NCBI GenBank assembly: GCA_021648725.1 | Contig: JAKISF010000019.1 | Span: forward strand, 1 to 63,566 | Direction: 5' to 3' | DNA length: 63,566 bases | DNA from: Bacteroidales bacterium | Lineage (GTDB): Bacteria; Bacteroidota; Bacteroidia; Bacteroidales; JAADGE01 | Shown here: positions 1 through 63,566 of the stretch, in pieces | Numbering within the stretch: position 1 is the stretch's first letter | Layout of the letters: each line of letters opens with the position of its first letter | Program-made: the position numbers and the translations under genes | Notes under the pieces: model-generated | Told to the model about the DNA's origin: nothing | Seen by the model: the letters and a program-made list of their open reading frames with translations, nothing else | Databases searched by the model: none

Positions 1-156
1 AATTGTTTACAACACCCGGGAGCTTGTAAGACCTAATCGGAAAAACATTCGAAAACATCGGCAAAAGAAACCTTATTCTATGAATTACAAAAGGTTATGA
101 CAGATTATTAACTAAACGACATTGATAGCAGAATATAAACTGAGATGTGTATTTCT

Positions 157-1035
157 TTACTTTAATGTAAAGTATTGTTCTCCTATTTGACTGCCGTCCA
201 TAAATATATCTACATCATATTTCCCGCTTGCTTGTTCTTCATCTGCCGTCCAAAAAATGCAAACATTTGTTTTGCTGCCTTCATAAGTTAAATGTCGTTT
301 TGAAGAATATGCTATTTCTTTTCCGTTAAAGCTAAACATACCTGATTCGTTGCTCATTAAAATAATACCGTCAGGTCCTGCGATTCTGACATAAGCATAT
401 CTGCTTCCTTTATTAGCTAAAACATTGTCATCAATAGTAAAGCAAATTTTTACTTTTTTCATTTTGCTTGCTCTGCTTGTTGTTTTATCTCTTTTATTTA
501 AAGTTAGGGTAATAATATTTTCGGCTTTTAGTTCTTTTGCTATTTTAACTTGCGAGGAAAGACTGTCCTTTAAGTATGTAAGTGTTTCTGTACGAGCAAT
601 CTGATCTTCATAGCTTTTTTTAATTTCTTTATTTTCGGAATGTAACTTCTTGTTTTCAGTATTTAGTTTATCAATTTGCTTGATATAATCTTTCATTATT
701 GTTTTTAATGTTTCTGTTTCTTCTTGAAGTTGTTTTATTTTTGCAAAATCAGTTCTTTTAACTCTTCTCAGTTGCTCCAAGGTTTCTTTAATTTTTTCTT
801 TTTCAGCTTCTAATTGTTCGTTTATCTCCTTGTTATCGGTTTTTAAACTTTCATATTGACGATACATTGTTTCCAGCTCTTCTTCTATTACTGCTCTCTC
901 ACTTTTTACCTGAACAAGTTCTTTGCTTATTTCTCCCGCAACTTCTTTTTTTTGAAATTTATCCCAAACTAACCAACCGATTGCAGCTGTTTCAATAATA
1001 ACAATTACTATTAATAATTTTGCCGTAGAATTCAT
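157..1035 (-). CDS. Membrane-anchored coiled-coil protein, unrecognised family
   Basis: 292 aa from the ATG at 1035; a TTG 39 nt upstream is in frame but would put charged residues before the membrane helix. One hydrophobic segment at residues about 5-23 (LLIVIVIIETAAIGWLVW) is followed by a long heptad-like coiled coil (about 30-165) rich in E, K, L and Q. The C-terminal 110 residues look like a compact beta-sandwich (VKICFTIDD, YAYVRIAGPDG, YDVDIFMDG). The likely layout is an inner-membrane anchor, a periplasmic rod and a terminal globular domain. Similar layouts occur in uncharacterised Bacteroidota proteins, but no function can be assigned. The gene ends close to the window start and its downstream neighbour is not visible; pdxJ lies 69 nt upstream on the same strand. 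Confidence 0.75.
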   Translation of the reverse strand: MNSTAKLLIVIVIIETAAIGWLVWDKFQKKEVAGEISKELVQVKSERAVIEEELETMYRQYESLKTDNKEINEQLEAEKEKIKETLEQLRRVKRTDFAKIKQLQEETETLKTIMKDYIKQIDKLNTENKKLHSENKEIKKSYEDQIARTETLTYLKDSLSSQVKIAKELKAENIITLTLNKRDKTTSRASKMKKVKICFTIDDNVLANKGSRYAYVRIAGPDGIILMSNESGMFSFNGKEIAYSSKRHLTYEGSKTNVCIFWTADEEQASGKYDVDIFMDGSQIGEQYFTLK

Positions 1036-1104
1036 TTTCTTGTTTTTATATAGTTTTTTAATTTCTATTATCAAATTTTAATCCGTTTTTTAAAATTGCG
1101 AATT

Positions 1105-1821
1105 TCAAATTTGTAACTGCCGTAAGTACATTTGTATTGTGTTTTGAAGTCCGAAATATAAGGCATCTGAAATCAAAGCATGCCCGATTGAAACTTCTTT
1201 TAAGTCAATAATATTTTTATTAAAGTATTTTAAATTATCTAAATCTAAATCATGTCCTGCATTAATTTCCAATCCTATTTCTTTTGCTTTTTTTGCTGCT
1301 TCGGAAAAAGGTAAAATTGCCGATTCTTTATTTTTAAGAAAATTTGCAGCATAAGGTTCTGTATATAACTCAATTCTGTCTGTACCCGTTAGTTTTGCTG
1401 TTTCAATAATATTTAAGTCTGTTTCCGTAAAAATAGATGTTCTGATTCCTGATTTTTTAAATTCTGAAATAATATCAGTTAAAAAACCTTTATGTTTAAT
1501 TGTATCCCAACCTGCATTTGAAGTTAAAACATCCGGAGAGTCTGGGACTAATGTAACTTGTTCCGGTTTAACTTTCAATACTAAGTCAATAAATCGTTTA
1601 TTCGGGTAGCCTTCAATATTAAATTCTGTTTCAACAACTTCTTTTAATTGAATAACATCATCATAACGAATATGTCTTTCGTCAGGTCTCGGGTGTACCG
1701 TAATTCCTTGTGCTCCGAAGCCTTCACAATCAACGGCAACCTTAATAACATCAGGATTATTGCCTCCTCTGGCATTTCTGATTGTTGCGATTTTATTGAT
1801 ATTTACACTTAATCGTGTCAT
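1105..1821 (-). CDS. pdxJ: Pyridoxine 5'-phosphate synthase PdxJ
   Basis: 238 aa, normal length for the family. It condenses 3-amino-2-oxopropyl phosphate with 1-deoxy-D-xylulose 5-phosphate to give pyridoxine 5'-phosphate, the last ring-forming step of the DXP-dependent vitamin B6 pathway, in the cytosol. The start is set at the ATG at 1821 because the protein then opens with the canonical [19 protein letters not shown]; the 27 codons upstream in the same frame are not family sequence. Other family marks are the [10 protein letters not shown] phosphate/active-site segment near residue 45, ELYTEPYA, and [13 protein letters not shown] with the conserved GHDL near residue 190. The C-terminus has [16 protein letters not shown], the usual helix near the phosphate site. 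It is divergent from the CBS-domain gene at 1937. Confidence 0.96.
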
Positions 1822-1936
1822 TTTCTTTTGCTGAGATATAATTAAATAATATTTTTGATGTTTATTATAAAAAGGCAAAAGTAAAAAAATTGATTTAAAC
1901 AATGCCGTTTTTATACTTTATTGACACGAATATTAA

Positions 1937-2605
1937 ATGCAAGCAAGAGAATTAATATCAGATATTTTTCCGGCAATCAATATTAACGAAATTGGTAAAC
2001 GTGCGTTGGTGCGTATGGATTTTTTTAAGATTTCGCATATACCGTTAATTGATGATAAAAAAAATTATCACGGTTTAATTTCAGAAAATGAAATATATGA
2101 TTTTGATTTGCTTCAAAAATCTTTTTCAGTATGTAAGAAAGTCTTAGCAAGACCATTTGTTCTCGATAATCAGCATATTTATGATGTTCTGAATATGTTT
2201 TCAAAACTTAACATATCAGTTGTTCCGGTTTTGAATAATCAACAAAAATATATAGGAGCAATTTGTTTGTATGACGTAATTAAATATATGGGGAAATTAT
2301 CGGCAGCTGAAAATCCGGGTGTTGTTTTTATTTTGGAATTAAGTGTGCATGATTATTCTCTTTCACAAATTTCACAAATTATTGAGGGGAATGATGCAAA
2401 GGTTTTAAGCCTTTATACCGAAACAAAAAAAGATTCGACAAAACTGGAAGTTACCGTTAAAATAAATACAAACGACTTTTCGGCAATTCGCCAAACATTT
2501 GAACGTTACAATTATACGATAAAAGCTGCATACACCGAAGGAGATAAAATTAACGAACTTCTTGAAGAACGTTATGAAGAGTTTATGAATTATTTGAATA
2601 TTTAA
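1937..2605 (+). CDS. CBS-domain pair protein with C-terminal ACT-like region
   Basis: 222 aa. Two CBS motifs fill residues about 1-125 (SHIPLIDDKKNYHGLISENE and ISVVPVLNNQQKYIGAICLY), the fold that usually binds adenosine nucleotides and regulates a partner. The last 95 residues (VFILELSVHDYSLSQISQII onward, then TVKINTNDFSAIRQTFERY) have the beta-alpha-beta rhythm of an ACT domain, giving an AcuB-like layout. The ligand and partner cannot be read from the sequence. Its TAA overlaps the ATG of the downstream glycosyltransferase (TAATG at 2603-2607), so the two are probably translationally coupled. It is divergent from pdxJ, with about 115 nt between the starts. Confidence 0.85.
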   Translation: MQARELISDIFPAININEIGKRALVRMDFFKISHIPLIDDKKNYHGLISENEIYDFDLLQKSFSVCKKVLARPFVLDNQHIYDVLNMFSKLNISVVPVLNNQQKYIGAICLYDVIKYMGKLSAAENPGVVFILELSVHDYSLSQISQIIEGNDAKVLSLYTETKKDSTKLEVTVKINTNDFSAIRQTFERYNYTIKAAYTEGDKINELLEERYEEFMNYLNI

Positions 2606-4248
2606 TGCAAAATATAAAGCCGTTTTATATAAACCTCTTGATAATACTTTCGGCATCAATTATGTTCATTCCTTTTTTAGGAAATGTACATTTGTTTGAT
2701 TGGGATGAAATTAATTTTGCTGAATCTGCAAGAGAAATGATTGTTTCAGGCGATTATTTAAACGTTCAAATTGATTTTAAGCTTTTCTGGGAAAAACCGC
2801 CTTTATTTATTTGGATGCAAGTTGTATCGATGAAAATTTTCGGTATTAATGAATTTGCCGCAAGATTTCCGAATGCTGTTGCAGGAATTCTTACCTTAAC
2901 TATACTTTACAACATAGGAAGAAAATATTTTGATAATAAATTAGGATTGATTTGGGTAATTGCTTATGCCGGCTCTGTTCTTCCTCATTTATATTTTAAA
3001 TCAGGTATCATAGATCCGTGGTTTAATCTTTTTATCTTTTTAGGAATTTATTTTTTTATCGAATACCTGTCAGACAAAGAAATTAAAAGAAAAAACATTA
3101 TTCTTTCTGCTTTATTCATCGGTTTGGGAACTTTAACAAAAGGACCTGTTGCTCTTTTGTTGTTTTTGTTAACAGGATTTGTCTTTTTGTTAATAAGTAA
3201 GTTTAAAATGCGAATCAGATTTTCCGATATTCTGATTTATATTCTTACATTTACTTTTGTAGGCGGATTTTGGTTCATACTTCAACTTTTAAACGGTAAC
3301 TATTCAATTCTTTACGACTTTGCAGTTTATCAAATAGAATTATTTCAAACAGATGTTGCCGGGCATAAAGGTTTTTTCGGATACCATTTTATTATTTTGT
3401 TTTTTGGTGTTTTTCCTGCTTCAATTTTTGCATTAAAAACTTTCGGAAGTGCTAAATCAGACAATAATACCGACAAACAACAAGAATTTAAAAGATGGAT
3501 GATTATTCTGTTCTGGGTTGTTTTGATATTATTCAGTATTGTAAAAACAAAAATTATACATTATTCGTCAATGGCATATTTCCCTTTAACATTTTTAGCT
3601 GCTTATGCAATTTATAAAACTGATATAGAAAAACTTAAACAATCAAAACCCATTAGCGGAATATTAATATTTTTAGCTTCTTTCTTTGCTTTTGTTATTT
3701 TTGCTTTGCAATACACAGGTCAACACAATAAAGAAATTATTGAATCAGGAATTGTTAAAGACAAATTTACTGCCGCTAACCTGCAAGCTGTTACTTCTTG
3801 GACAGGTTTTGAATTCTTAATAGGAGTTTTTTTAATATTAGGCGTAATTTCAGCAATCATTTTTTTTAGAAAAAACTATTTAAGAAAAGTAGTTACTATC
3901 TTTATAATCAGCATGTTATTTACAAATCTCACTCTACTTATTATTGTTCCGAAAGTTGAAAAAATTTCACAAAATTCAGCAATAGAATTTTATCAAAGTC
4001 ATGAAGGTGAAGATGCTTATTTCATAACATACGGAATGAAATCTTATGCACATCATTTTTATACAAAGAAAAAACAGCCCGCAGAAACTGACATCCTAAG
4101 TTCCGGACAATTATTAAAAGGAGAAATAAATAAACCTGTATATGTAACATGCAGAATTAACAAAGCTGATGAATTTGCTGAAAAATATCCGCATTTTGAG
4201 AAGTTGTATGAGAAAAACGGATTTGTGTTTTGGCTAAGAAAAGATTAA
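2605..4248 (+). CDS. GT39/ArnT-like polyprenyl-phosphate-dependent glycosyltransferase, integral membrane
   Basis: 547 aa with about 11-12 hydrophobic segments and a soluble C-terminal tail. The first extracytoplasmic loop carries the acidic motif WDEINFAESAREM near residue 30, which in the PMT/ArnT superfamily holds the catalytic aspartate, followed by EKPPLFIWMQ. Family members move a sugar from a polyprenyl-phosphate donor to lipid A or protein at the periplasmic face. The acceptor and sugar are not inferable here. The start codon overlaps the stop of the CBS gene. The C-terminal soluble domain (HEGEDAYFITYGMKSYAHHFY) resembles the small periplasmic domain seen in bacterial members. Confidence 0.85.
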   Translation: MQNIKPFYINLLIILSASIMFIPFLGNVHLFDWDEINFAESAREMIVSGDYLNVQIDFKLFWEKPPLFIWMQVVSMKIFGINEFAARFPNAVAGILTLTILYNIGRKYFDNKLGLIWVIAYAGSVLPHLYFKSGIIDPWFNLFIFLGIYFFIEYLSDKEIKRKNIILSALFIGLGTLTKGPVALLLFLLTGFVFLLISKFKMRIRFSDILIYILTFTFVGGFWFILQLLNGNYSILYDFAVYQIELFQTDVAGHKGFFGYHFIILFFGVFPASIFALKTFGSAKSDNNTDKQQEFKRWMIILFWVVLILFSIVKTKIIHYSSMAYFPLTFLAAYAIYKTDIEKLKQSKPISGILIFLASFFAFVIFALQYTGQHNKEIIESGIVKDKFTAANLQAVTSWTGFEFLIGVFLILGVISAIIFFRKNYLRKVVTIFIISMLFTNLTLLIIVPKVEKISQNSAIEFYQSHEGEDAYFITYGMKSYAHHFYTKKKQPAETDILSSGQLLKGEINKPVYVTCRINKADEFAEKYPHFEKLYEKNGFVFWLRKD

Positions 4249-4316
4249 TACAAATTATTTGAAATATCTTCTAATGATTTTATTTTCCTATTTTTGAAAT
4301 CTTTAAATATCATATT

Positions 4317-4847
4317 TTGAACAAGAAAGTTATTATAGCATCAAAAAGTCCGGTAAAATTTAAAGCCGTTAAAACCGGATTTAAAAAAGTGTTTCCGGAA
4401 ACCGAGTTTGTTTTTGAAAGTATTTCTGTTCCTTCCGAAGTTTCAGACCAACCATTAAGTAATAATGAAACATATAAAGGAGCAATGAACAGATGTAATA
4501 ATGCAATTAAAAAGATAAATAATGCATATTTTTGGATAGGAATTGAAGGCGGAATTCAAAAATTTAATGATGAAACAGAAGCATTTGCTTGGGTTTATAT
4601 AAAATCAAAATATAAAACAGGCAAAGCCAGAACTGCAACATTTTTTTTGCCTGAAAAAATAACAAAACTAATAGAGCAAGGAATTGAGCTCGGTGAAGCT
4701 GATGATATAGTTTTCGGTTTAAAAGATTCAAAAAAACAAAACGGAGCAGTCGGAATTTTAACAAAAAATGTAACCGACCGTTCAAAATATTATTCAGAAG
4801 CCGTAATTTTGGCTTTAATACCTTTTATAAACACAGAATTATACTAA
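4317..4847 (+). CDS. yjjX: YjjX-type inosine/xanthosine triphosphatase (NTPase, DUF84)
   Basis: 176 aa, the usual family length. Members hydrolyse non-canonical purine nucleoside triphosphates such as ITP and XTP in the cytosol, cleaning the nucleotide pool. The N-terminus KVIIASKSPVKFKAVKTGF is the family nucleotide-binding loop. Later marks are VPSEVSDQPLSNNET, the AYFWIGIEGG strand with its acidic residue, and NGAVGILTKN before the tail TDRSKYYSEAVILAL. Translation appears to begin at TTG (4317), since the family N-terminus starts exactly there and no ATG lies nearby. The nitroreductase starts one base after this gene's stop, so they form an operon. Confidence 0.88.
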   Translation: MNKKVIIASKSPVKFKAVKTGFKKVFPETEFVFESISVPSEVSDQPLSNNETYKGAMNRCNNAIKKINNAYFWIGIEGGIQKFNDETEAFAWVYIKSKYKTGKARTATFFLPEKITKLIEQGIELGEADDIVFGLKDSKKQNGAVGILTKNVTDRSKYYSEAVILALIPFINTELY

Positions 4848-4848
4848 A

Positions 4849-5478
4849 ATGAATTTAGAAAAATTATTAAATCAAAGATACTCTGTAAAAAAGTTCGATG
4901 AAACTAAACGGTTAACAGATGAACAAGTAAAAAACATATTGAAATTAACTAATCTTTCTGCATCATCATACGGAATGCAGCCTTTTAAAATGGTGATTGT
5001 CAAAGAAAAAGAAGTGAAACAGAAATTAGTTGCCTCGTCCTACGGACAAACAAATATTGCAGATTCTTCATATTTAATTGTTTTTGCGGCAAGAACTGAT
5101 ATTGATGAAAACTTTGTCGGTAATTATATCGGACATATTGCAAAGCAAAGAAATGTAAGTATAGAATCTCTTTCTTCTTTCAGAAAAATGCTTGTAAATT
5201 ATATAAATAATAAAGATGAGAAAGCATTATTTACATGGGCAAGTCAACAAATATATATAGCTTTGGGAACTTTTTTAATTGCATGTGCATCAGAAAATAT
5301 TGATGCTTGCCCGATAGGCGGTTTTATTCCGTCGGAATATGATAAAATTCTCAAATTAGAAAAACATAATTTAAAACCGGTTGTTGTTAGTGTTATGGGA
5401 TACAGGCATAAAGATGATTCATATCAATTTAAAGCGAAAGTAAGAAAACCGTTAAATGAAATGATTTTGAAACTTTAA
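4849..5478 (+). CDS. Nitroreductase-family NAD(P)H-dependent FMN oxidoreductase
   Basis: 209 aa, matching NfsB-like nitroreductases. The N-terminal LLNQRYSVKKFDETKRLTDE carries the Arg-Tyr-Ser phosphate-binding signature of FMN. LSASSYGMQPFKMVIV is the second conserved segment, and the C-terminal half has AIG-like IALGTFLIACASENIDACPIGGF, the usual helix plus flavin-side loop. The enzyme would reduce nitroaromatics, quinones or similar compounds using NAD(P)H; the physiological substrate is unknown. It lies in a tight plus-strand run: yjjX ends one base before it and the TauE/SafE gene starts two bases after it. Confidence 0.9.
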   Translation: MNLEKLLNQRYSVKKFDETKRLTDEQVKNILKLTNLSASSYGMQPFKMVIVKEKEVKQKLVASSYGQTNIADSSYLIVFAARTDIDENFVGNYIGHIAKQRNVSIESLSSFRKMLVNYINNKDEKALFTWASQQIYIALGTFLIACASENIDACPIGGFIPSEYDKILKLEKHNLKPVVVSVMGYRHKDDSYQFKAKVRKPLNEMILKL

Positions 5479-5480
5479 AT

Positions 5481-6254
5481 ATGGATTGGAACCTTACAGC
5501 ACTTGTAGGAATAGGATTTGCTGCCGGTTTTATTAACACACTTGCCGGCGGCGGTTCTTTGCTTGCATTACCTTTTCTTATGTTTTTGGGCCTGCCGGCA
5601 AATATTGCTAACGGAACATTGCGTATTGCTATCTTGCTCCAAAATATCGTTGGTGTTTCAAGTTTTAAACAACAAAAAGTTTTTAATTTGAAAGAAGGCA
5701 TTTGGTATTCAATACCTGCAGCGGGCGGAGCAATAATAGGAGCAATATTTGCCGTAAAAATTGAAAATCAGATAATGGAATACATAATAGGCGGTTTACT
5801 CGTGTTTATGTTTTTCTTCATTATTTTAAAACCTGATGCTTGGTTGAAATCTAAATCAACTGACATCAGCAAAAAACCCACGATTTTACAAATTATTATA
5901 TTATTCTTTGTAGGCTTATACGGCGGTTTTATTCAAGCCGGAGTAGGCTTTTTTTTACTGGCGGCACTTGTTTTAGGCGTAGGACTTAACTTGGTTAAAG
6001 CAAATGCCGTTAAGGTTTTTATTGTTCTTATATATACTGTTTTTGCATTAGGTATTTTTATGTTCGACGGAACGGTCAATTATAAATACGGCTTTATTTT
6101 AGCAATAGGAAACATGACCGGTGCTTTTATTGCTTCTCGCTTTGCTGTAAGTTGGGGGTCTAAATTTGTTCGCTATATTTTATTAATTGTTTTATTAGGA
6201 ACATCATTAGAAATTTTCGGTGTTTATGATTATTTATTTGCTTTACAATCTTGA
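5481..6254 (+). CDS. TauE/SafE (TSUP) family membrane permease
   Basis: 257 aa with about eight hydrophobic helices. Two repeated glycine-rich motifs mark the family: GFAAGFINTLAGGGSLLALP at the N-terminus and GLYGGFIQAGVGFFLLAALV near residue 150, the two halves of an inverted-repeat fold. TSUP proteins export or import small sulfur-containing anions or organic acids (sulfite, sulfoacetate, thiosulfate). No sulfur gene is nearby, so the substrate is not predicted. Its stop codon overlaps the TTG start of the RluA-type gene. Confidence 0.9.
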   Translation: MDWNLTALVGIGFAAGFINTLAGGGSLLALPFLMFLGLPANIANGTLRIAILLQNIVGVSSFKQQKVFNLKEGIWYSIPAAGGAIIGAIFAVKIENQIMEYIIGGLLVFMFFFIILKPDAWLKSKSTDISKKPTILQIIILFFVGLYGGFIQAGVGFFLLAALVLGVGLNLVKANAVKVFIVLIYTVFALGIFMFDGTVNYKYGFILAIGNMTGAFIASRFAVSWGSKFVRYILLIVLLGTSLEIFGVYDYLFALQS

Positions 6255-7156
6255 CACACAAATTTAAACATACAGTTCCTTCAGATTATTCAGAAAAAAA
6301 AAGAATTACTGATTATGCAATCGGATTATTTCCTAATTTATTAACAAAAAATGCTGTTAAAAAGGCAATAAAACGAAAACAATTATTCATTGACGGAAGA
6401 AATTGTGAAACAGGGACATTTTTAAATCCGGGACAAATCATTGAACTTAAATTTCATGAGATTTCTAAAAATAAGGTATTTAAATTAAAACTTGAAGTTC
6501 TTTTTGAAGACGAATACTTAGCAATAGTTTTTAAACCCGCAGGAATACCCGTAAGCGGTAATGCTTTTAAAACTTTAGAGAATGCTTTACTTTTTAACTT
6601 AAAACAGTCGAAACAAAAAGATGCACTTCTTTGTCCTTTGCCTGTACATCGGCTTGATAATCAAACATCAGGATTGGTTATTATTGCTAAAACAAGTGGT
6701 TCTCGCATTAAACTAGGACAACAGTTTGAGAAAAAGGAAGTTAAAAAGATTTATCATGCAGTTGTTATCGGAAAAACTCCCCGAAAAGGAAAAATAAATT
6801 TCCCGATTGCACAAAAAGATGCCTGCACAGAATTTGAATTAATTAAAACAGAACTTTCTTTAAGAAACGGTTTTTTATCACTAATTAAATTAATGCCGCA
6901 AACGGGTCGTACGCATCAATTAAGAATTCATTGCGAAGCAGCCGGTTTTCCCATTCTCGGAGACAAGTTATATTTCGGTAACAAAAAAGTTTTTAAAGGG
7001 AAAGGACTTTTTTTATCGGCAACAGAACTTGCTTTTAATCATCCTGTTACAAAAAAACAGTTAAGATTTGCTGTTTCGTACCCTAAAAAATTTGATTATA
7101 TTCTGAACAGAGAGAATATGAGATTTAATGATTTTTCAAGTTCAAAAGTTTCTTAA
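6251..7156 (+). CDS. RluA-family pseudouridine synthase with S4-like domain
   Basis: 301 aa. An N-terminal S4-like RNA-binding region ([17 protein letters not shown], then LNPGQIIEL) precedes the catalytic core. The core has [17 protein letters not shown], where the Asp after HRL is the catalytic nucleophile (near residue 134), and [10 protein letters not shown] near residue 218. The enzyme isomerises uridine to pseudouridine in rRNA or tRNA; the exact target cannot be chosen from sequence. The likely start is TTG at 6251, overlapping the previous stop (4-nt overlap). The 3' end overlaps the 3' end of convergent mutS by about 32 nt. Confidence 0.92.
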
Positions 7157-9743
7157 TTTCGTTAAGTTTGTTCAAAGCTTCCATAGGAGTCAGGTTGTTG
7201 ATGTCGATATTTTTTATTTCATCTCGAACTTGGACTAAAACGGGGTCATCTAATTGAAAGAAACTCATTTGATAACCTTCACGATTTCCGGCTAAATCAT
7301 CAACCTTCTCAATTAACTCTTCTTTTCGGTGAGATTGTTCAAGTTCTTCCAGTATTTTGTTTGCTCTGCTTACAATACTTCTCGGCATTCCGGCAAGTTT
7401 AGCTACATGAATACCAAAGCTGTGCTCGCTGCCGCCTTTCACTAATTTACGTAAAAAGATAATCTTTTGATTCACTTCTTTTACTGAGACATTAAAGTTT
7501 TTAATTCGTTCAAAAGACTTCTCCATTTCATTTAATTCATGATAATGCGTCGCAAATAAAGTCTTCGCTCTTGTTTTCGGATGCTCATGAATATATTCAA
7601 CAATAGACCACGCAATAGAAATACCGTCGTAAGTGCTGGTTCCTCTGCCCAATTCATCAAAAAGAATTAAACTTCTTTCAGAAAGATTATTCAAGATACT
7701 GGAAGCTTCGTTCATCTCGACCATAAAAGTTGATTCGCCGGAAGAAATATTATCCGATGCACCGACACGCGTAAAAACTTTATCAACATAACCGATATCA
7801 GCACTTTCAGCAGGAACAAAACAACCGATTTGAGCCATGAGAACAATTAAAGCCGTTTGTCGTAACAAAGCAGATTTACCTGCCATATTCGGACCGGTTA
7901 CAATGATAATTTGCTGTTTATCTGTATCCAGAAAAACATCGTTCGGAATATAAGGCTCATCAACAGGCAATTGCACTTCAATAACCGGATGCCGTCCTTG
8001 AATAATGTTCAGTTCATCGGAATCATTTACATTAGGTTTCACATAATTATTTTCCAAAGAAACATTAGCAAAAGCAGTTAATACATCTAATTTTGCGACA
8101 GATTGTGCAGTAGTCTGTATAACAGGAATATAATCAGCCAAACTGATTACTAAATCTTCAAATAATTTGCCTTCAAGAGCATGAATTTTATCTTCAGCAC
8201 CGAGTATTTTTTCTTCGTATTCTTTTAATTCTTGATTAATGTATCGTTCAGAACTCACAAGAGTTTGTTTCCTTGTCCACTCTTCCGGAACCATATCTTT
8301 AAACCTGTTTCTGACTTCAAAATAGTAACCGAAAACATTATTAACCCCGATTTTTAAAGATGATATTCCTGTTTTAAGAGCTAATTCTTGTTTCATATTT
8401 TCAAGATAATCCTTTCCGGAATATGCAATTTTCCGGTATTCGTCTAATTCCTCAGAAACCCCGTTTTTAATCACATTTCCTTTTTGAATTGCCGTGGGCG
8501 GCTCTTCGTTAATTTCTCTTTCAATTCGGTCTCTTATATTTTCACAAGGATTCAGGCTGTCAGATATTTTTTTTAAATGTTTATTGTTTGAATTTTGGCA
8601 AATCTCTTTAATCTCTTCAACGGCGAATAAAGCATTTTTTAACTGAGCAACATCTCTCGGGCTTATTCTTTGAGAAGCAATTTTAGAGTTCATACGTTCT
8701 AAATCTCCGGTTTGCTTTATCAGTTTTGTTAGTTTTTCTTTAGTATCTTCTTGGCTTATAAAAAAATCAACTAAATCCAAACGTTCGTTTATAGCCGTTA
8801 AGTTTTTTAAAGGTAGAGCCAGCCATCGTTTCATTAATCTTGAACCGGGCGGCGAAACTGTTTTATCAATCACATCCAAGAGTGATTTTGCATCTTCACC
8901 GAATGAATTAAATAATTCAAGATTTCTTATGGTGAATTTATCTAACCAAACATATTTATCTTCCTCAATTCGAGAGATTCTTGTTATGTGCTTAATATTT
9001 CTGTGTTCGGTTAAATCGAGATATTGAAGAATTGCTCCGGCTGCAGTAATGCCGAAATCCATTCTTTCAACACCAAATCCTTTAAGGCTCTTTGTATCAA
9101 ACTGTTTAAGCAAGCGTTCTTTTGACGTGCTTTCAGTAAATGCCCAATCTTCAAGCTTATAAGTATAATATTTTGTTCCGAAAAGTTCTCTGAATAATTC
9201 GTATTTGCTTCTTTCGTAAAGAACTTCTTTGGGAGCAAAGCTTGATAATAATTTATCAATATATTGATGATTTCCTTGTGCCAAATAAAACTCACCGGTT
9301 GATAAATCTAAAAAAGAAATACCTGCAATTTGTTTTTCTATATGAACCGATGCAAGAAAATTATTCTCCTTATGTTCCAGAATATGATCCCCGATTGCAA
9401 CACCCGGTGTAACCAATTCTGTAACACCTCTTTTAACAATGTTTTTTGTTTTCTTAGGATCTTCAAGTTGTTCACAAATTGCAACCCTTTGCCCTGCACG
9501 AACTAATTTAGGAAGATATGTGTCAAGGGCATGGTAAGGGAATCCTGCAAGTTCAACATAGCTTGCTGCACCGTTTGCACGTTTTGTTAATGTAATTCCC
9601 AAAATTTCGGAAGCTTTTATTGCATCATCAGAAAAAGTTTCATAAAAATCACCTACACGAAACAATAATACAGCATCCGGATGTTTGGATTTAATTTGAT
9701 TGTATTGTTTCATTAAAGGTGTTTCTACAACTTTTTTTGCCAT
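7125..9743 (-). CDS. mutS: DNA mismatch repair protein MutS
   Basis: 872 aa, full length. The N-terminal mismatch-reading motif is present as GDFYETF (residues about 32-38; Phe stacks on the mismatch and Glu contacts it). The connector, lever and clamp follow. The ATPase has Walker [14 protein letters not shown] (near 610), the Walker B region [16 protein letters not shown] (near 690), then FATHYHEL. The C-terminus includes the helix-turn-helix dimer region ([17 protein letters not shown]) and a tail for MutL/clamp contacts. It recognises base mismatches and small loops and starts repair with MutL. It is a monocistronic minus-strand gene, convergent with and slightly overlapping the RluA-type gene. 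Confidence 0.98.
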
Positions 9744-9973
9744 AATTCTAATAAATTCTGAATTTACAAAACTAATAATTTAAACGATGTATTCTAAAAA
9801 AAGTAATTCCAAAATATTCAGATTTTATTTAATAAATGATTTTCATCACAAATAAAAAAAAGATATATGTTTAATAAAAGGAACAAATAATTTCATTATT
9901 AAGAAAATCACATCTACATTCGTGTAATAATTCAAATTAAATAATACTAAAATCAAAACAGAAATTATAACAA

Positions 9974-11323
9974 ATGAATAAAATATTTCTTATAGGAGCC
10001 GGCTTATCTGCATCAACATTAATTAATTATTTATTAGATAACTCGGAAGAACATAATTGGAAGTTGCGTGTAGGCGATTTTTCTCTTGAAACTGCAAAGA
10101 AAAAAATTAAAGGACATAAAAATGCGGAAGCCATAAAGTTTGACATTTATGATGAAATGCAAAGAGATGAAGAAATAAAAAATGCCGATATTGTAATTTC
10201 TATGCTTCCGGCAAGAATGCATCATATGGTTGCCGAATATTGCATTAAGCATAAAAAAGATATGGTAACTGCTTCTTATGTATCTAAGGAATTAAAAGCA
10301 ATGAAAGAAGATGTTGAAAAAAGCGGCATTTTAATTCTTAACGAAATAGGTGTTGACCCCGGGATTGACCATATGTCTGCCATGCAAGTAATTGACAGAA
10401 TAAAAGAACAAGGCGGAAGAATTACTGCATTCCGCTCATACACAGGAGGTTTGGTTTCTCCTAAATATGACAATAACCCATGGAATTATAAGTTCACTTG
10501 GAATCCGAGGAATGTTGTTGTTGCAGGGCAAGGCAGTGCCGCTCAAATAATTGTAAACGGAAAATATAAATATATTCCCTATCACAGACTTTTTCAACGT
10601 ATCAGCAGGACAGAGGTTTTGGATTACGGTGAATTTGAAATATATCCTAACAGAGATTCCTTGGCTTACAGAAAAGAATACGGTTTAGAAGATATTAAAA
10701 CAATGATTAGGGGAACAATGCGAAGGCCCGGTTTTTCAAGAGCTTGGAATGTTTTTGTTCAACTCGGAGCAACTGACGATACTTATACTTTGGAGAACTC
10801 TGAGAATATGACATACAGAGAGTTTACAAATACCTTCTTGAAATTTGTTCCTGATTTAAGTGTTGAAGAAAAAATTTGTAAAGTTTTTAATATTGATGAA
10901 GACTCTTCAATAATGTATAGATTAAGATGGTTAGGAATTTTTAAAGACACAAAAATAGGATTAAAGAATGCAAGTCCGGCACAAATTCTTCAAAAAATAT
11001 TAGTTGAAAAATGGGTATTTGGGGAACAAGATAAAGACATGATTGTAATGCAACATAAATTTCAATATGAACTGAACGGAAAGACAAAAGAAATTACATC
11101 ATCATTAGTTGTTGAAGGAGAGGATAATACAAACACGGCAATGTCTGCAACCGTAGGTTTACCGGTAGGAATTGCTACAAAAATGATACTTACCGGAAAA
11201 ATAAAAACAAAAGGTATTCAAATTCCGGTTATTAAATCTATTTATGAGCCTGTTTTGGAAGAACTTAGAAATTTTAAAATTAAATTTGAAGAAGAAGACA
11301 GGGAAATAATAAACTCTATTTAA
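9974..11323 (+). CDS. Saccharopine dehydrogenase-like NAD(P) oxidoreductase
   Basis: 449 aa. The N-terminal Rossmann fold has FLIGAGLSASTLINYLL, a G-x-G-x-x-A/S nucleotide loop. ADIVISMLPARMHHMVAEYC and LNEIGVDPGIDHMSAMQVID are hallmark segments of saccharopine reductase/dehydrogenase and lysine 6-dehydrogenase-like proteins. In the family these enzymes make or split saccharopine, or oxidise lysine, in lysine metabolism. No other lysine gene is nearby, so direction and substrate are uncertain. The gene stands alone, about 230 nt from divergent mutS, and is followed by a strong terminator hairpin. Confidence 0.85.
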   Translation: MNKIFLIGAGLSASTLINYLLDNSEEHNWKLRVGDFSLETAKKKIKGHKNAEAIKFDIYDEMQRDEEIKNADIVISMLPARMHHMVAEYCIKHKKDMVTASYVSKELKAMKEDVEKSGILILNEIGVDPGIDHMSAMQVIDRIKEQGGRITAFRSYTGGLVSPKYDNNPWNYKFTWNPRNVVVAGQGSAAQIIVNGKYKYIPYHRLFQRISRTEVLDYGEFEIYPNRDSLAYRKEYGLEDIKTMIRGTMRRPGFSRAWNVFVQLGATDDTYTLENSENMTYREFTNTFLKFVPDLSVEEKICKVFNIDEDSSIMYRLRWLGIFKDTKIGLKNASPAQILQKILVEKWVFGEQDKDMIVMQHKFQYELNGKTKEITSSLVVEGEDNTNTAMSATVGLPVGIATKMILTGKIKTKGIQIPVIKSIYEPVLEELRNFKIKFEEEDREIINSI

Positions 11324-11337
11324 TTAAAAAAAAGATA

Positions 11338-11378
11338 AGATGTACGGAAGTTTAATATTGATATCCGTACATCTTTTT
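11338..11378 (+). terminator. Rho-independent terminator between convergent genes
   Basis: A perfect 11-bp stem, AGATGTACGGA at 11338-11348 with TCCGTACATCT at 11364-11374, is followed by TTTTATTATTATTTTT. It lies directly after the saccharopine dehydrogenase-like gene. The A-rich left flank (AAAAAAAAGATA) means it may also act on the VWA gene arriving from the other strand. Confidence 0.88.
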
Positions 11379-11382
11379 ATTA

Positions 11383-13287
11383 TTATTTTTCAGCCAAATC
11401 GTTTTTAATTTGTTCTGCTTTTTTTATTAAAGAAATAAATTCCTTTCTGTAAGCATTTTCGTCTTTTCCTTTGGATTCGGATGCTAATTTTAAAATTTGT
11501 TTAAACTTTAAATTTCCTTTAAATTGAGAATCTCTCAATAACATTCCAAAGCCTGCTACGGCTGCCGAAAATCTAAAATTATCGGTGGTTTTTTTTATAT
11601 CCGCAGATAAATTTTTCACAATATGCTCAATTAAAATACTTTTTTCTTCTTTCGGTGGCTTATATCTGAATTTTAAAGTCATTAATTCATCATTAAATTC
11701 AGAACTAAGTATAGCAGCCTGTTGATATTTTAACTCATCTGATTTATTTACTTTTGTGTCAGAATCATACGGTATAATTTCATAAATTGCAGTAACAGTA
11801 TGCCCGGGACCGAGTTCTCCTGCGTCTTTTGCATCATCATCAAAATCTTCTTTATTCAAAATTCTGTTTTCGTAGCCAATTAATCGATAAGCTTTTACAT
11901 TTGCAGGATTAAATTCAATTTGAATTTTTACATCTTTTGCAATGGTAAACATATTGGCTCGCATTTCTTTTCCGAAAACTTTTTCTGCCTCTTTAATATT
12001 ATCGATGTAGAAATAATTTCCGTTACCGGCATTGCTTATTTGCTCCATTCTTCCGTCTTTGTAATTCCCCATTCCGAAACCGAGAATTGTTAAATAAATA
12101 TCATCTTTTCGTTTTTCTTCAATTAAATTAACCAAAGCTCCGGTTGATGAAGTTCCTACATTGAAATCACCGTCGGTTGCCAAAATAACACGATTATTCC
12201 CGTTTTCTATATATACTTTTTTTGCAATTTTGTATGCTAACTTAATTCCTGCTCCGCCGGCTGTTGAACCTCCGGCATTAAGTTTATTCAATGCTTTTCT
12301 GATTACATCTTTATTATATGCAGGCGTAGGAGGCAAGACTAAACCGGCAGCTCCGGCATATACAACAATTGACACATAATCTTTTCTGCCCATATTATCA
12401 ATCAGTTTTAACAAAGATTTTTTTAATAGAGGTAATTTATTGCCGCTGCTCATAGAACCTGAAACATCAATTAAGAAAACAAAATTTGAAGGTTTCAAGT
12501 CGTTATAATCTAAACGTTTACCCTGAATTCCCACATGTAACAATTTATTTTCTTTATTCCACGGGCAATCCGAATATTCTGTGATAAATGAGAAGGGATG
12601 TTCTCCTTGAGGTTCCGGATAATCATAAGTAAAATAATTTATCATTTCCTCAATTCTTACTGCATCTTTCGGCGGAAGTTGCCCTGCATTTAAAAACCGT
12701 CTTACATTTGAATAAGAAGCATTATCCACATCAATTGAAAGTGTTGAAAGCGGATTTTCTTTTGTGTCTTTATATCCGTTTTCCGAAATACAGTCATATT
12801 CTTCGGTGTTGTGACTTTTCGGATTCTCAAGACCGGTATTCCCTCGTATAATTACATTATTAGCAGCTCCCGCATTAAACTTTTTATTTTTTCTTTTTTT
12901 GTTAATTCCTCCTATTGTTTGAACACAATATGATATCGGTCTGTTTATTTTTGATATTCCTGTTGCAGTAACAACAACCTCTTCAATACCAGCACTTGAA
13001 GGTTTTAAAGAAACATCTATTACATTTCTTCCGTTAATTTTTTCTTCAAGTGTTTCCATTCCTATATATGAAAAAATTAAAGTTTCAGAACCTACGGGTA
13101 CTTCTATTGAATAAGTTCCGTTAACTAAAGTCATTGTTCCGACAGTTGTTCCTTTTACTAAAACACTTACACCCGGAAGTTCACTTCCTGTGTCATCAAT
13201 TACTCTTCCTGTTACTGTTTTCTGAGCTTGCAATTGGTTTGCAATTAATAAAATTGCAATCAGACTAATCGTTAATTTTGTTTTCAT
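11383..13287 (-). CDS. YfbK-like VWA protein with SusC-like N-terminal region
   Basis: 634 aa. A signal peptide ends at QLQAQ (about 1-21). Residues about 24-100 form a carboxypeptidase-regulatory-like domain (VTGRVIDDTGSELPGVSVLV), followed by a TonB-box-like IEEVVVTATGI and plug-like pieces (RPISYCVQTIGG, NNVIIRGNTGL). This is the start of a SusC-type transporter without its barrel. From about residue 180 the protein is a YfbK/VWA type: TLSIDVDNASYSNVRRFL, a MIDAS motif in FLIDVSGSMSSGNKL (DxSxS) near 270, then ATDGDFNVG. The last 180 residues match the DUF3520-like tail (FRFSAAVAGFGMLLRDS). It is probably exported; the partner is unknown. It is monocistronic. Confidence 0.85.
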   Translation of the reverse strand: MKTKLTISLIAILLIANQLQAQKTVTGRVIDDTGSELPGVSVLVKGTTVGTMTLVNGTYSIEVPVGSETLIFSYIGMETLEEKINGRNVIDVSLKPSSAGIEEVVVTATGISKINRPISYCVQTIGGINKKRKNKKFNAGAANNVIIRGNTGLENPKSHNTEEYDCISENGYKDTKENPLSTLSIDVDNASYSNVRRFLNAGQLPPKDAVRIEEMINYFTYDYPEPQGEHPFSFITEYSDCPWNKENKLLHVGIQGKRLDYNDLKPSNFVFLIDVSGSMSSGNKLPLLKKSLLKLIDNMGRKDYVSIVVYAGAAGLVLPPTPAYNKDVIRKALNKLNAGGSTAGGAGIKLAYKIAKKVYIENGNNRVILATDGDFNVGTSSTGALVNLIEEKRKDDIYLTILGFGMGNYKDGRMEQISNAGNGNYFYIDNIKEAEKVFGKEMRANMFTIAKDVKIQIEFNPANVKAYRLIGYENRILNKEDFDDDAKDAGELGPGHTVTAIYEIIPYDSDTKVNKSDELKYQQAAILSSEFNDELMTLKFRYKPPKEEKSILIEHIVKNLSADIKKTTDNFRFSAAVAGFGMLLRDSQFKGNLKFKQILKLASESKGKDENAYRKEFISLIKKAEQIKNDLAEK

Positions 13288-13356
13288 AACTATACATTTT
13301 AATTGTTTTACTGTTATGACAAATTCAAAATTATTATACCCCTAAATTATTTATAT

Positions 13357-13388
13357 AAAAAATCCGATGTTTTTACACCGGATTTTTT
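13357..13388 (-). terminator. Rho-independent terminator after the 13.4-13.9 kb gene
   Basis: AAAAAATCCGATG at 13357-13369 pairs with CACCGGATTTTTT at 13376-13388, with one A/C mismatch and a 6-nt loop. Both sides have T-runs, so it could work in either direction, but it lies just downstream of the minus-strand gene ending at 13437. Confidence 0.85.
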
Positions 13389-13436
13389 CTAAGGATTTAT
13401 TGCAGATTAATAACCTCAGTAATATTTAAATAACAA

Positions 13437-13907
13437 TTATTTATGTGTTTCAATAATTTTAACAGCTAAATCAGAATCAACATGAAAAAATGTATCTGCC
13501 TCTTCACCTTCCAGAATTAAGGTTTCTTCGGTAACTTCAATAATTTTTAATCCTTCATGCTCTCCGTATAAAAATGCTTGATTATTCGGACTGATATGCA
13601 ATATACTTATTCCCTTTCCTTTTTCTTTCAGATTAACTAAGTCATTATAAATACCTCCGGGATTTTTAAACTTTAACATTAACTCTTGCACAACAACAGA
13701 CATTCCTTTCTTTTTTGTTTCAATTACAGGTTTTTCCGTTAATTGTATTTCTTCAAATTTATATTTCGGGTCGTGTTTAATTTCAATAATTAACCCTGTT
13801 TTATCTTCATCTGTATCAAGAATATTTTCTGTTTTCATAAAGAAAACTCTGTGAGATTTCGGCTCTCGGTAAAAAGTCCTGAATAAAGTTTCAAAAAATG
13901 TTGTCAT
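13437..13907 (-). CDS. Uncharacterised 156-aa cytosolic protein
   Basis: No signal peptide or membrane helix. The protein is mixed alpha/beta and acidic, with segments MSVVVQELMLKFKNPGGIY and GLKIIEVTEETLILEGEEAD. I do not recognise the family. It begins at an ATG and is flanked by its own terminator, so it looks like a genuine monocistronic gene. A TAATTTTG at 13937-13944 on the minus strand could be its -7 box, without a clear TTG at the proper distance. It is divergent from the lipoprotein gene at 14049. Confidence 0.65.
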   Translation of the reverse strand: MTTFFETLFRTFYREPKSHRVFFMKTENILDTDEDKTGLIIEIKHDPKYKFEEIQLTEKPVIETKKKGMSVVVQELMLKFKNPGGIYNDLVNLKEKGKGISILHISPNNQAFLYGEHEGLKIIEVTEETLILEGEEADTFFHVDSDLAVKIIETHK

Positions 13908-14048
13908 TATAAAATCATTTTAATAAAAAATAAAAACAAAATTATTCATTTTATTAAAATAAAAAACTAAAACTATTACTTTAATAAAAATGCAACTAAA
14001 CATCTTTTTTTTCTCCTTTAATATAAAGGTATTATATTTGTAATAATC

Positions 14049-14495
14049 ATGAAGCACATCTTATTTATATGCGTCTCAATGTTAGTCGGTTACATAGTTT
14101 CGTGTGATACTTCAAAAAATGTTGTTCACAATGAAGTTAATAATCCTGTTAGTCCTGAATTAAAAAAAAATGCATTCCTGAAATTTGAGAATGATACAAT
14201 TTTTAGTTACAGTCCGAAGAAATCTTATGTTTTATGTCAAAAGTCTATACCTGAGAATAATATGAATCCTAATATTCTTACGGAATTTTTTGTTTATGAT
14301 TTAACAAGCAAAAAAGTAATATATGAAGATAAAATATCAAGTTCTCATGTTTCTTGGTATTCTGATTATGAATTGCTGATTGTTCAACAAAAAGGAACTA
14401 TAGTTTCGCCGGACGATTCAGGTAAAATATCTTATTTATATAATTTAAAATTATTAAAGAAAACAAGTAAAAAAGAAAAGGCAATTACCCGATAA
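14049..14495 (+). CDS. Small predicted lipoprotein, unknown function
   Basis: 148 aa. The N-terminus KHILFICVSMLVGYIVSC is a lipoprotein signal with Cys19 as the lipidated residue, followed by DTSKN. The rest is a short beta-rich domain (YSPKKSYVLCQKS, FFVYDLTSKKVIYEDKIS, SWYSDYELLIVQQKGT) resembling a few blades of a WD/PQQ-type propeller. The C-terminus is lysine-rich. A TATATTTG -7 box at 14033-14040 lies only 8 nt before the ATG, implying an almost leaderless mRNA. The next gene starts 29 nt downstream, so the two may share a transcript. Confidence 0.7.
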   Translation: MKHILFICVSMLVGYIVSCDTSKNVVHNEVNNPVSPELKKNAFLKFENDTIFSYSPKKSYVLCQKSIPENNMNPNILTEFFVYDLTSKKVIYEDKISSSHVSWYSDYELLIVQQKGTIVSPDDSGKISYLYNLKLLKKTSKKEKAITR

Positions 14496-14524
14496 TCTAT
14501 TTTATTAATCAAAAAACAAATAAA

Positions 14525-17500
14525 ATGAAAAAAAGTTATTTACTATTAATAATCGCTGTAACAGGCATTTTGTCATATGTATTATTGTCAAAAAATAGTT
14601 ATGATAAAGAAATAGCAAAATCTTATACAAAAGAGAAAAGTAATCAATTGGCAAAACATATTAAAGCAGATAAACCTGATATGTTTACTCAATTTTTCAA
14701 AGACATAACAACAAAGATAGGCTACGAAAAATCAGGTTATAAAATGAGTTACAAAACGATTGAATACAAAAAAGCTTTAAACCGAGCAAAGAACCTTAAC
14801 TTAAACAAAGTTTCTCTGCCTTGGATTCAAAGAGGTCCGGCAAATATAGGAGGACGTACACGAGCAATTATTGTAGACCCTGATGATGCAACCCATAACA
14901 CTTGGTTTGCCGGTGCAGCTACAGGAGGAATATGGAAAACCACAGATGCAGGAAGTACTTGGACAAACTTATCCGGAGATATAACAAACCTATCTGTTAA
15001 TACCTTAGTAATGGCCGAATCAAATACCAATATAATATATGCCGGTACCGGTGAAAGTTTTACAGGCAACGGATTTAAAGGAAACGGAGTATGGAAATCT
15101 ACGGATAAAGGAGCAACTTGGAATCAACTATCAAGTACCGCTACAGACGAAAATTTCGCATATATTAACCGTTTAATTGTTAGCCCTGTTAATGAAAACA
15201 TAGTTTTAGCAGCAACGCAAACAGGGATTTTTAAATCTGCCGACGGAGGTGCTTCATGGACAAATGTATATTCAAGTTCACCCGGTGTAGAAGACTTAAC
15301 CGCAGATCCGACAAATTTCAACATTTTATTTGCAGGTGAAAATTCACGCGGTGTTTTACGTTCAACAGATGCAGGAAATACATGGCTGTTATCATCAAAC
15401 GGAATAGGCTCAGGAAAACGATTTGAAGTTACGGTTTCAAATGTTGACAATAACTACGTATATACAAGTACAGAATTATCCTCAACAGAATCCAGTGTAT
15501 ATTTTTCAACCGATAACGGAATAAATTGGAAAAAATATAACGACCCTCAAAACTTCTTAGGAGGACAAGGTTGGTATGATAATACTATTACTGCACACCC
15601 TTACATTGCAGATGAGGTATTTGTAGGGGGCGTTGATATTTGGAAACTAAAGTTTAACGGCACAGAATCAACTTCAACACCTGAGATATTAGGTGCCTAT
15701 ACTGAAAACACAGACTTCTTATCATTTATTAATTTCGGAGGTGCATATCTTGACGGGGGAATGAGTTCCGATGAAGGGACTGACTTAGTTGCATCTGACT
15801 GGACTTCAATAGAAATTAGATTCGGACCGGGATTAACACAAAAAGCTCACAGATTTACGGTTCCTACAGGTTCAACCTCGGGTGTAGCCCCTTCAAGTTA
15901 TACTTACGAAGATTATATTGATGTTCCTTTTCAAGTTTGGGATACAGACAACAACATACAATTAATGGTTTCTTTCAGAGACCAAGAAAATGACGGTGCC
16001 TTTAATTTATATGAACGTACGGGAGATGCTTATGGTGAACTCGGAAGAGAATATATCTTTGTAAATTCTGTTGCTTATAATACAACAACACCGGATGCAA
16101 ATATTTCGACAGCAGGCGGACATCTTTACAAAAATTTATATATGTTTTGGCCTATATTAACCACAGGAGCAACATGGGATGCAGCAAATTTACCAAGTTC
16201 GAAAATTGTAGTTCAATATGGTAGTCTAACACTAATTACAGGTGTTAAAACAAGTATTGCAGATGCCTACGGAAACTACGGCGGTCCAAACGGTTACCTC
16301 CAAAGTTCAGGGTTCGGCACAACATCAATTCCGGGATTACATCCTGATCATCACAACATTACTATCATACCTACAGGAGATCCTAATTTTATTATGATTG
16401 ACGGAAACGACGGAGGTTTCGGGGTTTCGTATGATAACGGTGTAACAATAGACCAAATCCCGAATAATTACATAACAACCCAGTTCTACGGAGCTGCAAA
16501 ACATCCTTCGGCAAATGAATATTTCGGGGGAATGCAAGACAACGGGACATGGCAATCACCTTCCGGTGAGGATGCAACAAGCAATTCTGATTATTACTTC
16601 AGAATAGGTGGTGACGGTTTTGAATGTCTTTGGCACACAGAAAATCCGGACTTAATGCTCGGGAGTATATACTATAATAAGTTTTACCGTTCTTCAAACG
16701 GAGGATCTTCTTGGGCTTTAACAACAGGTATTACAACTGATGACGGACCTTTTATTTCAAAACTATCAGTATCAAAAGAAGAACCCAATACAGTATTTGC
16801 CGTAAGCAACTCAGGAGTATATAAATCTATTAACTTCGGACAATCTTGGAATAAAAAGATAATCTCAACTAATTGGGCAATAGACGGTACTGTTGCAAGT
16901 GCACATAATGTTGAAGTTTCACCGGCTAACGGTAAAATTGTTTGGGCAGGCGGCGGAATGGCCACGGACTACGGCTTACAAATGCAAGTTTCAACAGACT
17001 ACGGTAATTCTTTTACAGCATTACCTGATTATAATATTGTTGATATGAACGCATATATAAGCGGAATTGCAACACATCCTATTGATAAAAATACAGCTTA
17101 TGTCTTATTTTCATTAAGTGATAAACCTAAGATTCTCCGAACAACCGATTTAGGACAAACGTGGACAGACATTTCCGGTTTCGGAACAGGAAATGAAAGC
17201 ACCAATGGTTTCCCTGATGTTGTAACACATTGTTTATTAGTTATGCCGCACGAACCTAACACAATATGGGCAGGAACCGATATCGGTTTATTTGAATCAA
17301 CAGACAACGGAGTAAGCTGGCATATTGCAAACAACGGATTACCGCCTGTATCAATCTATGATATGCATATTTCAGGAAACCAGGTTGTTGTTGCAACACA
17401 CGGAAGAGGTATTTGGACGGTTGATATTGCTGAAATCGATAATATTCCTTTTATTTCATCGTTCAGCTACATCGGAACAGGAGAATTAGAAGTTGTTTCT

Positions 17501-17953
17501 GATTTTCAAGTTTCGTATGACAGCGTTGAAGTATATATCAACAATGCAAAAGACACAACCCTGCAAAGTCCTGTTACAGGAACACATAATATTGTTATTG
17601 ATATGAACCTTTCAGCCGGAACTTATACATCAAATATTATCGGCTATATTGGGGCACAACCGTATTATTCAAATATACTTGAACTTGTAACTTCCGGCAT
17701 TAACTTATTATCAAAAGCAATTAAATCCATTAATGTCTATCCTAATCCGAGTTCTGACATTATAAACTTTGTAATTGATAATAAAGAAAGTAATCTTTCT
17801 GTAAGAATATACAATACAAAAGGGCAACTTGTTTTATACGAAGAAAGTGTCAGAAACAATCAAATTAACATATCAGGTTTAAGAAAAGGAACTTATATTA
17901 TAAACATAAAAAGCAAGCAAGAAAATTACTCTCAGATAATTCAGAAAAACTGA
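14525..17953 (+). CDS. Sortilin/BNR-repeat beta-propeller protein, T9SS type A cargo
   Basis: 1142 aa. An N-terminal signal (YLLLIIAVTGILSYVLL) leads into repeated BNR/VPS10-type blades, marked by the Asp-box pattern: DAGSTWTNL, DKGATWNQL, DGGASWTNV, DAGNTWLLS, DNGINWKKY, NGGSSWALT and DLGQTWTDI. Residues about 375-600 do not show the blade pattern and look like a separate beta-sandwich inserted in the propeller. The last 75 residues are a T9SS type A sorting domain: INVYPNPSSDIINFVI, then GLRKGTYIINIKSKQ. The protein should be exported by the type IX system and released or anchored at the surface. BNR propellers bind or cut glycans or act as scaffolds; no hydrolase motif was seen. Confidence 0.9.
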   Translation: MKKSYLLLIIAVTGILSYVLLSKNSYDKEIAKSYTKEKSNQLAKHIKADKPDMFTQFFKDITTKIGYEKSGYKMSYKTIEYKKALNRAKNLNLNKVSLPWIQRGPANIGGRTRAIIVDPDDATHNTWFAGAATGGIWKTTDAGSTWTNLSGDITNLSVNTLVMAESNTNIIYAGTGESFTGNGFKGNGVWKSTDKGATWNQLSSTATDENFAYINRLIVSPVNENIVLAATQTGIFKSADGGASWTNVYSSSPGVEDLTADPTNFNILFAGENSRGVLRSTDAGNTWLLSSNGIGSGKRFEVTVSNVDNNYVYTSTELSSTESSVYFSTDNGINWKKYNDPQNFLGGQGWYDNTITAHPYIADEVFVGGVDIWKLKFNGTESTSTPEILGAYTENTDFLSFINFGGAYLDGGMSSDEGTDLVASDWTSIEIRFGPGLTQKAHRFTVPTGSTSGVAPSSYTYEDYIDVPFQVWDTDNNIQLMVSFRDQENDGAFNLYERTGDAYGELGREYIFVNSVAYNTTTPDANISTAGGHLYKNLYMFWPILTTGATWDAANLPSSKIVVQYGSLTLITGVKTSIADAYGNYGGPNGYLQSSGFGTTSIPGLHPDHHNITIIPTGDPNFIMIDGNDGGFGVSYDNGVTIDQIPNNYITTQFYGAAKHPSANEYFGGMQDNGTWQSPSGEDATSNSDYYFRIGGDGFECLWHTENPDLMLGSIYYNKFYRSSNGGSSWALTTGITTDDGPFISKLSVSKEEPNTVFAVSNSGVYKSINFGQSWNKKIISTNWAIDGTVASAHNVEVSPANGKIVWAGGGMATDYGLQMQVSTDYGNSFTALPDYNIVDMNAYISGIATHPIDKNTAYVLFSLSDKPKILRTTDLGQTWTDISGFGTGNESTNGFPDVVTHCLLVMPHEPNTIWAGTDIGLFESTDNGVSWHIANNGLPPVSIYDMHISGNQVVVATHGRGIWTVDIAEIDNIPFISSFSYIGTGELEVVSDFQVSYDSVEVYINNAKDTTLQSPVTGTHNIVIDMNLSAGTYTSNIIGYIGAQPYYSNILELVTSGINLLSKAIKSINVYPNPSSDIINFVIDNKESNLSVRIYNTKGQLVLYEESVRNNQINISGLRKGTYIINIKSKQENYSQIIQKN

Positions 17954-17970
17954 TAATTTGAATTATACAA

Positions 17971-18005
17971 AAGACAGCCCTAAATAAATAGGGTTGTCTT
18001 TTTAT
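17971..18005 (+). terminator. Rho-independent terminator after the BNR-propeller gene
   Basis: AAGACAGCCCTA at 17971-17982 pairs with TAGGGTTGTCTT at 17989-18000 (one G-T pair), followed by TTTTATTAAG. It is 18 nt after the stop codon. Confidence 0.9.
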
Positions 18006-18251
18006 TAAGTTCTAATTTATCGGGAAGTTTTTCCACTTCATTTAACTATGTATTTTTATCACTTATAGAAAATAAATCAGTAAGCAATCAAACAGATTTT
18101 TATATTTAAAAAAAAGTGTTGTAGGAAGAAGAACGATTGATCAGTTAAACCCGGCAAGCAAATATCCGAAAAGAACATTAAAAGACACTGTCCCTAACGC
18201 ACAGTAAGTAAACCTCGTGCCGTCTTACGGAAGTTCCTTTCTAACTTTTCT
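18006..18251. other. Intergenic stretch with a possible gene remnant
   Basis: The 375-nt gap between the propeller gene and the PorP gene is bounded by two terminators. Between them the plus strand from 18121 to 18207 reads 28 open codons (VGRRTIDQLNPASKYPKRT and on) before a TAA. The composition is protein-like and less AT-rich than the flanks, but there is no plausible start upstream. I read it as a possible 3' remnant of a lost gene. Nothing else was recognised here. Confidence 0.3.
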
Positions 18252-18284
18252 GTAATAAAAAAGGCTGCCTTCTCAGACAGCCTT
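18252..18284 (-). terminator. Rho-independent terminator after the first PorP/SprF gene
   Basis: On the minus strand AAGGCTGTC pairs with GGCAGCCTT (one T-G pair, 6-nt loop) and is followed by TTTTTTATTACAG. It is the end of the minus-strand T9SS/sigma block. Confidence 0.9.
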
Positions 18285-18328
18285 CCATGCATAATTAAAT
18301 ATATATAAATATAAAGAAAGTCTAATTT

Positions 18329-19324
18329 TTAGTAATCTTCTTCATCGTCATCATTATTATCTGCACCATCCTTCATATTAAGGCGAAATGAAAGAGATAT
18401 TTCATGGGTTTTTATTCCGTCAATTAAACCACCGAGAACAGTAGTAGAAAAATCATATCCGTAGCCTATTACAAAATTTTCATGTTGATATTTGAATAAA
18501 AATGCTAAACCGTCGTTAAGTCTGTACCAAGTACCGAAAGTAAGTTTACTGTAATCGAAATGATAATCAACATATAACCCTGCAGAAGCATATTCCTTTC
18601 CGCTTTGCGTTGCTAATATTAAATTAGGAGTAAACCCTATTTCATTGTTTAAAAGAACTTCTACTCCTCCGTGAAAAACATATTTCGGAGGTAAAATACC
18701 TGTATATCCGGTATAAGATTCATTCGGATTATTTAAATGATAACCCGAAACACCTATAAATGCATTTAAGTTATTATCTGCCTGAATATAGTTATCAGTG
18801 TACCATAATATTCCGAAACCGACTTCCGGATAACTCAATTTCTCATTCAAAATTAGTTCTCCGTTTGAGTTACCGGCATCAAATGAGCCTAAAACATATT
18901 GTTGGTCAAAAGTAAGAGAACTTACGTCTAAAGATTTCATAACATACCCGCCGTTAATAATAAGGGATAGATTACTATATTTTGAAATTTTAAGACCGTA
19001 ACCTGCCGCCAAAGAAAAAGAGAAAGTTTCATAAGCACCTGAGTTATCCATAATAACATTTGTTCCTATATCAATTTTACCTTTTGAATCTTGTATAAAT
19101 ATAGGAGCCATTGCCGTAAAAGAAGAAGTTGTATAATAAGCATCTCCCACGGGTCCCCATTGGTTTCTGTGAGACAAAGAAACTTTCAAATCATTGTTCA
19201 TTCCCATCAAAGCGGGATTTAACTGAAGCGGATTTTCATAAATCAATGTATATTTAAAATCTTGTGCATTTGCATTTAAATTAAAGAATAATGCAAGTAC
19301 AAATATTATGTTAATATATTTCAT
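18329..19324 (-). CDS. PorP/SprF family outer-membrane protein (T9SS-associated)
   Basis: 331 aa. A signal peptide ends at NANA. The mature start QDFKYTLIYENPLQLNPALM carries the family NPA motif; next come LSHRNQWGPVGDAYYTTS and repeated amphipathic beta strands ending in HEISLSFRLNMKDG. The last dozen residues are mostly Asp/Glu. PorP/SprF proteins are outer-membrane beta-barrels that hold or help secrete T9SS partner proteins, usually encoded just upstream. Here the partner would be the PKD/CHU-C protein, which ends 30 nt upstream of this start. Confidence 0.92.
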   Translation of the reverse strand: MKYINIIFVLALFFNLNANAQDFKYTLIYENPLQLNPALMGMNNDLKVSLSHRNQWGPVGDAYYTTSSFTAMAPIFIQDSKGKIDIGTNVIMDNSGAYETFSFSLAAGYGLKISKYSNLSLIINGGYVMKSLDVSSLTFDQQYVLGSFDAGNSNGELILNEKLSYPEVGFGILWYTDNYIQADNNLNAFIGVSGYHLNNPNESYTGYTGILPPKYVFHGGVEVLLNNEIGFTPNLILATQSGKEYASAGLYVDYHFDYSKLTFGTWYRLNDGLAFLFKYQHENFVIGYGYDFSTTVLGGLIDGIKTHEISLSFRLNMKDGADNNDDDEEDY

Positions 19325-19354
19325 GATATAATATTTAGTTTGTTTAATATTGTT

Positions 19355-20905
19355 TTATCTGATTAAATTAATTACTCCGCTGTCATCAATCGGTGTATCG
19401 TTTGTATCTACCCCTTTAATCTTAAACATATATGCACCTTCCGGCATTTCTTCGTTAGAGCCTTGTTTTTTTCCGTTCCATCCTTCATAAAAATTCTCAG
19501 AATAATAAACCAACTGCCCGGCTCGGTTAAAAATATATAATTCAAAATCTGTTATTCCTTCACCTCTGATGTAAAAAACATCATTTATTCCGTTACCGTC
19601 AGGTGTAAATGCGTTAGGAAACCAGTAAGACGGCTCAATAACGGTAATTTCAATATCATCAGTTTTTACACAACCGTAAATATCTGTTACGGAAACAGTA
19701 TATACAGTAGTTTCGTCAGGACTTGCTATCGGATTAAAAACTGCCGAATTAGACAAACTGAAAGAAGGTGTCCAGATATACTGAACCCCGCCGGTTGCAA
19801 TCAGCTGAATTTCAGAACCGGTTGTTATTGTATCATTTACTCCGGCATTTGCATCAGGTAAAGGATGTACAGTTACTAAAACATCGTCAAAAACAGGGTC
19901 GCAAATTCCGTCAGTTACGGTAAGTGTATATAAAGTTGTTGTATCTGCAGAAGAAATAGGATTAGGAATCAACTCATCGTCTAAACCTGCAACAGGAGAC
20001 CAACTGTAAAGTTGTCCTTCTACCAAAGCTGCACCTATTTGAACTTCTTCTCCGAAACATATTTCAACATCATTCCCTGCATCAGAAATTAAGGGTGTTA
20101 ACATTGTTACCAAAATAGTATCTGTTGCTTGACATCCTGTTGTTGCATCTGTTACTGATAAGATAAAGTTTGTTAATGATGCAACAGGACTTGCAACCGG
20201 ATTCGATGAATAAGGCAAATCTAATACACTCGGCGGAAACCAACTGTATGAATAATTTGCTGTGGGGTCAGTTCCCAATTGCACACTTCTGTCGGCACAA
20301 ATAGTAGTATCCTCACCGGCAAAAGCAATAGGCAGAGAGTAAATATCTATTGTTTGAGTTGTGGTAATTGAGCAAAAACCGTTTGATACAGTTAAAGTAA
20401 CATTTTTTGTGCCGGGAGAACTGTAAATAATTCCCGTAGGATTTTGCAAAACAGAACTTGAAGGTGTTGCTCCCTCACCGAAGGTCCACATATATTCCAA
20501 AACAAGATCTCCTGTATAGGCAAAATCTACACCGACTTCGGGACATACGGGTGCCGTAGATGTAAATGTTACGGAAGGTTCAGGTGCAACATCAAGTTGT
20601 CTTTGTTTGTTGTCCCAACATGATCCTCCGTTACTAATTATTAATTCAACATTTTTTTGTCCCGGGGTTGAATAAACAACCGGAGGCGGATTTAATGCCG
20701 TTGAAGTCGCAGGAGTTGCTCCGGCTCCGAAATCCCAGGAAAAAGTAGTTCCTGACGGATATTCTGATATATTAATAAAATAAACAGGTGAATTTACACA
20801 TGTGGGATCTTGACTTTCTTTAAAATCTGCGTTACATTGTGCAAAATTTTGAAAATTTATTCCCAGTAATATTCCTATTACCAGATAAAAGCTTTTCTTT
20901 TTCAT
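19355..20905 (-). CDS. PKD-domain protein with gliding-type (CHU-C, T9SS type B) sorting domain
   Basis: 516 aa. A signal peptide ends near FQNFAQ. Two PKD domains follow at about 30-190 (SGTTFSWDFGAGATPATST and LEYMWTFGEGATPSSS), then three Ig-like modules with evenly spaced cysteines (GEDTTICADRSVQLG, GNDVEICFGEEVQIG). The C-terminal 90 residues are the gliding-motility-associated CHU-C domain: YWFPNAFTPDGNGINDVFYI, LYIFNRAGQLVYYSENFYEG, then MPEGAYMFKIKG. This domain routes type B cargo through T9SS, typically needing a PorP/SprF partner, which is the next gene. The protein is probably surface-exposed and adhesin-like. Confidence 0.92.
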   Translation of the reverse strand: MKKKSFYLVIGILLGINFQNFAQCNADFKESQDPTCVNSPVYFINISEYPSGTTFSWDFGAGATPATSTALNPPPVVYSTPGQKNVELIISNGGSCWDNKQRQLDVAPEPSVTFTSTAPVCPEVGVDFAYTGDLVLEYMWTFGEGATPSSSVLQNPTGIIYSSPGTKNVTLTVSNGFCSITTTQTIDIYSLPIAFAGEDTTICADRSVQLGTDPTANYSYSWFPPSVLDLPYSSNPVASPVASLTNFILSVTDATTGCQATDTILVTMLTPLISDAGNDVEICFGEEVQIGAALVEGQLYSWSPVAGLDDELIPNPISSADTTTLYTLTVTDGICDPVFDDVLVTVHPLPDANAGVNDTITTGSEIQLIATGGVQYIWTPSFSLSNSAVFNPIASPDETTVYTVSVTDIYGCVKTDDIEITVIEPSYWFPNAFTPDGNGINDVFYIRGEGITDFELYIFNRAGQLVYYSENFYEGWNGKKQGSNEEMPEGAYMFKIKGVDTNDTPIDDSGVINLIR

Positions 20906-20949
20906 AAAATTTTACTTTAAAAGTTAATAACTAAATTATTTAAATCTAA

Positions 20950-20986
20950 ATTGCAGATTAGAATATTAAGTATATTTTACTGCAAT
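20950..20986 (-). terminator. Weak hairpin between the anti-sigma-like gene and the PKD gene
   Basis: ATTGCAG at 20950-20956 and CTGCAAT at 20980-20986 form a short stem with a long loop. On the minus strand a mixed T/A run follows. It could attenuate transcription between 21033 and 20905, but it is not a strong terminator. Confidence 0.3.
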
Positions 20987-21032
20987 CTAAAAACAAGATA
21001 CCGTTTAAATAAAAAAGGTTGGAAAAATATGT

Positions 21033-22373
21033 TTAAAAAACATAAACAGCATTAAAATATATTCCGGTACTAAATGTTTTTGTTACGTCAAAATGAGCAG
21101 GAACCTCTGCCGTTCCTTTAAAGATATTATTTAACCCGTAATTAATGTCAATTCCGTAACCAAATTTAAAATGTTTGAAGTTTTCTGTTTGACCGACAGA
21201 AAATTTTAATCCGTAATCAATCTGCGTGTAGTTTTCAGCTGATTGAATCTGAATATCATTATATTTAACTGAATTATTAATGAGTTTTGCGAAATAAACT
21301 CCGAAATCGGCATTTAAGCTTGAATTTGATATTAATTTATAGTTCAGCAGACTTCTGTTATACGATAAACTGACTTTGGAATAATTAAGTTCAATTTCCT
21401 TATGAAGGAATTGCCCCTCTGTATAAATTCCGTAATTTTGTTTTATTTTTGAATTAAAAAAATACTCGCTTTTTAAAGAGCTTCTATTATTTAAGTAATA
21501 CCCTAATAAAAGTCCTGTGTTATAACTGTAATCAGGGTCATCAGCTATTAAGCTGTTGGGAATAAATGCCTTTTTAGTTTCATTATTACTTATCCATGTA
21601 TAGTTATAATTAACAACTGTGCCTATAAAAAATAATCCTCTTCGTTTTTTAATGTTATTACCGTTAAATGTAACAGTATTAACATTTAATAAATTTATTT
21701 TATTGAGTTTTTCAAGTTGCCTTAAAGTATCCGTAACAGGCATTAATGTATCAGAAGAAACTACATCCGGTATTAATTGATATTTAGCCGGGATTACAAT
21801 ATTTTCGGCAACACCGCCGAATTCATTAATATTTTCTTTTTTGGTTTCAAAATTCTGCTTAATGTATCTGTTTCTTACATCAGCGGTATTTTTTTTATTA
21901 TTTGTTGTTTTATTAATTCTTCGGGTATAACTTTCTTCGGTAATAATGCTGTTGAAATTTGGATTATTTAAGGGTTCTGTTGTTAAAAACTCACTATTAG
22001 CACTGTTGCTTTCAACAAAATACTTATTCCCGTAATTTTTTCCCGTAATATCTTCATTTTTAAGAATAATATTATATAACCCTAATAAAAAAACGGAAGC
22101 CGTGATTACAAAACCTGCATTTCGCAACCTATATAAGAATGTAATAAAATTTAGTTTTCTTTTTATTCTGTACCAAACATTATCAATCGTAAGTTCTTTC
22201 TTTATATTATTCCAAACAGAATCAGGTGCTGTTGAATGTTGTTTTTGGTAACTGTCTTTAATTTTAAGGTCTAAAGAAATATCATCAGAAATATTTTGCC
22301 ATAGTTCTTCCGGTGCAGTTTTATTCAAACTGTTATAGCTTTTTTTGATAATATCATCTATTTTGTTATACAT
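21033..22373 (-). CDS. Anti-sigma-like inner-membrane protein with C-terminal outer-membrane-barrel-like domain
   Basis: 446 aa. The cytosolic N-terminus has a repeated short motif, TAPEELWQNI near residue 19 and TAPDSVWNNI near 47, with a third weak copy (NVWYRIKRKL). A single helix follows at about 82-100 (FVITASVFLLGLYNIIL), then a low-complexity Asn/Thr-rich linker. The last 200 residues alternate as in an outer-membrane beta-barrel (YNTGLLLGYYLNNRSSLKSE, FKHFKFGYGIDINYGL) and end in aromatic YVF, typical of barrel C-termini. It overlaps the sigma-factor gene by 8 nt, the usual sign of a sigma/anti-sigma pair. Inference: it binds the sigma factor and senses an envelope signal. Confidence 0.7.
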   Translation of the reverse strand: MYNKIDDIIKKSYNSLNKTAPEELWQNISDDISLDLKIKDSYQKQHSTAPDSVWNNIKKELTIDNVWYRIKRKLNFITFLYRLRNAGFVITASVFLLGLYNIILKNEDITGKNYGNKYFVESNSANSEFLTTEPLNNPNFNSIITEESYTRRINKTTNNKKNTADVRNRYIKQNFETKKENINEFGGVAENIVIPAKYQLIPDVVSSDTLMPVTDTLRQLEKLNKINLLNVNTVTFNGNNIKKRRGLFFIGTVVNYNYTWISNNETKKAFIPNSLIADDPDYSYNTGLLLGYYLNNRSSLKSEYFFNSKIKQNYGIYTEGQFLHKEIELNYSKVSLSYNRSLLNYKLISNSSLNADFGVYFAKLINNSVKYNDIQIQSAENYTQIDYGLKFSVGQTENFKHFKFGYGIDINYGLNNIFKGTAEVPAHFDVTKTFSTGIYFNAVYVF

Positions 22374-22917
22374 TTAACTTATTCATAGATTCTTTTAATA
22401 AAAACCTTGCTCTGTTTAGTTGAGATTTAGAAGTTCCTTCGGTAATATTAAGTAAACTTGCTATTTCTCTATGTTTATACCCTTCAATTGCATATAATTT
22501 TAAGACGGTAGCTGCTCGTAACGGCAAATCATTTATTAATTCTATAATTTGTTTTGCATTAATTGTATCAATAATAATATCAATTGCAAATTCTTTGATT
22601 TTTTGATACTTTTTAACTTTTTCAATTTCTTTATTTTTCTTATTTAAGAATTTTAATGCCGTGTTAATTATGATTCTTCTTACCCACCCTTCGAAAGAGC
22701 CTTCAAACCTAAATTTATTCAAGTTCCTGAATACAGTAATAAAACCTTCCTGTAAAATATCACCGGCATCGCTTTCATTACCGACATATATTAAACATAC
22801 ATTGAACATTTTATCAGCATACCTTCTGTATAATATTTCTTGATACTCTCGTTTGTTTGCAATGCACTTTTTTATGAGTACCTTTTCCGAGATTGTATTT
22901 GGATCTATTTTTTTCAA
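22366..22917 (-). CDS. ECF-type RNA polymerase sigma-70 factor
   Basis: 183 aa. Region 2 contains NESDAGDILQEGFITVFRNL and then SFEGWVRRIIINTAL, the -10 reading segment. Region 4 contains LPLRAATVLKLYAIEGYKHR and EIASLLNITEGTSKSQLNRA, the helix-turn-helix for the -35 element. There is no region 1 or 3, as expected for an extracytoplasmic-function factor. Translation probably starts at TTG (22917), because MKKIDPNTISEKVLIKKC is typical and no ATG is closer. It sits 7 nt after the lipoprotein gene and overlaps the anti-sigma-like gene. The downstream T9SS pair is a natural candidate regulon. Confidence 0.92.
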   Translation of the reverse strand: MKKIDPNTISEKVLIKKCIANKREYQEILYRRYADKMFNVCLIYVGNESDAGDILQEGFITVFRNLNKFRFEGSFEGWVRRIIINTALKFLNKKNKEIEKVKKYQKIKEFAIDIIIDTINAKQIIELINDLPLRAATVLKLYAIEGYKHREIASLLNITEGTSKSQLNRARFLLKESMNKLNV

Positions 22918-22924
22918 ATCGGAC

Positions 22925-23659
22925 TTAACTGTATATTACTATTTTAACTGAATCTTTAATTCTGTTCACTACAATAGAATAAATATCTTCATTATTATCA
23001 TAACTAATAAGAATTGTAGGCATAGGCCCTTTATAACCTGACACATCAGCTTCTTCTAACATTGTATCGGTTATAGTTTGAAACCAATAGTCGGGATTAA
23101 TAATTATTTTAGCATTTGCAGGAAATTCAGAGTTAAAAACAATTGAAGAATTTTCGTTTTGTCCGGTTGCAATTATATTAAAATATTCTTTTAATAAGAA
23201 CTCAAATCTTAACAAAAAAACTTCATTCCCTGCATTTGTATATTCACCTTCAATTAAAATACAAGGAGCCGGATAACTGTCTTTTGTATTTTTCATATCA
23301 TCGGCATTTATAATTTTTAATGTCTCAAATGAAACTGATATTTTTGAATAAATACCCTGAGGAATTTGAAAGCTTAATTCGGGAATATTACTTGAACTGT
23401 TTGATATCATCTTTAAACCTTCGGGAAAAGTTTTAGAGAAAAAAACATCACTGCCCTCTTCTCTCTCCCCGTCAAAAGTAAAGTTATCAATAATCAGCTC
23501 TCCTCGTTTAATTAATAAACTGTTATTTATGTTTTTACTGTCATTAAGAACAAACTGAAAATTTAAATCAACCGGTACTTTTAAAATATTATTCCTATCA
23601 CATGAGAAAAAAAGCAATAAAAACAAACCGGCAGAAAACAATATAGTTTTTCGTTTCAT
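22925..23659 (-). CDS. Predicted lipoprotein, first gene of the sigma-factor operon
   Basis: 244 aa. The N-terminus KRKTILFSAGLFLLLFFSC is a lipoprotein signal with Cys20, followed by DRNN. The rest is beta-rich and resembles DUF4382-like Bacteroidota lipoproteins (LLIKRGELIIDNFTFDG, PELSFQIPQGIYSKISVSFE, VFLLRFEFLLKEYFNI), though I am not certain of the family. The stop codon is 7 nt before the sigma-factor start, so it is co-transcribed. It may be a surface or periplasmic component of the same stress or assembly response. Confidence 0.75.
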   Translation of the reverse strand: MKRKTILFSAGLFLLLFFSCDRNNILKVPVDLNFQFVLNDSKNINNSLLIKRGELIIDNFTFDGEREEGSDVFFSKTFPEGLKMISNSSSNIPELSFQIPQGIYSKISVSFETLKIINADDMKNTKDSYPAPCILIEGEYTNAGNEVFLLRFEFLLKEYFNIIATGQNENSSIVFNSEFPANAKIIINPDYWFQTITDTMLEEADVSGYKGPMPTILISYDNNEDIYSIVVNRIKDSVKIVIYS

Positions 23660-23778
23660 TAGTCTATAATTATTATTTACATAAATTAAAAAAGATAAAG
23701 CTAATCAATTTTTACAATATTAGAAATATTAAAAATACTCTATTTTTTATTAAGTAGAGTCATATTAACATAAAAAGG

Positions 23779-23808
23779 TTGGAAAATTCTTATAATTTTG
23801 TATCTTTG
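23779..23808 (+). promoter_or_regulatory. Bacteroidota-type promoter for the SpoIIE phosphatase gene
   Basis: A -33 element TTGG at 23779-23782 and a -7 element TATCTTTG at 23801-23808 are separated by 19 nt after TTG. This matches the Bacteroidota consensus TTTG/TAnnTTTG. The TTG start of the gene follows 40 nt later. Confidence 0.8.
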
Positions 23809-23847
23809 GTTGTATAAAAAAGATTCATGTAAAATTTTAAACTCCTC

Positions 23848-25233
23848 TTGAATAATCTTTTCAATAAAATATTAGGTAATCCGAATAATTACGAACTCAA
23901 ACACAGAGTTGCTAACGCAGTAATATTAATCGGAATATTTTTAGGGATACAATCATCAATTTTTAATTACATTCTAGGATTACCTTTAATAACCGTTACA
24001 GCAACCATAGGTACATCTTTAATGCTGATTATCTCATATTGGCTGTCCAGAGCAAAAGGTTTGTTTGAATTAGCGGTTTATATTTCATTATTTGTCAGTC
24101 TTGCTATTTATACACCCGTAATGTGGATAGGAAACGGCGGCTCTTCCGGAGGTTTTCAATATTATATTTTCGTATATTTAACATTTGCAATTGCAGTAAT
24201 AAACAGAAAAGCTGTAATTATTTCGGTTATATCTTTCGTAATTATTTTGTCAACACTGTTATTATTATATGAATATAAGTTTCCGGAAGAAATATTCAAA
24301 TATCCGAGCCCCGAAGACCGCCTTCTTGACCTTATTATCAGTTTTGTAAGTGTATTAATAGGTGTTTCGGCATTATTTTATGTTTATACAAATCAATATA
24401 AAAAATCCATTTTAGAACTTAATGAAAAAAACTCGGAACTTGAAAAACAAGGGCAAATCCTTGAATTTCAGAATGAGCATATTAACGAAGGAATAAGTTA
24501 TGCACATAAAATACAAAAAGCCGTGTTGCCTTCAATTGAAATTATTAAGAAATACAGTAAAGATCAGTTTATTATATACTTACCTAAAGAAAAAATCAGC
24601 GGAGATTTTTATTATTTTATAAAAAAAGAAGACCTGCTTGTTATTGCTGTTGCCGACAGTACAGGTCACGGAGTTCCCGGAGGTTTTATGTCGATGTTGG
24701 GAATTACGATGCTTGAGGAGGTTATAAACAGAGAAGACACCAAAAATGCGGCAGAAGTTTTAAATGCATTCAGAAATAAAATCATTATTTCTTTAGACCA
24801 AAAAAACACTAAATCCGTAACAAACGACGGTTTTGACATTACACTTTGTGTTATTAATACAAAAACTAAACAGCTTAATTACGCCGGTGCAAATTTACCT
24901 TTAACCGTAATTCGTAATAATAATGAAATGCAAATATATAATCCTGATAATATGCCGGTAGGAATATTTATTTCCATGCCGCCGTTCAAAAATCAATATA
25001 TTGATTTACAGGAAGGCGATACTATATATTTGTTTACTGACGGCATTATTGACCAATTCGGAGGAAAGCGAAATAAAAAATTTACATTTAACAGACTTCA
25101 AGAGTTACTTATAAAAAACGCAGATCAACCTCTTTCCGTTCAAAAAGAAAGAATAAAAAAAGCTTTCAGAACTTGGAGGGGAAAGCACAAAAAAACAGAT
25201 GACGTTCTTATCATAGGTTTAAAAGTTTTTTAA
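23848..25233 (+). CDS. Membrane-anchored SpoIIE-type PP2C serine phosphatase
   Basis: 461 aa. The N-terminal 190 residues form about six transmembrane helices. A coiled-coil linker (LNEKNSELEKQGQILEFQNE) joins them to the phosphatase domain, which starts at INEGISYAHKIQKAVLPS. Metal-binding acidic residues are visible in KEKISGDFYYF, VADSTGHGVPGGFMSMLG, NDGFDITLCV, LFTDGIID and KKTDDVLIIGL. Such proteins remove phosphate from anti-sigma-antagonist or other regulator proteins in partner-switching pathways. No SpoIIAA/AB-type partner is seen nearby. Translation probably starts at TTG (23848); an ATG at 23827 is followed at once by a stop. pgeF follows 10 nt downstream. Confidence 0.9.
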   Translation: MNNLFNKILGNPNNYELKHRVANAVILIGIFLGIQSSIFNYILGLPLITVTATIGTSLMLIISYWLSRAKGLFELAVYISLFVSLAIYTPVMWIGNGGSSGGFQYYIFVYLTFAIAVINRKAVIISVISFVIILSTLLLLYEYKFPEEIFKYPSPEDRLLDLIISFVSVLIGVSALFYVYTNQYKKSILELNEKNSELEKQGQILEFQNEHINEGISYAHKIQKAVLPSIEIIKKYSKDQFIIYLPKEKISGDFYYFIKKEDLLVIAVADSTGHGVPGGFMSMLGITMLEEVINREDTKNAAEVLNAFRNKIIISLDQKNTKSVTNDGFDITLCVINTKTKQLNYAGANLPLTVIRNNNEMQIYNPDNMPVGIFISMPPFKNQYIDLQEGDTIYLFTDGIIDQFGGKRNKKFTFNRLQELLIKNADQPLSVQKERIKKAFRTWRGKHKKTDDVLIIGLKVF

Positions 25234-25243
25234 AACACAGTTA

Positions 25244-26050
25244 ATGAAATTAATAAAATCTTTCGAAACAGATTTCTTCAAGTTTAATAATTTTTCAGAA
25301 TTTGAAAATCTCAATCATTTTATTTCAACAAACATAAGAAAGGAAGCCGGTCAAATATTTAATGATTTTAATATAAGTTTAGAATCAAGGCATAATTATG
25401 AAAGGATTATTTCCGGCAGAAAATCATTATCAAAATCTGTTAATATCTCCCTTGAAAATTTTGTTATGCAAAATCAGGTTCACGGAAATAATATAAAAAT
25501 TATCGAAGAAAAGCATAGAGGTAAAGGAGCTTATAATCACTCGGATGCAATTCAAAATAATGATGCAATGCTTACTAATATTCCGGGAATTTGCTTATTC
25601 CTTTTTGCTGCTGATTGCGTTCCGATATTATTTTATGACAGAAAAAATAAAGTTATAGGAGCTGCTCATGCCGGTTGGCAGGGAACAGTTAAAAAAATTG
25701 CAAGAAAAACTGTTTTAAAAATGCAAGAAGAATATAATTCCTCTGTAAACGATATAATTATCGGTATCGGCCCTTCAATAAGCGTTAAAAACTACGAAAT
25801 CGGCGAAAATGTTTTAAATGAAGGAGAAAAAGCATTCGGAACAATTGAAAACTATTTTCAATTTAATAAAAATACGGGTAAGTATCATTTTGATTTGTGG
25901 TATGCAAATAAACAACAACTTATTGAAGTCGGAATAAAATCTGAAAATATTGAAATATCAGAATTATGTACTTTTGATAATCCGGATATTTTCTTTTCGG
26001 CAAGAAAAAAAGATACCGGCAGGTTTGGTGCCGGTATAATGCTTTTTTAA
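25244..26050 (+). CDS. pgeF: Laccase-domain protein PgeF/YfiH
   Basis: 268 aa, family length. The metal-binding His/Cys/His set is visible: NQVHGNNIKI, FAADCVPILFYD and GAAHAGWQGTVKKI. The C-terminal ELCTFDNPDIFFSARKKDTG is also characteristic. Family members act on purine nucleosides or correct mis-incorporated residues in peptidoglycan precursors; older annotations call them polyphenol oxidases. The gene is in an operon behind the SpoIIE-type phosphatase and converges on the lipoprotein gene at 26058 with an 8-nt gap. Confidence 0.93.
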   Translation: MKLIKSFETDFFKFNNFSEFENLNHFISTNIRKEAGQIFNDFNISLESRHNYERIISGRKSLSKSVNISLENFVMQNQVHGNNIKIIEEKHRGKGAYNHSDAIQNNDAMLTNIPGICLFLFAADCVPILFYDRKNKVIGAAHAGWQGTVKKIARKTVLKMQEEYNSSVNDIIIGIGPSISVKNYEIGENVLNEGEKAFGTIENYFQFNKNTGKYHFDLWYANKQQLIEVGIKSENIEISELCTFDNPDIFFSARKKDTGRFGAGIMLF

Positions 26051-26057
26051 ATGTGTT

Positions 26058-26564
26058 TTATTCCGCTTCCAAATTAAATCCCCATTTTGCTGCAAATTCA
26101 TCTTGAGCTTGTGTAAATTTATCATGTGCAGGGAAATATTTATCATCAATTAATTTAAAAAGTTCTTCTGAACGTGCTTGATCTTCATCTGTATAATTTC
26201 CGGCATCTCTTTCGGCATATATTTCATATTGTTCTTTATATTCATCGTTAATTTGAGATTCAAATATTTTAAATAATGCCGTACACTCATCAACAAATTT
26301 AGAATCACCGTCAAAACTTCCAATCTCGTTAAGCTTTTTTATTGATTTTTCAACTTGAGTTTTTGCGGCATCTAATGCTGTTTTGATTTGTTGCGAATCA
26401 TAAGTCGTTACAGCATCATCCAAATCATTAATTTTATCTATTACGTCTAATTGTTCTGCAATAATTTCATCATTATAGTTTATTGCATCTTCTGTTGTTG
26501 GCCCGCATTGAGAGAATAACAATACAAACATAAATCCTAATGTGTAAATTCCGATTTTTTTCAT
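26058..26564 (-). CDS. Small helical lipoprotein, unknown function
   Basis: 168 aa. The signal KKIGIYTLGFMFVLLFSQC puts the lipidated Cys at residue 20, followed by GPTTEDA. The remainder is mostly alpha-helical and acidic (EIIAEQLDVIDKINDLDDAV, IKTALDAAKTQVEKSIKKLN), as in small Bacteroidota and Leptospira surface lipoproteins, with no catalytic motif. It has its own promoter at 26604-26632 and appears monocistronic. Placement in the outer membrane or the inner leaflet cannot be decided. Confidence 0.75.
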   Translation of the reverse strand: MKKIGIYTLGFMFVLLFSQCGPTTEDAINYNDEIIAEQLDVIDKINDLDDAVTTYDSQQIKTALDAAKTQVEKSIKKLNEIGSFDGDSKFVDECTALFKIFESQINDEYKEQYEIYAERDAGNYTDEDQARSEELFKLIDDKYFPAHDKFTQAQDEFAAKWGFNLEAE

Positions 26565-26603
26565 TTATTATACTTTTTTAATTAATTAAATTAGATATCT
26601 ATA

Positions 26604-26632
26604 CAAAGATAGGTAAAAAAGAAATAACTCAA
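26604..26632 (-). promoter_or_regulatory. Bacteroidota-type promoter for the 26.1-26.6 kb lipoprotein gene
   Basis: On the minus strand TTG (26632-26630) and TATCTTTG (26611-26604) are separated by 18 nt. The start codon is 40 nt downstream of the -7 box. Confidence 0.7.
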
Positions 26633-26682
26633 TAAAGAAATTGTTCCTTTTAAATTGTGTTAAAGAAAATAATATTAAATTA

Positions 26683-27225
26683 TTATTTATTTAGAGAATT
26701 AACTCTGTCAATATCGTTTTTAATCTTATTTACTACATGTTCGTATGTATAAAGAAAACTTTCTTCAATTCCGGCAACTTTTTCATCTGATTTTAATATT
26801 TCTTCTTCAAGTTCTTTAATTTTAATTTTGCTTTCTTCAATAATATTTTTCAACTCAATAATACTGTTGCTTTTTTCTTTTATTGCTTCGTTTAACTTCG
26901 TAATCCTTTTTTTATCGGCATTAATGCTTCCTTTTATTTTATTTTCAAATGCTGTGTAGAACTTTCGTTTTTCATTTTCAAGAACCTCAAGGTAATATCT
27001 TGCACTGTCTATTACTTTTCCCTTTGTTAATCCTTTTGTTGAAAGAGCTGCCAGTGCTGTTTTTAACTTATCGTCTTCACTAAGAGAAATATCTTTCATT
27101 GCTTCAACTGCTTTGGTTAATTCATAATAATCTTCACCCGGAAGATTTGCCTTATCCATTGCATTATGTAAAGTTTCTAAGATTTTAGGATTTATTGCTT
27201 TTTCGTTTTTTATATTTTGCTCCAT
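26683..27225 (-). CDS. Coiled-coil protein, third gene of an unrecognised cassette
   Basis: 180 aa, soluble. The N-terminal 90 residues resemble a tellurite-resistance/phage-tail-like helical bundle (DYYELTKAVEAMKDISLSED, LKTALAALSTKGLTKGKVID), but I do not recognise the family with confidence. The C-terminal half is a long coiled coil (KRITKLNEAIKEKSNSIIEL, ENIIEESKIKIKELEEEI-type heptads). It begins 3 nt after the stop of the 114-aa membrane gene, so it is strictly co-transcribed with it and probably acts with the two upstream products. Confidence 0.75.
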   Translation of the reverse strand: MEQNIKNEKAINPKILETLHNAMDKANLPGEDYYELTKAVEAMKDISLSEDDKLKTALAALSTKGLTKGKVIDSARYYLEVLENEKRKFYTAFENKIKGSINADKKRITKLNEAIKEKSNSIIELKNIIEESKIKIKELEEEILKSDEKVAGIEESFLYTYEHVVNKIKNDIDRVNSLNK

Positions 27226-27227
27226 AA

Positions 27228-27572
27228 TTAGTTTAAGATAATTCTGCCGATTATATTGTCTTTTTCGGAAAGGGTATATATTAAAGTATCTTTTTTATTT
27301 ATTTCTACAATCGTATCAGATGTTTGAATTCTTAACGAACTGTCATTTTTAGTGATATATAAATCAATTGTATCTTTTATTATGTAAGTTTCACTCACAT
27401 CTTCTTGCATAACCGAATCAGGTATAACATCTGAGGGTACCGTATCTTTCTGTTGGAAAAAGTTCATTCCGGCAATTTCATTTTTATGTAAATAAATATA
27501 TCTTGCTCCTAAAAAAATAAGACCTAAAATAACAATTTTGGCAAAAGGAGTAAGTTTAGTTCGTCTTTTCAT
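27228..27572 (-). CDS. Small single-pass membrane protein, second gene of the cassette
   Basis: 114 aa. A basic N-terminus (KRRTKLTPFAK) is followed by one helix (IVILGLIFLGARYIYLH, about 13-29), then an acidic extracytoplasmic tail with alternating hydrophobic residues (ETYIIKDTIDLYITKNDSSL, DTIVEINKKDTLIYTL). I do not recognise a family. It starts 11 nt after the stop of the 330-aa gene and ends 2 nt before the next start. Confidence 0.7.
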   Translation of the reverse strand: MKRRTKLTPFAKIVILGLIFLGARYIYLHKNEIAGMNFFQQKDTVPSDVIPDSVMQEDVSETYIIKDTIDLYITKNDSSLRIQTSDTIVEINKKDTLIYTLSEKDNIIGRIILN

Positions 27573-27583
27573 TTATATTGATT

Positions 27584-28576
27584 TTATTCAAATAAAGTAG
27601 AGTAATCCGAAAGATTCTCAATTTCTTTTTCTTCAATTTCTAATTTTACTAAATCTTTTTCTTTCGGTTCGTTAAATAAAAATGAATTTCCTTCTTTTTC
27701 GAGTTTCTCTAAAATTTCAAGTCCTTCTTGTTCATAAACACCGTTTTGCAAATCAATACTGTCAATAAAACTTCCCGACAATTCAATAAAACGCTCCATT
27801 TCACCAATTTTAGTGTGAATTTCTTCTACAACTGTTTCGGTAGCCATATCAAAAATCATTTTTTTATCAGGGTCACCTTGAATAATATTCATTGCTCTTT
27901 TCATTGCAGAATGACTTGTTTTAATAGCTTTTAATTCTTGTTTTCTCATTCTTACGTCATTATCTGTATCTTGTATTAAATAGCCGGAATTTATATATAT
28001 TTTATTCAAAACCTTATAAAGAATTTGCATTTTTCCTAATAATTGACTGTATCTTGCATTTGATTCTTTAAGTCTTCCGTATTGCCTTGTATTAATTGTA
28101 AGCAGCTCATTTTTCCCTTGTTTTTTTGCTTGTTCTGCAAGTTTTAAGCTGTGATCCATTTCTCTTTTATTCTTAACCATCGTAGTTTTAAGCTGAGAAA
28201 TTTGACCTTTTAATTTAGAAATATGTGTATTCATCTTTTTCATATTCTTTTTTAGATATTCCACATAATTTTCCAAAATCTTTATCGGGTCAATCTGAAC
28301 AAACAGTTTTGTTATCCAACGCATAACCCCTTTATACATATACCAAGCAAGATTTCTGACTTTTTTATCAAGAATTATATATAAAAGTGCCGCAACAACT
28401 GCTACTAATGCAATTGTACTGATTGTACCGGCTAATAAACTTTGGATAAACGCAAAAATGGGAACATGATAAACAGCAATAACTGCAATACCTGCTATTA
28501 AAAATAAAGCTCCGAGCTTTCCTTCGGGTCTTTTCCAAAATGATTTACCTTTTATTGGTCCTATTTGTTCTGTCAT
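27584..28576 (-). CDS. Membrane protein with PspA-like coiled-coil domain, first gene of the cassette
   Basis: 330 aa. Two hydrophobic helices lie at about 19-65 (LGALFLIAGIAVIAVYHVPI and TISTIALVAVVAALLYIIL). The region from about 95 is a long coiled coil of PspA/IM30 character (DPIKILENYVEYLKKNMKKM, ISQLKTTMVKNKREMDHSLK, ARYSQLLGKMQILYKVLNKI), and the acidic tail ends in DYSTLFE. PspA-like proteins protect or remodel membranes, but here membrane helices are fused directly, which is not the classical form. A possible -7 box TATATTTG lies at 28601-28608 on the minus strand. It heads a three-gene transcript. Confidence 0.7.
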   Translation of the reverse strand: MTEQIGPIKGKSFWKRPEGKLGALFLIAGIAVIAVYHVPIFAFIQSLLAGTISTIALVAVVAALLYIILDKKVRNLAWYMYKGVMRWITKLFVQIDPIKILENYVEYLKKNMKKMNTHISKLKGQISQLKTTMVKNKREMDHSLKLAEQAKKQGKNELLTINTRQYGRLKESNARYSQLLGKMQILYKVLNKIYINSGYLIQDTDNDVRMRKQELKAIKTSHSAMKRAMNIIQGDPDKKMIFDMATETVVEEIHTKIGEMERFIELSGSFIDSIDLQNGVYEQEGLEILEKLEKEGNSFLFNEPKEKDLVKLEIEEKEIENLSDYSTLFE

Positions 28577-28651
28577 TTTATTTTTTTTTGTATAACTCTA
28601 CAAATATAATTAAAAAAAGGAAAATTTAAATTTGAAATAATTAAAATGTGT

Positions 28652-30568
28652 TTATTTCTCAAATCTTAGAGCAACTTTATCCAAACTTTCGTTTGAACCT
28701 ACAACAGTAATAATATCTCCAAGCCGTAAACGTGTGTATCCGTGAGATAAAACTACATTGTCTTTTCTTTTAATAGATAATATCAAAATATCACACGGAA
28801 GTTGTAGTTCTCTTAATGTTAACCCGTGTATGTCTTTATTCGTAATTTCTATGTCAATCGTATCTTGATTTTCTTCAGTTCCGAGAAGTAACGATGCAGC
28901 AACCGGTGAGCGAACAAGGTGGTCAAGCAAACTTACAATTGCTGTTGAAGGTTCAACAATAAGAACTCCGAGTTCATGAAATTTGTCAAAATTATTTCTG
29001 TCATTCAGTCTCACTACAACATCTTTTGTTCCGAGATGTTCATATGCAATTTCACATATTTTTAGATTCTCCTTATCCGTTTTCATTGTTACTATTGCTT
29101 CGGCTTTTTCAGCCTGTAAACTCTTCATTGTTTCTAATGAAAAATCTTTAATTTGTATTATATCTAACTTGCTGTCAGCATATTGACTTATATCTTTTCT
29201 TCTTGTAGCAATTTTCACTTCCCAGTTATGATTAATTAATTGCCTTGCTAATGCAGTTGCTTGGTCTTCCAAACCAAATATAATTGCATCTCTGTTACCG
29301 TCAAATTCATGTGCTTCTGATTTAGTATGACTTTCTCCAACCCAATGCAAAACCCACTTGAATAAGGGCGGACCTATAAATTGATTCATAATAATAACAG
29401 AAATTAATACTGTTGCTACTTCAGTTCCCCAATTTGTAAATTCAGCAGCTATAACAGTTACCAACCCTAAACCTACGCCGGCTTGCGTAACATAAGGCAT
29501 CCAACCGAACTTCCAGTATTTAAAAGGATCTCCGCCGGCTTTACCTCCGATATAAGAACCTATAATCATTGTAAATAAACGTATAAAAAAGAATATAAGA
29601 GCAATAAGCCAAGAGTCAATTAATACATCAATTGAAACAGAAGCTCCTGTTAAAGTAAAAAACACTACATAAACCGCGACTTCCGAATCTCTCAGAACCT
29701 TATGAAACTCTTCTTTATATTTTGTATAATTAATAACTGCAAAGCCTGCAATTATACTAATCAGAAGAGGTTCAAGATAGAACTCAAAGTTAAAAAGAAT
29801 GTCAGAATAATGCTTCGTCAATTTTGAGAATAAAAAAATACCGTAGCCTATAATCAAAACAATTACAGCTTTATACTTAATACTTATTTTCAGAGATAAT
29901 GCAAAAGCTATAATTTTACTGAAAATAATTCCTAATCCGACAGAAATTAATATTTCAAACAACAATAAAAATATTAAGAAAATACTAAATTTTTCACCTG
30001 CAATTAATGTTTTTGAAATAGAAAATGTTAATGCAAACAATATAATAACTAAAACATCTTTCACAACAGTAACACCCATAACAGTTTGTGTGAAAGGTCC
30101 TTTTGCTCGCATCTCACTTATTACCGCAATAGCTGATGCCGGTGATCTGGCTACAAAAATTGTTGAAATTAACATTGAAACCGAAAACCTCACATTGAAA
30201 CTCATCTCTTTCATAAACGGAATATAGTCGGCAATAAAAAGGATAATGACCGTACTTAATAAAAATGTAACAACTAATTGACCGAATGTCATCCATGATA
30301 TACTTTTATATCGACTTCTTAATTCTTTAAGATATAATTCGGCACCGGCAGCAAAAGCAATAAATGCGAGAGAAATATCATTTATAAATCCTAAATTTAC
30401 TACAGCATCTTTTTTAATTAAATCTAAAATAAAAGGTCCTGCAATTATTCCTGCAATCAAGAAGCCTGTAATTTGGGGTAGTTTAATTTTAACAAAAAAA
30501 CCGGATATTTGCTTTGATGCAAGTGCAATAAAGATAAAAGATATTGTAAATATAATAATTTCGGTCAT
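28652..30568 (-). CDS. CPA2-type cation:proton antiporter with TrkA-N and TrkA-C domains
   Basis: 638 aa. Residues about 1-390 hold 12-13 transmembrane helices of the Kef/NhaA-like CPA2 fold, with conserved polar/acidic segments (LAFIAFAAGAELYLKELRS, ARSPASAIAVISEM and VTVVKDVLVIILFAL). A Rossmann-type RCK_N domain follows (RDAIIFGLEDQATALARQLI), then a TrkA-C domain (DIEITNKDIHGLTLRELQLP to RLGDIITVVGS). The family exchanges Na+ or K+ for H+ under ligand control. The nucleotide loop here is FGLEDQ rather than the usual GxGxxG, so NAD binding may be altered. It is divergent from the VWA gene at 30648 by about 80 nt. Confidence 0.92.
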   Translation of the reverse strand: MTEIIIFTISFIFIALASKQISGFFVKIKLPQITGFLIAGIIAGPFILDLIKKDAVVNLGFINDISLAFIAFAAGAELYLKELRSRYKSISWMTFGQLVVTFLLSTVIILFIADYIPFMKEMSFNVRFSVSMLISTIFVARSPASAIAVISEMRAKGPFTQTVMGVTVVKDVLVIILFALTFSISKTLIAGEKFSIFLIFLLLFEILISVGLGIIFSKIIAFALSLKISIKYKAVIVLIIGYGIFLFSKLTKHYSDILFNFEFYLEPLLISIIAGFAVINYTKYKEEFHKVLRDSEVAVYVVFFTLTGASVSIDVLIDSWLIALIFFFIRLFTMIIGSYIGGKAGGDPFKYWKFGWMPYVTQAGVGLGLVTVIAAEFTNWGTEVATVLISVIIMNQFIGPPLFKWVLHWVGESHTKSEAHEFDGNRDAIIFGLEDQATALARQLINHNWEVKIATRRKDISQYADSKLDIIQIKDFSLETMKSLQAEKAEAIVTMKTDKENLKICEIAYEHLGTKDVVVRLNDRNNFDKFHELGVLIVEPSTAIVSLLDHLVRSPVAASLLLGTEENQDTIDIEITNKDIHGLTLRELQLPCDILILSIKRKDNVVLSHGYTRLRLGDIITVVGSNESLDKVALRFEK

Positions 30569-30647
30569 TTTTTGTTACTTTTACATACCATAAATAAATT
30601 GCCTAAATATATAACTTTTGGCATATATAAAAAAGATTAATAAAACT

Positions 30648-32027
30648 ATGAAAACAATTTTAGTTAAAGTATTTATAATCTCATTTTTATTTAACATTAT
30701 CAATACCGATATTAATGCACAAGTAAAACGTGCTCCCGTAAAAACGAGAATATTATTCATTTTTGATGAATCAAACAGCATGACGGCAAACTGGGAAAGT
30801 GCGAAAAAAATAGATGTTGCCAGAGATTTGTTAATAAAGATGGTAGACAGCCTTAAAACTATTGAAAATGTTGAGTTAGCATTAAGAATGTACGGACATC
30901 AAAGCCCGGTTCCTCCGCAAGATTGCAGCGATACACGGCTCGAAGTTCCTTTTATGTCTAATAATGCCGAAAAAATTAAACACAAACTAAGAACTACAAA
31001 GCCAAAAGGAACAACACCCATTGCTCGTTCACTTGAAGAATGCGGAGATGACTTTCCGCCATGCAATAATTGCAGAAATATCATTATTTTAATTACAGAC
31101 GGTATTGAAGCTTGCAGCGGTGATCCTTGCAAAATTGCATTAACACTTCAAAACAAAGGCATTACAATAAAACCTTTTATTATCGGAATAGGGCTTGATG
31201 TAAAGTTTAAAGATGCTTTTGAATGTATAGGCGAATTTTATAACGCAACAGATGAAGGGCAATTTAAAATTATAATGAAAGATGTTGTTCATAAATCATT
31301 AAACGGAACAACTGCCGAAATTGATTTGCTGAATGCTGCCGGTAAACCGAAAGAAACTAATGTGAATGTTACTTTATTCAATAAAAAAACAGGGAAAATT
31401 TTCAATAATTTTATACATACATTAAATTACAAAGGAAACCCCGATACATTAAGTTTACCCGCAAGCATAACTTACAATTTAAAAGTCCATACTATTCCGC
31501 CTGTTATTAAAGAGAACATTGTTTTAAAAGAAGGAAAACACAACAAAATTATTGCAAAAACACCACAAGGAAAATTAAATATAATCCAAGAACACGGTCT
31601 TGAATTAAAAGGAATTAAATGTATAGTAAGAAAATCAGGAAGTATGCAAACTATTAATATTCAGAATGCTTTTGAACCCGAAAAATACCTTACCGGAAAA
31701 TATGATCTCGAAATTCTGACTCATCCGCGAACATATTTAAAAGGTATAGAAATTGTACAAAGCAAAACTAAAACAATAAAACTAAAACAACCCGGGCTTG
31801 TAAATCTTTATTTCCCGTCGAAAGGATACGGAGGAATATATAAAGTTTCAAAAGGAGATGTTAATTTAATAATGAATCTTAATCATATCAACAGAAAAAA
31901 TATTTATTTACAACCGGGACATTATATTGCGGTTTTCAGACCGGAAGGAGTAAAAATGACAACTCTTTCAAAAGAAAAACACTTTATTATTAAATCAGGT
32001 CATTCAATTAATGTAAGTTTAAATTAA
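30648..32027 (+). CDS. Exported von Willebrand factor A domain protein
   Basis: 459 aa from ATG 30648; a TTG at 30618 is in frame, but the signal peptide (KTILVKVFIISFLFNIINTD, cleaved near NAQ) fits the ATG. The VWA domain spans about 27-220, with MIDAS motif FIFDESNSMTANWES (DxSxS), GTTPIARSLEE, and ITDGIEACSGDPC. Several cysteines suggest disulfides. The rest is beta-rich repeats (VKVHTIPP-like, YDLEILTHPRTYLKGIEI, LQPGHYIAVFRPEG) resembling carboxypeptidase-regulatory folds. It is a periplasmic or surface protein, probably binding a metal-dependent protein ligand. It starts a plus-strand run with DUF4340, yicC and GWxTD genes. Confidence 0.85.
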   Translation: MKTILVKVFIISFLFNIINTDINAQVKRAPVKTRILFIFDESNSMTANWESAKKIDVARDLLIKMVDSLKTIENVELALRMYGHQSPVPPQDCSDTRLEVPFMSNNAEKIKHKLRTTKPKGTTPIARSLEECGDDFPPCNNCRNIIILITDGIEACSGDPCKIALTLQNKGITIKPFIIGIGLDVKFKDAFECIGEFYNATDEGQFKIIMKDVVHKSLNGTTAEIDLLNAAGKPKETNVNVTLFNKKTGKIFNNFIHTLNYKGNPDTLSLPASITYNLKVHTIPPVIKENIVLKEGKHNKIIAKTPQGKLNIIQEHGLELKGIKCIVRKSGSMQTINIQNAFEPEKYLTGKYDLEILTHPRTYLKGIEIVQSKTKTIKLKQPGLVNLYFPSKGYGGIYKVSKGDVNLIMNLNHINRKNIYLQPGHYIAVFRPEGVKMTTLSKEKHFIIKSGHSINVSLN

Positions 32028-32057
32028 TTTATAATTTTTAACATTGTTTTAAATTTA

Positions 32058-33032
32058 ATGAACAAAAAAAGAAAAAAATTATTCCCCTTATTTCTGTTTT
32101 TACTGATACCGATAATTTGGTTTACAGTTTTAAACAAACCAAAAGATAATATATCTAAAAGATTTATTATTGACAATGTTTCAAACGTATATTCAATAAA
32201 AATTAAGAATAAGCAAAAAAGCATTACAATAAAGAGAAAAGAAAATACTGACGATTGGTTTATTAATGATAAATACGAAGCTGAAAAGAAAGTTATAAAA
32301 AAATTATTTCAAGCTTTTACAGAGGTGAAAATTAACAAACCCGTTCCGAAAGAAAAAATTGACTCCGTAAAAAATGTATTAATAAAATCCGGAAAAACAA
32401 TTACAGTTTATGATAATAACAACGAAATAATTAAAGAATGGCATATTGCCGATTTTGAAAAAGCAGCCGAAGGCACATATATAATTTCCGACTTTAAAGA
32501 ACTTCCCTACATCGTTTCAATTCCCGGCTTAGAAAAAGATTTAAACAGAAGATACAATTTGCATCCTCTATACTGGATAAATCCTGAAATATTCTCATAT
32601 AAACCGCACGAAATAACAGAAATTGAAATAAAATATTCCGACAAATCTAAAACTTCATATAAAATTGAAATTAACAACCAAACAAGTAAATTGTATTCAT
32701 ATTCAGAACAAAAATACCTCGATAATATAAAAAATAATAAAATCGGAAGTTACTTAAGTTATTTTATGAACGTTAAATTCTCAGATTTTAATGTCTTAAG
32801 CAAACAAGAAAGTGACTCCTTAAAAAATATAAACGCAAACTTTACGATTACGGTTAAAGATATATACAACGGAACAAAAACAGTTGAACTGTATAAAATT
32901 AAACTAAACTCGGAAATTGACGAATACGACTTTAATAAACTCTACGCAATAATTAATAATGAAGACATAGTTATAGTAAAATATTATGATATTGATCTGA
33001 TTTTAAAAGATATAAACTATTTCATAAAATAA
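32058..33032 (+). CDS. DUF4340-domain membrane-anchored protein
   Basis: 324 aa. The N-terminal helix LFPLFLFLLIPIIWFTVL (about 8-25) is a signal anchor. The repeated pattern of DUF4340 follows: IKNKQKSITIKRKENTDDWF, then INDKYEAEKKVIKKLFQAFT, and ITVYDNNNEIIKEWHI. In Bacteroidota and Myxococcota DUF4340 often accompanies gliding/ABC-type GldG genes, but no such genes are here. The protein is presumably periplasmic and bound to the inner membrane. yicC follows 11 nt after its stop. Confidence 0.82.
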   Translation: MNKKRKKLFPLFLFLLIPIIWFTVLNKPKDNISKRFIIDNVSNVYSIKIKNKQKSITIKRKENTDDWFINDKYEAEKKVIKKLFQAFTEVKINKPVPKEKIDSVKNVLIKSGKTITVYDNNNEIIKEWHIADFEKAAEGTYIISDFKELPYIVSIPGLEKDLNRRYNLHPLYWINPEIFSYKPHEITEIEIKYSDKSKTSYKIEINNQTSKLYSYSEQKYLDNIKNNKIGSYLSYFMNVKFSDFNVLSKQESDSLKNINANFTITVKDIYNGTKTVELYKIKLNSEIDEYDFNKLYAIINNEDIVIVKYYDIDLILKDINYFIK

Positions 33033-33043
33033 GTAAATACAAT

Positions 33044-33919
33044 ATGACAAAATCAATGACCGGCTACGGCAAGATTACTGAAATATTTGAAACCGCAAAA
33101 ATTACCGTTGAAATAAAAACATTAAACAGCAAAAATTTTAATCCTTACATTAAAATACCTGAAGCTTATAATGAAAAAGAAGCTGAAATAAAAAATCTGT
33201 TATACAATTCTCTTGAAGGAGGCAAAATAAGTTTTAATTTAACTGTTGAAAACGAAAATCAAAACAGTACACAACTTAATAAAACTGTAATAAATAAATA
33301 TTATCAAGAACTTTCCGATATTGCAAAATCAAATAACCTGAACCCCGAAAAAGAAAATATATTTCAAGCAATTTTAAGTTTACCGGATGTTCTGAAAAAT
33401 ACAGAACAAGATATTGATAAAAATATCTGGAATGAAATAAAGGAAACTATAAAAAAAACTATTTCAGATTTAGACAAATTCAGGAAACAAGAAGGTAAAG
33501 CTTTAGAAAAAGATATACTTGAAAAAGTTAAAAATATTGAGCAACTTATTCCCGAAGTTGAAAAATATGAAGACGAGCGAATTGAAACAACCTCAAAAAG
33601 AATAAAAGCAAAACTGAATGATTTCCTTAACGGAGATGACCAAAATAAAGACCGGTTTGAACAAGAAATTATTTATTATCTTGATAAATTTGATTTAAAC
33701 GAAGAAAAAACAAGGCTTAAAAATCATTGCAAATATTTTTACGAAACAATTAAACTTAATGAACCCATAGGCACAAAGTTGGGATTTATCACACAAGAAA
33801 TGGGAAGAGAAATTAATACAATAGGCTCAAAGGCAAATCATTCCGAAATTCAAAAAATAGTTGTAAACATGAAAGATAATCTCGGAAAAATGAAAGAACA
33901 ACTTTTAAATGTATTATAA
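33044..33919 (+). CDS. yicC: YicC-family endoribonuclease
   Basis: 291 aa, full length. The N-terminus TKSMTGYGKITE and the early VEIKTLNSKNF are near-invariant in the family. The C-terminal half contains LDKFDLNEEKTRLKNHCKYF, GTKLGFITQEMGREINTIGS and KANHSEIQKIVVNMKDNLGK, the conserved catalytic and oligomer region. Family members cleave or modulate small and messenger RNAs. In many bacteria the gene precedes gmk; here a GWxTD gene follows instead. Confidence 0.95.
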   Translation: MTKSMTGYGKITEIFETAKITVEIKTLNSKNFNPYIKIPEAYNEKEAEIKNLLYNSLEGGKISFNLTVENENQNSTQLNKTVINKYYQELSDIAKSNNLNPEKENIFQAILSLPDVLKNTEQDIDKNIWNEIKETIKKTISDLDKFRKQEGKALEKDILEKVKNIEQLIPEVEKYEDERIETTSKRIKAKLNDFLNGDDQNKDRFEQEIIYYLDKFDLNEEKTRLKNHCKYFYETIKLNEPIGTKLGFITQEMGREINTIGSKANHSEIQKIVVNMKDNLGKMKEQLLNVL

Positions 33920-33944
33920 TTTGTAACACATAATTTTTCAGAAA

Positions 33945-35210
33945 GTGAAATCAAAATTAATTATCATATTAATATCAATTGTAACAATAACTTCTTGCAT
34001 AACTCAAAAGCCGAAAGAAGGAACAAAAACAGGTGCATCAAAATATAATCCTGCAAGTTATGTTTTACATCCGCAGTTTAAAGTATTTCATGAAACCGAC
34101 AGTTATTCAAAACTTTATATAAAACTTTTCACAAAAGAATTAAGATTCAGCAGCACAAACGAACAAAGAATTAATCAAGCAACAGTAAAAGTAAAATACA
34201 AAATAATACCTTCCGTAAGAAGCAAAACCATACTTGACAGTGCACAAACCTCAATAAAAATAAAAAAAGTAAAAAATCAAACAAGTGTAATAAGCTTTTT
34301 TAAAATAAAAAACATTAATGCCGAACAATACATAATTGAAATAAAACTTGTTGATTTATACGGAAATAAAAAAAGCCTTTCATACATAACAATTAATAAA
34401 TCCGACGACGGAAACGAACAATATTATTTAAGCCTTAAAGCAAAAAATCAAAAACCTATTTTTACGGAATATTTCAAATCATCTGATACACTGCATATTA
34501 AAAGCAAAAACACAAATATTAAACAAATGTCTGTTGTATATTACAAAACCCGTTTTAAAAATGCCGAAAAACCTTTTGTAATAACCGAACCGGCAGCTCT
34601 TAATTCTAATCCCGACTCAAGTTGGAATATTCCCGTGAAAACTTGGAAAGCAGAATTTACCGGAAAAAAAACCGGCATATACATAATTCGAGCAGATACG
34701 GCAAAAATAAAAGGAATGTTAAAAGTGCAATTTGAAACTGAATATCCGATTATTTCAAAATCAATAAAAATGCTTGATGCTCTTCAATATTTACTGACAG
34801 AAGAAGAGTTTGAAAAGATGCAAAATTCCGACAATAAAAAATTGAGCATCGATAACTTCTGGATTAAAACAACAGGAAGCAAAGAACGAGCAAGAGAACT
34901 TATAAAAATTTGGTACAACAGAGCAACATATTCAAATTATTATTTTACATCGTATAAAGAAGGCAGAAAAACAGACAGAGGCATGATTTATATGCTGTTC
35001 GGTCCGCCTGATGACATACAATATTTTGATGATGCCGAAAAATGGATTTACATTGATACAAAAGAAGATACAAAATTAAACTTCGTTTTTGTAAAACAAA
35101 TAAATTCAATTTCAAATAATGATTACACTTTAATCAGAGAAAGCAAATATCAAGTCTATTGGAATAAAGCCGTAAAATATTGGCGTGCAGGAAAAGTTTA
35201 CCGATATTAG
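33945..35210 (+). CDS. GWxTD-domain lipoprotein
   Basis: 421 aa from a GTG at 33945. The signal KSKLIIILISIVTITSC gives a lipobox with Cys18. The C-terminal third is the GWxTD domain of Bacteroidota: ALQYLLTEEEFEKMQ, IKIWYNRATYSNYYFTSYKE, and GRKTDRGMIYMLFGPPDDI, where the name motif is degenerate but RGMIYMLFGPPD is exact. The preceding 230 residues are beta-rich repeats. The function of the family is not established; the lipobox places it on a membrane facing the periplasm. It is 25 nt after yicC. Confidence 0.85.
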   Translation: MKSKLIIILISIVTITSCITQKPKEGTKTGASKYNPASYVLHPQFKVFHETDSYSKLYIKLFTKELRFSSTNEQRINQATVKVKYKIIPSVRSKTILDSAQTSIKIKKVKNQTSVISFFKIKNINAEQYIIEIKLVDLYGNKKSLSYITINKSDDGNEQYYLSLKAKNQKPIFTEYFKSSDTLHIKSKNTNIKQMSVVYYKTRFKNAEKPFVITEPAALNSNPDSSWNIPVKTWKAEFTGKKTGIYIIRADTAKIKGMLKVQFETEYPIISKSIKMLDALQYLLTEEEFEKMQNSDNKKLSIDNFWIKTTGSKERARELIKIWYNRATYSNYYFTSYKEGRKTDRGMIYMLFGPPDDIQYFDDAEKWIYIDTKEDTKLNFVFVKQINSISNNDYTLIRESKYQVYWNKAVKYWRAGKVYRY

Positions 35211-35233
35211 CTTGTAATTATAAAGTTAAAAGT

Positions 35234-35884
35234 TTGAAAACTGAATTAATAATAACCGCCGACAAATCCCCTACTCTATACGTTCCGGAACTTAATGAAC
35301 ATTATCATTCTGTTAACGGTGCGTTACAAGAATCAATGCACATTTTTATTAATGCAGGCTTAAAGCAAATTAAGAAAAAAACAATTAATATTTTAGAAAT
35401 AGGTTTCGGAACCGGTTTAAATGCTGTTTTAACTCTTACGGAAAATATAAAGTTGAAAAAAGAAATTTATTACGAAACAATTGAAAAATACCCCTTAAAA
35501 AAAGAAATATTAAACAATTTGCAAGAAACTGATATTTTTAGTTCAACCGTTGCAAATCAAATTTTGAAAGCCGTTTGGGAAAAAGAAATAAATATCTCAG
35601 ATAACTTCAAATTAAAAAAACTACAAATTGATTTACTTGAATATAAACCGAAAAATAAATACGATTTAATTTATTTCGATGCTTTTTCGCCCCAAAAACA
35701 GCCCAAGCTTTGGACAAAAAAAATCTTCTCAAAACTTTACAAAGCTACAAAGCAAAACGGTATTCTCACAACTTATTCATCAAAAGGAACTGTTAAACAA
35801 GCATTACGAAATGCAGGATACACAGTAAAACGACTTCCCGGTCCGGCAGGAAAAAGACACATGGTACAAGCAATTAAAACATAA
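35234..35884 (+). CDS. Stand-alone MnmC-type tRNA methyltransferase domain (MnmD-like)
   Basis: 216 aa from TTG 35234. This start is preferred because the protein then opens LKTELIITADKSPTLYVPEL as in relatives and the overlap with the previous gene disappears. The SAM-binding motif is ILEIGFGTGLNAVLTL near residue 55, with YDLIYFDAFSPQKQPKLWT near 145 and the C-terminal YTVKRLPGPAGKRHM. This DUF752 domain makes the final methyl transfer to the wobble uridine (mnm5s2U) in some tRNAs. The FAD oxidase half of the E. coli fusion protein is absent, as usual in Bacteroidota. Confidence 0.88.
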   Translation: MKTELIITADKSPTLYVPELNEHYHSVNGALQESMHIFINAGLKQIKKKTINILEIGFGTGLNAVLTLTENIKLKKEIYYETIEKYPLKKEILNNLQETDIFSSTVANQILKAVWEKEINISDNFKLKKLQIDLLEYKPKNKYDLIYFDAFSPQKQPKLWTKKIFSKLYKATKQNGILTTYSSKGTVKQALRNAGYTVKRLPGPAGKRHMVQAIKT

Positions 35885-35910
35885 CACACAATCCTCCCCG
35901 TTTCAACTTT

Positions 35911-36417
35911 TTACTTTCTACTTTTATCTTCCGACTTATAACTCTCAGGATTAACAGCTTTTACCGTCCAATTTTTCAAAAAACCTTTAAACTTTTCTCT
36001 GTCATAGCTTCCTTTACCGTCTTCCAAATACCACGAATTTTGTGTATGCAATCTTTTTCCGTTTGCATCAGCAATAACGATTACAGGAAAACCGAAACGT
36101 TGCGGAAAATCTAATTGCTCAAAAAGTTGATGTTTGTTTTTAGGGTTATAATTTACGTTAATTACAACATAATCAGCCTTTATCATTGAATCCAGATCAG
36201 CATCATTCTTATAAAAATCATGAAACTTATAACACCACGGACACCAATTCCCGCCAATTTGAACCATTACGTGCTTCCCTTCATTTTTTGCAGCTTTTAT
36301 TGCTGCATCAAATTGCTCATTAGGGTTTGCATCAACATCATATAACTTTTCCTTTTGAGAAAAAGATGTCGAATACATAAAAAACAAAACTAAAACTACG
36401 CCTAATAATTGTTTCAT
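35911..36417 (-). CDS. Periplasmic thioredoxin-fold protein with CPWC motif
   Basis: 168 aa. A signal peptide (LGVVLVLFFMYSTSFS) is followed by a thioredoxin-like domain with MVQIGGNWCPWCYKFHDFY at about 52-70. The active site CPWC is intact, as in DUF255/thioredoxin_7-type proteins. The cis-proline region is RFGFPVIVIADANGK. It is likely a periplasmic thiol:disulfide reductase or electron carrier. It stands alone, convergent with the methyltransferase gene (26-nt gap) and divergent from the iron-sulfur gene at 36590. Confidence 0.9.
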   Translation of the reverse strand: MKQLLGVVLVLFFMYSTSFSQKEKLYDVDANPNEQFDAAIKAAKNEGKHVMVQIGGNWCPWCYKFHDFYKNDADLDSMIKADYVVINVNYNPKNKHQLFEQLDFPQRFGFPVIVIADANGKRLHTQNSWYLEDGKGSYDREKFKGFLKNWTVKAVNPESYKSEDKSRK

Positions 36418-36541
36418 AATTGCGGGTATTTAAATTTTAATTTTCAACTTATATATGTTTTCAAACAACCGCAATAATACCATTATTTTCAAAATAAATA
36501 AGATTTTTGTTAATTAAAATCATTCTAAATTTTTACGGCTT

Positions 36542-36573
36542 TTGCCTAAGCAGAAACAATATTTATATATTTG
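36542..36573 (+). promoter_or_regulatory. Bacteroidota-type promoter for the membrane iron-sulfur protein gene
   Basis: TTG at 36542-36544 and TATATTTG at 36566-36573 are separated by 21 nt. The ATG follows 16 nt later, giving a short leader. Confidence 0.75.
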
Positions 36574-36589
36574 ACAAAAATAATTAATT

Positions 36590-38704
36590 ATGCTTGAACA
36601 TATTCTTTTCATTGTCGCAACTGTTGTTGCATTCGGTATTTTAGCTTGGAGCTTTTCCAAAATTTTCAGAATAATTAAACTTTTAAAAAAACCTTATTCA
36701 GTTAAAAATATAGGTGAACGCTTAAACCGAGTTTTAAAAGTTGTAATCGGTCAAAACAAAATTATGCGACTTCCTATTGTAGGATTTATGCATGCTCTTG
36801 TATTTTGGGGCTTCCTTTTAATAACATTCGGCTCAGGCGAAATGGTTATAGACGGTATTCTCGGTTTTCCTTTTGATGAAAACCTTGCAAACGACAGAAT
36901 TTTCTCTTTTCTGGGAGTTATTTATAATATTTTAATTGCAGGAGGCGATATTTTTGCTTGGATAATAGCATTTTTAATAGTTGTCTTTTTAATAAGACGT
37001 AACTTTATGAAAATTAAGCGTTTCACAGGAAAAGAAATGCGACACAGAGACCATAAAGATGCATCATTTGCACTTGTTCTGATTTTATTATTAATGTTAA
37101 GTTTAATCGGAATGAATGCCGGTTATATAGTAAACGCAGGAGCACAGGCAAAAGGTATTTTTCCCGTAAGTTCATTAATTTCAAACTGGATTCCTTTAAG
37201 TTCAGCACACAGCATTGAACTGATTATGTGGTGGACACATATTTTATTGATATTTATTTTTGCGAATTATTTGCCTTATTCAAAACATTTTCATGTATTT
37301 ATGTCAATTCCTAATGTGTATTTTTCAAGAACAGAACCTTACACAAAAATGAGCACAATGGAAAATGTAACAAATGAAGTAAAATTAATGATGGATCCGA
37401 ATGCAGAAATTACTCCTATAGATGATACTGCCGAACCCGACCGTTTCGGATTAAAAGATGTGCAAGACGGCACTTGGAAAAATTACATAGATTCGTTGGC
37501 ATGTACACAATGCGGAAGATGTACTTCTGTTTGTCCGGCAAACTTAACAGGAAAATCATTATCTCCTCGAAAAGTTGTTTTGGATTACCGCAGACGTATG
37601 GAAGAAAAAATGAAAGGCTTGCTGAAAGAAGGAAAAACTTATGATGACAAAAAATCATTATATCCTGATTATACAACTTACGAAGAACTTTGGGCATGTA
37701 CAACTTGTAATGCTTGTGCACAAGAATGTCCCGTAAGCATCGACCATCCGTCAATGATATTGGAAATGCGTCGCTATATCTTCTTGGAAGAATCTGCAGC
37801 ACCTTCCTTAATAAATGCAATGTCAACAAATATTGAAAATAACGGTGCTCCGTGGAAGTATTCCGCTGCCGATCGTTTCAACTGGGCTGACAATTTAAAA
37901 ATTACCGAAAACGGTGAAGAAAAAGAAGTTAAAGTTCCTTTAATGTCTAAAAAAATTACTGAAGGAAAAACTCCGGAATATTTATTTTGGGTAGGTTCGG
38001 CCGGAAGTTATGATGAAGGCGGTATTGAAATAAGCAGAAACTTCGCTAAAATACTTGACTATGCAAAAGTAGATTATGCTTGCCTCGGAACAGAAGAAAC
38101 CGACTCGGGAGATAATGCAAAACGTGCCGGCAATGAATTTCTTGCTCAAATGCAAGCAATGGTGAATATCGAACTTATGAACGGGTATGAAGTTAAAAAA
38201 ATTGTTACTTGCGACCCGCACGATTACAACACTTTAAAAAATGAATACTCTGAACTGGGAGGAAAATATGAAGTAATACATCATACACAAATGATTCAAG
38301 ACTTAATAAAATCCGGAAAAATAAAAATGTCCTCAGGGCAACTGAAAGATAAAAATATAACCTTCCACGATCCTTGCTATTTAGGAAGAGGTAACGGAGA
38401 ATACAATGCACCGCGCTTTATCTTAAACCAAACAAGTAACATAACCGAGATGAAACGAAATAAAAGCCGTTCGTTATGTTGCGGTGCCGGCGGAACACAA
38501 ATGTTTAAAGAAGCCGAAAAAGGTAATAAGGAGGTTTATGAATTAAGAACCGAAGATGCACTTGAAACCGGATGCAACTTAATTGCAACTGCTTGCCCGA
38601 TGTGTATGACAATGATGAAAGACGGGGTTAAAATGCTTGATAAAGAAAAAGATGTTGAAGTTATGGACATTGCCGAAATTGTTGTGAAAAATTTAGGAAT
38701 TTAA
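36590..38704 (+). CDS. HdrD/GlpC-like membrane (Fe-S)-binding oxidoreductase
   Basis: 704 aa. The N-terminal 240 residues form about five to six membrane helices with spaced histidines (FMHALVFWGFLL, SAHSIELIMWWTHI), resembling a NarI/haem-b-type anchor. Two 4Fe-4S motifs follow near 304 (CTQCGRCTSVCPANLTGK) and 369 (CTTCNACAQECPVSIDHP). The C-terminal part has HdrD-type CCG segments: TFHDPCYLGRGNGEYNAPR and RSLCCGAGGTQMF near 629. This layout fits an electron-transfer protein linking a soluble donor, often an electron-transfer flavoprotein, to the quinone pool. No etfAB is in the window. It is monocistronic with a strong terminator. Confidence 0.88.
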   Translation: MLEHILFIVATVVAFGILAWSFSKIFRIIKLLKKPYSVKNIGERLNRVLKVVIGQNKIMRLPIVGFMHALVFWGFLLITFGSGEMVIDGILGFPFDENLANDRIFSFLGVIYNILIAGGDIFAWIIAFLIVVFLIRRNFMKIKRFTGKEMRHRDHKDASFALVLILLLMLSLIGMNAGYIVNAGAQAKGIFPVSSLISNWIPLSSAHSIELIMWWTHILLIFIFANYLPYSKHFHVFMSIPNVYFSRTEPYTKMSTMENVTNEVKLMMDPNAEITPIDDTAEPDRFGLKDVQDGTWKNYIDSLACTQCGRCTSVCPANLTGKSLSPRKVVLDYRRRMEEKMKGLLKEGKTYDDKKSLYPDYTTYEELWACTTCNACAQECPVSIDHPSMILEMRRYIFLEESAAPSLINAMSTNIENNGAPWKYSAADRFNWADNLKITENGEEKEVKVPLMSKKITEGKTPEYLFWVGSAGSYDEGGIEISRNFAKILDYAKVDYACLGTEETDSGDNAKRAGNEFLAQMQAMVNIELMNGYEVKKIVTCDPHDYNTLKNEYSELGGKYEVIHHTQMIQDLIKSGKIKMSSGQLKDKNITFHDPCYLGRGNGEYNAPRFILNQTSNITEMKRNKSRSLCCGAGGTQMFKEAEKGNKEVYELRTEDALETGCNLIATACPMCMTMMKDGVKMLDKEKDVEVMDIAEIVVKNLGI

Positions 38705-38729
38705 TTGTTTTTTTAAGTTTCTTTTTATT

Positions 38730-38772
38730 ATTGTCGGTGTTACATTAAGCAACACCGACAATTTATTTTATT
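38730..38772 (+). terminator. Rho-independent terminator after the iron-sulfur protein gene
   Basis: A perfect 12-bp stem, ATTGTCGGTGTT at 38730-38741 with AACACCGACAAT at 38751-38762 and a 9-nt loop, is followed by TTATTTTATT. Confidence 0.93.
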
Positions 38773-38873
38773 ATGTATCTTTCAAAAAAATTACTGCCGT
38801 TTTTCAAAACAAACAAAGGATAAATTAATATCTTTGCTAATCTTATTTTTCCTCATTCCTCAAATATCTTTAA

Positions 38874-41800
38874 ATGAACAAAAAAATATTAATTATCATA
38901 ACTTTCCTTTTTCTGATAAATACAATTTCATTTTCGCAAGAAGGGCATTTTTATCTCAATCATTACGATGAGGATGAAGCTTATACAGATTCTAAAGTAA
39001 AGAGCATTGCTTTTGACGATTACTCATCGGTATTACTTGCAAACAAAAAAGGCGTTGCAATATTTAACGGAACAACATGGAGGCGTGTGCAAAATATTCC
39101 GACAAATGTTTTAGTTCTTAAAACTGACACTACTTCACAAATTATATATACAGGTTTAAAAGATGAATTCGGCTACATTTTAAAAGACAGTTTAGGAATT
39201 TATAAATATAAACAGCTGAAACAATTAAACGAAGATGCCGGAGAATTTAATCAAATTATTTTAACCGGTGAAGAAGTAATTTTTTACAGTAATAAGAGCA
39301 TTTTTATTGTTAATAAAAAGAATATCTCCGATATTAAACAATTAAAAAATAATGAAGGAGATGAATACAGCGGTATTCTTATAAGAAAAAACAAAATATA
39401 CATTAACGTAAAGCATAAAGGAGTATGTACATTTGACGGAGAATCTATTAATTTACACCAAGACGGGAAAAAATTTAAAAACAGCAATATTTTATTCTAT
39501 ACAACTTTCAATAAAATAAACATTCTTATAGGAACTAATGAAAATAAACTGTATCTTTTTAACGGCAAAGAGTTTAAACAGTATTCAAAAAACACACAAG
39601 TAAGAAGCTTTCTGAAAGAAAATATCCTTTCAAACGGAATTGATTTCTCTCAAAAAGACTTTGTATTAAGTACACTTACCGGAGGCTGCGTTATTATTGA
39701 CAAAATTTACGGAAAAATTAAACATAACATCAATTACATGACCGGTTTGCCGGATGACGAAATTTATGCCGTAGCAATCGATAAAAACAATGCTCTTTGG
39801 ATTGCACACGAACACGGTCTGAGCAGCCTTGACCCCGATTTAAAAATTAAAGATTATTCCTCTTATCCCGGAATTTACGGAAACATAAATGATGTTCTGA
39901 TAAAGGAAGACTGTCTTTATGCCGCATCGAACAACGGAGTATATCAATTAAAAGAACTTACCGATGTTAAGGAAAAACAAATTATTGTAAAAGAAAAAGC
40001 AAAATACGGTTATAAATTTGTTCCTAAAATTACTTATATAACACAATCAATAGGCTATTCATTTGTTCCCGTTAAAAATATTTCTGATAAATGTAAACAA
40101 TTGTTAGAATTTAATAACAAAGTATTAGCCGTTTCAGATTTCGGATTATATGAAATCACAGATTCAACTGCAATACCCTTAATTAAAGATATTTACATCA
40201 ACTCTCTTGCAAAAGATAAAGATACGAGTGTGCTATATGCAGCATCTTTAAAAGGAATTCGATTATTGTCTTTTACGGTTGATACAATAACAAGCAAAAC
40301 AATTTGGAAAAAACAAGTTTTATTTGAAAATATTAATAAACCTGCATATTCAATAATACAAGATAAAAACGGGAATATAATTTTCGGATCGGAAGGAAAA
40401 GCATTTTTTGCAAAAAAAGATTCCTTGTTATCTTATAGAGAACCGATTGAAATAAACTTTCCGGAAAAAATAAACGAAGCTGTTAATGTTCAATTAGTAA
40501 ACGAAAAAGTTTTATTTATTCAATCTGACGGAATTTTGGTATATAACAGTAAAACAAACTCTGGAAGTTATCAAAATAAGAAAAATTTACCACAACAAAA
40601 TTTCAGATTTATTACAAGTAATGTTAATCCTTGGATATATAAAAATAACGAATGGGTTTCAACTGACTCTTCCGAACATATTAACAATAAAAATTACTGG
40701 AATCTGTTTCAGAAGATAAGAAAGTTATATATCGACAAAGATGCAAACACATGGATTATTAACAGTAAAAAAGAATTAATAAAAATTTCATCTGATACTT
40801 CTCAAAATAAAACTTGTGATTTCAAGATACAAATTACAAGAATATCAGATAATAATGACAGTTTATATGTTTTTAACAATCCTGCTTTTGAATATGAAAA
40901 TAATGCATTGATAATTGAACTTTCGGCACCTTTTCGTATTAATCCGGACAAAACGCTTTACAGATATAAAGTAGAGGGACTGCCTAATTATGAAGATTGG
41001 TCAAACTGGTCAAAAAATTCAACAATTGAATTATCGTTTATTCCGGCAGGCAAATATACTTTAACTGTTAATGCAAAAAATATTTTAGGACAATTAAGCA
41101 ATGAACAAAAATTATCATTTTCAGTTCTGAAACCGTTTTGGCAAACAAACACTTTTTATTATTTAACCGGTGGCGGTGCAATTATTTTATTGTTATTGTT
41201 GTTTTACTTGAGCAGATTAAGATTAAAAAGAAAAAACAGAATTCTGGAAGAAAAAGTTCGAGAAAGAACAATTGAGTTACAAGAAGAAAAAGATAAAACC
41301 GAAGAGTTACTTTTAAACATTCTTCCGAAAGAAACAGCAGAAGAATTAAAACGGAACAATAAAGTAGTTCCGCAGAACTACAATATGGTAACGGTATTAT
41401 TTACTGATTTTAAAGGCTTTACAATGGTTGCTGAAAAACTTACGCCGACAGAGCTTGTTCATGAAATTGATTATTGTTTTAAAGAATTTGACAAGATAAT
41501 CAGTAAATATAAGATTGAAAAAATTAAAACAATAGGAGATGCGTATATGTGTGCAGCCGGTTTGCCTAAAAAATATAAAGAAAATGCCGTTGAAGCCGTA
41601 AAAGCTGCATTAGATATTCGAGATTTTATGCTTGAATACAAAAAAAGATGTGAAGAAGAGAACAAAATCGGTTTTGAAATAAGAGTCGGTCTTCATACCG
41701 GGAAAGTGGTTGCCGGTGTAGTAGGTATTAAAAAATATGCCTATGATATTTGGGGAGATACTGTTAATCTTGCTGCCAGAATGGAATCTTCCGGTGAACC

Positions 41801-41930
41801 AGGAAAAGTTAATGTATCGGGAGAAACATTTAAATTGATAGAAAAAGAATTTTCATGTACTTACAGAGGCAAAGTTAAAGCAAAAAATAAAGGAGAAGTT
41901 GATATGTATTTTGTTGAAAAGGCAAAATAG
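38874..41930 (+). CDS. Two-component-propeller sensor fused to a class III adenylate/guanylate cyclase
   Basis: 1018 aa. A signal peptide (FLFLINTISFSQ) is followed by about 600 residues of two-component-regulator propeller blades (SVLLANKKGVAIFNG, IDKNNALWIAHEHGLSSLDP), a Y_Y_Y domain near 670-745 (YRYKVEGLPNYEDWSNWSKN), and one helix near 760 (IILLLLLFYL). A cytosolic coiled coil (EEKVRERTIELQEEKDKTEE) leads to the cyclase. Metal aspartates are in LFTDFKGFT and IGDAYMCAAG. A Lys precedes the second (EKIKTIGDAYM), and YDIWGDTVNLAARM has the Asp and Asn/Arg expected for ATP use, so cAMP is the more likely product. A -7-like TATCTTTG lies at 38829-38836. Confidence 0.92.
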   Translation: MNKKILIIITFLFLINTISFSQEGHFYLNHYDEDEAYTDSKVKSIAFDDYSSVLLANKKGVAIFNGTTWRRVQNIPTNVLVLKTDTTSQIIYTGLKDEFGYILKDSLGIYKYKQLKQLNEDAGEFNQIILTGEEVIFYSNKSIFIVNKKNISDIKQLKNNEGDEYSGILIRKNKIYINVKHKGVCTFDGESINLHQDGKKFKNSNILFYTTFNKINILIGTNENKLYLFNGKEFKQYSKNTQVRSFLKENILSNGIDFSQKDFVLSTLTGGCVIIDKIYGKIKHNINYMTGLPDDEIYAVAIDKNNALWIAHEHGLSSLDPDLKIKDYSSYPGIYGNINDVLIKEDCLYAASNNGVYQLKELTDVKEKQIIVKEKAKYGYKFVPKITYITQSIGYSFVPVKNISDKCKQLLEFNNKVLAVSDFGLYEITDSTAIPLIKDIYINSLAKDKDTSVLYAASLKGIRLLSFTVDTITSKTIWKKQVLFENINKPAYSIIQDKNGNIIFGSEGKAFFAKKDSLLSYREPIEINFPEKINEAVNVQLVNEKVLFIQSDGILVYNSKTNSGSYQNKKNLPQQNFRFITSNVNPWIYKNNEWVSTDSSEHINNKNYWNLFQKIRKLYIDKDANTWIINSKKELIKISSDTSQNKTCDFKIQITRISDNNDSLYVFNNPAFEYENNALIIELSAPFRINPDKTLYRYKVEGLPNYEDWSNWSKNSTIELSFIPAGKYTLTVNAKNILGQLSNEQKLSFSVLKPFWQTNTFYYLTGGGAIILLLLLFYLSRLRLKRKNRILEEKVRERTIELQEEKDKTEELLLNILPKETAEELKRNNKVVPQNYNMVTVLFTDFKGFTMVAEKLTPTELVHEIDYCFKEFDKIISKYKIEKIKTIGDAYMCAAGLPKKYKENAVEAVKAALDIRDFMLEYKKRCEEENKIGFEIRVGLHTGKVVAGVVGIKKYAYDIWGDTVNLAARMESSGEPGKVNVSGETFKLIEKEFSCTYRGKVKAKNKGEVDMYFVEKAK

Positions 41931-41949
41931 ATACGAGTTTATTTATTTT

Positions 41950-42861
41950 TTAAACAAAAAACAATACCACACCGCCGACGGCAATTATTGCTCCTGCAAT
42001 TTCAATAAAGTTTACTTTTTCTTTAAAAGCAACAGCTGATGCAGGTATCAATAATATGGGTTGAATAGCCATTATTGTAGATGCAACGCCTGTATTTGTA
42101 TTTTGAACTGCTAAAAGGGAAAATGAGATACCGAGAAAAGAACCGAATACCGATCCTAAAGCAATTAAACTTATTGTTTTTATCTTTTTGAAAGGAGCAA
42201 CAACTTTTTGCCATCCTTTTGAAAATGTGATAAAAACAGCCAAGCCTAAAATTCCCGCAATAATTCTTATTTGACTTGAAGCAAAAGCATCATAAGGCCC
42301 CATTCCCATCTTACTTAAAACCAAGCCTGTACCCTGCCCCACAGCTCCGCCCAATGCTAACAAAACTCCAATGACGGGATATTTCAGTTTTTTATTCTTA
42401 TCTCCGTTTTTTTCGATGCCGGAATCTTTTTGAATAACAACAATCGTAACACCGAATAATGTTATAACAATTCCCAAAAATTGTAAGCTCGTAAGGGTTT
42501 CGCCCAAAATAATCCAGCCTAAAAATGCTGCAATCGGAGGTGCAAGTGACATTATGAGAATAGAAACCCGAGCACCTATCAATACAAATGCTTTAAATAA
42601 AAACAAATCTCCCAAAGCAAATCCTACGATACCTGATAACAAAAGCCACAACCACGATTCGGTACTTGCATCAACAGGAAAAGTGTGATTTCTTGAAAAC
42701 GTAGTAAAAATGCTTAAAAAAACTAATGCGAATACTAATCTTAAAATATTTATTGAATCGGCTCCGTTTTTTTTACCCAGAGATTCAAAAATTAATGCAC
42801 CGAATACCCACAAAATAGCCGTAAACAGTGCATAAAATTCACCTTTAAAAAGTTCGAACAT
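41950..42861 (-). CDS. EamA/DMT-family transporter
   Basis: 303 aa, ten predicted helices made of two repeated five-helix EamA units: ILWVFGALIFESLGKK to VTIVVIQ, and ALGGAVGQGTGLVLSKMGM to IIAVGGVVLFFV. The conserved ends of each unit (IILGETLTSLQFLGIVITLF and AVAFKEKVNFIEIAGAIIAV) are clear. DMT proteins export or import metabolites; the substrate is unknown. It converges on the cyclase gene with a 19-nt gap and has no neighbour in operon. Confidence 0.92.
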   Translation of the reverse strand: MFELFKGEFYALFTAILWVFGALIFESLGKKNGADSINILRLVFALVFLSIFTTFSRNHTFPVDASTESWLWLLLSGIVGFALGDLFLFKAFVLIGARVSILIMSLAPPIAAFLGWIILGETLTSLQFLGIVITLFGVTIVVIQKDSGIEKNGDKNKKLKYPVIGVLLALGGAVGQGTGLVLSKMGMGPYDAFASSQIRIIAGILGLAVFITFSKGWQKVVAPFKKIKTISLIALGSVFGSFLGISFSLLAVQNTNTGVASTIMAIQPILLIPASAVAFKEKVNFIEIAGAIIAVGGVVLFFV

Positions 42862-42989
42862 ATTTGTTCTTATTTGTTAAATTCAAAAAAACAAATATAT
42901 ATCTTTTAAGTTGTTAAATGAGAATAAACAGTCGTTAGGCTTTTAACCGCTGACAAACTGTTGTTTTATACGGATTAAAATTTATTTCT

Positions 42990-44975
42990 TTATTTTTCGA
43001 TAATCTTAAACTCAACTCTTCGGTTATTTTGTCTTCCTTGTTCCGTTTCGTTTGTATCAACAGGTTCATCCCAAGAAGCTCCTCTTGATGTTAATCTTGC
43101 AGCATTTATTCCTTTCGAAATCAAATAATTAACAACAGCTTTTGCCCTTGCTTTTGATAAATTTTCATTATATTCATGACTTCCTTTGTTATCAGTATGC
43201 CCTGAAATTTCAATTTTCATAGTTTTATTATCATCCAAAAGCTTTTTTAAACGATTTAATTCCGAAAAAGATTCTTTTCTGAGAGTTGATTTGTCAAAAT
43301 CGAAAAAGATATTTTTTAATATAACTTTTACGTCTTTTTTTATCGGATATAATTTAATATTCTTAATAATTTCTTGGTACTTTTCTGACTTCGGAATATT
43401 AAAATTGTCAGAATAAAATAAATACCCTTCTTTTTTAACTTCCATTCCGTAATTTTTGCCGGAAGGCAATGAAACAAGATATTTTCCGCTTGTGCTGTTT
43501 GATTTAGCCGTTAAAATAAGTTCATCTTTTTCATTATCAAATATTTTTATTTCACTTTCAAGTTTTGCTCCGGTATTTCCGTCAGAAACTGTTCCTTTTA
43601 CAATTGTTAAACGCACAACCTTATCGGGTATCGAATCTTTTTCAATTTCAATTTCAACAGGAAAATCAATTTTATAAATATCCATAAATCCTTTTCCGTC
43701 TTTTTTTACGGAAGAATAATAGCCTTGCTCTCCGCTTGCCGCCATTACAAAATACAAATCATCATCGGGCGAATTTACCGGAAATCCTAAGTTTTCAGGC
43801 TCCGACCATGTTCCGTCTTCTTGTTTAGCAGAGCGAAAAATATCATAACCGCCCATTGTGTTATGCCCTTTTGAACTGAAAAACAAAGTTCTGCCGTCGG
43901 GGTGCATAAAAACACCGTCTTCATCATATCTTGTATTTATTTTAGAACTCAATTTTTTTGCTTCGCCCCAAGTTCCGTTTTTTAATTTGCTCACATATAT
44001 ATCTCCGTTGCTTGTTTCGGGCTTTAATGTTTTTCCTCTTATGAAATAAAGTTCTTTTCCGTCAAATGAAATACATGCCGAATTTTCAACAGCATCAGTA
44101 TTTATTGTCGGCGGCAAAGGAACCGGTTTTGTCCACCTGCTGCCTTTAAGTTCCGAAACATAAATATCAAGATTATGGTATAAAAAAAGTTTTTGACCGT
44201 CGGGCGACAAACCTACGGTTGCATCATGAGATTCGGTATTTAAAGGACTTCTGAGATTTTTTGGTTTTGTCCATTTTCCGTTTTTATTGTACGAAACATA
44301 AATATCTTCAAACAACATTCCGTCTTCATCTGATATTTTACCTCCGGTGCTGCCTTTTCTTCTGCTTGTAAAAATCATCATTGATTTATCTGCCGAAATA
44401 AGCGGAGCATAATCAGGGTATTCAGAATTCAGAACATCTAAACGAATAATCATTGCATCAATAGGTTGCGAGGCAAATAATTTTCCGTAGTCGCACTCTT
44501 CAATTCTTTTATTAACTTTTTCGGTTGAACCGTTATTTTCACGAAGTAATTTTTCAAATTTAAAATATTCGAAAATTGCTTCATCAAAATTCAAGTTGTA
44601 TTGATAAGCTCTTCCGAGATTCCAATGAATAAGTAAAGAAACGTAAGGGTCTGAATCATAGGCTTTTTTCAGGTAAGGTAAAGACAGTTTTTTTTGAACT
44701 GACTCTAAATATGCAACACCTATTTTATAATTAAGTTCTGTATTGTCAGGGTTGTATTCATAAGCTTTATGGTAATGTTTCAAGGCTTTAAGATAGCCTC
44801 CTACTTTGTTTTTTTTATACTGAATATCTCCGTATTTTATATGTGTTTTTGCTTCAAGGTAGCCATCTTCTTTTATTTTAAATTCTTTTAAATCTACATA
44901 GATATTATCTTTTTGGGCAAAAGAAAATAATACCGAAAACAGCAGAAAAAAAAGTATAGTAATTTTTATTTTCAT
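42990..44975 (-). CDS. OmpA-family protein with TPR, PD40 repeats and carboxypeptidase-regulatory domain (PorE-like)
   Basis: 661 aa from ATG 44975, where a signal peptide begins (KIKITILFFLLFSVLFSFAQ). Next come TPR-like helices (YLKALKHYHKAYEYNPDNTE), a PD40/WD-like propeller (SADKSMMIFTSRRKGSTGG, HPDGRTLFFSSKGHNTMGGY), a short beta domain (VTLTIV/KGTVSDGNTGAKLESEI region), and a classical OmpA C-terminus (FFDFDKSTLRKESFSELNRL, ISGHTDNKGSHEYNENLSKA, ending NNRRVEFKI) that binds peptidoglycan. This is the PorE/SprE-side architecture associated with T9SS complexes. It is the last gene of the 43-51 kb T9SS surface block and probably ties it to the cell wall. Confidence 0.92.
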   Translation of the reverse strand: MKIKITILFFLLFSVLFSFAQKDNIYVDLKEFKIKEDGYLEAKTHIKYGDIQYKKNKVGGYLKALKHYHKAYEYNPDNTELNYKIGVAYLESVQKKLSLPYLKKAYDSDPYVSLLIHWNLGRAYQYNLNFDEAIFEYFKFEKLLRENNGSTEKVNKRIEECDYGKLFASQPIDAMIIRLDVLNSEYPDYAPLISADKSMMIFTSRRKGSTGGKISDEDGMLFEDIYVSYNKNGKWTKPKNLRSPLNTESHDATVGLSPDGQKLFLYHNLDIYVSELKGSRWTKPVPLPPTINTDAVENSACISFDGKELYFIRGKTLKPETSNGDIYVSKLKNGTWGEAKKLSSKINTRYDEDGVFMHPDGRTLFFSSKGHNTMGGYDIFRSAKQEDGTWSEPENLGFPVNSPDDDLYFVMAASGEQGYYSSVKKDGKGFMDIYKIDFPVEIEIEKDSIPDKVVRLTIVKGTVSDGNTGAKLESEIKIFDNEKDELILTAKSNSTSGKYLVSLPSGKNYGMEVKKEGYLFYSDNFNIPKSEKYQEIIKNIKLYPIKKDVKVILKNIFFDFDKSTLRKESFSELNRLKKLLDDNKTMKIEISGHTDNKGSHEYNENLSKARAKAVVNYLISKGINAARLTSRGASWDEPVDTNETEQGRQNNRRVEFKIIEK

Positions 44976-45047
44976 TTGATGCGTATTGAATAGTAACAAA
45001 AAATGTTGCTTATGAAAATGACACTTTTTAATTTAAAAAATATTTTT

Positions 45048-46829
45048 TCATTCTTCATTTACAAACCTTTTTGATGAAGGCATTTTATTTGAATCATCCG
45101 TATCTAAAAGATTTAAAACTTTTTGTTTGTTCGGTCTTTTATGTAATTCTTTTGCTTTAAGCTTTATATTGTCAGGAACAACAAGCTGTTGAAATAATTC
45201 AGGAGAAATTTGAGTTTCAAAATCAATATTTTTCTCCGTAGCATCTGTTTTTGCCATTGCAATCCAGTTTATTAATAAATTATCGGTATTTCCGACAGCA
45301 ATTATTCTGAATCCTTTATTGTTCTGTTCTGAAATATAAACTTTTGTATCAGAAGAATTTGTAGTTAAAGTTACAACAGGTATATTTTTATCTTTTAACT
45401 TTGATGCAAATTTATTGTCAAAACTTATCCAAATTTCATTATTTTTCATTTTTACAATACCGAAATCATTTATTGTTTGTTTCAGTTCTTGTATTTCGTT
45501 GCGATTATATTTTACACCTGCAAGTGAGAGAGTTGCTATGGCATAAACATCAACACCCGAAAAAGCATTATCCTGAATATAATCCGGGGCATCTTCTAAG
45601 ATAACTCCAAAATGCATATTAGGTCTATATTTTGATTCATTTCCTTTTTCTATGAAATCTGTTTCAATTTTATATTTATAAAAAGCAGGTTTTATTTTAT
45701 CAATATCTTTCATAATAAAATCATAACTATTATCATTTAAATAGTTAATATTTCTGTTTGTTTCTTTTTTTACAACTTGAACAGCATTATAATAATATAA
45801 ATAATACCAGGCGTAAGCACTTGTACCGATATAACCGAAACTTGTTAAGGTAGGTGTTACCGAAGGTTCTCCTCCTACATTATTTATATGTACCGCTTGG
45901 GCAGAACTTGTACTGCAATCAAATTGAGACGAGCCTATAGCATAAATTGCAGGGTTAAGGCGAGAATTTGCACCTGATGCTATTTGTAAAGCAGGATTTC
46001 CGGTACTGTTTGTTTTAGCATACAAACCGGGGTAAGCATCTGAAAACCCCCAAACTCCGAAATTATTATTGTATGACATTCCGTACACACCTGCACCTGC
46101 TGACGTTCCGTTTCCTTTGGTTTCTCCCCACACTCCTACTCCCATTCCTGCTCCGTCAAAATAACCGGATACTCCCGAGGGATAACTGCCTGCTGTTGTT
46201 GAACCGTAGTTTGAAACACCCTGAACAGCACTGTATAAATTAGTTGTATTAGTTGTTTCTCCGTATATGGCTACTCCCGTATTTGTGTTTCCGCTGTACA
46301 GCCCGTATGATACTGCATTAGAATTTGTTAAAGTTAAAGCTCTTTCTTTTGTACTTGTTGTAATTGTTCCGACACTTGTTCCTGTTGTTATTAAACTTAC
46401 AACATCGCTTCCGTTTGTAAAGTTTGCAACATCTGCAATATTTATAAAATGTGCCGTATTTACTCCGTTATTAATTTCTACCGCACCCGCATCAGCCGTA
46501 ATTATTCTTCCGTTACCTGCACCGCCGAAATCATAAGCCTGATCAAGTGTTGAGCCCCCGGGACCGGTATTTGTAATTTCAATCCAAGATAAACCGTTAA
46601 AAAACCAAAAAGTTTGTGTTGTAGTATTAAAAACCATTACTCCTTGTGCGGGAGTTCCCACAGAGGTATGATCAGCCATACGAGGAATCAGTATTCCTTT
46701 ATTGACAGATGATATATCCAACATAGCCGAAGCATCCGGCAAACTTCCTGTTGTATTAATTGATACACTTTGTGAAAAAGTGTTGTTTATTATTGTGAAA
46801 ATAACTATTAAAAAAATTAATTTCTTCAT
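45048..46829 (-). CDS. Surface-fibre protein with S74-like C-terminal chaperone domain
   Basis: 593 aa. A signal peptide is followed by the widespread Bacteroidota head module: VSINTTGSLPDASAMLDISS, GILIPRM and FWFFNGLSWIEI. The shaft has glycine/Asn-rich beta strands (GVYGMSYNNNFGVWGFSDAY). Near residue 350 a tail-fibre S74-like domain begins: VQVVKKETNRNINYLND, DIDKIKPAFYKYKIETD, HFGVILEDAPDYIQD and VDVYAIATLSLAGVKYNRNE, the usual intramolecular-chaperone pattern. Such domains trimerise a fibre and may cut themselves off; the catalytic Ser is not obvious. It is a paralogue of the next upstream gene (shared LDQAYDFGGAGNGR motif). A 48-nt gap separates them. Confidence 0.78.
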   Translation of the reverse strand: MKKLIFLIVIFTIINNTFSQSVSINTTGSLPDASAMLDISSVNKGILIPRMADHTSVGTPAQGVMVFNTTTQTFWFFNGLSWIEITNTGPGGSTLDQAYDFGGAGNGRIITADAGAVEINNGVNTAHFINIADVANFTNGSDVVSLITTGTSVGTITTSTKERALTLTNSNAVSYGLYSGNTNTGVAIYGETTNTTNLYSAVQGVSNYGSTTAGSYPSGVSGYFDGAGMGVGVWGETKGNGTSAGAGVYGMSYNNNFGVWGFSDAYPGLYAKTNSTGNPALQIASGANSRLNPAIYAIGSSQFDCSTSSAQAVHINNVGGEPSVTPTLTSFGYIGTSAYAWYYLYYYNAVQVVKKETNRNINYLNDNSYDFIMKDIDKIKPAFYKYKIETDFIEKGNESKYRPNMHFGVILEDAPDYIQDNAFSGVDVYAIATLSLAGVKYNRNEIQELKQTINDFGIVKMKNNEIWISFDNKFASKLKDKNIPVVTLTTNSSDTKVYISEQNNKGFRIIAVGNTDNLLINWIAMAKTDATEKNIDFETQISPELFQQLVVPDNIKLKAKELHKRPNKQKVLNLLDTDDSNKMPSSKRFVNEE

Positions 46830-46877
46830 AATATTTGCGGTTTAAAGAATTCTTAAATATATTCATTATATTAACTG

Positions 46878-49175
46878 TCATCTTTTTTTCTCAAGCCTGC
46901 CTTTTTGGCTGTAATCTGCATTTTGTTTAACAGGTGCCGGCGGTGCTATACGAATACTTTTACTTTCAGGTTGATTATAAAGTTGCGGCATTAAGTATTT
47001 ACCCCTTTCTCTGCTGTTTTTTTCAACTTCTACTATTTTTGAATCTTGATTTTGTTGTATGTATTTGTCATTTCGTTCAGCATAAAGCACCCACGAAACT
47101 TTTAAATTATTTGTACCGCCGGCAATTTTAAATTCATTATTTTTCACTTCTTCTTTAATGTATAGGTCAGCAGCCTTTCCTATTGGTGTTAAATAGTATG
47201 AATAGTTTATATTAATTGCATCAAAGTACTTCGGTAATTCAACAACTGCCTCACCGTTTTCGTCTAAAACTATATTTCCTCTGTAAATATTTAATATTTC
47301 AGGGGATTCGGCACAGAAGTGGCGAAGTTTTTTATTTTCGGGATCCAAAGGATGATCAATTGTAAATGCTTTTGTTCCCCATACAGTAAAATCACCGTTT
47401 ACTTCCATATTTCCGTTTGAATACATTGCAAGTCCGCCGTTAATAAAATCTCCCCAAACACCAACATAACCAATACCGTATGTTCCCACAGCATTTTGAG
47501 TATTATCTCCGATTGCATCAGCATTTGAACCGTAAACACCGTAACCTGCTTGGTAATTTGTTTGTCCTACAATACCGTTTACTCCTTGCCCTAAAACACC
47601 GTGACCTCCGTCAGTTCTTGTATTAACACCCATTACACCTGCTGTTCCGTTTGCTCCGTCATCAATTCTTCCGTAAACTCCTACACCAAATGCAGTTCCG
47701 GTATAATAACCTGCAACTCCGGAAGTATAATCGTTACTGCTGTTAGTTTCAGCAAAAATTGTATTATACGCATTAGCAGTACTTGTGTTATATGCATAAA
47801 TAGCTGCTCCTGTTCCGGCATTTTGAAAAGTAACAGCACTTGTCGGATTTGCAGCTGTTCCTGTACTTGATTCGGCATAAAAAGCATCAGTTCCGTTAAG
47901 GGTACTTGTTAAATATAATTCAATTGCTCCGTAATCTATATTTACTTGTCTTCCGAAACCGTTACCGCCGCAGTTATATGCTTCTTGCAATGTTACGCAA
48001 GATGCTCCTGATGCAGTTCCGGCAACCCAAGCAGAACCGTTCCATTGTAAAAAGTCATTTAAAGCAGGAGTTGCATTTACATTACTTAAATCATTTATAA
48101 TATTATTTGATAAATCGTCGGCTTCATTATCAATTGTTACATCCCAATTTATACCGTTTTCTGTTATTCTCAATAAGTCTGTTGCATCAGTCCAAGTAAA
48201 GTTTGATATTGTTGCACCACTTCCGGCATCGTCTGTTCCTGCATACCAACTGCTGCCGTCCCATTTCAAAACCTGCCCGGATACAGAGGGGATTGCATTT
48301 ACGTTACTTAAATCATTAATAATATTATTCGACAAATCGTCAGCTTCATTATCAATATTAACATCCCAATCTATACCGCCTTCCGTTATTCTTAATAAAT
48401 CTGAGCCGTCACTCCATAAGAAATTTGTAATTGTTGCACCACCTCCTATATTATCAGCATCCGCAGTCCATTGAGAACCGTTCCATTTTAAAACTTGCCC
48501 CGAAACAGGATTCGCATTTACATTACTTAAATCATTAATAATATTATCCGATAAATCATCTGCTTCGTTATCAATATTTACAGACCAATCGGTTGTACCT
48601 TCTGTTATTGTTAATAAATCAGTTGCATCAGTCCATACGAAGTTATTAATAGTTGCTCCGCCGCTTCCGGAATCATCAATCCCTGCAACCCATTGTGTAC
48701 CGTTCCATTCAAGTATTTGTCCGGCTCCGGTGGGGCTTGCATTTACATTAGATAAGTCGTTAATAAAATTATCCGATAAATCATCGGCTTCGTTATTAAT
48801 CGTGACATCCCAATTTGTTCCTTCTTCGGTTACTCTTAATAAGTTGGTTGCATCTGTCCAAGAAAATGCGGAAATTAAACCGTCAACACTTGAAGTTCCC
48901 CCCACTTGTGCCCATTGAATGCCGTCAAAAAACCAAAACCCGTCAAGACTTGTGTCATAAACCAACAAACCTGTTGCCGGGGCAACAATTGCTTGCCTTT
49001 GAGCCGAATTCATTCTGGGGATAAGAATCCCTTTATCGGTTGCTGCAACATCTAACATTGCAGAGGCATCAGGCAACATTCCTGTTGTATTAATTGAAAC
49101 ATTTTGATTTTGCGAAAAAAGTTTTCCTGAAAATAATACAAGAAAAGCAACTGTTATTAAAAGATTTCTGTTCAT
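46878..49175 (-). CDS. Surface-fibre protein with four 74-residue repeats
   Basis: 765 aa. A signal peptide (FLVLFSGKLFSQ) is followed by the same head module as its neighbour (VSINTTGMLPDASAMLDVAA, GFWFFDGIQWAQVGG). Residues about 101-392 are four repeats of 69-76 residues, each with an FxWTDATDLLRIT start, a WDVxIDNEADDLS core and a GQVLKWNGSQW end. Then come LQEAYNCGGNGFGRQVNID and a glycine-rich shaft. The C-terminus (WGTKAFTIDHPLDPENKKLR, VELPKYFDAININYSYYLTP, FKIAGGTNNLKVSWVLYAER) is a conserved end domain. It likely forms an extracellular stalk. It lies between the PorP/SprF gene and its paralogue. Confidence 0.78.
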   Translation of the reverse strand: MNRNLLITVAFLVLFSGKLFSQNQNVSINTTGMLPDASAMLDVAATDKGILIPRMNSAQRQAIVAPATGLLVYDTSLDGFWFFDGIQWAQVGGTSSVDGLISAFSWTDATNLLRVTEEGTNWDVTINNEADDLSDNFINDLSNVNASPTGAGQILEWNGTQWVAGIDDSGSGGATINNFVWTDATDLLTITEGTTDWSVNIDNEADDLSDNIINDLSNVNANPVSGQVLKWNGSQWTADADNIGGGATITNFLWSDGSDLLRITEGGIDWDVNIDNEADDLSNNIINDLSNVNAIPSVSGQVLKWDGSSWYAGTDDAGSGATISNFTWTDATDLLRITENGINWDVTIDNEADDLSNNIINDLSNVNATPALNDFLQWNGSAWVAGTASGASCVTLQEAYNCGGNGFGRQVNIDYGAIELYLTSTLNGTDAFYAESSTGTAANPTSAVTFQNAGTGAAIYAYNTSTANAYNTIFAETNSSNDYTSGVAGYYTGTAFGVGVYGRIDDGANGTAGVMGVNTRTDGGHGVLGQGVNGIVGQTNYQAGYGVYGSNADAIGDNTQNAVGTYGIGYVGVWGDFINGGLAMYSNGNMEVNGDFTVWGTKAFTIDHPLDPENKKLRHFCAESPEILNIYRGNIVLDENGEAVVELPKYFDAININYSYYLTPIGKAADLYIKEEVKNNEFKIAGGTNNLKVSWVLYAERNDKYIQQNQDSKIVEVEKNSRERGKYLMPQLYNQPESKSIRIAPPAPVKQNADYSQKGRLEKKR
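48000..48875 (-). repeat. Four tandem protein-coding repeats of about 220 bp
   Basis: Within the gene above, residues 101-176, 177-249, 250-323 and 324-392 are near-copies. All four hold a NEADDLS core and an INDLSNVNA segment. The repeats differ by small length changes at the end, so the array arose by duplication followed by drift. Confidence 0.85.
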
Positions 49176-49228
49176 GGGTAATTATTTCTATGTTAATATT
49201 TTATTTTCTGAATTTATTTTTTTATATT

Positions 49229-50164
49229 TTAATATTTAGGAACGATAACACTGTTATTTAGCCTGTATCCCAGAACAAACTCGTGAGAAGTTTTGCTCGG
49301 AATACTTGAAGTTACCAAATCGAAAGAATATCCTACAAGAATTTTTTGAGAAATGTATAATCCTAATTTCAGAATAATATCATTTGAGCTTCTGTAAGAA
49401 ATTCCTCCCCAATATGCTTTTTTATAAATTGCTCTTACTCCGAAACTTGCCTGAAACGGAACATCTTTAACGTATTTCAATAAAACATTTGCTTCCAAAC
49501 CGACATCTTTATTAACAGGATACAAATAACCTCCCATTAAGTTGTAATGTTTAAGCAAATAGCTGCCGTTTTTAGTTATATCGTTAAGTGTAATTACTCC
49601 GAGAATATGTTGAATTGAAATTCCGGCATAAAACTCTTGCCGGGTATCAGTGCTTGAATAAACTTTTTTTCCTTGCGAATTTGCGGAATGAAGCATTAAG
49701 CCTAAGTTAAAATCAGGAAGAGCCGTATTATTTTTATCTGTCATTAAAAAAGGATCGCTGCTTTGTCTTAAATAAAGTTCGGGATAATTTATTGCATATA
49801 AATCAACACCGCCCGAGATACCGAAAGAAAGTAACATTTTTTCGGCAACTTGTAAATCGTAAGCATAATTTAAATGTATTGTATTTTGCTCAAAAACTCC
49901 GGCTTTATCATTTATTAAAAATAATCCGAAATTCATATTGTTAAACTTCTTCATTGCATTTATTCCCATTGTAAGGGGTGCATCTTCAAAACCTGTCCAT
50001 TGATTTCTGTAAAAAAGATTTATGCTTAATTCATCATTTGAGAAAGCGGCAGGATTTATTAAGTTTTTATTCAGTTCAAATTGAGTAACAAGCGGTACAT
50101 GTTGTGCTCTTATTTGAAATGAAAAATATGCAAATACTAAAAATAATATGTAAAATTTCTTCAT
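49229..50164 (-). CDS. Second PorP/SprF family outer-membrane protein (T9SS-associated)
   Basis: 311 aa. The signal peptide ends at IRAQ. The mature start VPLVTQFELNKNLINPAAFS contains the NPA motif, followed by SINLFYRNQWTGFEDAPLTM, the usual early strand. Beta-barrel strands run to the C-terminal HEFVLGYRLNNSVIVPKY. It would anchor or assist the CHU-C protein encoded just upstream (ends 48 nt before). The two PorP/SprF proteins of this window are clearly different in sequence, so each probably serves its own partner. Confidence 0.92.
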   Translation of the reverse strand: MKKFYILFLVFAYFSFQIRAQHVPLVTQFELNKNLINPAAFSNDELSINLFYRNQWTGFEDAPLTMGINAMKKFNNMNFGLFLINDKAGVFEQNTIHLNYAYDLQVAEKMLLSFGISGGVDLYAINYPELYLRQSSDPFLMTDKNNTALPDFNLGLMLHSANSQGKKVYSSTDTRQEFYAGISIQHILGVITLNDITKNGSYLLKHYNLMGGYLYPVNKDVGLEANVLLKYVKDVPFQASFGVRAIYKKAYWGGISYRSSNDIILKLGLYISQKILVGYSFDLVTSSIPSKTSHEFVLGYRLNNSVIVPKY

Positions 50165-50211
50165 TCGAAATAATTATGTTATTAAAAATAAAATCTTTGC
50201 AGTATCAATGT

Positions 50212-51438
50212 TTATTTGAGAACATTAATATCACCGCTTAGTTTATTACCGTCAGGCAATGTGATAATATAGTAATATGCTCCCGAAGGTTGATCTCCTC
50301 CGTTCCATTCACCTTGATAATTGTTGCTTTTGTAAACTTCATCTCCCCATCTGTTATATATTATTACTTGCGAATTTTCAGGCAAATCATCAATAACCCA
50401 TGTGTCATTAAAACCGTCATCGTTAGGTGTAATTCCGTTTGGAATATCAAACTCTGCTGCTTGCTCATTTACTTCTGCTAATGTCCACCAATTAAAAAAA
50501 TCTTTTCCCGAAACAGATTCAATTGATGCCGTGTTATTAATATCATTAATATTCGGAGTGAAAATTATATCATTCCAAAGTTCGTTTTCGGTATTAAATC
50601 GGATTAATTTAAGATTATTTTCTGTTAAATCATTTCCTTCGATATCTGAATCAGTATATGAAAGCGTAAATGATACATCAGGATTTACGGTATAATTCGG
50701 TGCAATTTTCCAAAATCTGTCTATTGTTTTATTTGCGATTACATCTCCTAAATTATAATTATTTTCAGGCAAAGGTTCGTTTTCTATATTCGTGGGGTAA
50801 GTTGCAAACACAACGGAGCCTCCCGAACTTCCTGCTTCTTCAGGAGTAAAGCTTACATTTAAATCATTTTCGGTATTTCCCGAACCGAAAGGAATGTTAA
50901 ATGTATTTTGCGAATCTCCTATTTTCATTTCAATTTCTCCGAGTCCGTCTGACGGTATTGTTTCTGAAAAAATATAACCGCTTATATATTCAATCTCGAA
51001 GTTATTGTTATTTAAAATAAGTCTGTTTGAATTCAGATTAAGAATTCCGTTTAAGGAAAGCAAACCGTTTATTTCGCAATTATTTACAAGAATAGTTTTT
51101 GTTTCGTTTACTATCGAAAGGTTCTCAAAAAATGTTTTATTGCTGCCTGCAATATTTGTTTCTGTTGTGCCTGACAGTATTAATGTGCCGTTCGGATAAT
51201 TTTCAATATTAACAAATATATTTTCTGTTGAAGAATTGTTAATCCAATTACCTTCAAGTTCTATTGTTCCGTTTAAATCAATTTCCGGATTTTCTCCTGC
51301 GGTAATATTTACAAAATTTCCTCCGTGAATAAATGCACCGTCAGAAACATAAAAATTAGCTCCGTTGTTTGTTATTCCTTGACCGAATAAGACCGAAGAA
51401 ACGGAAGTTATAATTAAAATCAGCAATAGTTTCTTCAT
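50212..51438 (-). CDS. T9SS type B (CHU-C) sorted surface protein
   Basis: 408 aa from ATG 51438, where KKLLLILIITSVSSVLFGQ is a clean signal peptide; the seven upstream in-frame codons are not needed. The middle is beta-helix-like, with repeated Asn/Leu-rich turns (LILSGTTETNIAGSNKTFFE, LNGILNLNSNRLILNNNNFE). The C-terminal 85 residues are the gliding-associated sorting domain: FDIPNGITPNDDGFNDTWVI, VIIYNRWGDEVYKSNNYQGE, then QPSGAYYYIITLPDG. It is the probable first gene of the minus-strand surface block. PorP/SprF follows immediately. Confidence 0.9.
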   Translation of the reverse strand: MKKLLLILIITSVSSVLFGQGITNNGANFYVSDGAFIHGGNFVNITAGENPEIDLNGTIELEGNWINNSSTENIFVNIENYPNGTLILSGTTETNIAGSNKTFFENLSIVNETKTILVNNCEINGLLSLNGILNLNSNRLILNNNNFEIEYISGYIFSETIPSDGLGEIEMKIGDSQNTFNIPFGSGNTENDLNVSFTPEEAGSSGGSVVFATYPTNIENEPLPENNYNLGDVIANKTIDRFWKIAPNYTVNPDVSFTLSYTDSDIEGNDLTENNLKLIRFNTENELWNDIIFTPNINDINNTASIESVSGKDFFNWWTLAEVNEQAAEFDIPNGITPNDDGFNDTWVIDDLPENSQVIIYNRWGDEVYKSNNYQGEWNGGDQPSGAYYYIITLPDGNKLSGDINVLK

Positions 51439-51497
51439 ATTAAAAAAAATTAATAACACATTGAACCCATAAAAGTAGCAATATCTTTATAAATAAC

Positions 51498-51527
51498 AAA
51501 AGCCGTACCTTAATAGATACGACTTTT
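51498..51527 (-). terminator. Rho-independent terminator at the end of the Rnf operon
   Basis: AAAAGCCGTA at 51498-51507 pairs with TACGACTTTT at 51518-51527 (one mismatch). On the minus strand it is followed by TTTTGTTATTT-type sequence. It is 22 nt after the rnfA stop. Confidence 0.75.
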
Positions 51528-51548
51528 AATAAAATTTGTTTCAAATAT

Positions 51549-52127
51549 TTATGCGATTCCCGAAAAACCCATAAATGCAAGTGCCAGTAAACCTGCCGTA
51601 ACAAAGGCAATCGGTACACCTTTCATTCCTTTTGGTATTTCGGCTAAATCCATATGTTCTCTGAGGCCTGCAAAAATTATTAAGGCTAAACCGAAACCAA
51701 TTGCAGAAGCAATTGCAAATACAGTACTTTGCATCAAATCAAAACCATAGTCAGGTCTTACGGCAAGTATTGCAACACCAAGTACCGCACAATTTGTTGT
51801 AATTAAAGGTAAAAATATTCCTAAAGCTTGAAATAATGAAGGGCTTACTTTTTTTAATATAATTTCAACCAGTTGTACCAAAGATGCAATTACTAAAATG
51901 AATGTAATTGTTTGCATATATTGTATTCCGAAAGCATCCAGAACATATTTTTGAAGTAAAAACGTTACAACCGTTGCAACGGTCATTACAAAAATAACAG
52001 CACCGGTCATTCCTACTGCAGTTTCTACTTGCTTTGAAACTCCGAAAAAAGGACATACTCCGAGAAATTGTGCAAGAACAACATTATTTACAAAAATTGC
52101 TGATATAATAATTAAAATGTATTCCAT
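51549..52127 (-). CDS. rnfA: Ion-translocating oxidoreductase complex subunit RnfA
   Basis: 192 aa, six membrane helices. The opening [20 protein letters not shown] with its Cys, and the internal [17 protein letters not shown] with a second conserved Cys, are the signatures of RnfA/NqrE. The two cysteines hold an iron-sulfur centre within the membrane and lie in an inverted-repeat fold shared with RnfE. Rnf couples ferredoxin:NAD+ electron transfer to Na+ or H+ pumping. It is the last gene of the operon, 46 nt after rnfE. Confidence 0.97.
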
Positions 52128-52173
52128 GATTCAGATATTTTTTTGATATTTTATATTTGAAATAAAATTAAGG

Positions 52174-52758
52174 TTATACTTTTTTAGACAATTTATTAGT
52201 TACTGCGATTATATAACCCAAAACAATAAAAGCACCGGGAGCTAATACAAATACCAATGCACCGTCGCCTTGATAAATGCTGATGTCAAAAATAGAACCG
52301 CTTCCGAGAATTTCTCTCACAGCACCTAAGATTGTAAGAGCCATTGCAAATCCGAGTCCCATTCCAAGCCCGTCAAGAGCAGAATCAAAAACATTATTTT
52401 TTGAAGCAAATGCTTCTGCACGACCTAAAATAATACAGTTTACAACAATTAAAGGAATAAATAAACCTAAAACATCATATAAACTCGGAACAAATGCCTG
52501 CATCATCAACTCCACGACTGTAACGAAAGATGCGATAATAACAATAAATGCAGGGATTCTTACTTTATCGGGAATCAGGTTTTTAACTAATGAAACAACA
52601 ATATTCGACATCACTAATACAAAAGTTGTTGCCAGTCCCATTCCTAATCCGTTTAATGCAGATGATGTTGTTCCCAAAGTAGGACAAAGTCCGAGTAACA
52701 TAACAAAAACTGCATTTTCTGCAAAAAAACCTTTTGAAAATATTTTTAATTTGCTCAT
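52174..52758 (-). CDS. rnfE: Ion-translocating oxidoreductase complex subunit RnfE
   Basis: 194 aa, six helices. [20 protein letters not shown] and [20 protein letters not shown] carry the paired cysteines that match those in RnfA, so the two subunits can share the membrane iron-sulfur centre. [20 protein letters not shown] is family-typical. It is in the usual position between rnfG and rnfA. Confidence 0.97.
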
Positions 52759-52804
52759 ATTATTTTAGTATTATATTTATCTTATTAACAGACTATTAGC
52801 TAAG

Positions 52805-53416
52805 TTATTTTTCAATTTTATTAAAAGCATTTCTTGCTCTTTCACAAGCATCACAAAAACCCCTTGAACTGATAGTTGCAGCCGTAATTGCATCAATGGT
52901 TCCTTGGTCTTTTGTAACTTCTATAAGAATACCGTCACCGTCTGTATCTTTTATTTCAGAAATGTTTAAGTTTGTAAATTGTTCGCTCCAATCGCTTTTA
53001 TTTTTCTGCATTTTATCCCCTAAACCCGGAGTTTCATGGTGCTCAAGAACTGCTGTTTTATATATTTTCCCGTCAGGCGTAAAACCTACCATAATCCAAA
53101 ATTCGCCGCTGAAACCTTTATTTGTATTTGCTTTAATTGCATATCCGCATATTTTTCCGTCTTTTTTTGTAGGATAACATTCAAGACTGTCACTTTCTGA
53201 CAATGCTATTTTGAACATATTGGAAATAGGATCAAATATTGTATCAAATTCGGGAAGAACTTGTCCTATTGCACTTTTTTTCTTCTCAAGTTTTGCTTTT
53301 GCAATAGGTTCTTTTGTTGCTTGATAAACAAATGCTAAAACTGTGGCTGCAACTGCTGATACAATGAACAACACAACGACCATATTTACAAATGATGATT
53401 TCTTTTTAGATGCCAT
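52805..53416 (-). CDS. rnfG: Ion-translocating oxidoreductase complex subunit RnfG
   Basis: 203 aa. One N-terminal helix (FVNMVVVLFIVSAVAATVLA) anchors a periplasmic FMN-binding domain (GFSGEFWIMVGFTPDGKI, VLEHHETPGLGDKM). The flavinylation motif near residue 180 reads ITAATISSRG; the flavin-accepting Thr is present, but the Gly of the textbook SGAT form is Ala. FMN should be linked covalently through a phosphoester by ApbE, which is not encoded in the window. A 242-nt gap holding an 11-bp array separates it from rnfD. Confidence 0.95.
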   Translation of the reverse strand: MASKKKSSFVNMVVVLFIVSAVAATVLAFVYQATKEPIAKAKLEKKKSAIGQVLPEFDTIFDPISNMFKIALSESDSLECYPTKKDGKICGYAIKANTNKGFSGEFWIMVGFTPDGKIYKTAVLEHHETPGLGDKMQKNKSDWSEQFTNLNISEIKDTDGDGILIEVTKDQGTIDAITAATISSRGFCDACERARNAFNKIEK

Positions 53417-53459
53417 TTCAATTGATTATTTTATAATGACTAATGATTATTTATTTAAA

Positions 53460-53661
53460 TTTTCCTTTAAAAGTTCAAATGTTGTTAAAAAATTGTCATG
53501 TGTTGTCATAGTGGTCAAGTAATGGTATTTATTTAATAATTTTTAACTGCTTTTTGACCATCTTTAAATCACTTTGCAACTATTATTTGACCATTTCTTA
53601 TACTACTTTTGACTATTATTTTAACTATCTTTTAACCATTGTTTGACTATAATTTTAACTA
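53460..53661 (-). repeat. 11-bp degenerate array plus inverted arm between rnfD and rnfG (gene-less copy)
   Basis: Read on the coding (minus) strand from the rnfD stop, about eleven units follow at an 11-bp pitch, for example ATAGTCAAACA, ATGGTTAAAAG, ATAGTTAAAAT, ATAGTCAAAAG and ATGGTCAAATA (53661 down to about 53540). After a short AT spacer the motif turns round (CTTGACCACTA, TGACAACACA, TGACAATTTT, TTAACAACAT; about 53520-53470). The arms can pair, so the transcript could form a long imperfect hairpin. The first unit contains the TAG stop of rnfD (53659-53661). Confidence 0.75.
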
Positions 53662-54666
53662 TTTACTTTTAATTTTTTCTCCGAACCGTTTCGGTTTCAT
53701 ATACATATTTATTATCGGTACAAATGCATTCATAATTAAAATTGCAAATGAAACACCTTCCGGAAATGCTCCCCAAATTCTTATAACAATGGTTAAAATT
53801 CCGATACCGACTCCATATATTAACATTCCGCTTTTGCTCATGGGTGATGTTACATAATCTGTTGCCATAAAAATAGCACCGAGTAAAATCCCTCCGGTTA
53901 ATAAATGAAACACAGGATCTGCAAATTTATCAGGGTTTATACCCCAAAGAATAGCTGTAAAAATTGCAACTGTTCCCAGAATTGAAATCGGAATATGCCA
54001 AGTAATGATTTTTCTCCACAACATATACAATAATCCGATAATTAATCCTAAAGCTGCAACTTCACCGAATGAACCGCCCATATTACCGTACAGCATATCC
54101 ATATAATCGGGAACTTTTTCGCTGATTTTGGTCATACTGTCTCCGTTTCTCATAAATTCAGCGAGATGTCCGAGAGGAGTTGCCCCTGTTGTAACATCGG
54201 TATAGCCTAACATTTTTTCTGTAATTACACTTGGCTTAGGCCAGGTTGTCATTTGTACGGGCCATGAAATTAATAGAAAAACACGACCTACCAACGCCGG
54301 GTTAAAAGGGTTGTTTCCTAATCCGCCGAATGACATTTTACCGATTGCAATCGCAACAAAAGCACCTATAATTACCAACCAAACGGGCAAACTACTCGGC
54401 AAGTTAAATGCTAATAATAAGCCGGTTAATGCAGCGGAACCGTCCATCACGGTTGATTCTCTTTTTAAAATGTATTTTGTAATCAAATATTCAAATAAAA
54501 CGGATGAAATTACTGCCGAAGCAATCACGATAATTGCACCTAATCCGAAAAAATATACCGAAAACAGTAAAGTCGGAATTAATGCAATTAACACACCGTA
54601 CATTAATTTCTTAACGGAATTTGTTCCGAGCTGATGCGGTGATAATGAGACTATTAGTTTAGACAT
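53659..54666 (-). CDS. rnfD: Ion-translocating oxidoreductase complex subunit RnfD
   Basis: 335 aa, about nine or ten helices. HQLGTNSVKKLMYGVLIALI is the typical start. The second covalent-FMN motif is TTGATPLGHL near residue 160, with the accepting Thr. GSFGEVAALGLIIGLLYMLW and ILLGAIFMATDYVTSPMSKS are conserved. It is separated from rnfC by 780 nt that hold a four-helix-bundle gene and two repeat arrays; Rnf genes normally abut, so this spacing is abnormal. Its stop codon lies in the first unit of the next array. Confidence 0.97.
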   Translation of the reverse strand: MSKLIVSLSPHQLGTNSVKKLMYGVLIALIPTLLFSVYFFGLGAIIVIASAVISSVLFEYLITKYILKRESTVMDGSAALTGLLLAFNLPSSLPVWLVIIGAFVAIAIGKMSFGGLGNNPFNPALVGRVFLLISWPVQMTTWPKPSVITEKMLGYTDVTTGATPLGHLAEFMRNGDSMTKISEKVPDYMDMLYGNMGGSFGEVAALGLIIGLLYMLWRKIITWHIPISILGTVAIFTAILWGINPDKFADPVFHLLTGGILLGAIFMATDYVTSPMSKSGMLIYGVGIGILTIVIRIWGAFPEGVSFAILIMNAFVPIINMYMKPKRFGEKIKSK

Positions 54667-54713
54667 GTTCTATCTATTTTTAATATTTTTTATTTGTTAC
54701 TCTATTGTTATTA

Positions 54714-54962
54714 ATTAATTGTTAAATGTTGTCATGTTTGGTCAAATATTGTTAAAATAATTGTTGTGTATTGCAGAAGTTGATTAAGTATTGTCAAGAA
54801 ATCAAGATTTGCATTGTAAACCATCAACCACCTTTGACCATCTTTTAACTATTTTTTGACTATCCTTTCAACTATCTTTGACATTTTCTTCATTTTTTCA
54901 AACTATCATTTAGCAATTATTTAACTATTATTTGACCATTTTTAAAACTATCTTTGACTATT
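54714..54962 (-). repeat. 11-bp degenerate array plus inverted arm between the four-helix-bundle gene and rnfD
   Basis: Coding-strand units from 54962 down to about 54822 include AATAGTCAAAG, ATGGTCAAATA, ATAGTTAAATA, ATTGCTAAATG, ATAGTCAAAAA, ATAGTTAAAAG and ATGGTCAAAGG: about twelve copies, mostly at 11-bp pitch. A spacer (about 54821-54800) is followed by the inverted form (TTTAACAATA, TTTGACCAAA, ATGACAACA, TTTAACAATT; about 54760-54714). The first unit supplies the TAG stop of the four-helix-bundle gene. The layout matches the array between rnfD and rnfG. Confidence 0.78.
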
Positions 54963-55311
54963 TCTTCCCTATTGACTTTATATAATTATTAAGTTTAACA
55001 CTTAAGGATGTTAATTCATTTTTGTATTCTAAAAATCTCTCTTCATTTATTAACTTCCTATTCTTTGCTTTGGTTAACCACGTATAAGTTTCATTTAAAG
55101 AACCTCTTGAGTAATAATTAAACAACTTATTTGACTTATAATGAAACCTCCCATGCCCTTCACTTATATTTGCTGCAATTGAATCTGCTGATCTGATTAA
55201 TTGTTTTCCGATTGTATCTTTTGAAAAATCATTCCATTTCATTATGTCTTTATATACTTTTTCAGCAACTTCCATCGCAATACTGTACACTTTTAAATCA
55301 TCAATAAACAT
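54958..55311 (-). CDS. Four-helix-bundle protein (S23/IVP, Avd-like)
   Basis: 117 aa from ATG 55311 (an in-frame TTG at 55329 is possible). Family signatures are clear: DDLKVYSIAMEVAEKVY at the start, QLIRSADSIAANISEGHGR near residue 45, NYYSRGSLNETYTWLTKAKN near 70, and a final long helix (FLEYKNELTSLSVKLNNYIK). Proteins of this family are encoded in intervening sequences of 23S rRNA, and the diversity-generating-retroelement accessory protein Avd has the same fold; they form basic pentamers that bind nucleic acid. No reverse transcriptase or rRNA is here. It interrupts the Rnf operon between rnfC and rnfD, in the same direction, flanked on both sides by 11-bp arrays, so it is almost certainly an insertion. 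Confidence 0.9.
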   Translation of the reverse strand: MFIDDLKVYSIAMEVAEKVYKDIMKWNDFSKDTIGKQLIRSADSIAANISEGHGRFHYKSNKLFNYYSRGSLNETYTWLTKAKNRKLINEERFLEYKNELTSLSVKLNNYIKSIGKK

Positions 55312-55341
55312 AATATTCCTATTTTTCAACTAATATACTGA

Positions 55342-55438
55342 TTCTGACAACCTTTCAAAAATCTTTGACCACCCTTTAACTATCTTTTGACCTTTTAAAA
55401 ACAACCTTTGACCACCTTTTAACTATCTTTTCAACAAC
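55342..55438 (-). repeat. 11-bp degenerate array between rnfC and the four-helix-bundle gene
   Basis: Coding-strand units, starting nine bases after the rnfC stop: TTGTTGAAAAG, ATAGTTAAAAG, GTGGTCAAAGG, TTGTTTTTAAAA, GGTCAAAAG, ATAGTTAAAGG, GTGGTCAAAGA, TTTTTGAAAGG, TTGTCAGAATC. Seven of nine are within a base of 11 bp. The TT-type and TC-type units tend to alternate, giving a 22-bp higher-order period. No inverted arm is present on this side. Confidence 0.78.
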
Positions 55439-55446
55439 ATAATTTC

Positions 55447-56781
55447 TTACTTCATACTTCTTGCACGTCTTAATGCTCCTACTTGGTTTTTTCCTAATCT
55501 TATATAATCCAATAATGGTCTGTCTGACGGACATACATAACTGCAAGAGCCACATTCGATACAATCCATGACATCTTCTTTTTCTGATCTTTCAATTAAT
55601 GCTTTTTCAGCAACTGTCATCAGCAAGAAAGGTTCTAATCCCATCGGGCAAACTTCAACACATTTTGCACATCTTATACATGGTTTAAATGCTCTTCTTT
55701 TCGACTCATCTTTCGGCATAATTAATATACCAGAAGTTCCTTTTGCAACAGGAACATCTGTTGTATTAAGAGCTTTTCCCATCATGGGGCCTCCGCTGAT
55801 AATTTTTCCTGTATCTTCGGGCAAACCTCCTGATGCTTCAATTAAATCCTTTACCGGAGTGCCGAATCTTACAAGATAATTACCGGGATTTTTTACAGAT
55901 TTTCCGGTAATTGTTACAACACGTTCAATTAACGGCTTATTTTTTTGAACTGCTTCATATACAGCATAGGCTGTTCCTACATTATGGACTACGGCCTCTA
56001 CTGCAATAGGTAAACCTCCCGAAGGAACTTCTCTGCCCGTAACAGCTTTTATTAATTGTTTTTCTCCTCCTTGCGGATATTGAACTTTTAACGGAACAAC
56101 AGTTATTCCTTTATAATCTTTTAATAAGCTGTTAAGATGAGAAATTGCATCAGATTTATTATTTTCAATTCCGATTATTGCCTTATCAACTTTTAAGGCT
56201 TTCATTAAAATTTCTGTTCCGACAAGCATTTCTTTGCCTTTCTCCAACATTAATCTGTGATCAGACGTAAGATACGGTTCACATTCAACACCGTTGATAA
56301 TCAGAATTTCTGCTTTTGTTCCTTTCGGCGGCATTAATTTAACATGAGAAGGAAAAGTTGCTCCTCCTAAACCTACAACACCTGCTTCTTGAACTTTTTT
56401 AATAATTTCTTCCGAACTATAGTTAAAGTCTTTTATAAAATCTTCGCTTCTGTCAATTTTCTCATCCCATTCATCTCCTTCAACATTAATTATTACGGCT
56501 TGTTTTTTATATCCGCTTGTATCTATAACAGCATCAACTTTAAAAACCTTGCCTGAAACCGAAGAATGAATATTTGCTGACACAAAACCACCTTGCTCTG
56601 CTATTACTTGTCCGACTTTTACAATATCTCCTTTCTTTACCGAAACTTTTGCAGGTGCCCCGATATGTTGAGACACAGGAATACTTACTTGCTTCGGGAT
56701 TGCTAAAACCTCAATTTTTTTATCTGCCGATAATTTGTTTTCGGGAGGATGAATGCCTCCTTTCGGGAATGTTTTTAACAT
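55447..56781 (-). CDS. rnfC: Ion-translocating oxidoreductase complex subunit RnfC
   Basis: 444 aa. The N-terminus TFPKGGIHPPENKLSADK is the family signature. The FMN/NADH-binding core has VVGLGGATFPSHVKLMPPKG and ILIINGVECEPYLTSDHRLM. Two 4Fe-4S motifs follow near the end: CIRCAKCVEVCPMGLEPF and CIECGSCSYVCPSDRPL. It passes electrons between RnfB's clusters and NAD+ at the cytosolic face. It begins 21 nt after the rnfB stop. Immediately after its stop the first repeat array begins. Confidence 0.97.
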   Translation of the reverse strand: MLKTFPKGGIHPPENKLSADKKIEVLAIPKQVSIPVSQHIGAPAKVSVKKGDIVKVGQVIAEQGGFVSANIHSSVSGKVFKVDAVIDTSGYKKQAVIINVEGDEWDEKIDRSEDFIKDFNYSSEEIIKKVQEAGVVGLGGATFPSHVKLMPPKGTKAEILIINGVECEPYLTSDHRLMLEKGKEMLVGTEILMKALKVDKAIIGIENNKSDAISHLNSLLKDYKGITVVPLKVQYPQGGEKQLIKAVTGREVPSGGLPIAVEAVVHNVGTAYAVYEAVQKNKPLIERVVTITGKSVKNPGNYLVRFGTPVKDLIEASGGLPEDTGKIISGGPMMGKALNTTDVPVAKGTSGILIMPKDESKRRAFKPCIRCAKCVEVCPMGLEPFLLMTVAEKALIERSEKEDVMDCIECGSCSYVCPSDRPLLDYIRLGKNQVGALRRARSMK

Positions 56782-56802
56782 TTTTATTAGATTTTATAAT
56801 CC

Positions 56803-57744
56803 TTATTCAGTTTTATTTTCTTTATTATCGGTTTCTTTTGCCGAATTTTCTTTCGCAACTTTTATTAAATCAACTTCTTTCTTTTCTGTTGCAGTTTTTT
56901 TCTCTACTGCCGGTTTTGCTTTTCTCGGAGGTAAATTTACTTCCCATATTGCATTAGTCGGGCAAACTCCTACACATTTTCTGCAAAGAACACATTTAAC
57001 CGGGTCGATATATGATAAAAAGTTTTCAATTGTAATTGCATCATACTTACATTCTTTCAGACATAATGTACAACCGGTACATGCAACTGCACAGGCTTTT
57101 TTTGCTGTTCCCCCCCTGTCTTGGTTAATACAAGAAACAAATATTCTTCTGCTTTTCTTTCCTGCCGGTCTAAGTTCAATAATATCTTTCGGGCAAGCTT
57201 CAACACAAGCACCGCATGCCGTACACATATCTTCAATAACAACAGGAAGGTTTGTTTCGGGATCCATATACATTGCATCAAAACCGCAAGCATCAACACA
57301 CTCTCCTAATCCCAGACAACCATATTGACAAGCTGTTTCTCCGGCATACAGATTATGCTGAATTGTACAATTTAATGCACTGTCGAATTCGGTTGTTTTT
57401 TTTCTGAATTGAGGAGCACCGTTACATCTTATGACAGCAATGAGCTTTTCTTTTTCACTTGCTGTTTTTCCCAATACTTTTGCAACTGCTGCCATTGTTT
57501 CATTACCTCCTACAGGGCAATTCAAACTGTCTAAATCATCTGCTTTAACACAAGCCTCTGCAAAATTACGACAACCGGGAAAACCGCAACCGCCGCAATT
57601 TGCTGCCGGTAATGCTTCTTCAACTTCGTCAATACGAGGATCTTCAAAAACTTTAAATTTTTGAGATGCCCAATACAAAATAATTGCAGCAATTATTCCT
57701 ACGGAACTTACTGTTATTATTGTTGCTATTACTACTTCATTCAT
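56803..57744 (-). CDS. rnfB: Ion-translocating oxidoreductase complex subunit RnfB
   Basis: 313 aa. An N-terminal helix (IATIITVSSVGIIAAIILYW) precedes the Fe-S motif at C50, C53 and C58 (NCGGCGFPGCRNFAEAC). Further Cys clusters include CQYGCLGLGECVDACGF, CTACGACVEACPKDII, CTGCTLCLKECKYDAI and CVLCRKCVGVCPTNAI, the ferredoxin-accepting chain of iron-sulfur centres. A Lys/Glu-rich tail of about 50 residues (KPAVEKKTATEKKEVDLIKV) extends past the last cluster, which is not needed for the core fold. It is the first rnf gene, 19 nt after rseC. Confidence 0.97.
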   Translation of the reverse strand: MNEVVIATIITVSSVGIIAAIILYWASQKFKVFEDPRIDEVEEALPAANCGGCGFPGCRNFAEACVKADDLDSLNCPVGGNETMAAVAKVLGKTASEKEKLIAVIRCNGAPQFRKKTTEFDSALNCTIQHNLYAGETACQYGCLGLGECVDACGFDAMYMDPETNLPVVIEDMCTACGACVEACPKDIIELRPAGKKSRRIFVSCINQDRGGTAKKACAVACTGCTLCLKECKYDAITIENFLSYIDPVKCVLCRKCVGVCPTNAIWEVNLPPRKAKPAVEKKTATEKKEVDLIKVAKENSAKETDNKENKTE

Positions 57745-57763
57745 TATAAATAATTTAAATATC

Positions 57764-58219
57764 TTAAATGTTTACGGCACCCGTTTTCGGGTAAACAATT
57801 GATTTTTTTATTGAAAATGAAAATGTTTTTTTTAGTTTATCTTTTGTTAAATATACTACTAAATAATAAGGGGCTAATGCACCTAAAGCTACTAAACCGG
57901 CAAATAATTCATTTTCGGTAAAAGATAACATTATAATCATTGTTACAAGCAATACCAAAAAAGGCAAAATATAGCCGATAAATAATGCTCTGAACCCTAA
58001 TGATTGTTTATAATACACTTCAACATGCTCTCCTTGTTTATATTCATTTGGGTTTGCAACAAACACATCAACTATTTTTTCTTCAACATCAGAAACAGAG
58101 CAAGAACCTTTTACCGAACAAGACGCACAACTTGAATGACTTATAATGCTGACTTGCAACTCACTGCCTTTAACTTCCTTAATGATTCCCTTATGCTCTA
58201 TTTGTACATTTTTCCCCAC
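57764..58219 (-). CDS. rseC: RseC/SoxR-reducing-system family membrane protein
   Basis: 151 aa. The cytosolic N-terminus ends with a conserved Cys cluster, ISHSSCASCSVKGSCSVSD (C-x2-C-x5-C). Two membrane helices follow (ALFIGYILPFLVLLVTMIIM and ELFAGLVALGALAPYYLVVY). RseC-like proteins are commonly encoded with Rnf and, in E. coli, are needed to reduce SoxR together with Rsx/Rnf. Its place as the first gene of the Rnf operon supports a supporting role for the complex. Confidence 0.9.
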   Translation of the reverse strand: MGKNVQIEHKGIIKEVKGSELQVSIISHSSCASCSVKGSCSVSDVEEKIVDVFVANPNEYKQGEHVEVYYKQSLGFRALFIGYILPFLVLLVTMIIMLSFTENELFAGLVALGALAPYYLVVYLTKDKLKKTFSFSIKKSIVYPKTGAVNI

Positions 58220-58507
58220 ACCAAAATTTTAAAACTGCAAATTTAAGTAATTAGAATTAATCAACTCATTTTATAAAACATAAATTTTAATTTAGAACGG
58301 TTTTAAATAAATGCTGTATTCTATTAAATTAGATAAATTATGAGATTTTTTAAAACTTCAACTTCTGAGAATACTATTCATAATTATGTGCCGGAACATA
58401 TTCTTTAAATCCTGCAAAAAAACGGAACTTATGTATTTTTCGACTTTTTATGCGAATACAAAAATTTAAATTGTTGCAAATTAACTAAACGGCACAAGTA
58501 AAATTAT

Positions 58508-58720
58508 TTATCTTAGATATCCTGTTCCTCTTTCTTGAACAACATTAATAAAATTTTGTATTGAGCGGTTATAACCCTTTTCGATATCATCAGGAAAATA
58601 ACAGGCAGGCAATTCATCGTTTCTTCTGTGAGAAGCAATACAGTCGCAACATATTCCTTTAGTTGAGCACGGATATGAACAATTACACTTTTTTAAATTA
58701 TTAGCCTTTTTACATTCCAT
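58508..58720 (-). CDS. Cysteine-rich small protein, DUF6485 type
   Basis: 70 aa with eight cysteines in [34 protein letters not shown] and ELPACYFP. The pattern fits the DUF6485 family of short Cys-rich proteins in anaerobes, which probably bind zinc or an iron-sulfur centre. The function is unknown. It starts at an ATG. A 288-nt stretch lies between it and rseC, AT-rich with no gene or strong hairpin, and likely holds the Rnf operon promoter. The thioredoxin-fold gene ends 37 nt downstream on the same strand. Confidence 0.8.
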
Positions 58721-58757
58721 AGTTTTTATTTTTAATTTATTGTTGTTTTAAAAAAAA

Positions 58758-59864
58758 TCACAAAATATCTTTAAGAATTTCATCTAATTCTTCGGCACTT
58801 AGATTTGAACCTATTATTTTACCGTTTTTATCTAATAAATAATTTACGGGGAAAGTTCTGATACCGTACAGCTTAACAACATCTGAATCTAAACCTTTTA
58901 TATCTGACACACATATCCAATTTATTTTGTCAGCTTCAATTACTTGCTTCCATTGTTTTTTATTTCTTTCCAAACAAGCTTGAAAAATCTCGAAACCTTT
59001 CGGCTTAAACTTATCATATAATTTTTTATATTCGGGATTTCTGCTTCGGCTTAATCCGTGCCATGATGCTGCAAAATCAAGCAATACATATTTTCCTTGT
59101 AATGAGGATAAAGAAATGTTTGTTTCTGATGTATCGGGCAATGAAAAATCAGGTGCCTGCATTCCGTCTTGTGTTCTTTTTCTTACTTCAATTTTATCTG
59201 AGAGTTCTTTATAATATACCGAAGTTCTTACCGTATCTTTAAAGTTTTCGGTTATTTTTTCAAGTTCATTTAAAGGTAAATAATCTGCTAAGCTTCGAGA
59301 TGCAATGAATGTTGAAACAAAGCTTTCGTTATTTTCTTTAACATATTTCAAAATAAAATTCATTTGCTCTTCCGAAACTGCTCTGAAATCGGTTTCTAAT
59401 TCTGTCAGTAATGCTGTATCGTTGTTAGACATAGCAATGTCTTTTTGTTCATAAATTTTACTTTGTTTATTTTCAAACACAACATTATTTTCTAAAAATG
59501 CAACATATTCGGCATGTGTTTTTGAACCTTGCACTTCAACCATGCCTTGTTTATTATAATCTGCATTTACCTGAACATGATTGGGTTCCATAAAAAATTC
59601 AATAATAATTTGTCCGTCATCAACAATAAGGTAGTATAGTTCAGGGGTGTTGATTTTAACATGTTTAAACTTGAATTTACTTTTGGTCATAAATAAGGAA
59701 TCAATTGTAACAAGCTTACCGTCAAGATATTTACCTAATACAACTTTCCCTTCAAAATAACCTGTTATATATCCCTTTATTAAGTAATCATTTTCTTTTT
59801 TATAAGAATTTTTGCAAGAAAAGAATACTAAAAAAGAAATAATAAGTATGATAAGTTTTTTCAT
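58758..59864 (-). CDS. TlpA-like thioredoxin-fold lipoprotein lacking both catalytic cysteines
   Basis: 368 aa from ATG 59864 (59870 is an alternative), where KKLIILIISFLVFFSC is a lipoprotein signal with Cys17. A DUF4369-like N-terminal domain (YLIKGYITGYFEGKVVLGKY) and helices lead to a TlpA/AhpC-type domain from about 240 (DFSLPDTSETNISLSSLQGK). The active site, normally WCxxC, reads SWHGLSRSRNP (codons 59049-59063): Cys-to-His and Cys-to-Ser. The cis-Pro segment GIRTFPVNYLLDKNGKIIG is kept. The protein cannot act as a thiol oxidoreductase in the standard way; binding or scaffold roles are possible. The change is in clean coding sequence, not a frameshift. Confidence 0.88.
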   Translation of the reverse strand: MKKLIILIISFLVFFSCKNSYKKENDYLIKGYITGYFEGKVVLGKYLDGKLVTIDSLFMTKSKFKFKHVKINTPELYYLIVDDGQIIIEFFMEPNHVQVNADYNKQGMVEVQGSKTHAEYVAFLENNVVFENKQSKIYEQKDIAMSNNDTALLTELETDFRAVSEEQMNFILKYVKENNESFVSTFIASRSLADYLPLNELEKITENFKDTVRTSVYYKELSDKIEVRKRTQDGMQAPDFSLPDTSETNISLSSLQGKYVLLDFAASWHGLSRSRNPEYKKLYDKFKPKGFEIFQACLERNKKQWKQVIEADKINWICVSDIKGLDSDVVKLYGIRTFPVNYLLDKNGKIIGSNLSAEELDEILKDIL

Positions 59865-59963
59865 ATTCATAAAATTAATTATTCGGTGTTTTGACTTATG
59901 CAAAGATAATTTATTTTCAGAATTCATTAAATTTTTAAATCTTCGCAGGCTCAAAATTCAAAT

Positions 59964-60584
59964 ATGAACGATATTTTTGAAAACGGAAGGAAACTGCCGC
60001 TGATTCAGGAATTTTATACAATTCAGGGCGAAGGTTATCATACGGGGAAAGCTGCATATTTTATAAGAATAGGCGGTTGTGATATAGGCTGTAGTTGGTG
60101 CGATACAAAAGTTTCGTGGAATACTGATTCGCATACATTAGCATCAACGAAAGGAATTATCGAAAAAGCATATTTATCCGAAGCAAAATCAATTGTTGTA
60201 ACCGGAGGTGAACCGTTAAGTTATGATTTGAATTATTTAATACGAAAGGCAAAAGAAAAAAACTTACAAACTTTTCTTGAAACTTCCGGAGCTTACGAAT
60301 TATCAGGAGAATGGGATTGGGTTTGTTTATCTCCAAAAAAACAAAAGCCTCCTTTGGCAGATATATATTCAAAAGCTGATGAACTAAAAATGATTATTTT
60401 TAAAAATGAAGATTTGCTTTGGGCAGAGGAGTGCTCAAAAAAAGTATCTGAAAACTGTAAGTTATATTTACAACCCGAATGGAGTAACAGAGAAGAAAAT
60501 ACTTTAAGAATAATAGAATACGTGAAAAAGAATCCTAAATGGAATTTATCCGTTCAACTTCATAAATATTTGCATATTCCGTAA
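59964..60584 (+). CDS. queE: 7-carboxy-7-deazaguanine synthase QueE
   Basis: 206 aa, usual length. The radical-SAM motif is C39-x3-C43-x2-C46 in GGCDIGCSWCDTKVSWN. The substrate-side N-terminus EFYTIQGEGYHTGKAAYFIR and VVTGGEPLSYDLNYL are conserved, as is the end LSVQLHKYLHIP. It converts 6-carboxytetrahydropterin to 7-carboxy-7-deazaguanine on the way to queuosine. No queC, queD or queF is in the window. It is divergent from the lipoprotein gene by 100 nt and convergent with the SPOR-domain gene. Confidence 0.95.
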   Translation: MNDIFENGRKLPLIQEFYTIQGEGYHTGKAAYFIRIGGCDIGCSWCDTKVSWNTDSHTLASTKGIIEKAYLSEAKSIVVTGGEPLSYDLNYLIRKAKEKNLQTFLETSGAYELSGEWDWVCLSPKKQKPPLADIYSKADELKMIIFKNEDLLWAEECSKKVSENCKLYLQPEWSNREENTLRIIEYVKKNPKWNLSVQLHKYLHIP

Positions 60585-60592
60585 TTATCAAC

Positions 60593-60632
60593 ATAAAAAA
60601 CAAAGGCTCTTCAGTTAAGAAAAGCCTTTGTT
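60593..60632 (-). terminator. Rho-independent terminator, mainly for the SPOR-domain gene
   Basis: AACAAAGGCT at 60599-60608 pairs with AGCCTTTGTT at 60623-60632. On the minus strand the stem is followed by TTTTATG. It also lies just after queE, whose plus-strand run is weaker. Confidence 0.85.
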
Positions 60633-60645
60633 AATACCTGTAAAT

Positions 60646-62766
60646 CTATTTATACCAACTTATTTCTCTTATAAATGCATCCGTAAATCCCATACTGTGA
60701 ATTGTTACGAGATATTTCTCAGCATCAGATTTGAATTTATATTTTCCGTATGTATAATGATTTAAATTATCATTTCCGCTTCTGATTTTTACCTTTCCTC
60801 TGAAATCTTTAAAGAATCTGTGTTCTTTTGATATTTTTCTGGAGAAAGCACCTAATTGAATTGTGTAAACACCGCTTATTCCTCCGTCATCTAAATCATC
60901 TTGATTTGTATCAGTATTATCAACAACATCAGTAAAGGCATTATTTGCACCTTGTTTATCTAAAATTGTAACTAACACATCTTTATCGGTATTTTTATAT
61001 TCCAATAAATCAACATATATCATATTTTCGGTAACGCCTTCACGTTTCAGATAATCTATAATATTTTGCTTTCTTTTTTTTGCAATTTTCTCATCTGTAC
61101 CGTTTTTTGTAGAAATATTAACAACTAAGTCGTTATTTTCCGACATAAAATCAGACAAAACATTCAGGAACAGATAGTTTTCATTATTTAAATCAGAGCT
61201 GCCTTCTTCAAAATCTAAAGAATACACTTTATGAACTTTGCCTCTGTTAATTTTATCTAAATTATAATTTCCTAAATCTTTTTCAATTTCATCGTCATAA
61301 GGAGCTGAAAAGGTAAATGCTTCAAAAAAATGTTCGGGAGCTTCTGCGGAAGCGAAATAATTATTATCTCTGTCAACATTTGCCGAAAAATCGCCGTCAG
61401 TTTTTTGATTAAAGAATCTTTTCTTTGTAGCAATATTGCTTATTTTTACATCGCATTCAGTTCCTGTTTCACTTTGCACGTTTCCGCTTACTAAAAGATG
61501 ATATAGTGATGAGTCTGAATAATTCACTAAAAAGATATCTCCCCTGCCCTTTCCTTCCGGGCGTTTTGACATAAAATAGGCTTTTTTATTATCGCTTGTT
61601 TCAAAATAAAAAATATCATCTTCTACAGAATTAACGGGCATTCCGAGATTAACAGGTTTTCCGAATTTAGTGGGACTTGCTCCTTTTGATTTGAAAATAT
61701 CATACCCGCCGATAGAATTGTGCCCTTTTGAACTAAAAAACAATGTTCCGTCAGCATGTATATAAGGACTTTCTTCGTCAAATTTTGTATTTATTTTTTT
61801 TCCGAGGTTTTTTGCATCCGTCCAATTTCCGTTTTTATCTTTTTTTATGTAATAAATATCTTTTCCGCCTTTTCCTCCGGGGCGATTACTTGAAAAATAA
61901 ACAATGTTTCTTTCTTGATTCATTGATGCATGAGTTTCGCTGTATTTTGAATTTACGGCTTTAAATTTTTCGGGTTTTGTCCAGTTATTTCCTGAATATT
62001 GGCTTGTGTATATATCTCCGCTTTTGTAAACCAACATAAATGTGCCGTCTTTAGAAACCCAGCAACTTGCTTCATTATCTTTTGAATTTAAAGGTTTTGA
62101 ATAAGGATCGGGTTCTTTATCATTTTCATTATCTATATTAATGAAAAATATATTTTCATCATATTCTCCGTCCTCTGTTTTTTCAGTTCTGAAAGATGTT
62201 TTTTCTTTTGAGGTATAAACAAAAATTCCTTTATCTTCAATTAAAAACGGAGAATGCTGTGTATATTCGGTATTTATAGCATTACCGGGAGAACTGATTT
62301 TAATTTTTCTTTTCTTTTTAAATTCTTCAATTGCAGCTTCCGAAGCCCTTATTTCATTTTCAAGAATTGCAATTGACTTGTATTTTTTATATTCTTTATT
62401 GATAACAAGCTCGTTATAAGTTCGAATCGCTTCCTCAAACATATGATTTGCATGATATGCTTTTCCTAATAAAAACTTTGCATCTAAAAAACCTTTACTG
62501 TTATTCTTTTTCTCAAATAATATAACCGCTTTTTGAAGTGCTGCAATTGACATATTATTTCTGTCGGGAGTTCTCAGGTAGCACTCTCCTAAGTTCATGT
62601 GATATACTGCTTTTTCGGGATCTTTTTCAATTAATTTCTCATAAGCTTTAATTGCATCAGGAAAATTTCCGGCAAGTAATAACTTCTCTGCATTCTTTGC
62701 ACTTTGCGAAAAAGAAAGAGTTGTAATAAAAAATAATGAAATAAAGGTTAGTACATATTTTCTCAT
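60646..62766 (-). CDS. TPR/PD40 envelope protein with degenerate OmpA-like and C-terminal SPOR domains
   Basis: 706 aa. A signal peptide (LTFISLFFITTLSFSQ) is followed by TPR helices (LLAGNFPDAIKAYEKLIEKD, YHMNLGECYLRTPDR) and PD40-type repeats (NIVYFSSNRPGGKGGKDIYY, GTLFFSSKGHNSIGGYDIFK). Near 540-610 there is a poorly conserved OmpA-like segment (FEEGSSDLNNENYLFLNVLS) lacking the usual GHTD motif. The last 75 residues form a SPOR domain (YTIQLGAFSRKISKEHRFFK, YGKYKFKSDAEKYLVTIHSM), which binds denuded septal glycan. It is related to the 42990-44975 gene but carries a different wall anchor. A strong terminator follows; it is likely monocistronic. Confidence 0.88.
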   Translation of the reverse strand: MRKYVLTFISLFFITTLSFSQSAKNAEKLLLAGNFPDAIKAYEKLIEKDPEKAVYHMNLGECYLRTPDRNNMSIAALQKAVILFEKKNNSKGFLDAKFLLGKAYHANHMFEEAIRTYNELVINKEYKKYKSIAILENEIRASEAAIEEFKKKRKIKISSPGNAINTEYTQHSPFLIEDKGIFVYTSKEKTSFRTEKTEDGEYDENIFFINIDNENDKEPDPYSKPLNSKDNEASCWVSKDGTFMLVYKSGDIYTSQYSGNNWTKPEKFKAVNSKYSETHASMNQERNIVYFSSNRPGGKGGKDIYYIKKDKNGNWTDAKNLGKKINTKFDEESPYIHADGTLFFSSKGHNSIGGYDIFKSKGASPTKFGKPVNLGMPVNSVEDDIFYFETSDNKKAYFMSKRPEGKGRGDIFLVNYSDSSLYHLLVSGNVQSETGTECDVKISNIATKKRFFNQKTDGDFSANVDRDNNYFASAEAPEHFFEAFTFSAPYDDEIEKDLGNYNLDKINRGKVHKVYSLDFEEGSSDLNNENYLFLNVLSDFMSENNDLVVNISTKNGTDEKIAKKRKQNIIDYLKREGVTENMIYVDLLEYKNTDKDVLVTILDKQGANNAFTDVVDNTDTNQDDLDDGGISGVYTIQLGAFSRKISKEHRFFKDFRGKVKIRSGNDNLNHYTYGKYKFKSDAEKYLVTIHSMGFTDAFIREISWYK

Positions 62767-62854
62767 AATAGTTTACTTTTTTTAACAGATATGCAACAAT
62801 CGTGCAAAAAATTAATAAGACAAATAAGCCGTAATATTAATAAATAATTAATTA

Positions 62855-63566
62855 CTATGTAATTTTTAAATCAATTTTCGAAATTATTTCTGAATAATTA
62901 TCTTGGTTAATATCAATAATCAAAGCATCGGTAATACCGAAACGTCTTAATATATCATACACTAAATTTTCGCGAACAACCCAAATCATGGTATAAGAAT
63001 CATTTTCACATAGTTGTTCAATAGACTCTGACCAACCTTTTCCTTTTAATTCAAACGGTCCTATTTCATCAATTAATATATATTCGGCATTATTAAGGTT
63101 TTCAGGTTTAAGTATTTTTTTTCCGAACTCTAAGCCTTCTTCATTAAAATAGAAGCGTCCGATTCTTTTTTGCTCGTTGTTGCCGGTTGCTTTACACAAT
63201 AATTTACTTTCTTTTGTATTTATATCAGTTATGTGAAATTCTGCCCTTTCGTTATTCTTAAAAGTACCTTTTGCGAGAAACCCCGAAACTTTTTTATCTT
63301 TTTGTTTTAACAGATCCATAAAATTCTCGGCATAAGTGCTTTTACCGCCTTGCCTGATTCCTTCAATTATAATTACTTTGCGTTTTTTATTACGATTTTT
63401 AAATTCTTCAAGAATATATTCGGCATCTAAAATATTTTTAACAAGTGCCTGAATCGGATTTTTTAATATTTTTTTGGGACTTGAAGCATGTTTCATTAGA
63501 TACGGTAAAACAGAAAATGCCAACCCGAGTGCAGTATAAAATTGCCAAAATCCTTTTCTGTACAGC
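62855..63566 (-). CDS. THEP1-like nucleotide-binding protein, N-terminus cut by the window edge
   Basis: A P-loop VIIIEGIRQGGKSTYAENFM near residue 50 of the TTG-started form, and ILIDEIGPFELKGKGW as Walker B with a DExG acid, fit the nucleoside-triphosphatase THEP1 family or a close relative. A possible start is TTG at 63523 (222 aa), but the same frame stays open to the window end and upstream codons read like a membrane segment (GFWQFYTALGLAFSVLPYLM). The gene is therefore probably longer, with a membrane region fused in front of the ATPase. The true start and upstream domain cannot be seen. The 88-nt gap to the SPOR-domain gene holds no strong hairpin. Confidence 0.7.
   Translation of the reverse strand, partial: LYRKGFWQFYTALGLAFSVLPYLMKHASSPKKILKNPIQALVKNILDAEYILEEFKNRNKKRKVIIIEGIRQGGKSTYAENFMDLLKQKDKKVSGFLAKGTFKNNERAEFHITDINTKESKLLCKATGNNEQKRIGRFYFNEEGLEFGKKILKPENLNNAEYILIDEIGPFELKGKGWSESIEQLCENDSYTMIWVVRENLVYDILRRFGITDALIIDINQDNYSEIISKIDLKIT

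Follow-up and report, generated by a model that had tools for sequence, protein, structure and literature searches.

Among described systems, the intervening sequence (IVS) of Coxiella carries an S23 gene and terminal inverted repeats, is excised by RNase III and displays two or three tandem heptamers directly before the S23 start; its authors considered that the S23 protein was probably not produced in vivo, and IVS with an S23 ORF were also named for Leptospira and others (PMC4990558). No function is known for the S23 proteins, which numerous genomes encode, while the heptanucleotide arrays found in spacers were previously without a partner gene. Cyanobacterial STRR sequences are arrays of this kind, composed of 7-bp tandem units and located in operon spacers. 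Arrays of TAACTGA were described by MacGregor 2015 in Beggiatoaceae, Cyanobacteria and Bacteroidetes, with no evident transfer mechanism and a proposal to search for a binding protein; heptanucleotide arrays were considered frequent in some genomes and slippage was proposed as their origin (PMC4679880). The consulted part of that text named no S23 or four-helix partner for TAACTGA arrays. Spacer repeats listed for a Nostoc operon included 7-nt units by eye and occurred 44 and 61 times in that genome (PMC2408588). Within the open-access PMC literature, no paper was recognised that connects arrays to an adjacent S23 or four-helix-bundle gene.

The stretch analysed here, hereafter the window, comprises 63,566 nucleotides of contig JAKISF010000019.1 from a Bacteroidales genome (GCA_021648725.1). 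A spacer of 780 nt separated the rnfC stop from the rnfD start and contained an S23 (four-helix-bundle) gene at 54958..55311 on the minus strand (117 codons from ATG, with an alternative TTG start at 55329). The S23-type gene that a sequence-only reading had placed in this expanded junction was confirmed, as its protein matched PF05635 (E 3.3e-26, 92 bits, for a curated cut-off of 33.8) and also TIGR02436 four helix bundle. The neighbours, all on the minus strand and identified with NCBIfam profiles, were rnfC upstream (55447..56781; TIGR01945, E 6.5e-174), rnfD downstream (53659..54666; TIGR01946, E 3e-116) and rnfG, next in the operon after rnfD (52805..53416; TIGR01947, E 1.2e-46). Apart from S23, the rnfC-rnfD spacer displayed no ORF above 62 aa, and hence encoded no transposase. 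A known RNA family was ruled out for the insertion, since the Rfam scan of positions 53300-55500 gave nothing above gathering score and a single sub-threshold match (E 0.4). Two further S23 genes, overlooked in the sequence-only reading, were found at other junctions of the same genome, where they were flanked by 7-bp arrays with units particular to each.

The spacers around S23 and rnfD were AT-rich and harbored degenerate arrays of an 11-nt unit, RTRGTYAAARG in the sense orientation. Array 1, the upstream arm between rnfC and S23, covered 55330..55446 on the minus strand. Array 2, between S23 and rnfD, consisted of a sense part at 54824..54957 (minus strand, found by TRF) and an inverted part at 54715..54800 (plus strand, three antisense cores), while array 3, located between rnfD and rnfG without an S23 gene of its own, displayed a sense part at 53543..53658 (minus strand) and an inverted part at 53465..53520 (plus strand, one antisense core). 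The ends of both inverted parts were set by eye, and these inverted unit copies had so far gone unnoticed. Sense cores (GTYAAA/GTYRAA, defined only after the arrays had been seen) numbered six, eight and seven in the three successive spacers, for shuffled means of 1.1, 0.9 and 0.8 (p 0.002, 0.001 and 0.001), which upheld the claim of degenerate 11-bp arrays on both sides of S23 and of a third one after rnfD. All 18 core-to-core gaps were of 10-12, 21-22 or 32-33 nt, and self-matching peaked at lag 11 in all three spacers (0.46-0.48); with this lag, the window arrays fall outside the 7-bp, STRR-like class. In a more general array test restricted to 150-nt flanks, the upstream array gave p 0.17 and the downstream one, at lag 11, p 0.005. 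A two-unit pattern, likewise written from the window arrays, matched five times in the 3.2-Mb genome, always within 53620-55427, and its reversed control did not match at all. The exact pattern being absent elsewhere in the genome, the 11-bp unit looks confined to the rnf operon.

Fourteen genomes of the genus were considered, of which 13 had rnfC. In 11 of these 13, the rnfC-rnfD spacer was plain, 27-91 nt long and without S23 (for genome G010, 29 nt according to the ORF caller and 53 nt according to the rnfD motif), while the window's genome and G013 had both S23 and arrays there. The comparison of junctions proposed earlier thus did uncover empty sites, and the objection that all relatives might share the insertion failed. 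The rnfD-rnfG spacer of G010 displayed, by eye, an array of related units, with no S23 in that stretch of the operon. The S23 proteins of the window and G013 were 77% identical (dN 0.15; dS 2.3, saturated). Upstream and downstream spacers paired strongly in G013 (duplex of -130 kcal/mol, z -12.7; alignment p 0.003, the floor) and only weakly in the window (-44 kcal/mol, z -3.0), where local alignment gave p 0.18 for whole spacers and p 0.60 for 150-nt flanks. This difference suggests decay or rearrangement of the copy in the window. Taken singly, its S23 spacers folded no better than shuffles (z 0.1 upstream, -0.5 downstream), and the rnfD-rnfG spacer folded weakly on itself (z -1.8, p 0.05).

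S23 matches were encountered in at least 45 of 60 relatives. From the matches listed, 62 at 60 loci were chosen, mostly away from contig ends; the three S23 genes of the window's own genome brought the set to 65, of which 62 were usable. Most S23 genes were preceded by a tandem array, usually of 7-bp units, and followed by its reverse complement: flanks were complementary at p<=0.01 in 43 of the 62 loci, a level not reached in the other 19, and 51 of 62 had an array in one or both flanks. Ten further S23 loci gave comparable results (6/10 complementary, 10/10 with an array). Control genes from the same stretches were complementary in 9 of 125 cases and had arrays in 17, those with wider spacers in 6 and 13 of 62, respectively; the control genes that scored positive included three GxxExxY genes (also matching PF13366) and, by eye, one S23. 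PIN-domain controls from the same genome set gave 1/30 and 3/30. Shuffles mostly numbered 60 to 300 per test, which sets the floor of p, and p values were uncorrected for the number of tests; permutations were 5000 for the fad-like site and 1000 for the unit-protein test and the core counts (see below for the former two).

Similar proportions were found in named species-level genomes, where 55 of 76 S23 loci were complementary, 49 had an array and 63 displayed either signal. They came from the 79 top-ranking loci among at least 587, collected with a query of ten S23 proteins (an alignment of 45 proved too diverse), so that they are biased towards the S23 of one site, a fadB-fadA-like junction (names by eye). 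The linkage of four-helix-bundle genes to arrays beyond chance, as had been anticipated, is therefore general (43/62 and 55/76 versus 9/125 and 1/30). The lag was seven in 70 of the 75 significant arrays from named genomes; the earlier suggestion that an 11-bp pitch would align repeated sites on one DNA face was consequently not borne out as a rule. Viral contigs displayed complementarity in 31 and arrays in 39 of their 45 S23 loci. S23 matches were also found in 43 plasmid records; five loci were examined, all cyanobacterial, and every one carried an array in one or both flanks, with the flanks complementary at p<=0.04. Genes of the GxxExxY family (PF13366) were bracketed by complementary arms at 15 of 30 loci, with significant tandem arrays at eight.

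Within 300 nt of the 65 S23 genes, 58 arrays were detected at 41 loci, that is ~149 per 100 kb. The background, ~800 kb from three genomes of the genus without S23 or GxxExxY genes in profile searches, yielded 11 arrays (1.4 per 100 kb), including six in intergenic sequence (0.75 per 100 kb); these 11 were not all heptads. Density near S23 genes was accordingly 100-200 times that of the background, in agreement with the expectation that arrays lie within 300 bp of such genes more often than by chance, and when ~0.86 Mb of sampled sequence was dinucleotide-shuffled, once per stretch, a single array resulted in total. Arrays in genomes without any four-helix-bundle gene had been named as evidence against the link. 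One clear heptad array was indeed present in G007, which had no S23 among the matches listed, so that solo arrays exist, which speaks in part against that interpretation. Plasmid pNe_5 of Nostoc edaphicum harbored 34 arrays, 23 of them of lag 7; six (lag 7 or 8) were located within 34 nt of S23 and bracketed all three S23 genes, and several others were composed of the same units without S23. A universal rule of AG every 7 nt was discarded, as its excess was only mild (123 of 179 arrays, 91 being expected by letter permutation).

On average, arms paired better within a locus than between loci. Arm-to-arm RNA duplexes at 62 loci had a median z of -3.0, versus -0.36 for 62 swapped pairs. At 20 fadA-like loci, picked by the start motif of the next gene (gene name by eye), units differed and yet the fit of each arm to its own partner averaged 16.2, versus 10.6 for permuted partners (p 0.0002); the own pair exceeded the 95th percentile of cross-pairs in four loci and was the best of its row in seven. 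Arms at one site thus change in concert. Since arrays mostly form complementary arm pairs, their common feature is pairing rather than one repeated site; strict recognition of a single shared unit was discarded, units varying among loci. Polarity was also apparent: on the coding strand, G prevailed over C in upstream arms and C over G in downstream arms (GC skew above zero in 84 of 110 upstream arrays and below zero in 89 of 105 downstream arrays). Both flanking genes shared the direction of S23 in 56 of 61 cases; for other genes, the figure was 187 of 266. On cyanobacterial plasmids, S23 opposed both neighbours at two of five loci (Stanieria and Nostoc edaphicum), so that it is not transcribed together with them in every case.

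Units tracked the protein at unrelated sites, which is the best evidence for joint movement of arm and gene. Among 126 lag-7 loci, only pairs without common neighbour genes were considered, and unit similarity rose with S23 identity, from z of ~0.1 or less below 45% to 0.9 at 55-70% (110 pairs) and 2.35 above 70% (28 pairs). The correlation was r 0.11 (permutation p 0.001, the floor) and r 0.20 (p 0.001) for GC differences below 5%, in a sample with some same-genus pairs, near-identical viral contigs kept separate and a few short contigs that may conceal a common neighbour. Some close S23 pairs carried dissimilar units. Because similar S23 at unrelated sites have similar units, the protein and its arms appear to be passed on jointly, and the sequences suggest a single mobile unit of arm and gene. 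In 15 genomes, the closest pair of sampled S23 was 26-57% identical, the 16th having a 99% tandem pair, and 60 of 65 S23 had their best match in a genome other than their own; the sampled S23 of these 16 genomes gave no sign of a recent copy at a new site. From the low identity within genomes and the best matches elsewhere, S23 elements seem to spread by passing from one genome to another and not in bursts. At any one operon junction, genomes either had the whole insert or lacked it, as observed in the two usable sequence-level comparisons out of three attempted. Genome G004 had an S23 element at a site where its sister G003 (flanks 87-90% identical) displayed ~260 nt with neither S23 nor heptads by eye, and G010 also had S23 at that site; an insert of ~490 nt in G003 corresponded to 36 nt in G001. 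The idea of a helper protein with its repeats, put forward for the window, stood in part: array unit and S23 were co-inherited, as expected of a helper with cognate repeats or of a unit moving whole, but the 11-bp unit itself looks confined to the rnf operon.

The S23 protein of the window was modelled by AlphaFold2 as four helices (pLDDT 94.8). Foldseek related the model to the S23 structures 2gsc and 2rld (TM 0.78-0.85) and, with TM 0.66-0.73 and E 0.03 or weaker, to Avd chains of 4dwl and to DGR RNP entries, so that the kinship with Avd claimed earlier is supported at the level of the fold. The genome's two other S23 proteins weakly matched the Avd PHROG (E 1e-5 and 4e-3); the window's own did not. 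Avd is a partner of the DGR reverse transcriptase and is present in RNP structures; by analogy, the modelled fold suggests that S23 binds nucleic acid. To judge from dN, which was far under dS in six of six pairs, S23 is conserved as a protein. No RVT_1 gene was found on the window's contig, the only match of the genome being on another one. In a survey covering the PF00078 family, RVT_1 was absent in 30 of 60 relatives, including the S23-rich G002, G005, G009 (77% complete) and G011, with at least nine, eight, ten and six S23 matches, respectively; a PF00078 reverse transcriptase acting in trans therefore does not look required. A defence system was discarded, since PADLOC gave nothing for the window protein and otherwise marginal matches (E 0.003-0.01) to unrelated families.

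S23 genes are usually located between two tandem arms, one the reverse complement of the other, with a locus-specific unit of usually 7 bp. We give even chances to the reading that the window insertion is one copy of a widespread IVS-like element residing in spacers of protein operons, with arms pairing around S23. In its favour are the frequency of complementary arms and their duplex energies, the concerted change of arms, the empty sites, the agreement of unit and protein, the shared direction of S23 and its neighbours, the low dN and the features of the Coxiella IVS. Against it stand the weak pairing in the window copy, the 19 of 62 loci below that level of complementarity, the view that Coxiella probably makes no S23 protein, the low identity of sampled S23 copies within genomes and the two plasmid loci where S23 opposes both neighbours. 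In the operon transcript, the arms would pair as a long imperfect stem closing around the S23 gene; RNase III might then cut the insert from the host message, by analogy with IVS, or folding might sequester it, and either outcome would keep its cost to the operon low. S23, as a relative of Avd, would bind its own kind of arm and aid persistence or movement of the element. The rnfD-rnfG array could have arisen when an arm spread locally, or when a copy lost its S23 gene. The IVS of 23S rRNA would most simply be regarded as an instance of a wider element that has settled in rRNA.

A repeat-plus-helper arrangement acting on DNA is known from REP elements, single palindromes accompanied by the RAYT transposase. 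A comparable unit, whose hairpins would form in single-stranded DNA at replication forks, be bound by S23 and be moved by an enzyme of the host or in trans, with RNA pairing as an incidental property, seems rather unlikely here. Complementary arms could equally make such hairpins, protein and unit reach unrelated sites together, elements are present or absent at operon junctions, and in Stanieria and Nostoc edaphicum S23 opposes both neighbours. However, polarity is fixed relative to the gene (84/110 and 89/105) and S23 is co-directed with both neighbours in 56 of 61 cases, which fits transcription better, and no transposase is encoded in the rnfC-rnfD spacer of the window.

It is improbable that S23 serves the host as an operon regulator, binding arrays in mRNA and tuning translation or stability of flanking genes: its patchiness in close relatives (two of 13 rnf junctions), the great diversity of host operons and the separate unit at each site speak against it, although arrays directly precede start codons in operon spacers, dN is far under dS and a then unknown protein binding TAACTGA arrays was discussed by MacGregor 2015 (PMC4679880). 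We attach an equally low probability to a mutational by-product, in which polymerase slippage at hairpins would enlarge arrays, quasi-palindrome correction would match the arms and S23 would be a passenger. Heptanucleotide arrays are frequent in some genomes and a slippage origin was proposed (PMC4679880), unit sequence varies freely and solo arrays occur; against this, arrays reach ~149 per 100 kb near S23 versus 0.75-1.4 in the background, units track the relatedness of S23 and the latter appears conserved as a protein. That AT-rich spacers merely look repetitive by chance is practically excluded: the window spacers are AT-rich and some single flanks were not significant, but gene and genome controls, together with the single array from ~0.86 Mb of shuffled sequence, refute it.

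S23 elements could, with about equal chances for and against, constitute a large and hitherto undescribed mobile class in Bacteroidota, Cyanobacteria and other groups, composed of a cargo, S23 or its sister form GxxExxY, between complementary tandem-repeat arms with lineage-specific units; many orphan heptanucleotide arrays, those of cyanobacterial STRR type among them, would then be solo arms that such elements left behind. S23 is a candidate partner for TAACTGA-like heptanucleotide arrays. Linkage, paired arms and the match between unit and lineage would provide S23 proteins and heptanucleotide arrays with one explanation and, if the element moves, would reveal a mobile design whose ends change freely while complementarity alone is retained.

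In comparison with known systems, the S23 elements resemble the IVS of Coxiella in having an S23 gene, at most loci between inverted repeats, and heptamers near the gene; in the window copy, whose unit is of 11 bp, the arms pair weakly. In contrast to 23S rRNA IVS, they reside in spacers of protein operons, between rnfC and rnfD for the window copy, their arms are tandem arrays, and several differing copies occur per genome. They share the fold of Avd with diversity-generating retroelements, from which they differ by the absence of an RVT_1 gene on the window's contig. The idea of a repeat with its helper is common to REP/RAYT, but the window copy has no ORF of transposase size and arrays replace the single palindromes. 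GxxExxY (PDDEXK_3, PF13366) genes are likewise bracketed by complementary arms; they belong to an unrelated family, nuclease-like by its name, and their units are mostly longer than 7 nt by eye. As for TAACTGA and STRR arrays, those of S23 elements are usually 7 bp in unit length and located in operon spacers, from which the window departs by its units of 11 bp.

GxxExxY genes (PDDEXK_3, PF13366) formed a second cargo family, sharing its architecture with the S23 (PF05635) elements. Complementary arms surrounded these genes in 15 of 30 loci (L114-L143), and ACAGAGTTAC and similar units, as judged by eye, were frequent in the arms. Further GxxExxY genes of this architecture were located, in the coordinates of the oriented loci, at L038:2250-2639, L039:2309-2695 and L084:7480-7851. 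In many of the Bacteroidota loci seen, the same fadB-fadA-acyl-CoA dehydrogenase-like operon had one or two of its junctions occupied by an S23 or GxxExxY insertion, with a cargo varying from species to species (loci L001, L038, L039, L044, L049 and L058 together with those of named genomes; gene names assigned by eye).

One whole element was also found duplicated. In the relative's genome G047, two S23 genes 539 bp apart (L089:4025-4905) were 99% identical and their flanking sequences were likewise repeated, which identifies the pair as a tandem duplication of the entire element.

Arrays also occurred on their own. The 265 kb of the Nostoc edaphicum plasmid pNe_5 (L392-L397) held 34 short tandem arrays; units of the S23 arms were encountered again as solo arrays at other plasmid positions, and some recurring units formed inverted pairs with no listed S23 gene in between. 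Genome G007, which had neither an S23 nor a GxxExxY match, displayed an array of a 7-bp unit (L335:1725-1796) flanked by two divergent ORFs. Other repeats were observed as well. One of ~35 bp, at about L052:5257-5297, matched G003 and G010 dozens of times, on both strands, and is therefore palindromic. The top-scoring TRF row in the window was a 222-bp tandem repeat of 2.5 copies (48065-48620).

A published case appears to resemble these insertions. The phage-element table of PMC5524665 includes, for two strains of Flavobacterium columnare, a four helix bundle gene, its neighbours there being guanylate kinase and nicotinate-nucleotide adenylyltransferase genes; from these entries, it looks like an operon insertion of the S23 kind.
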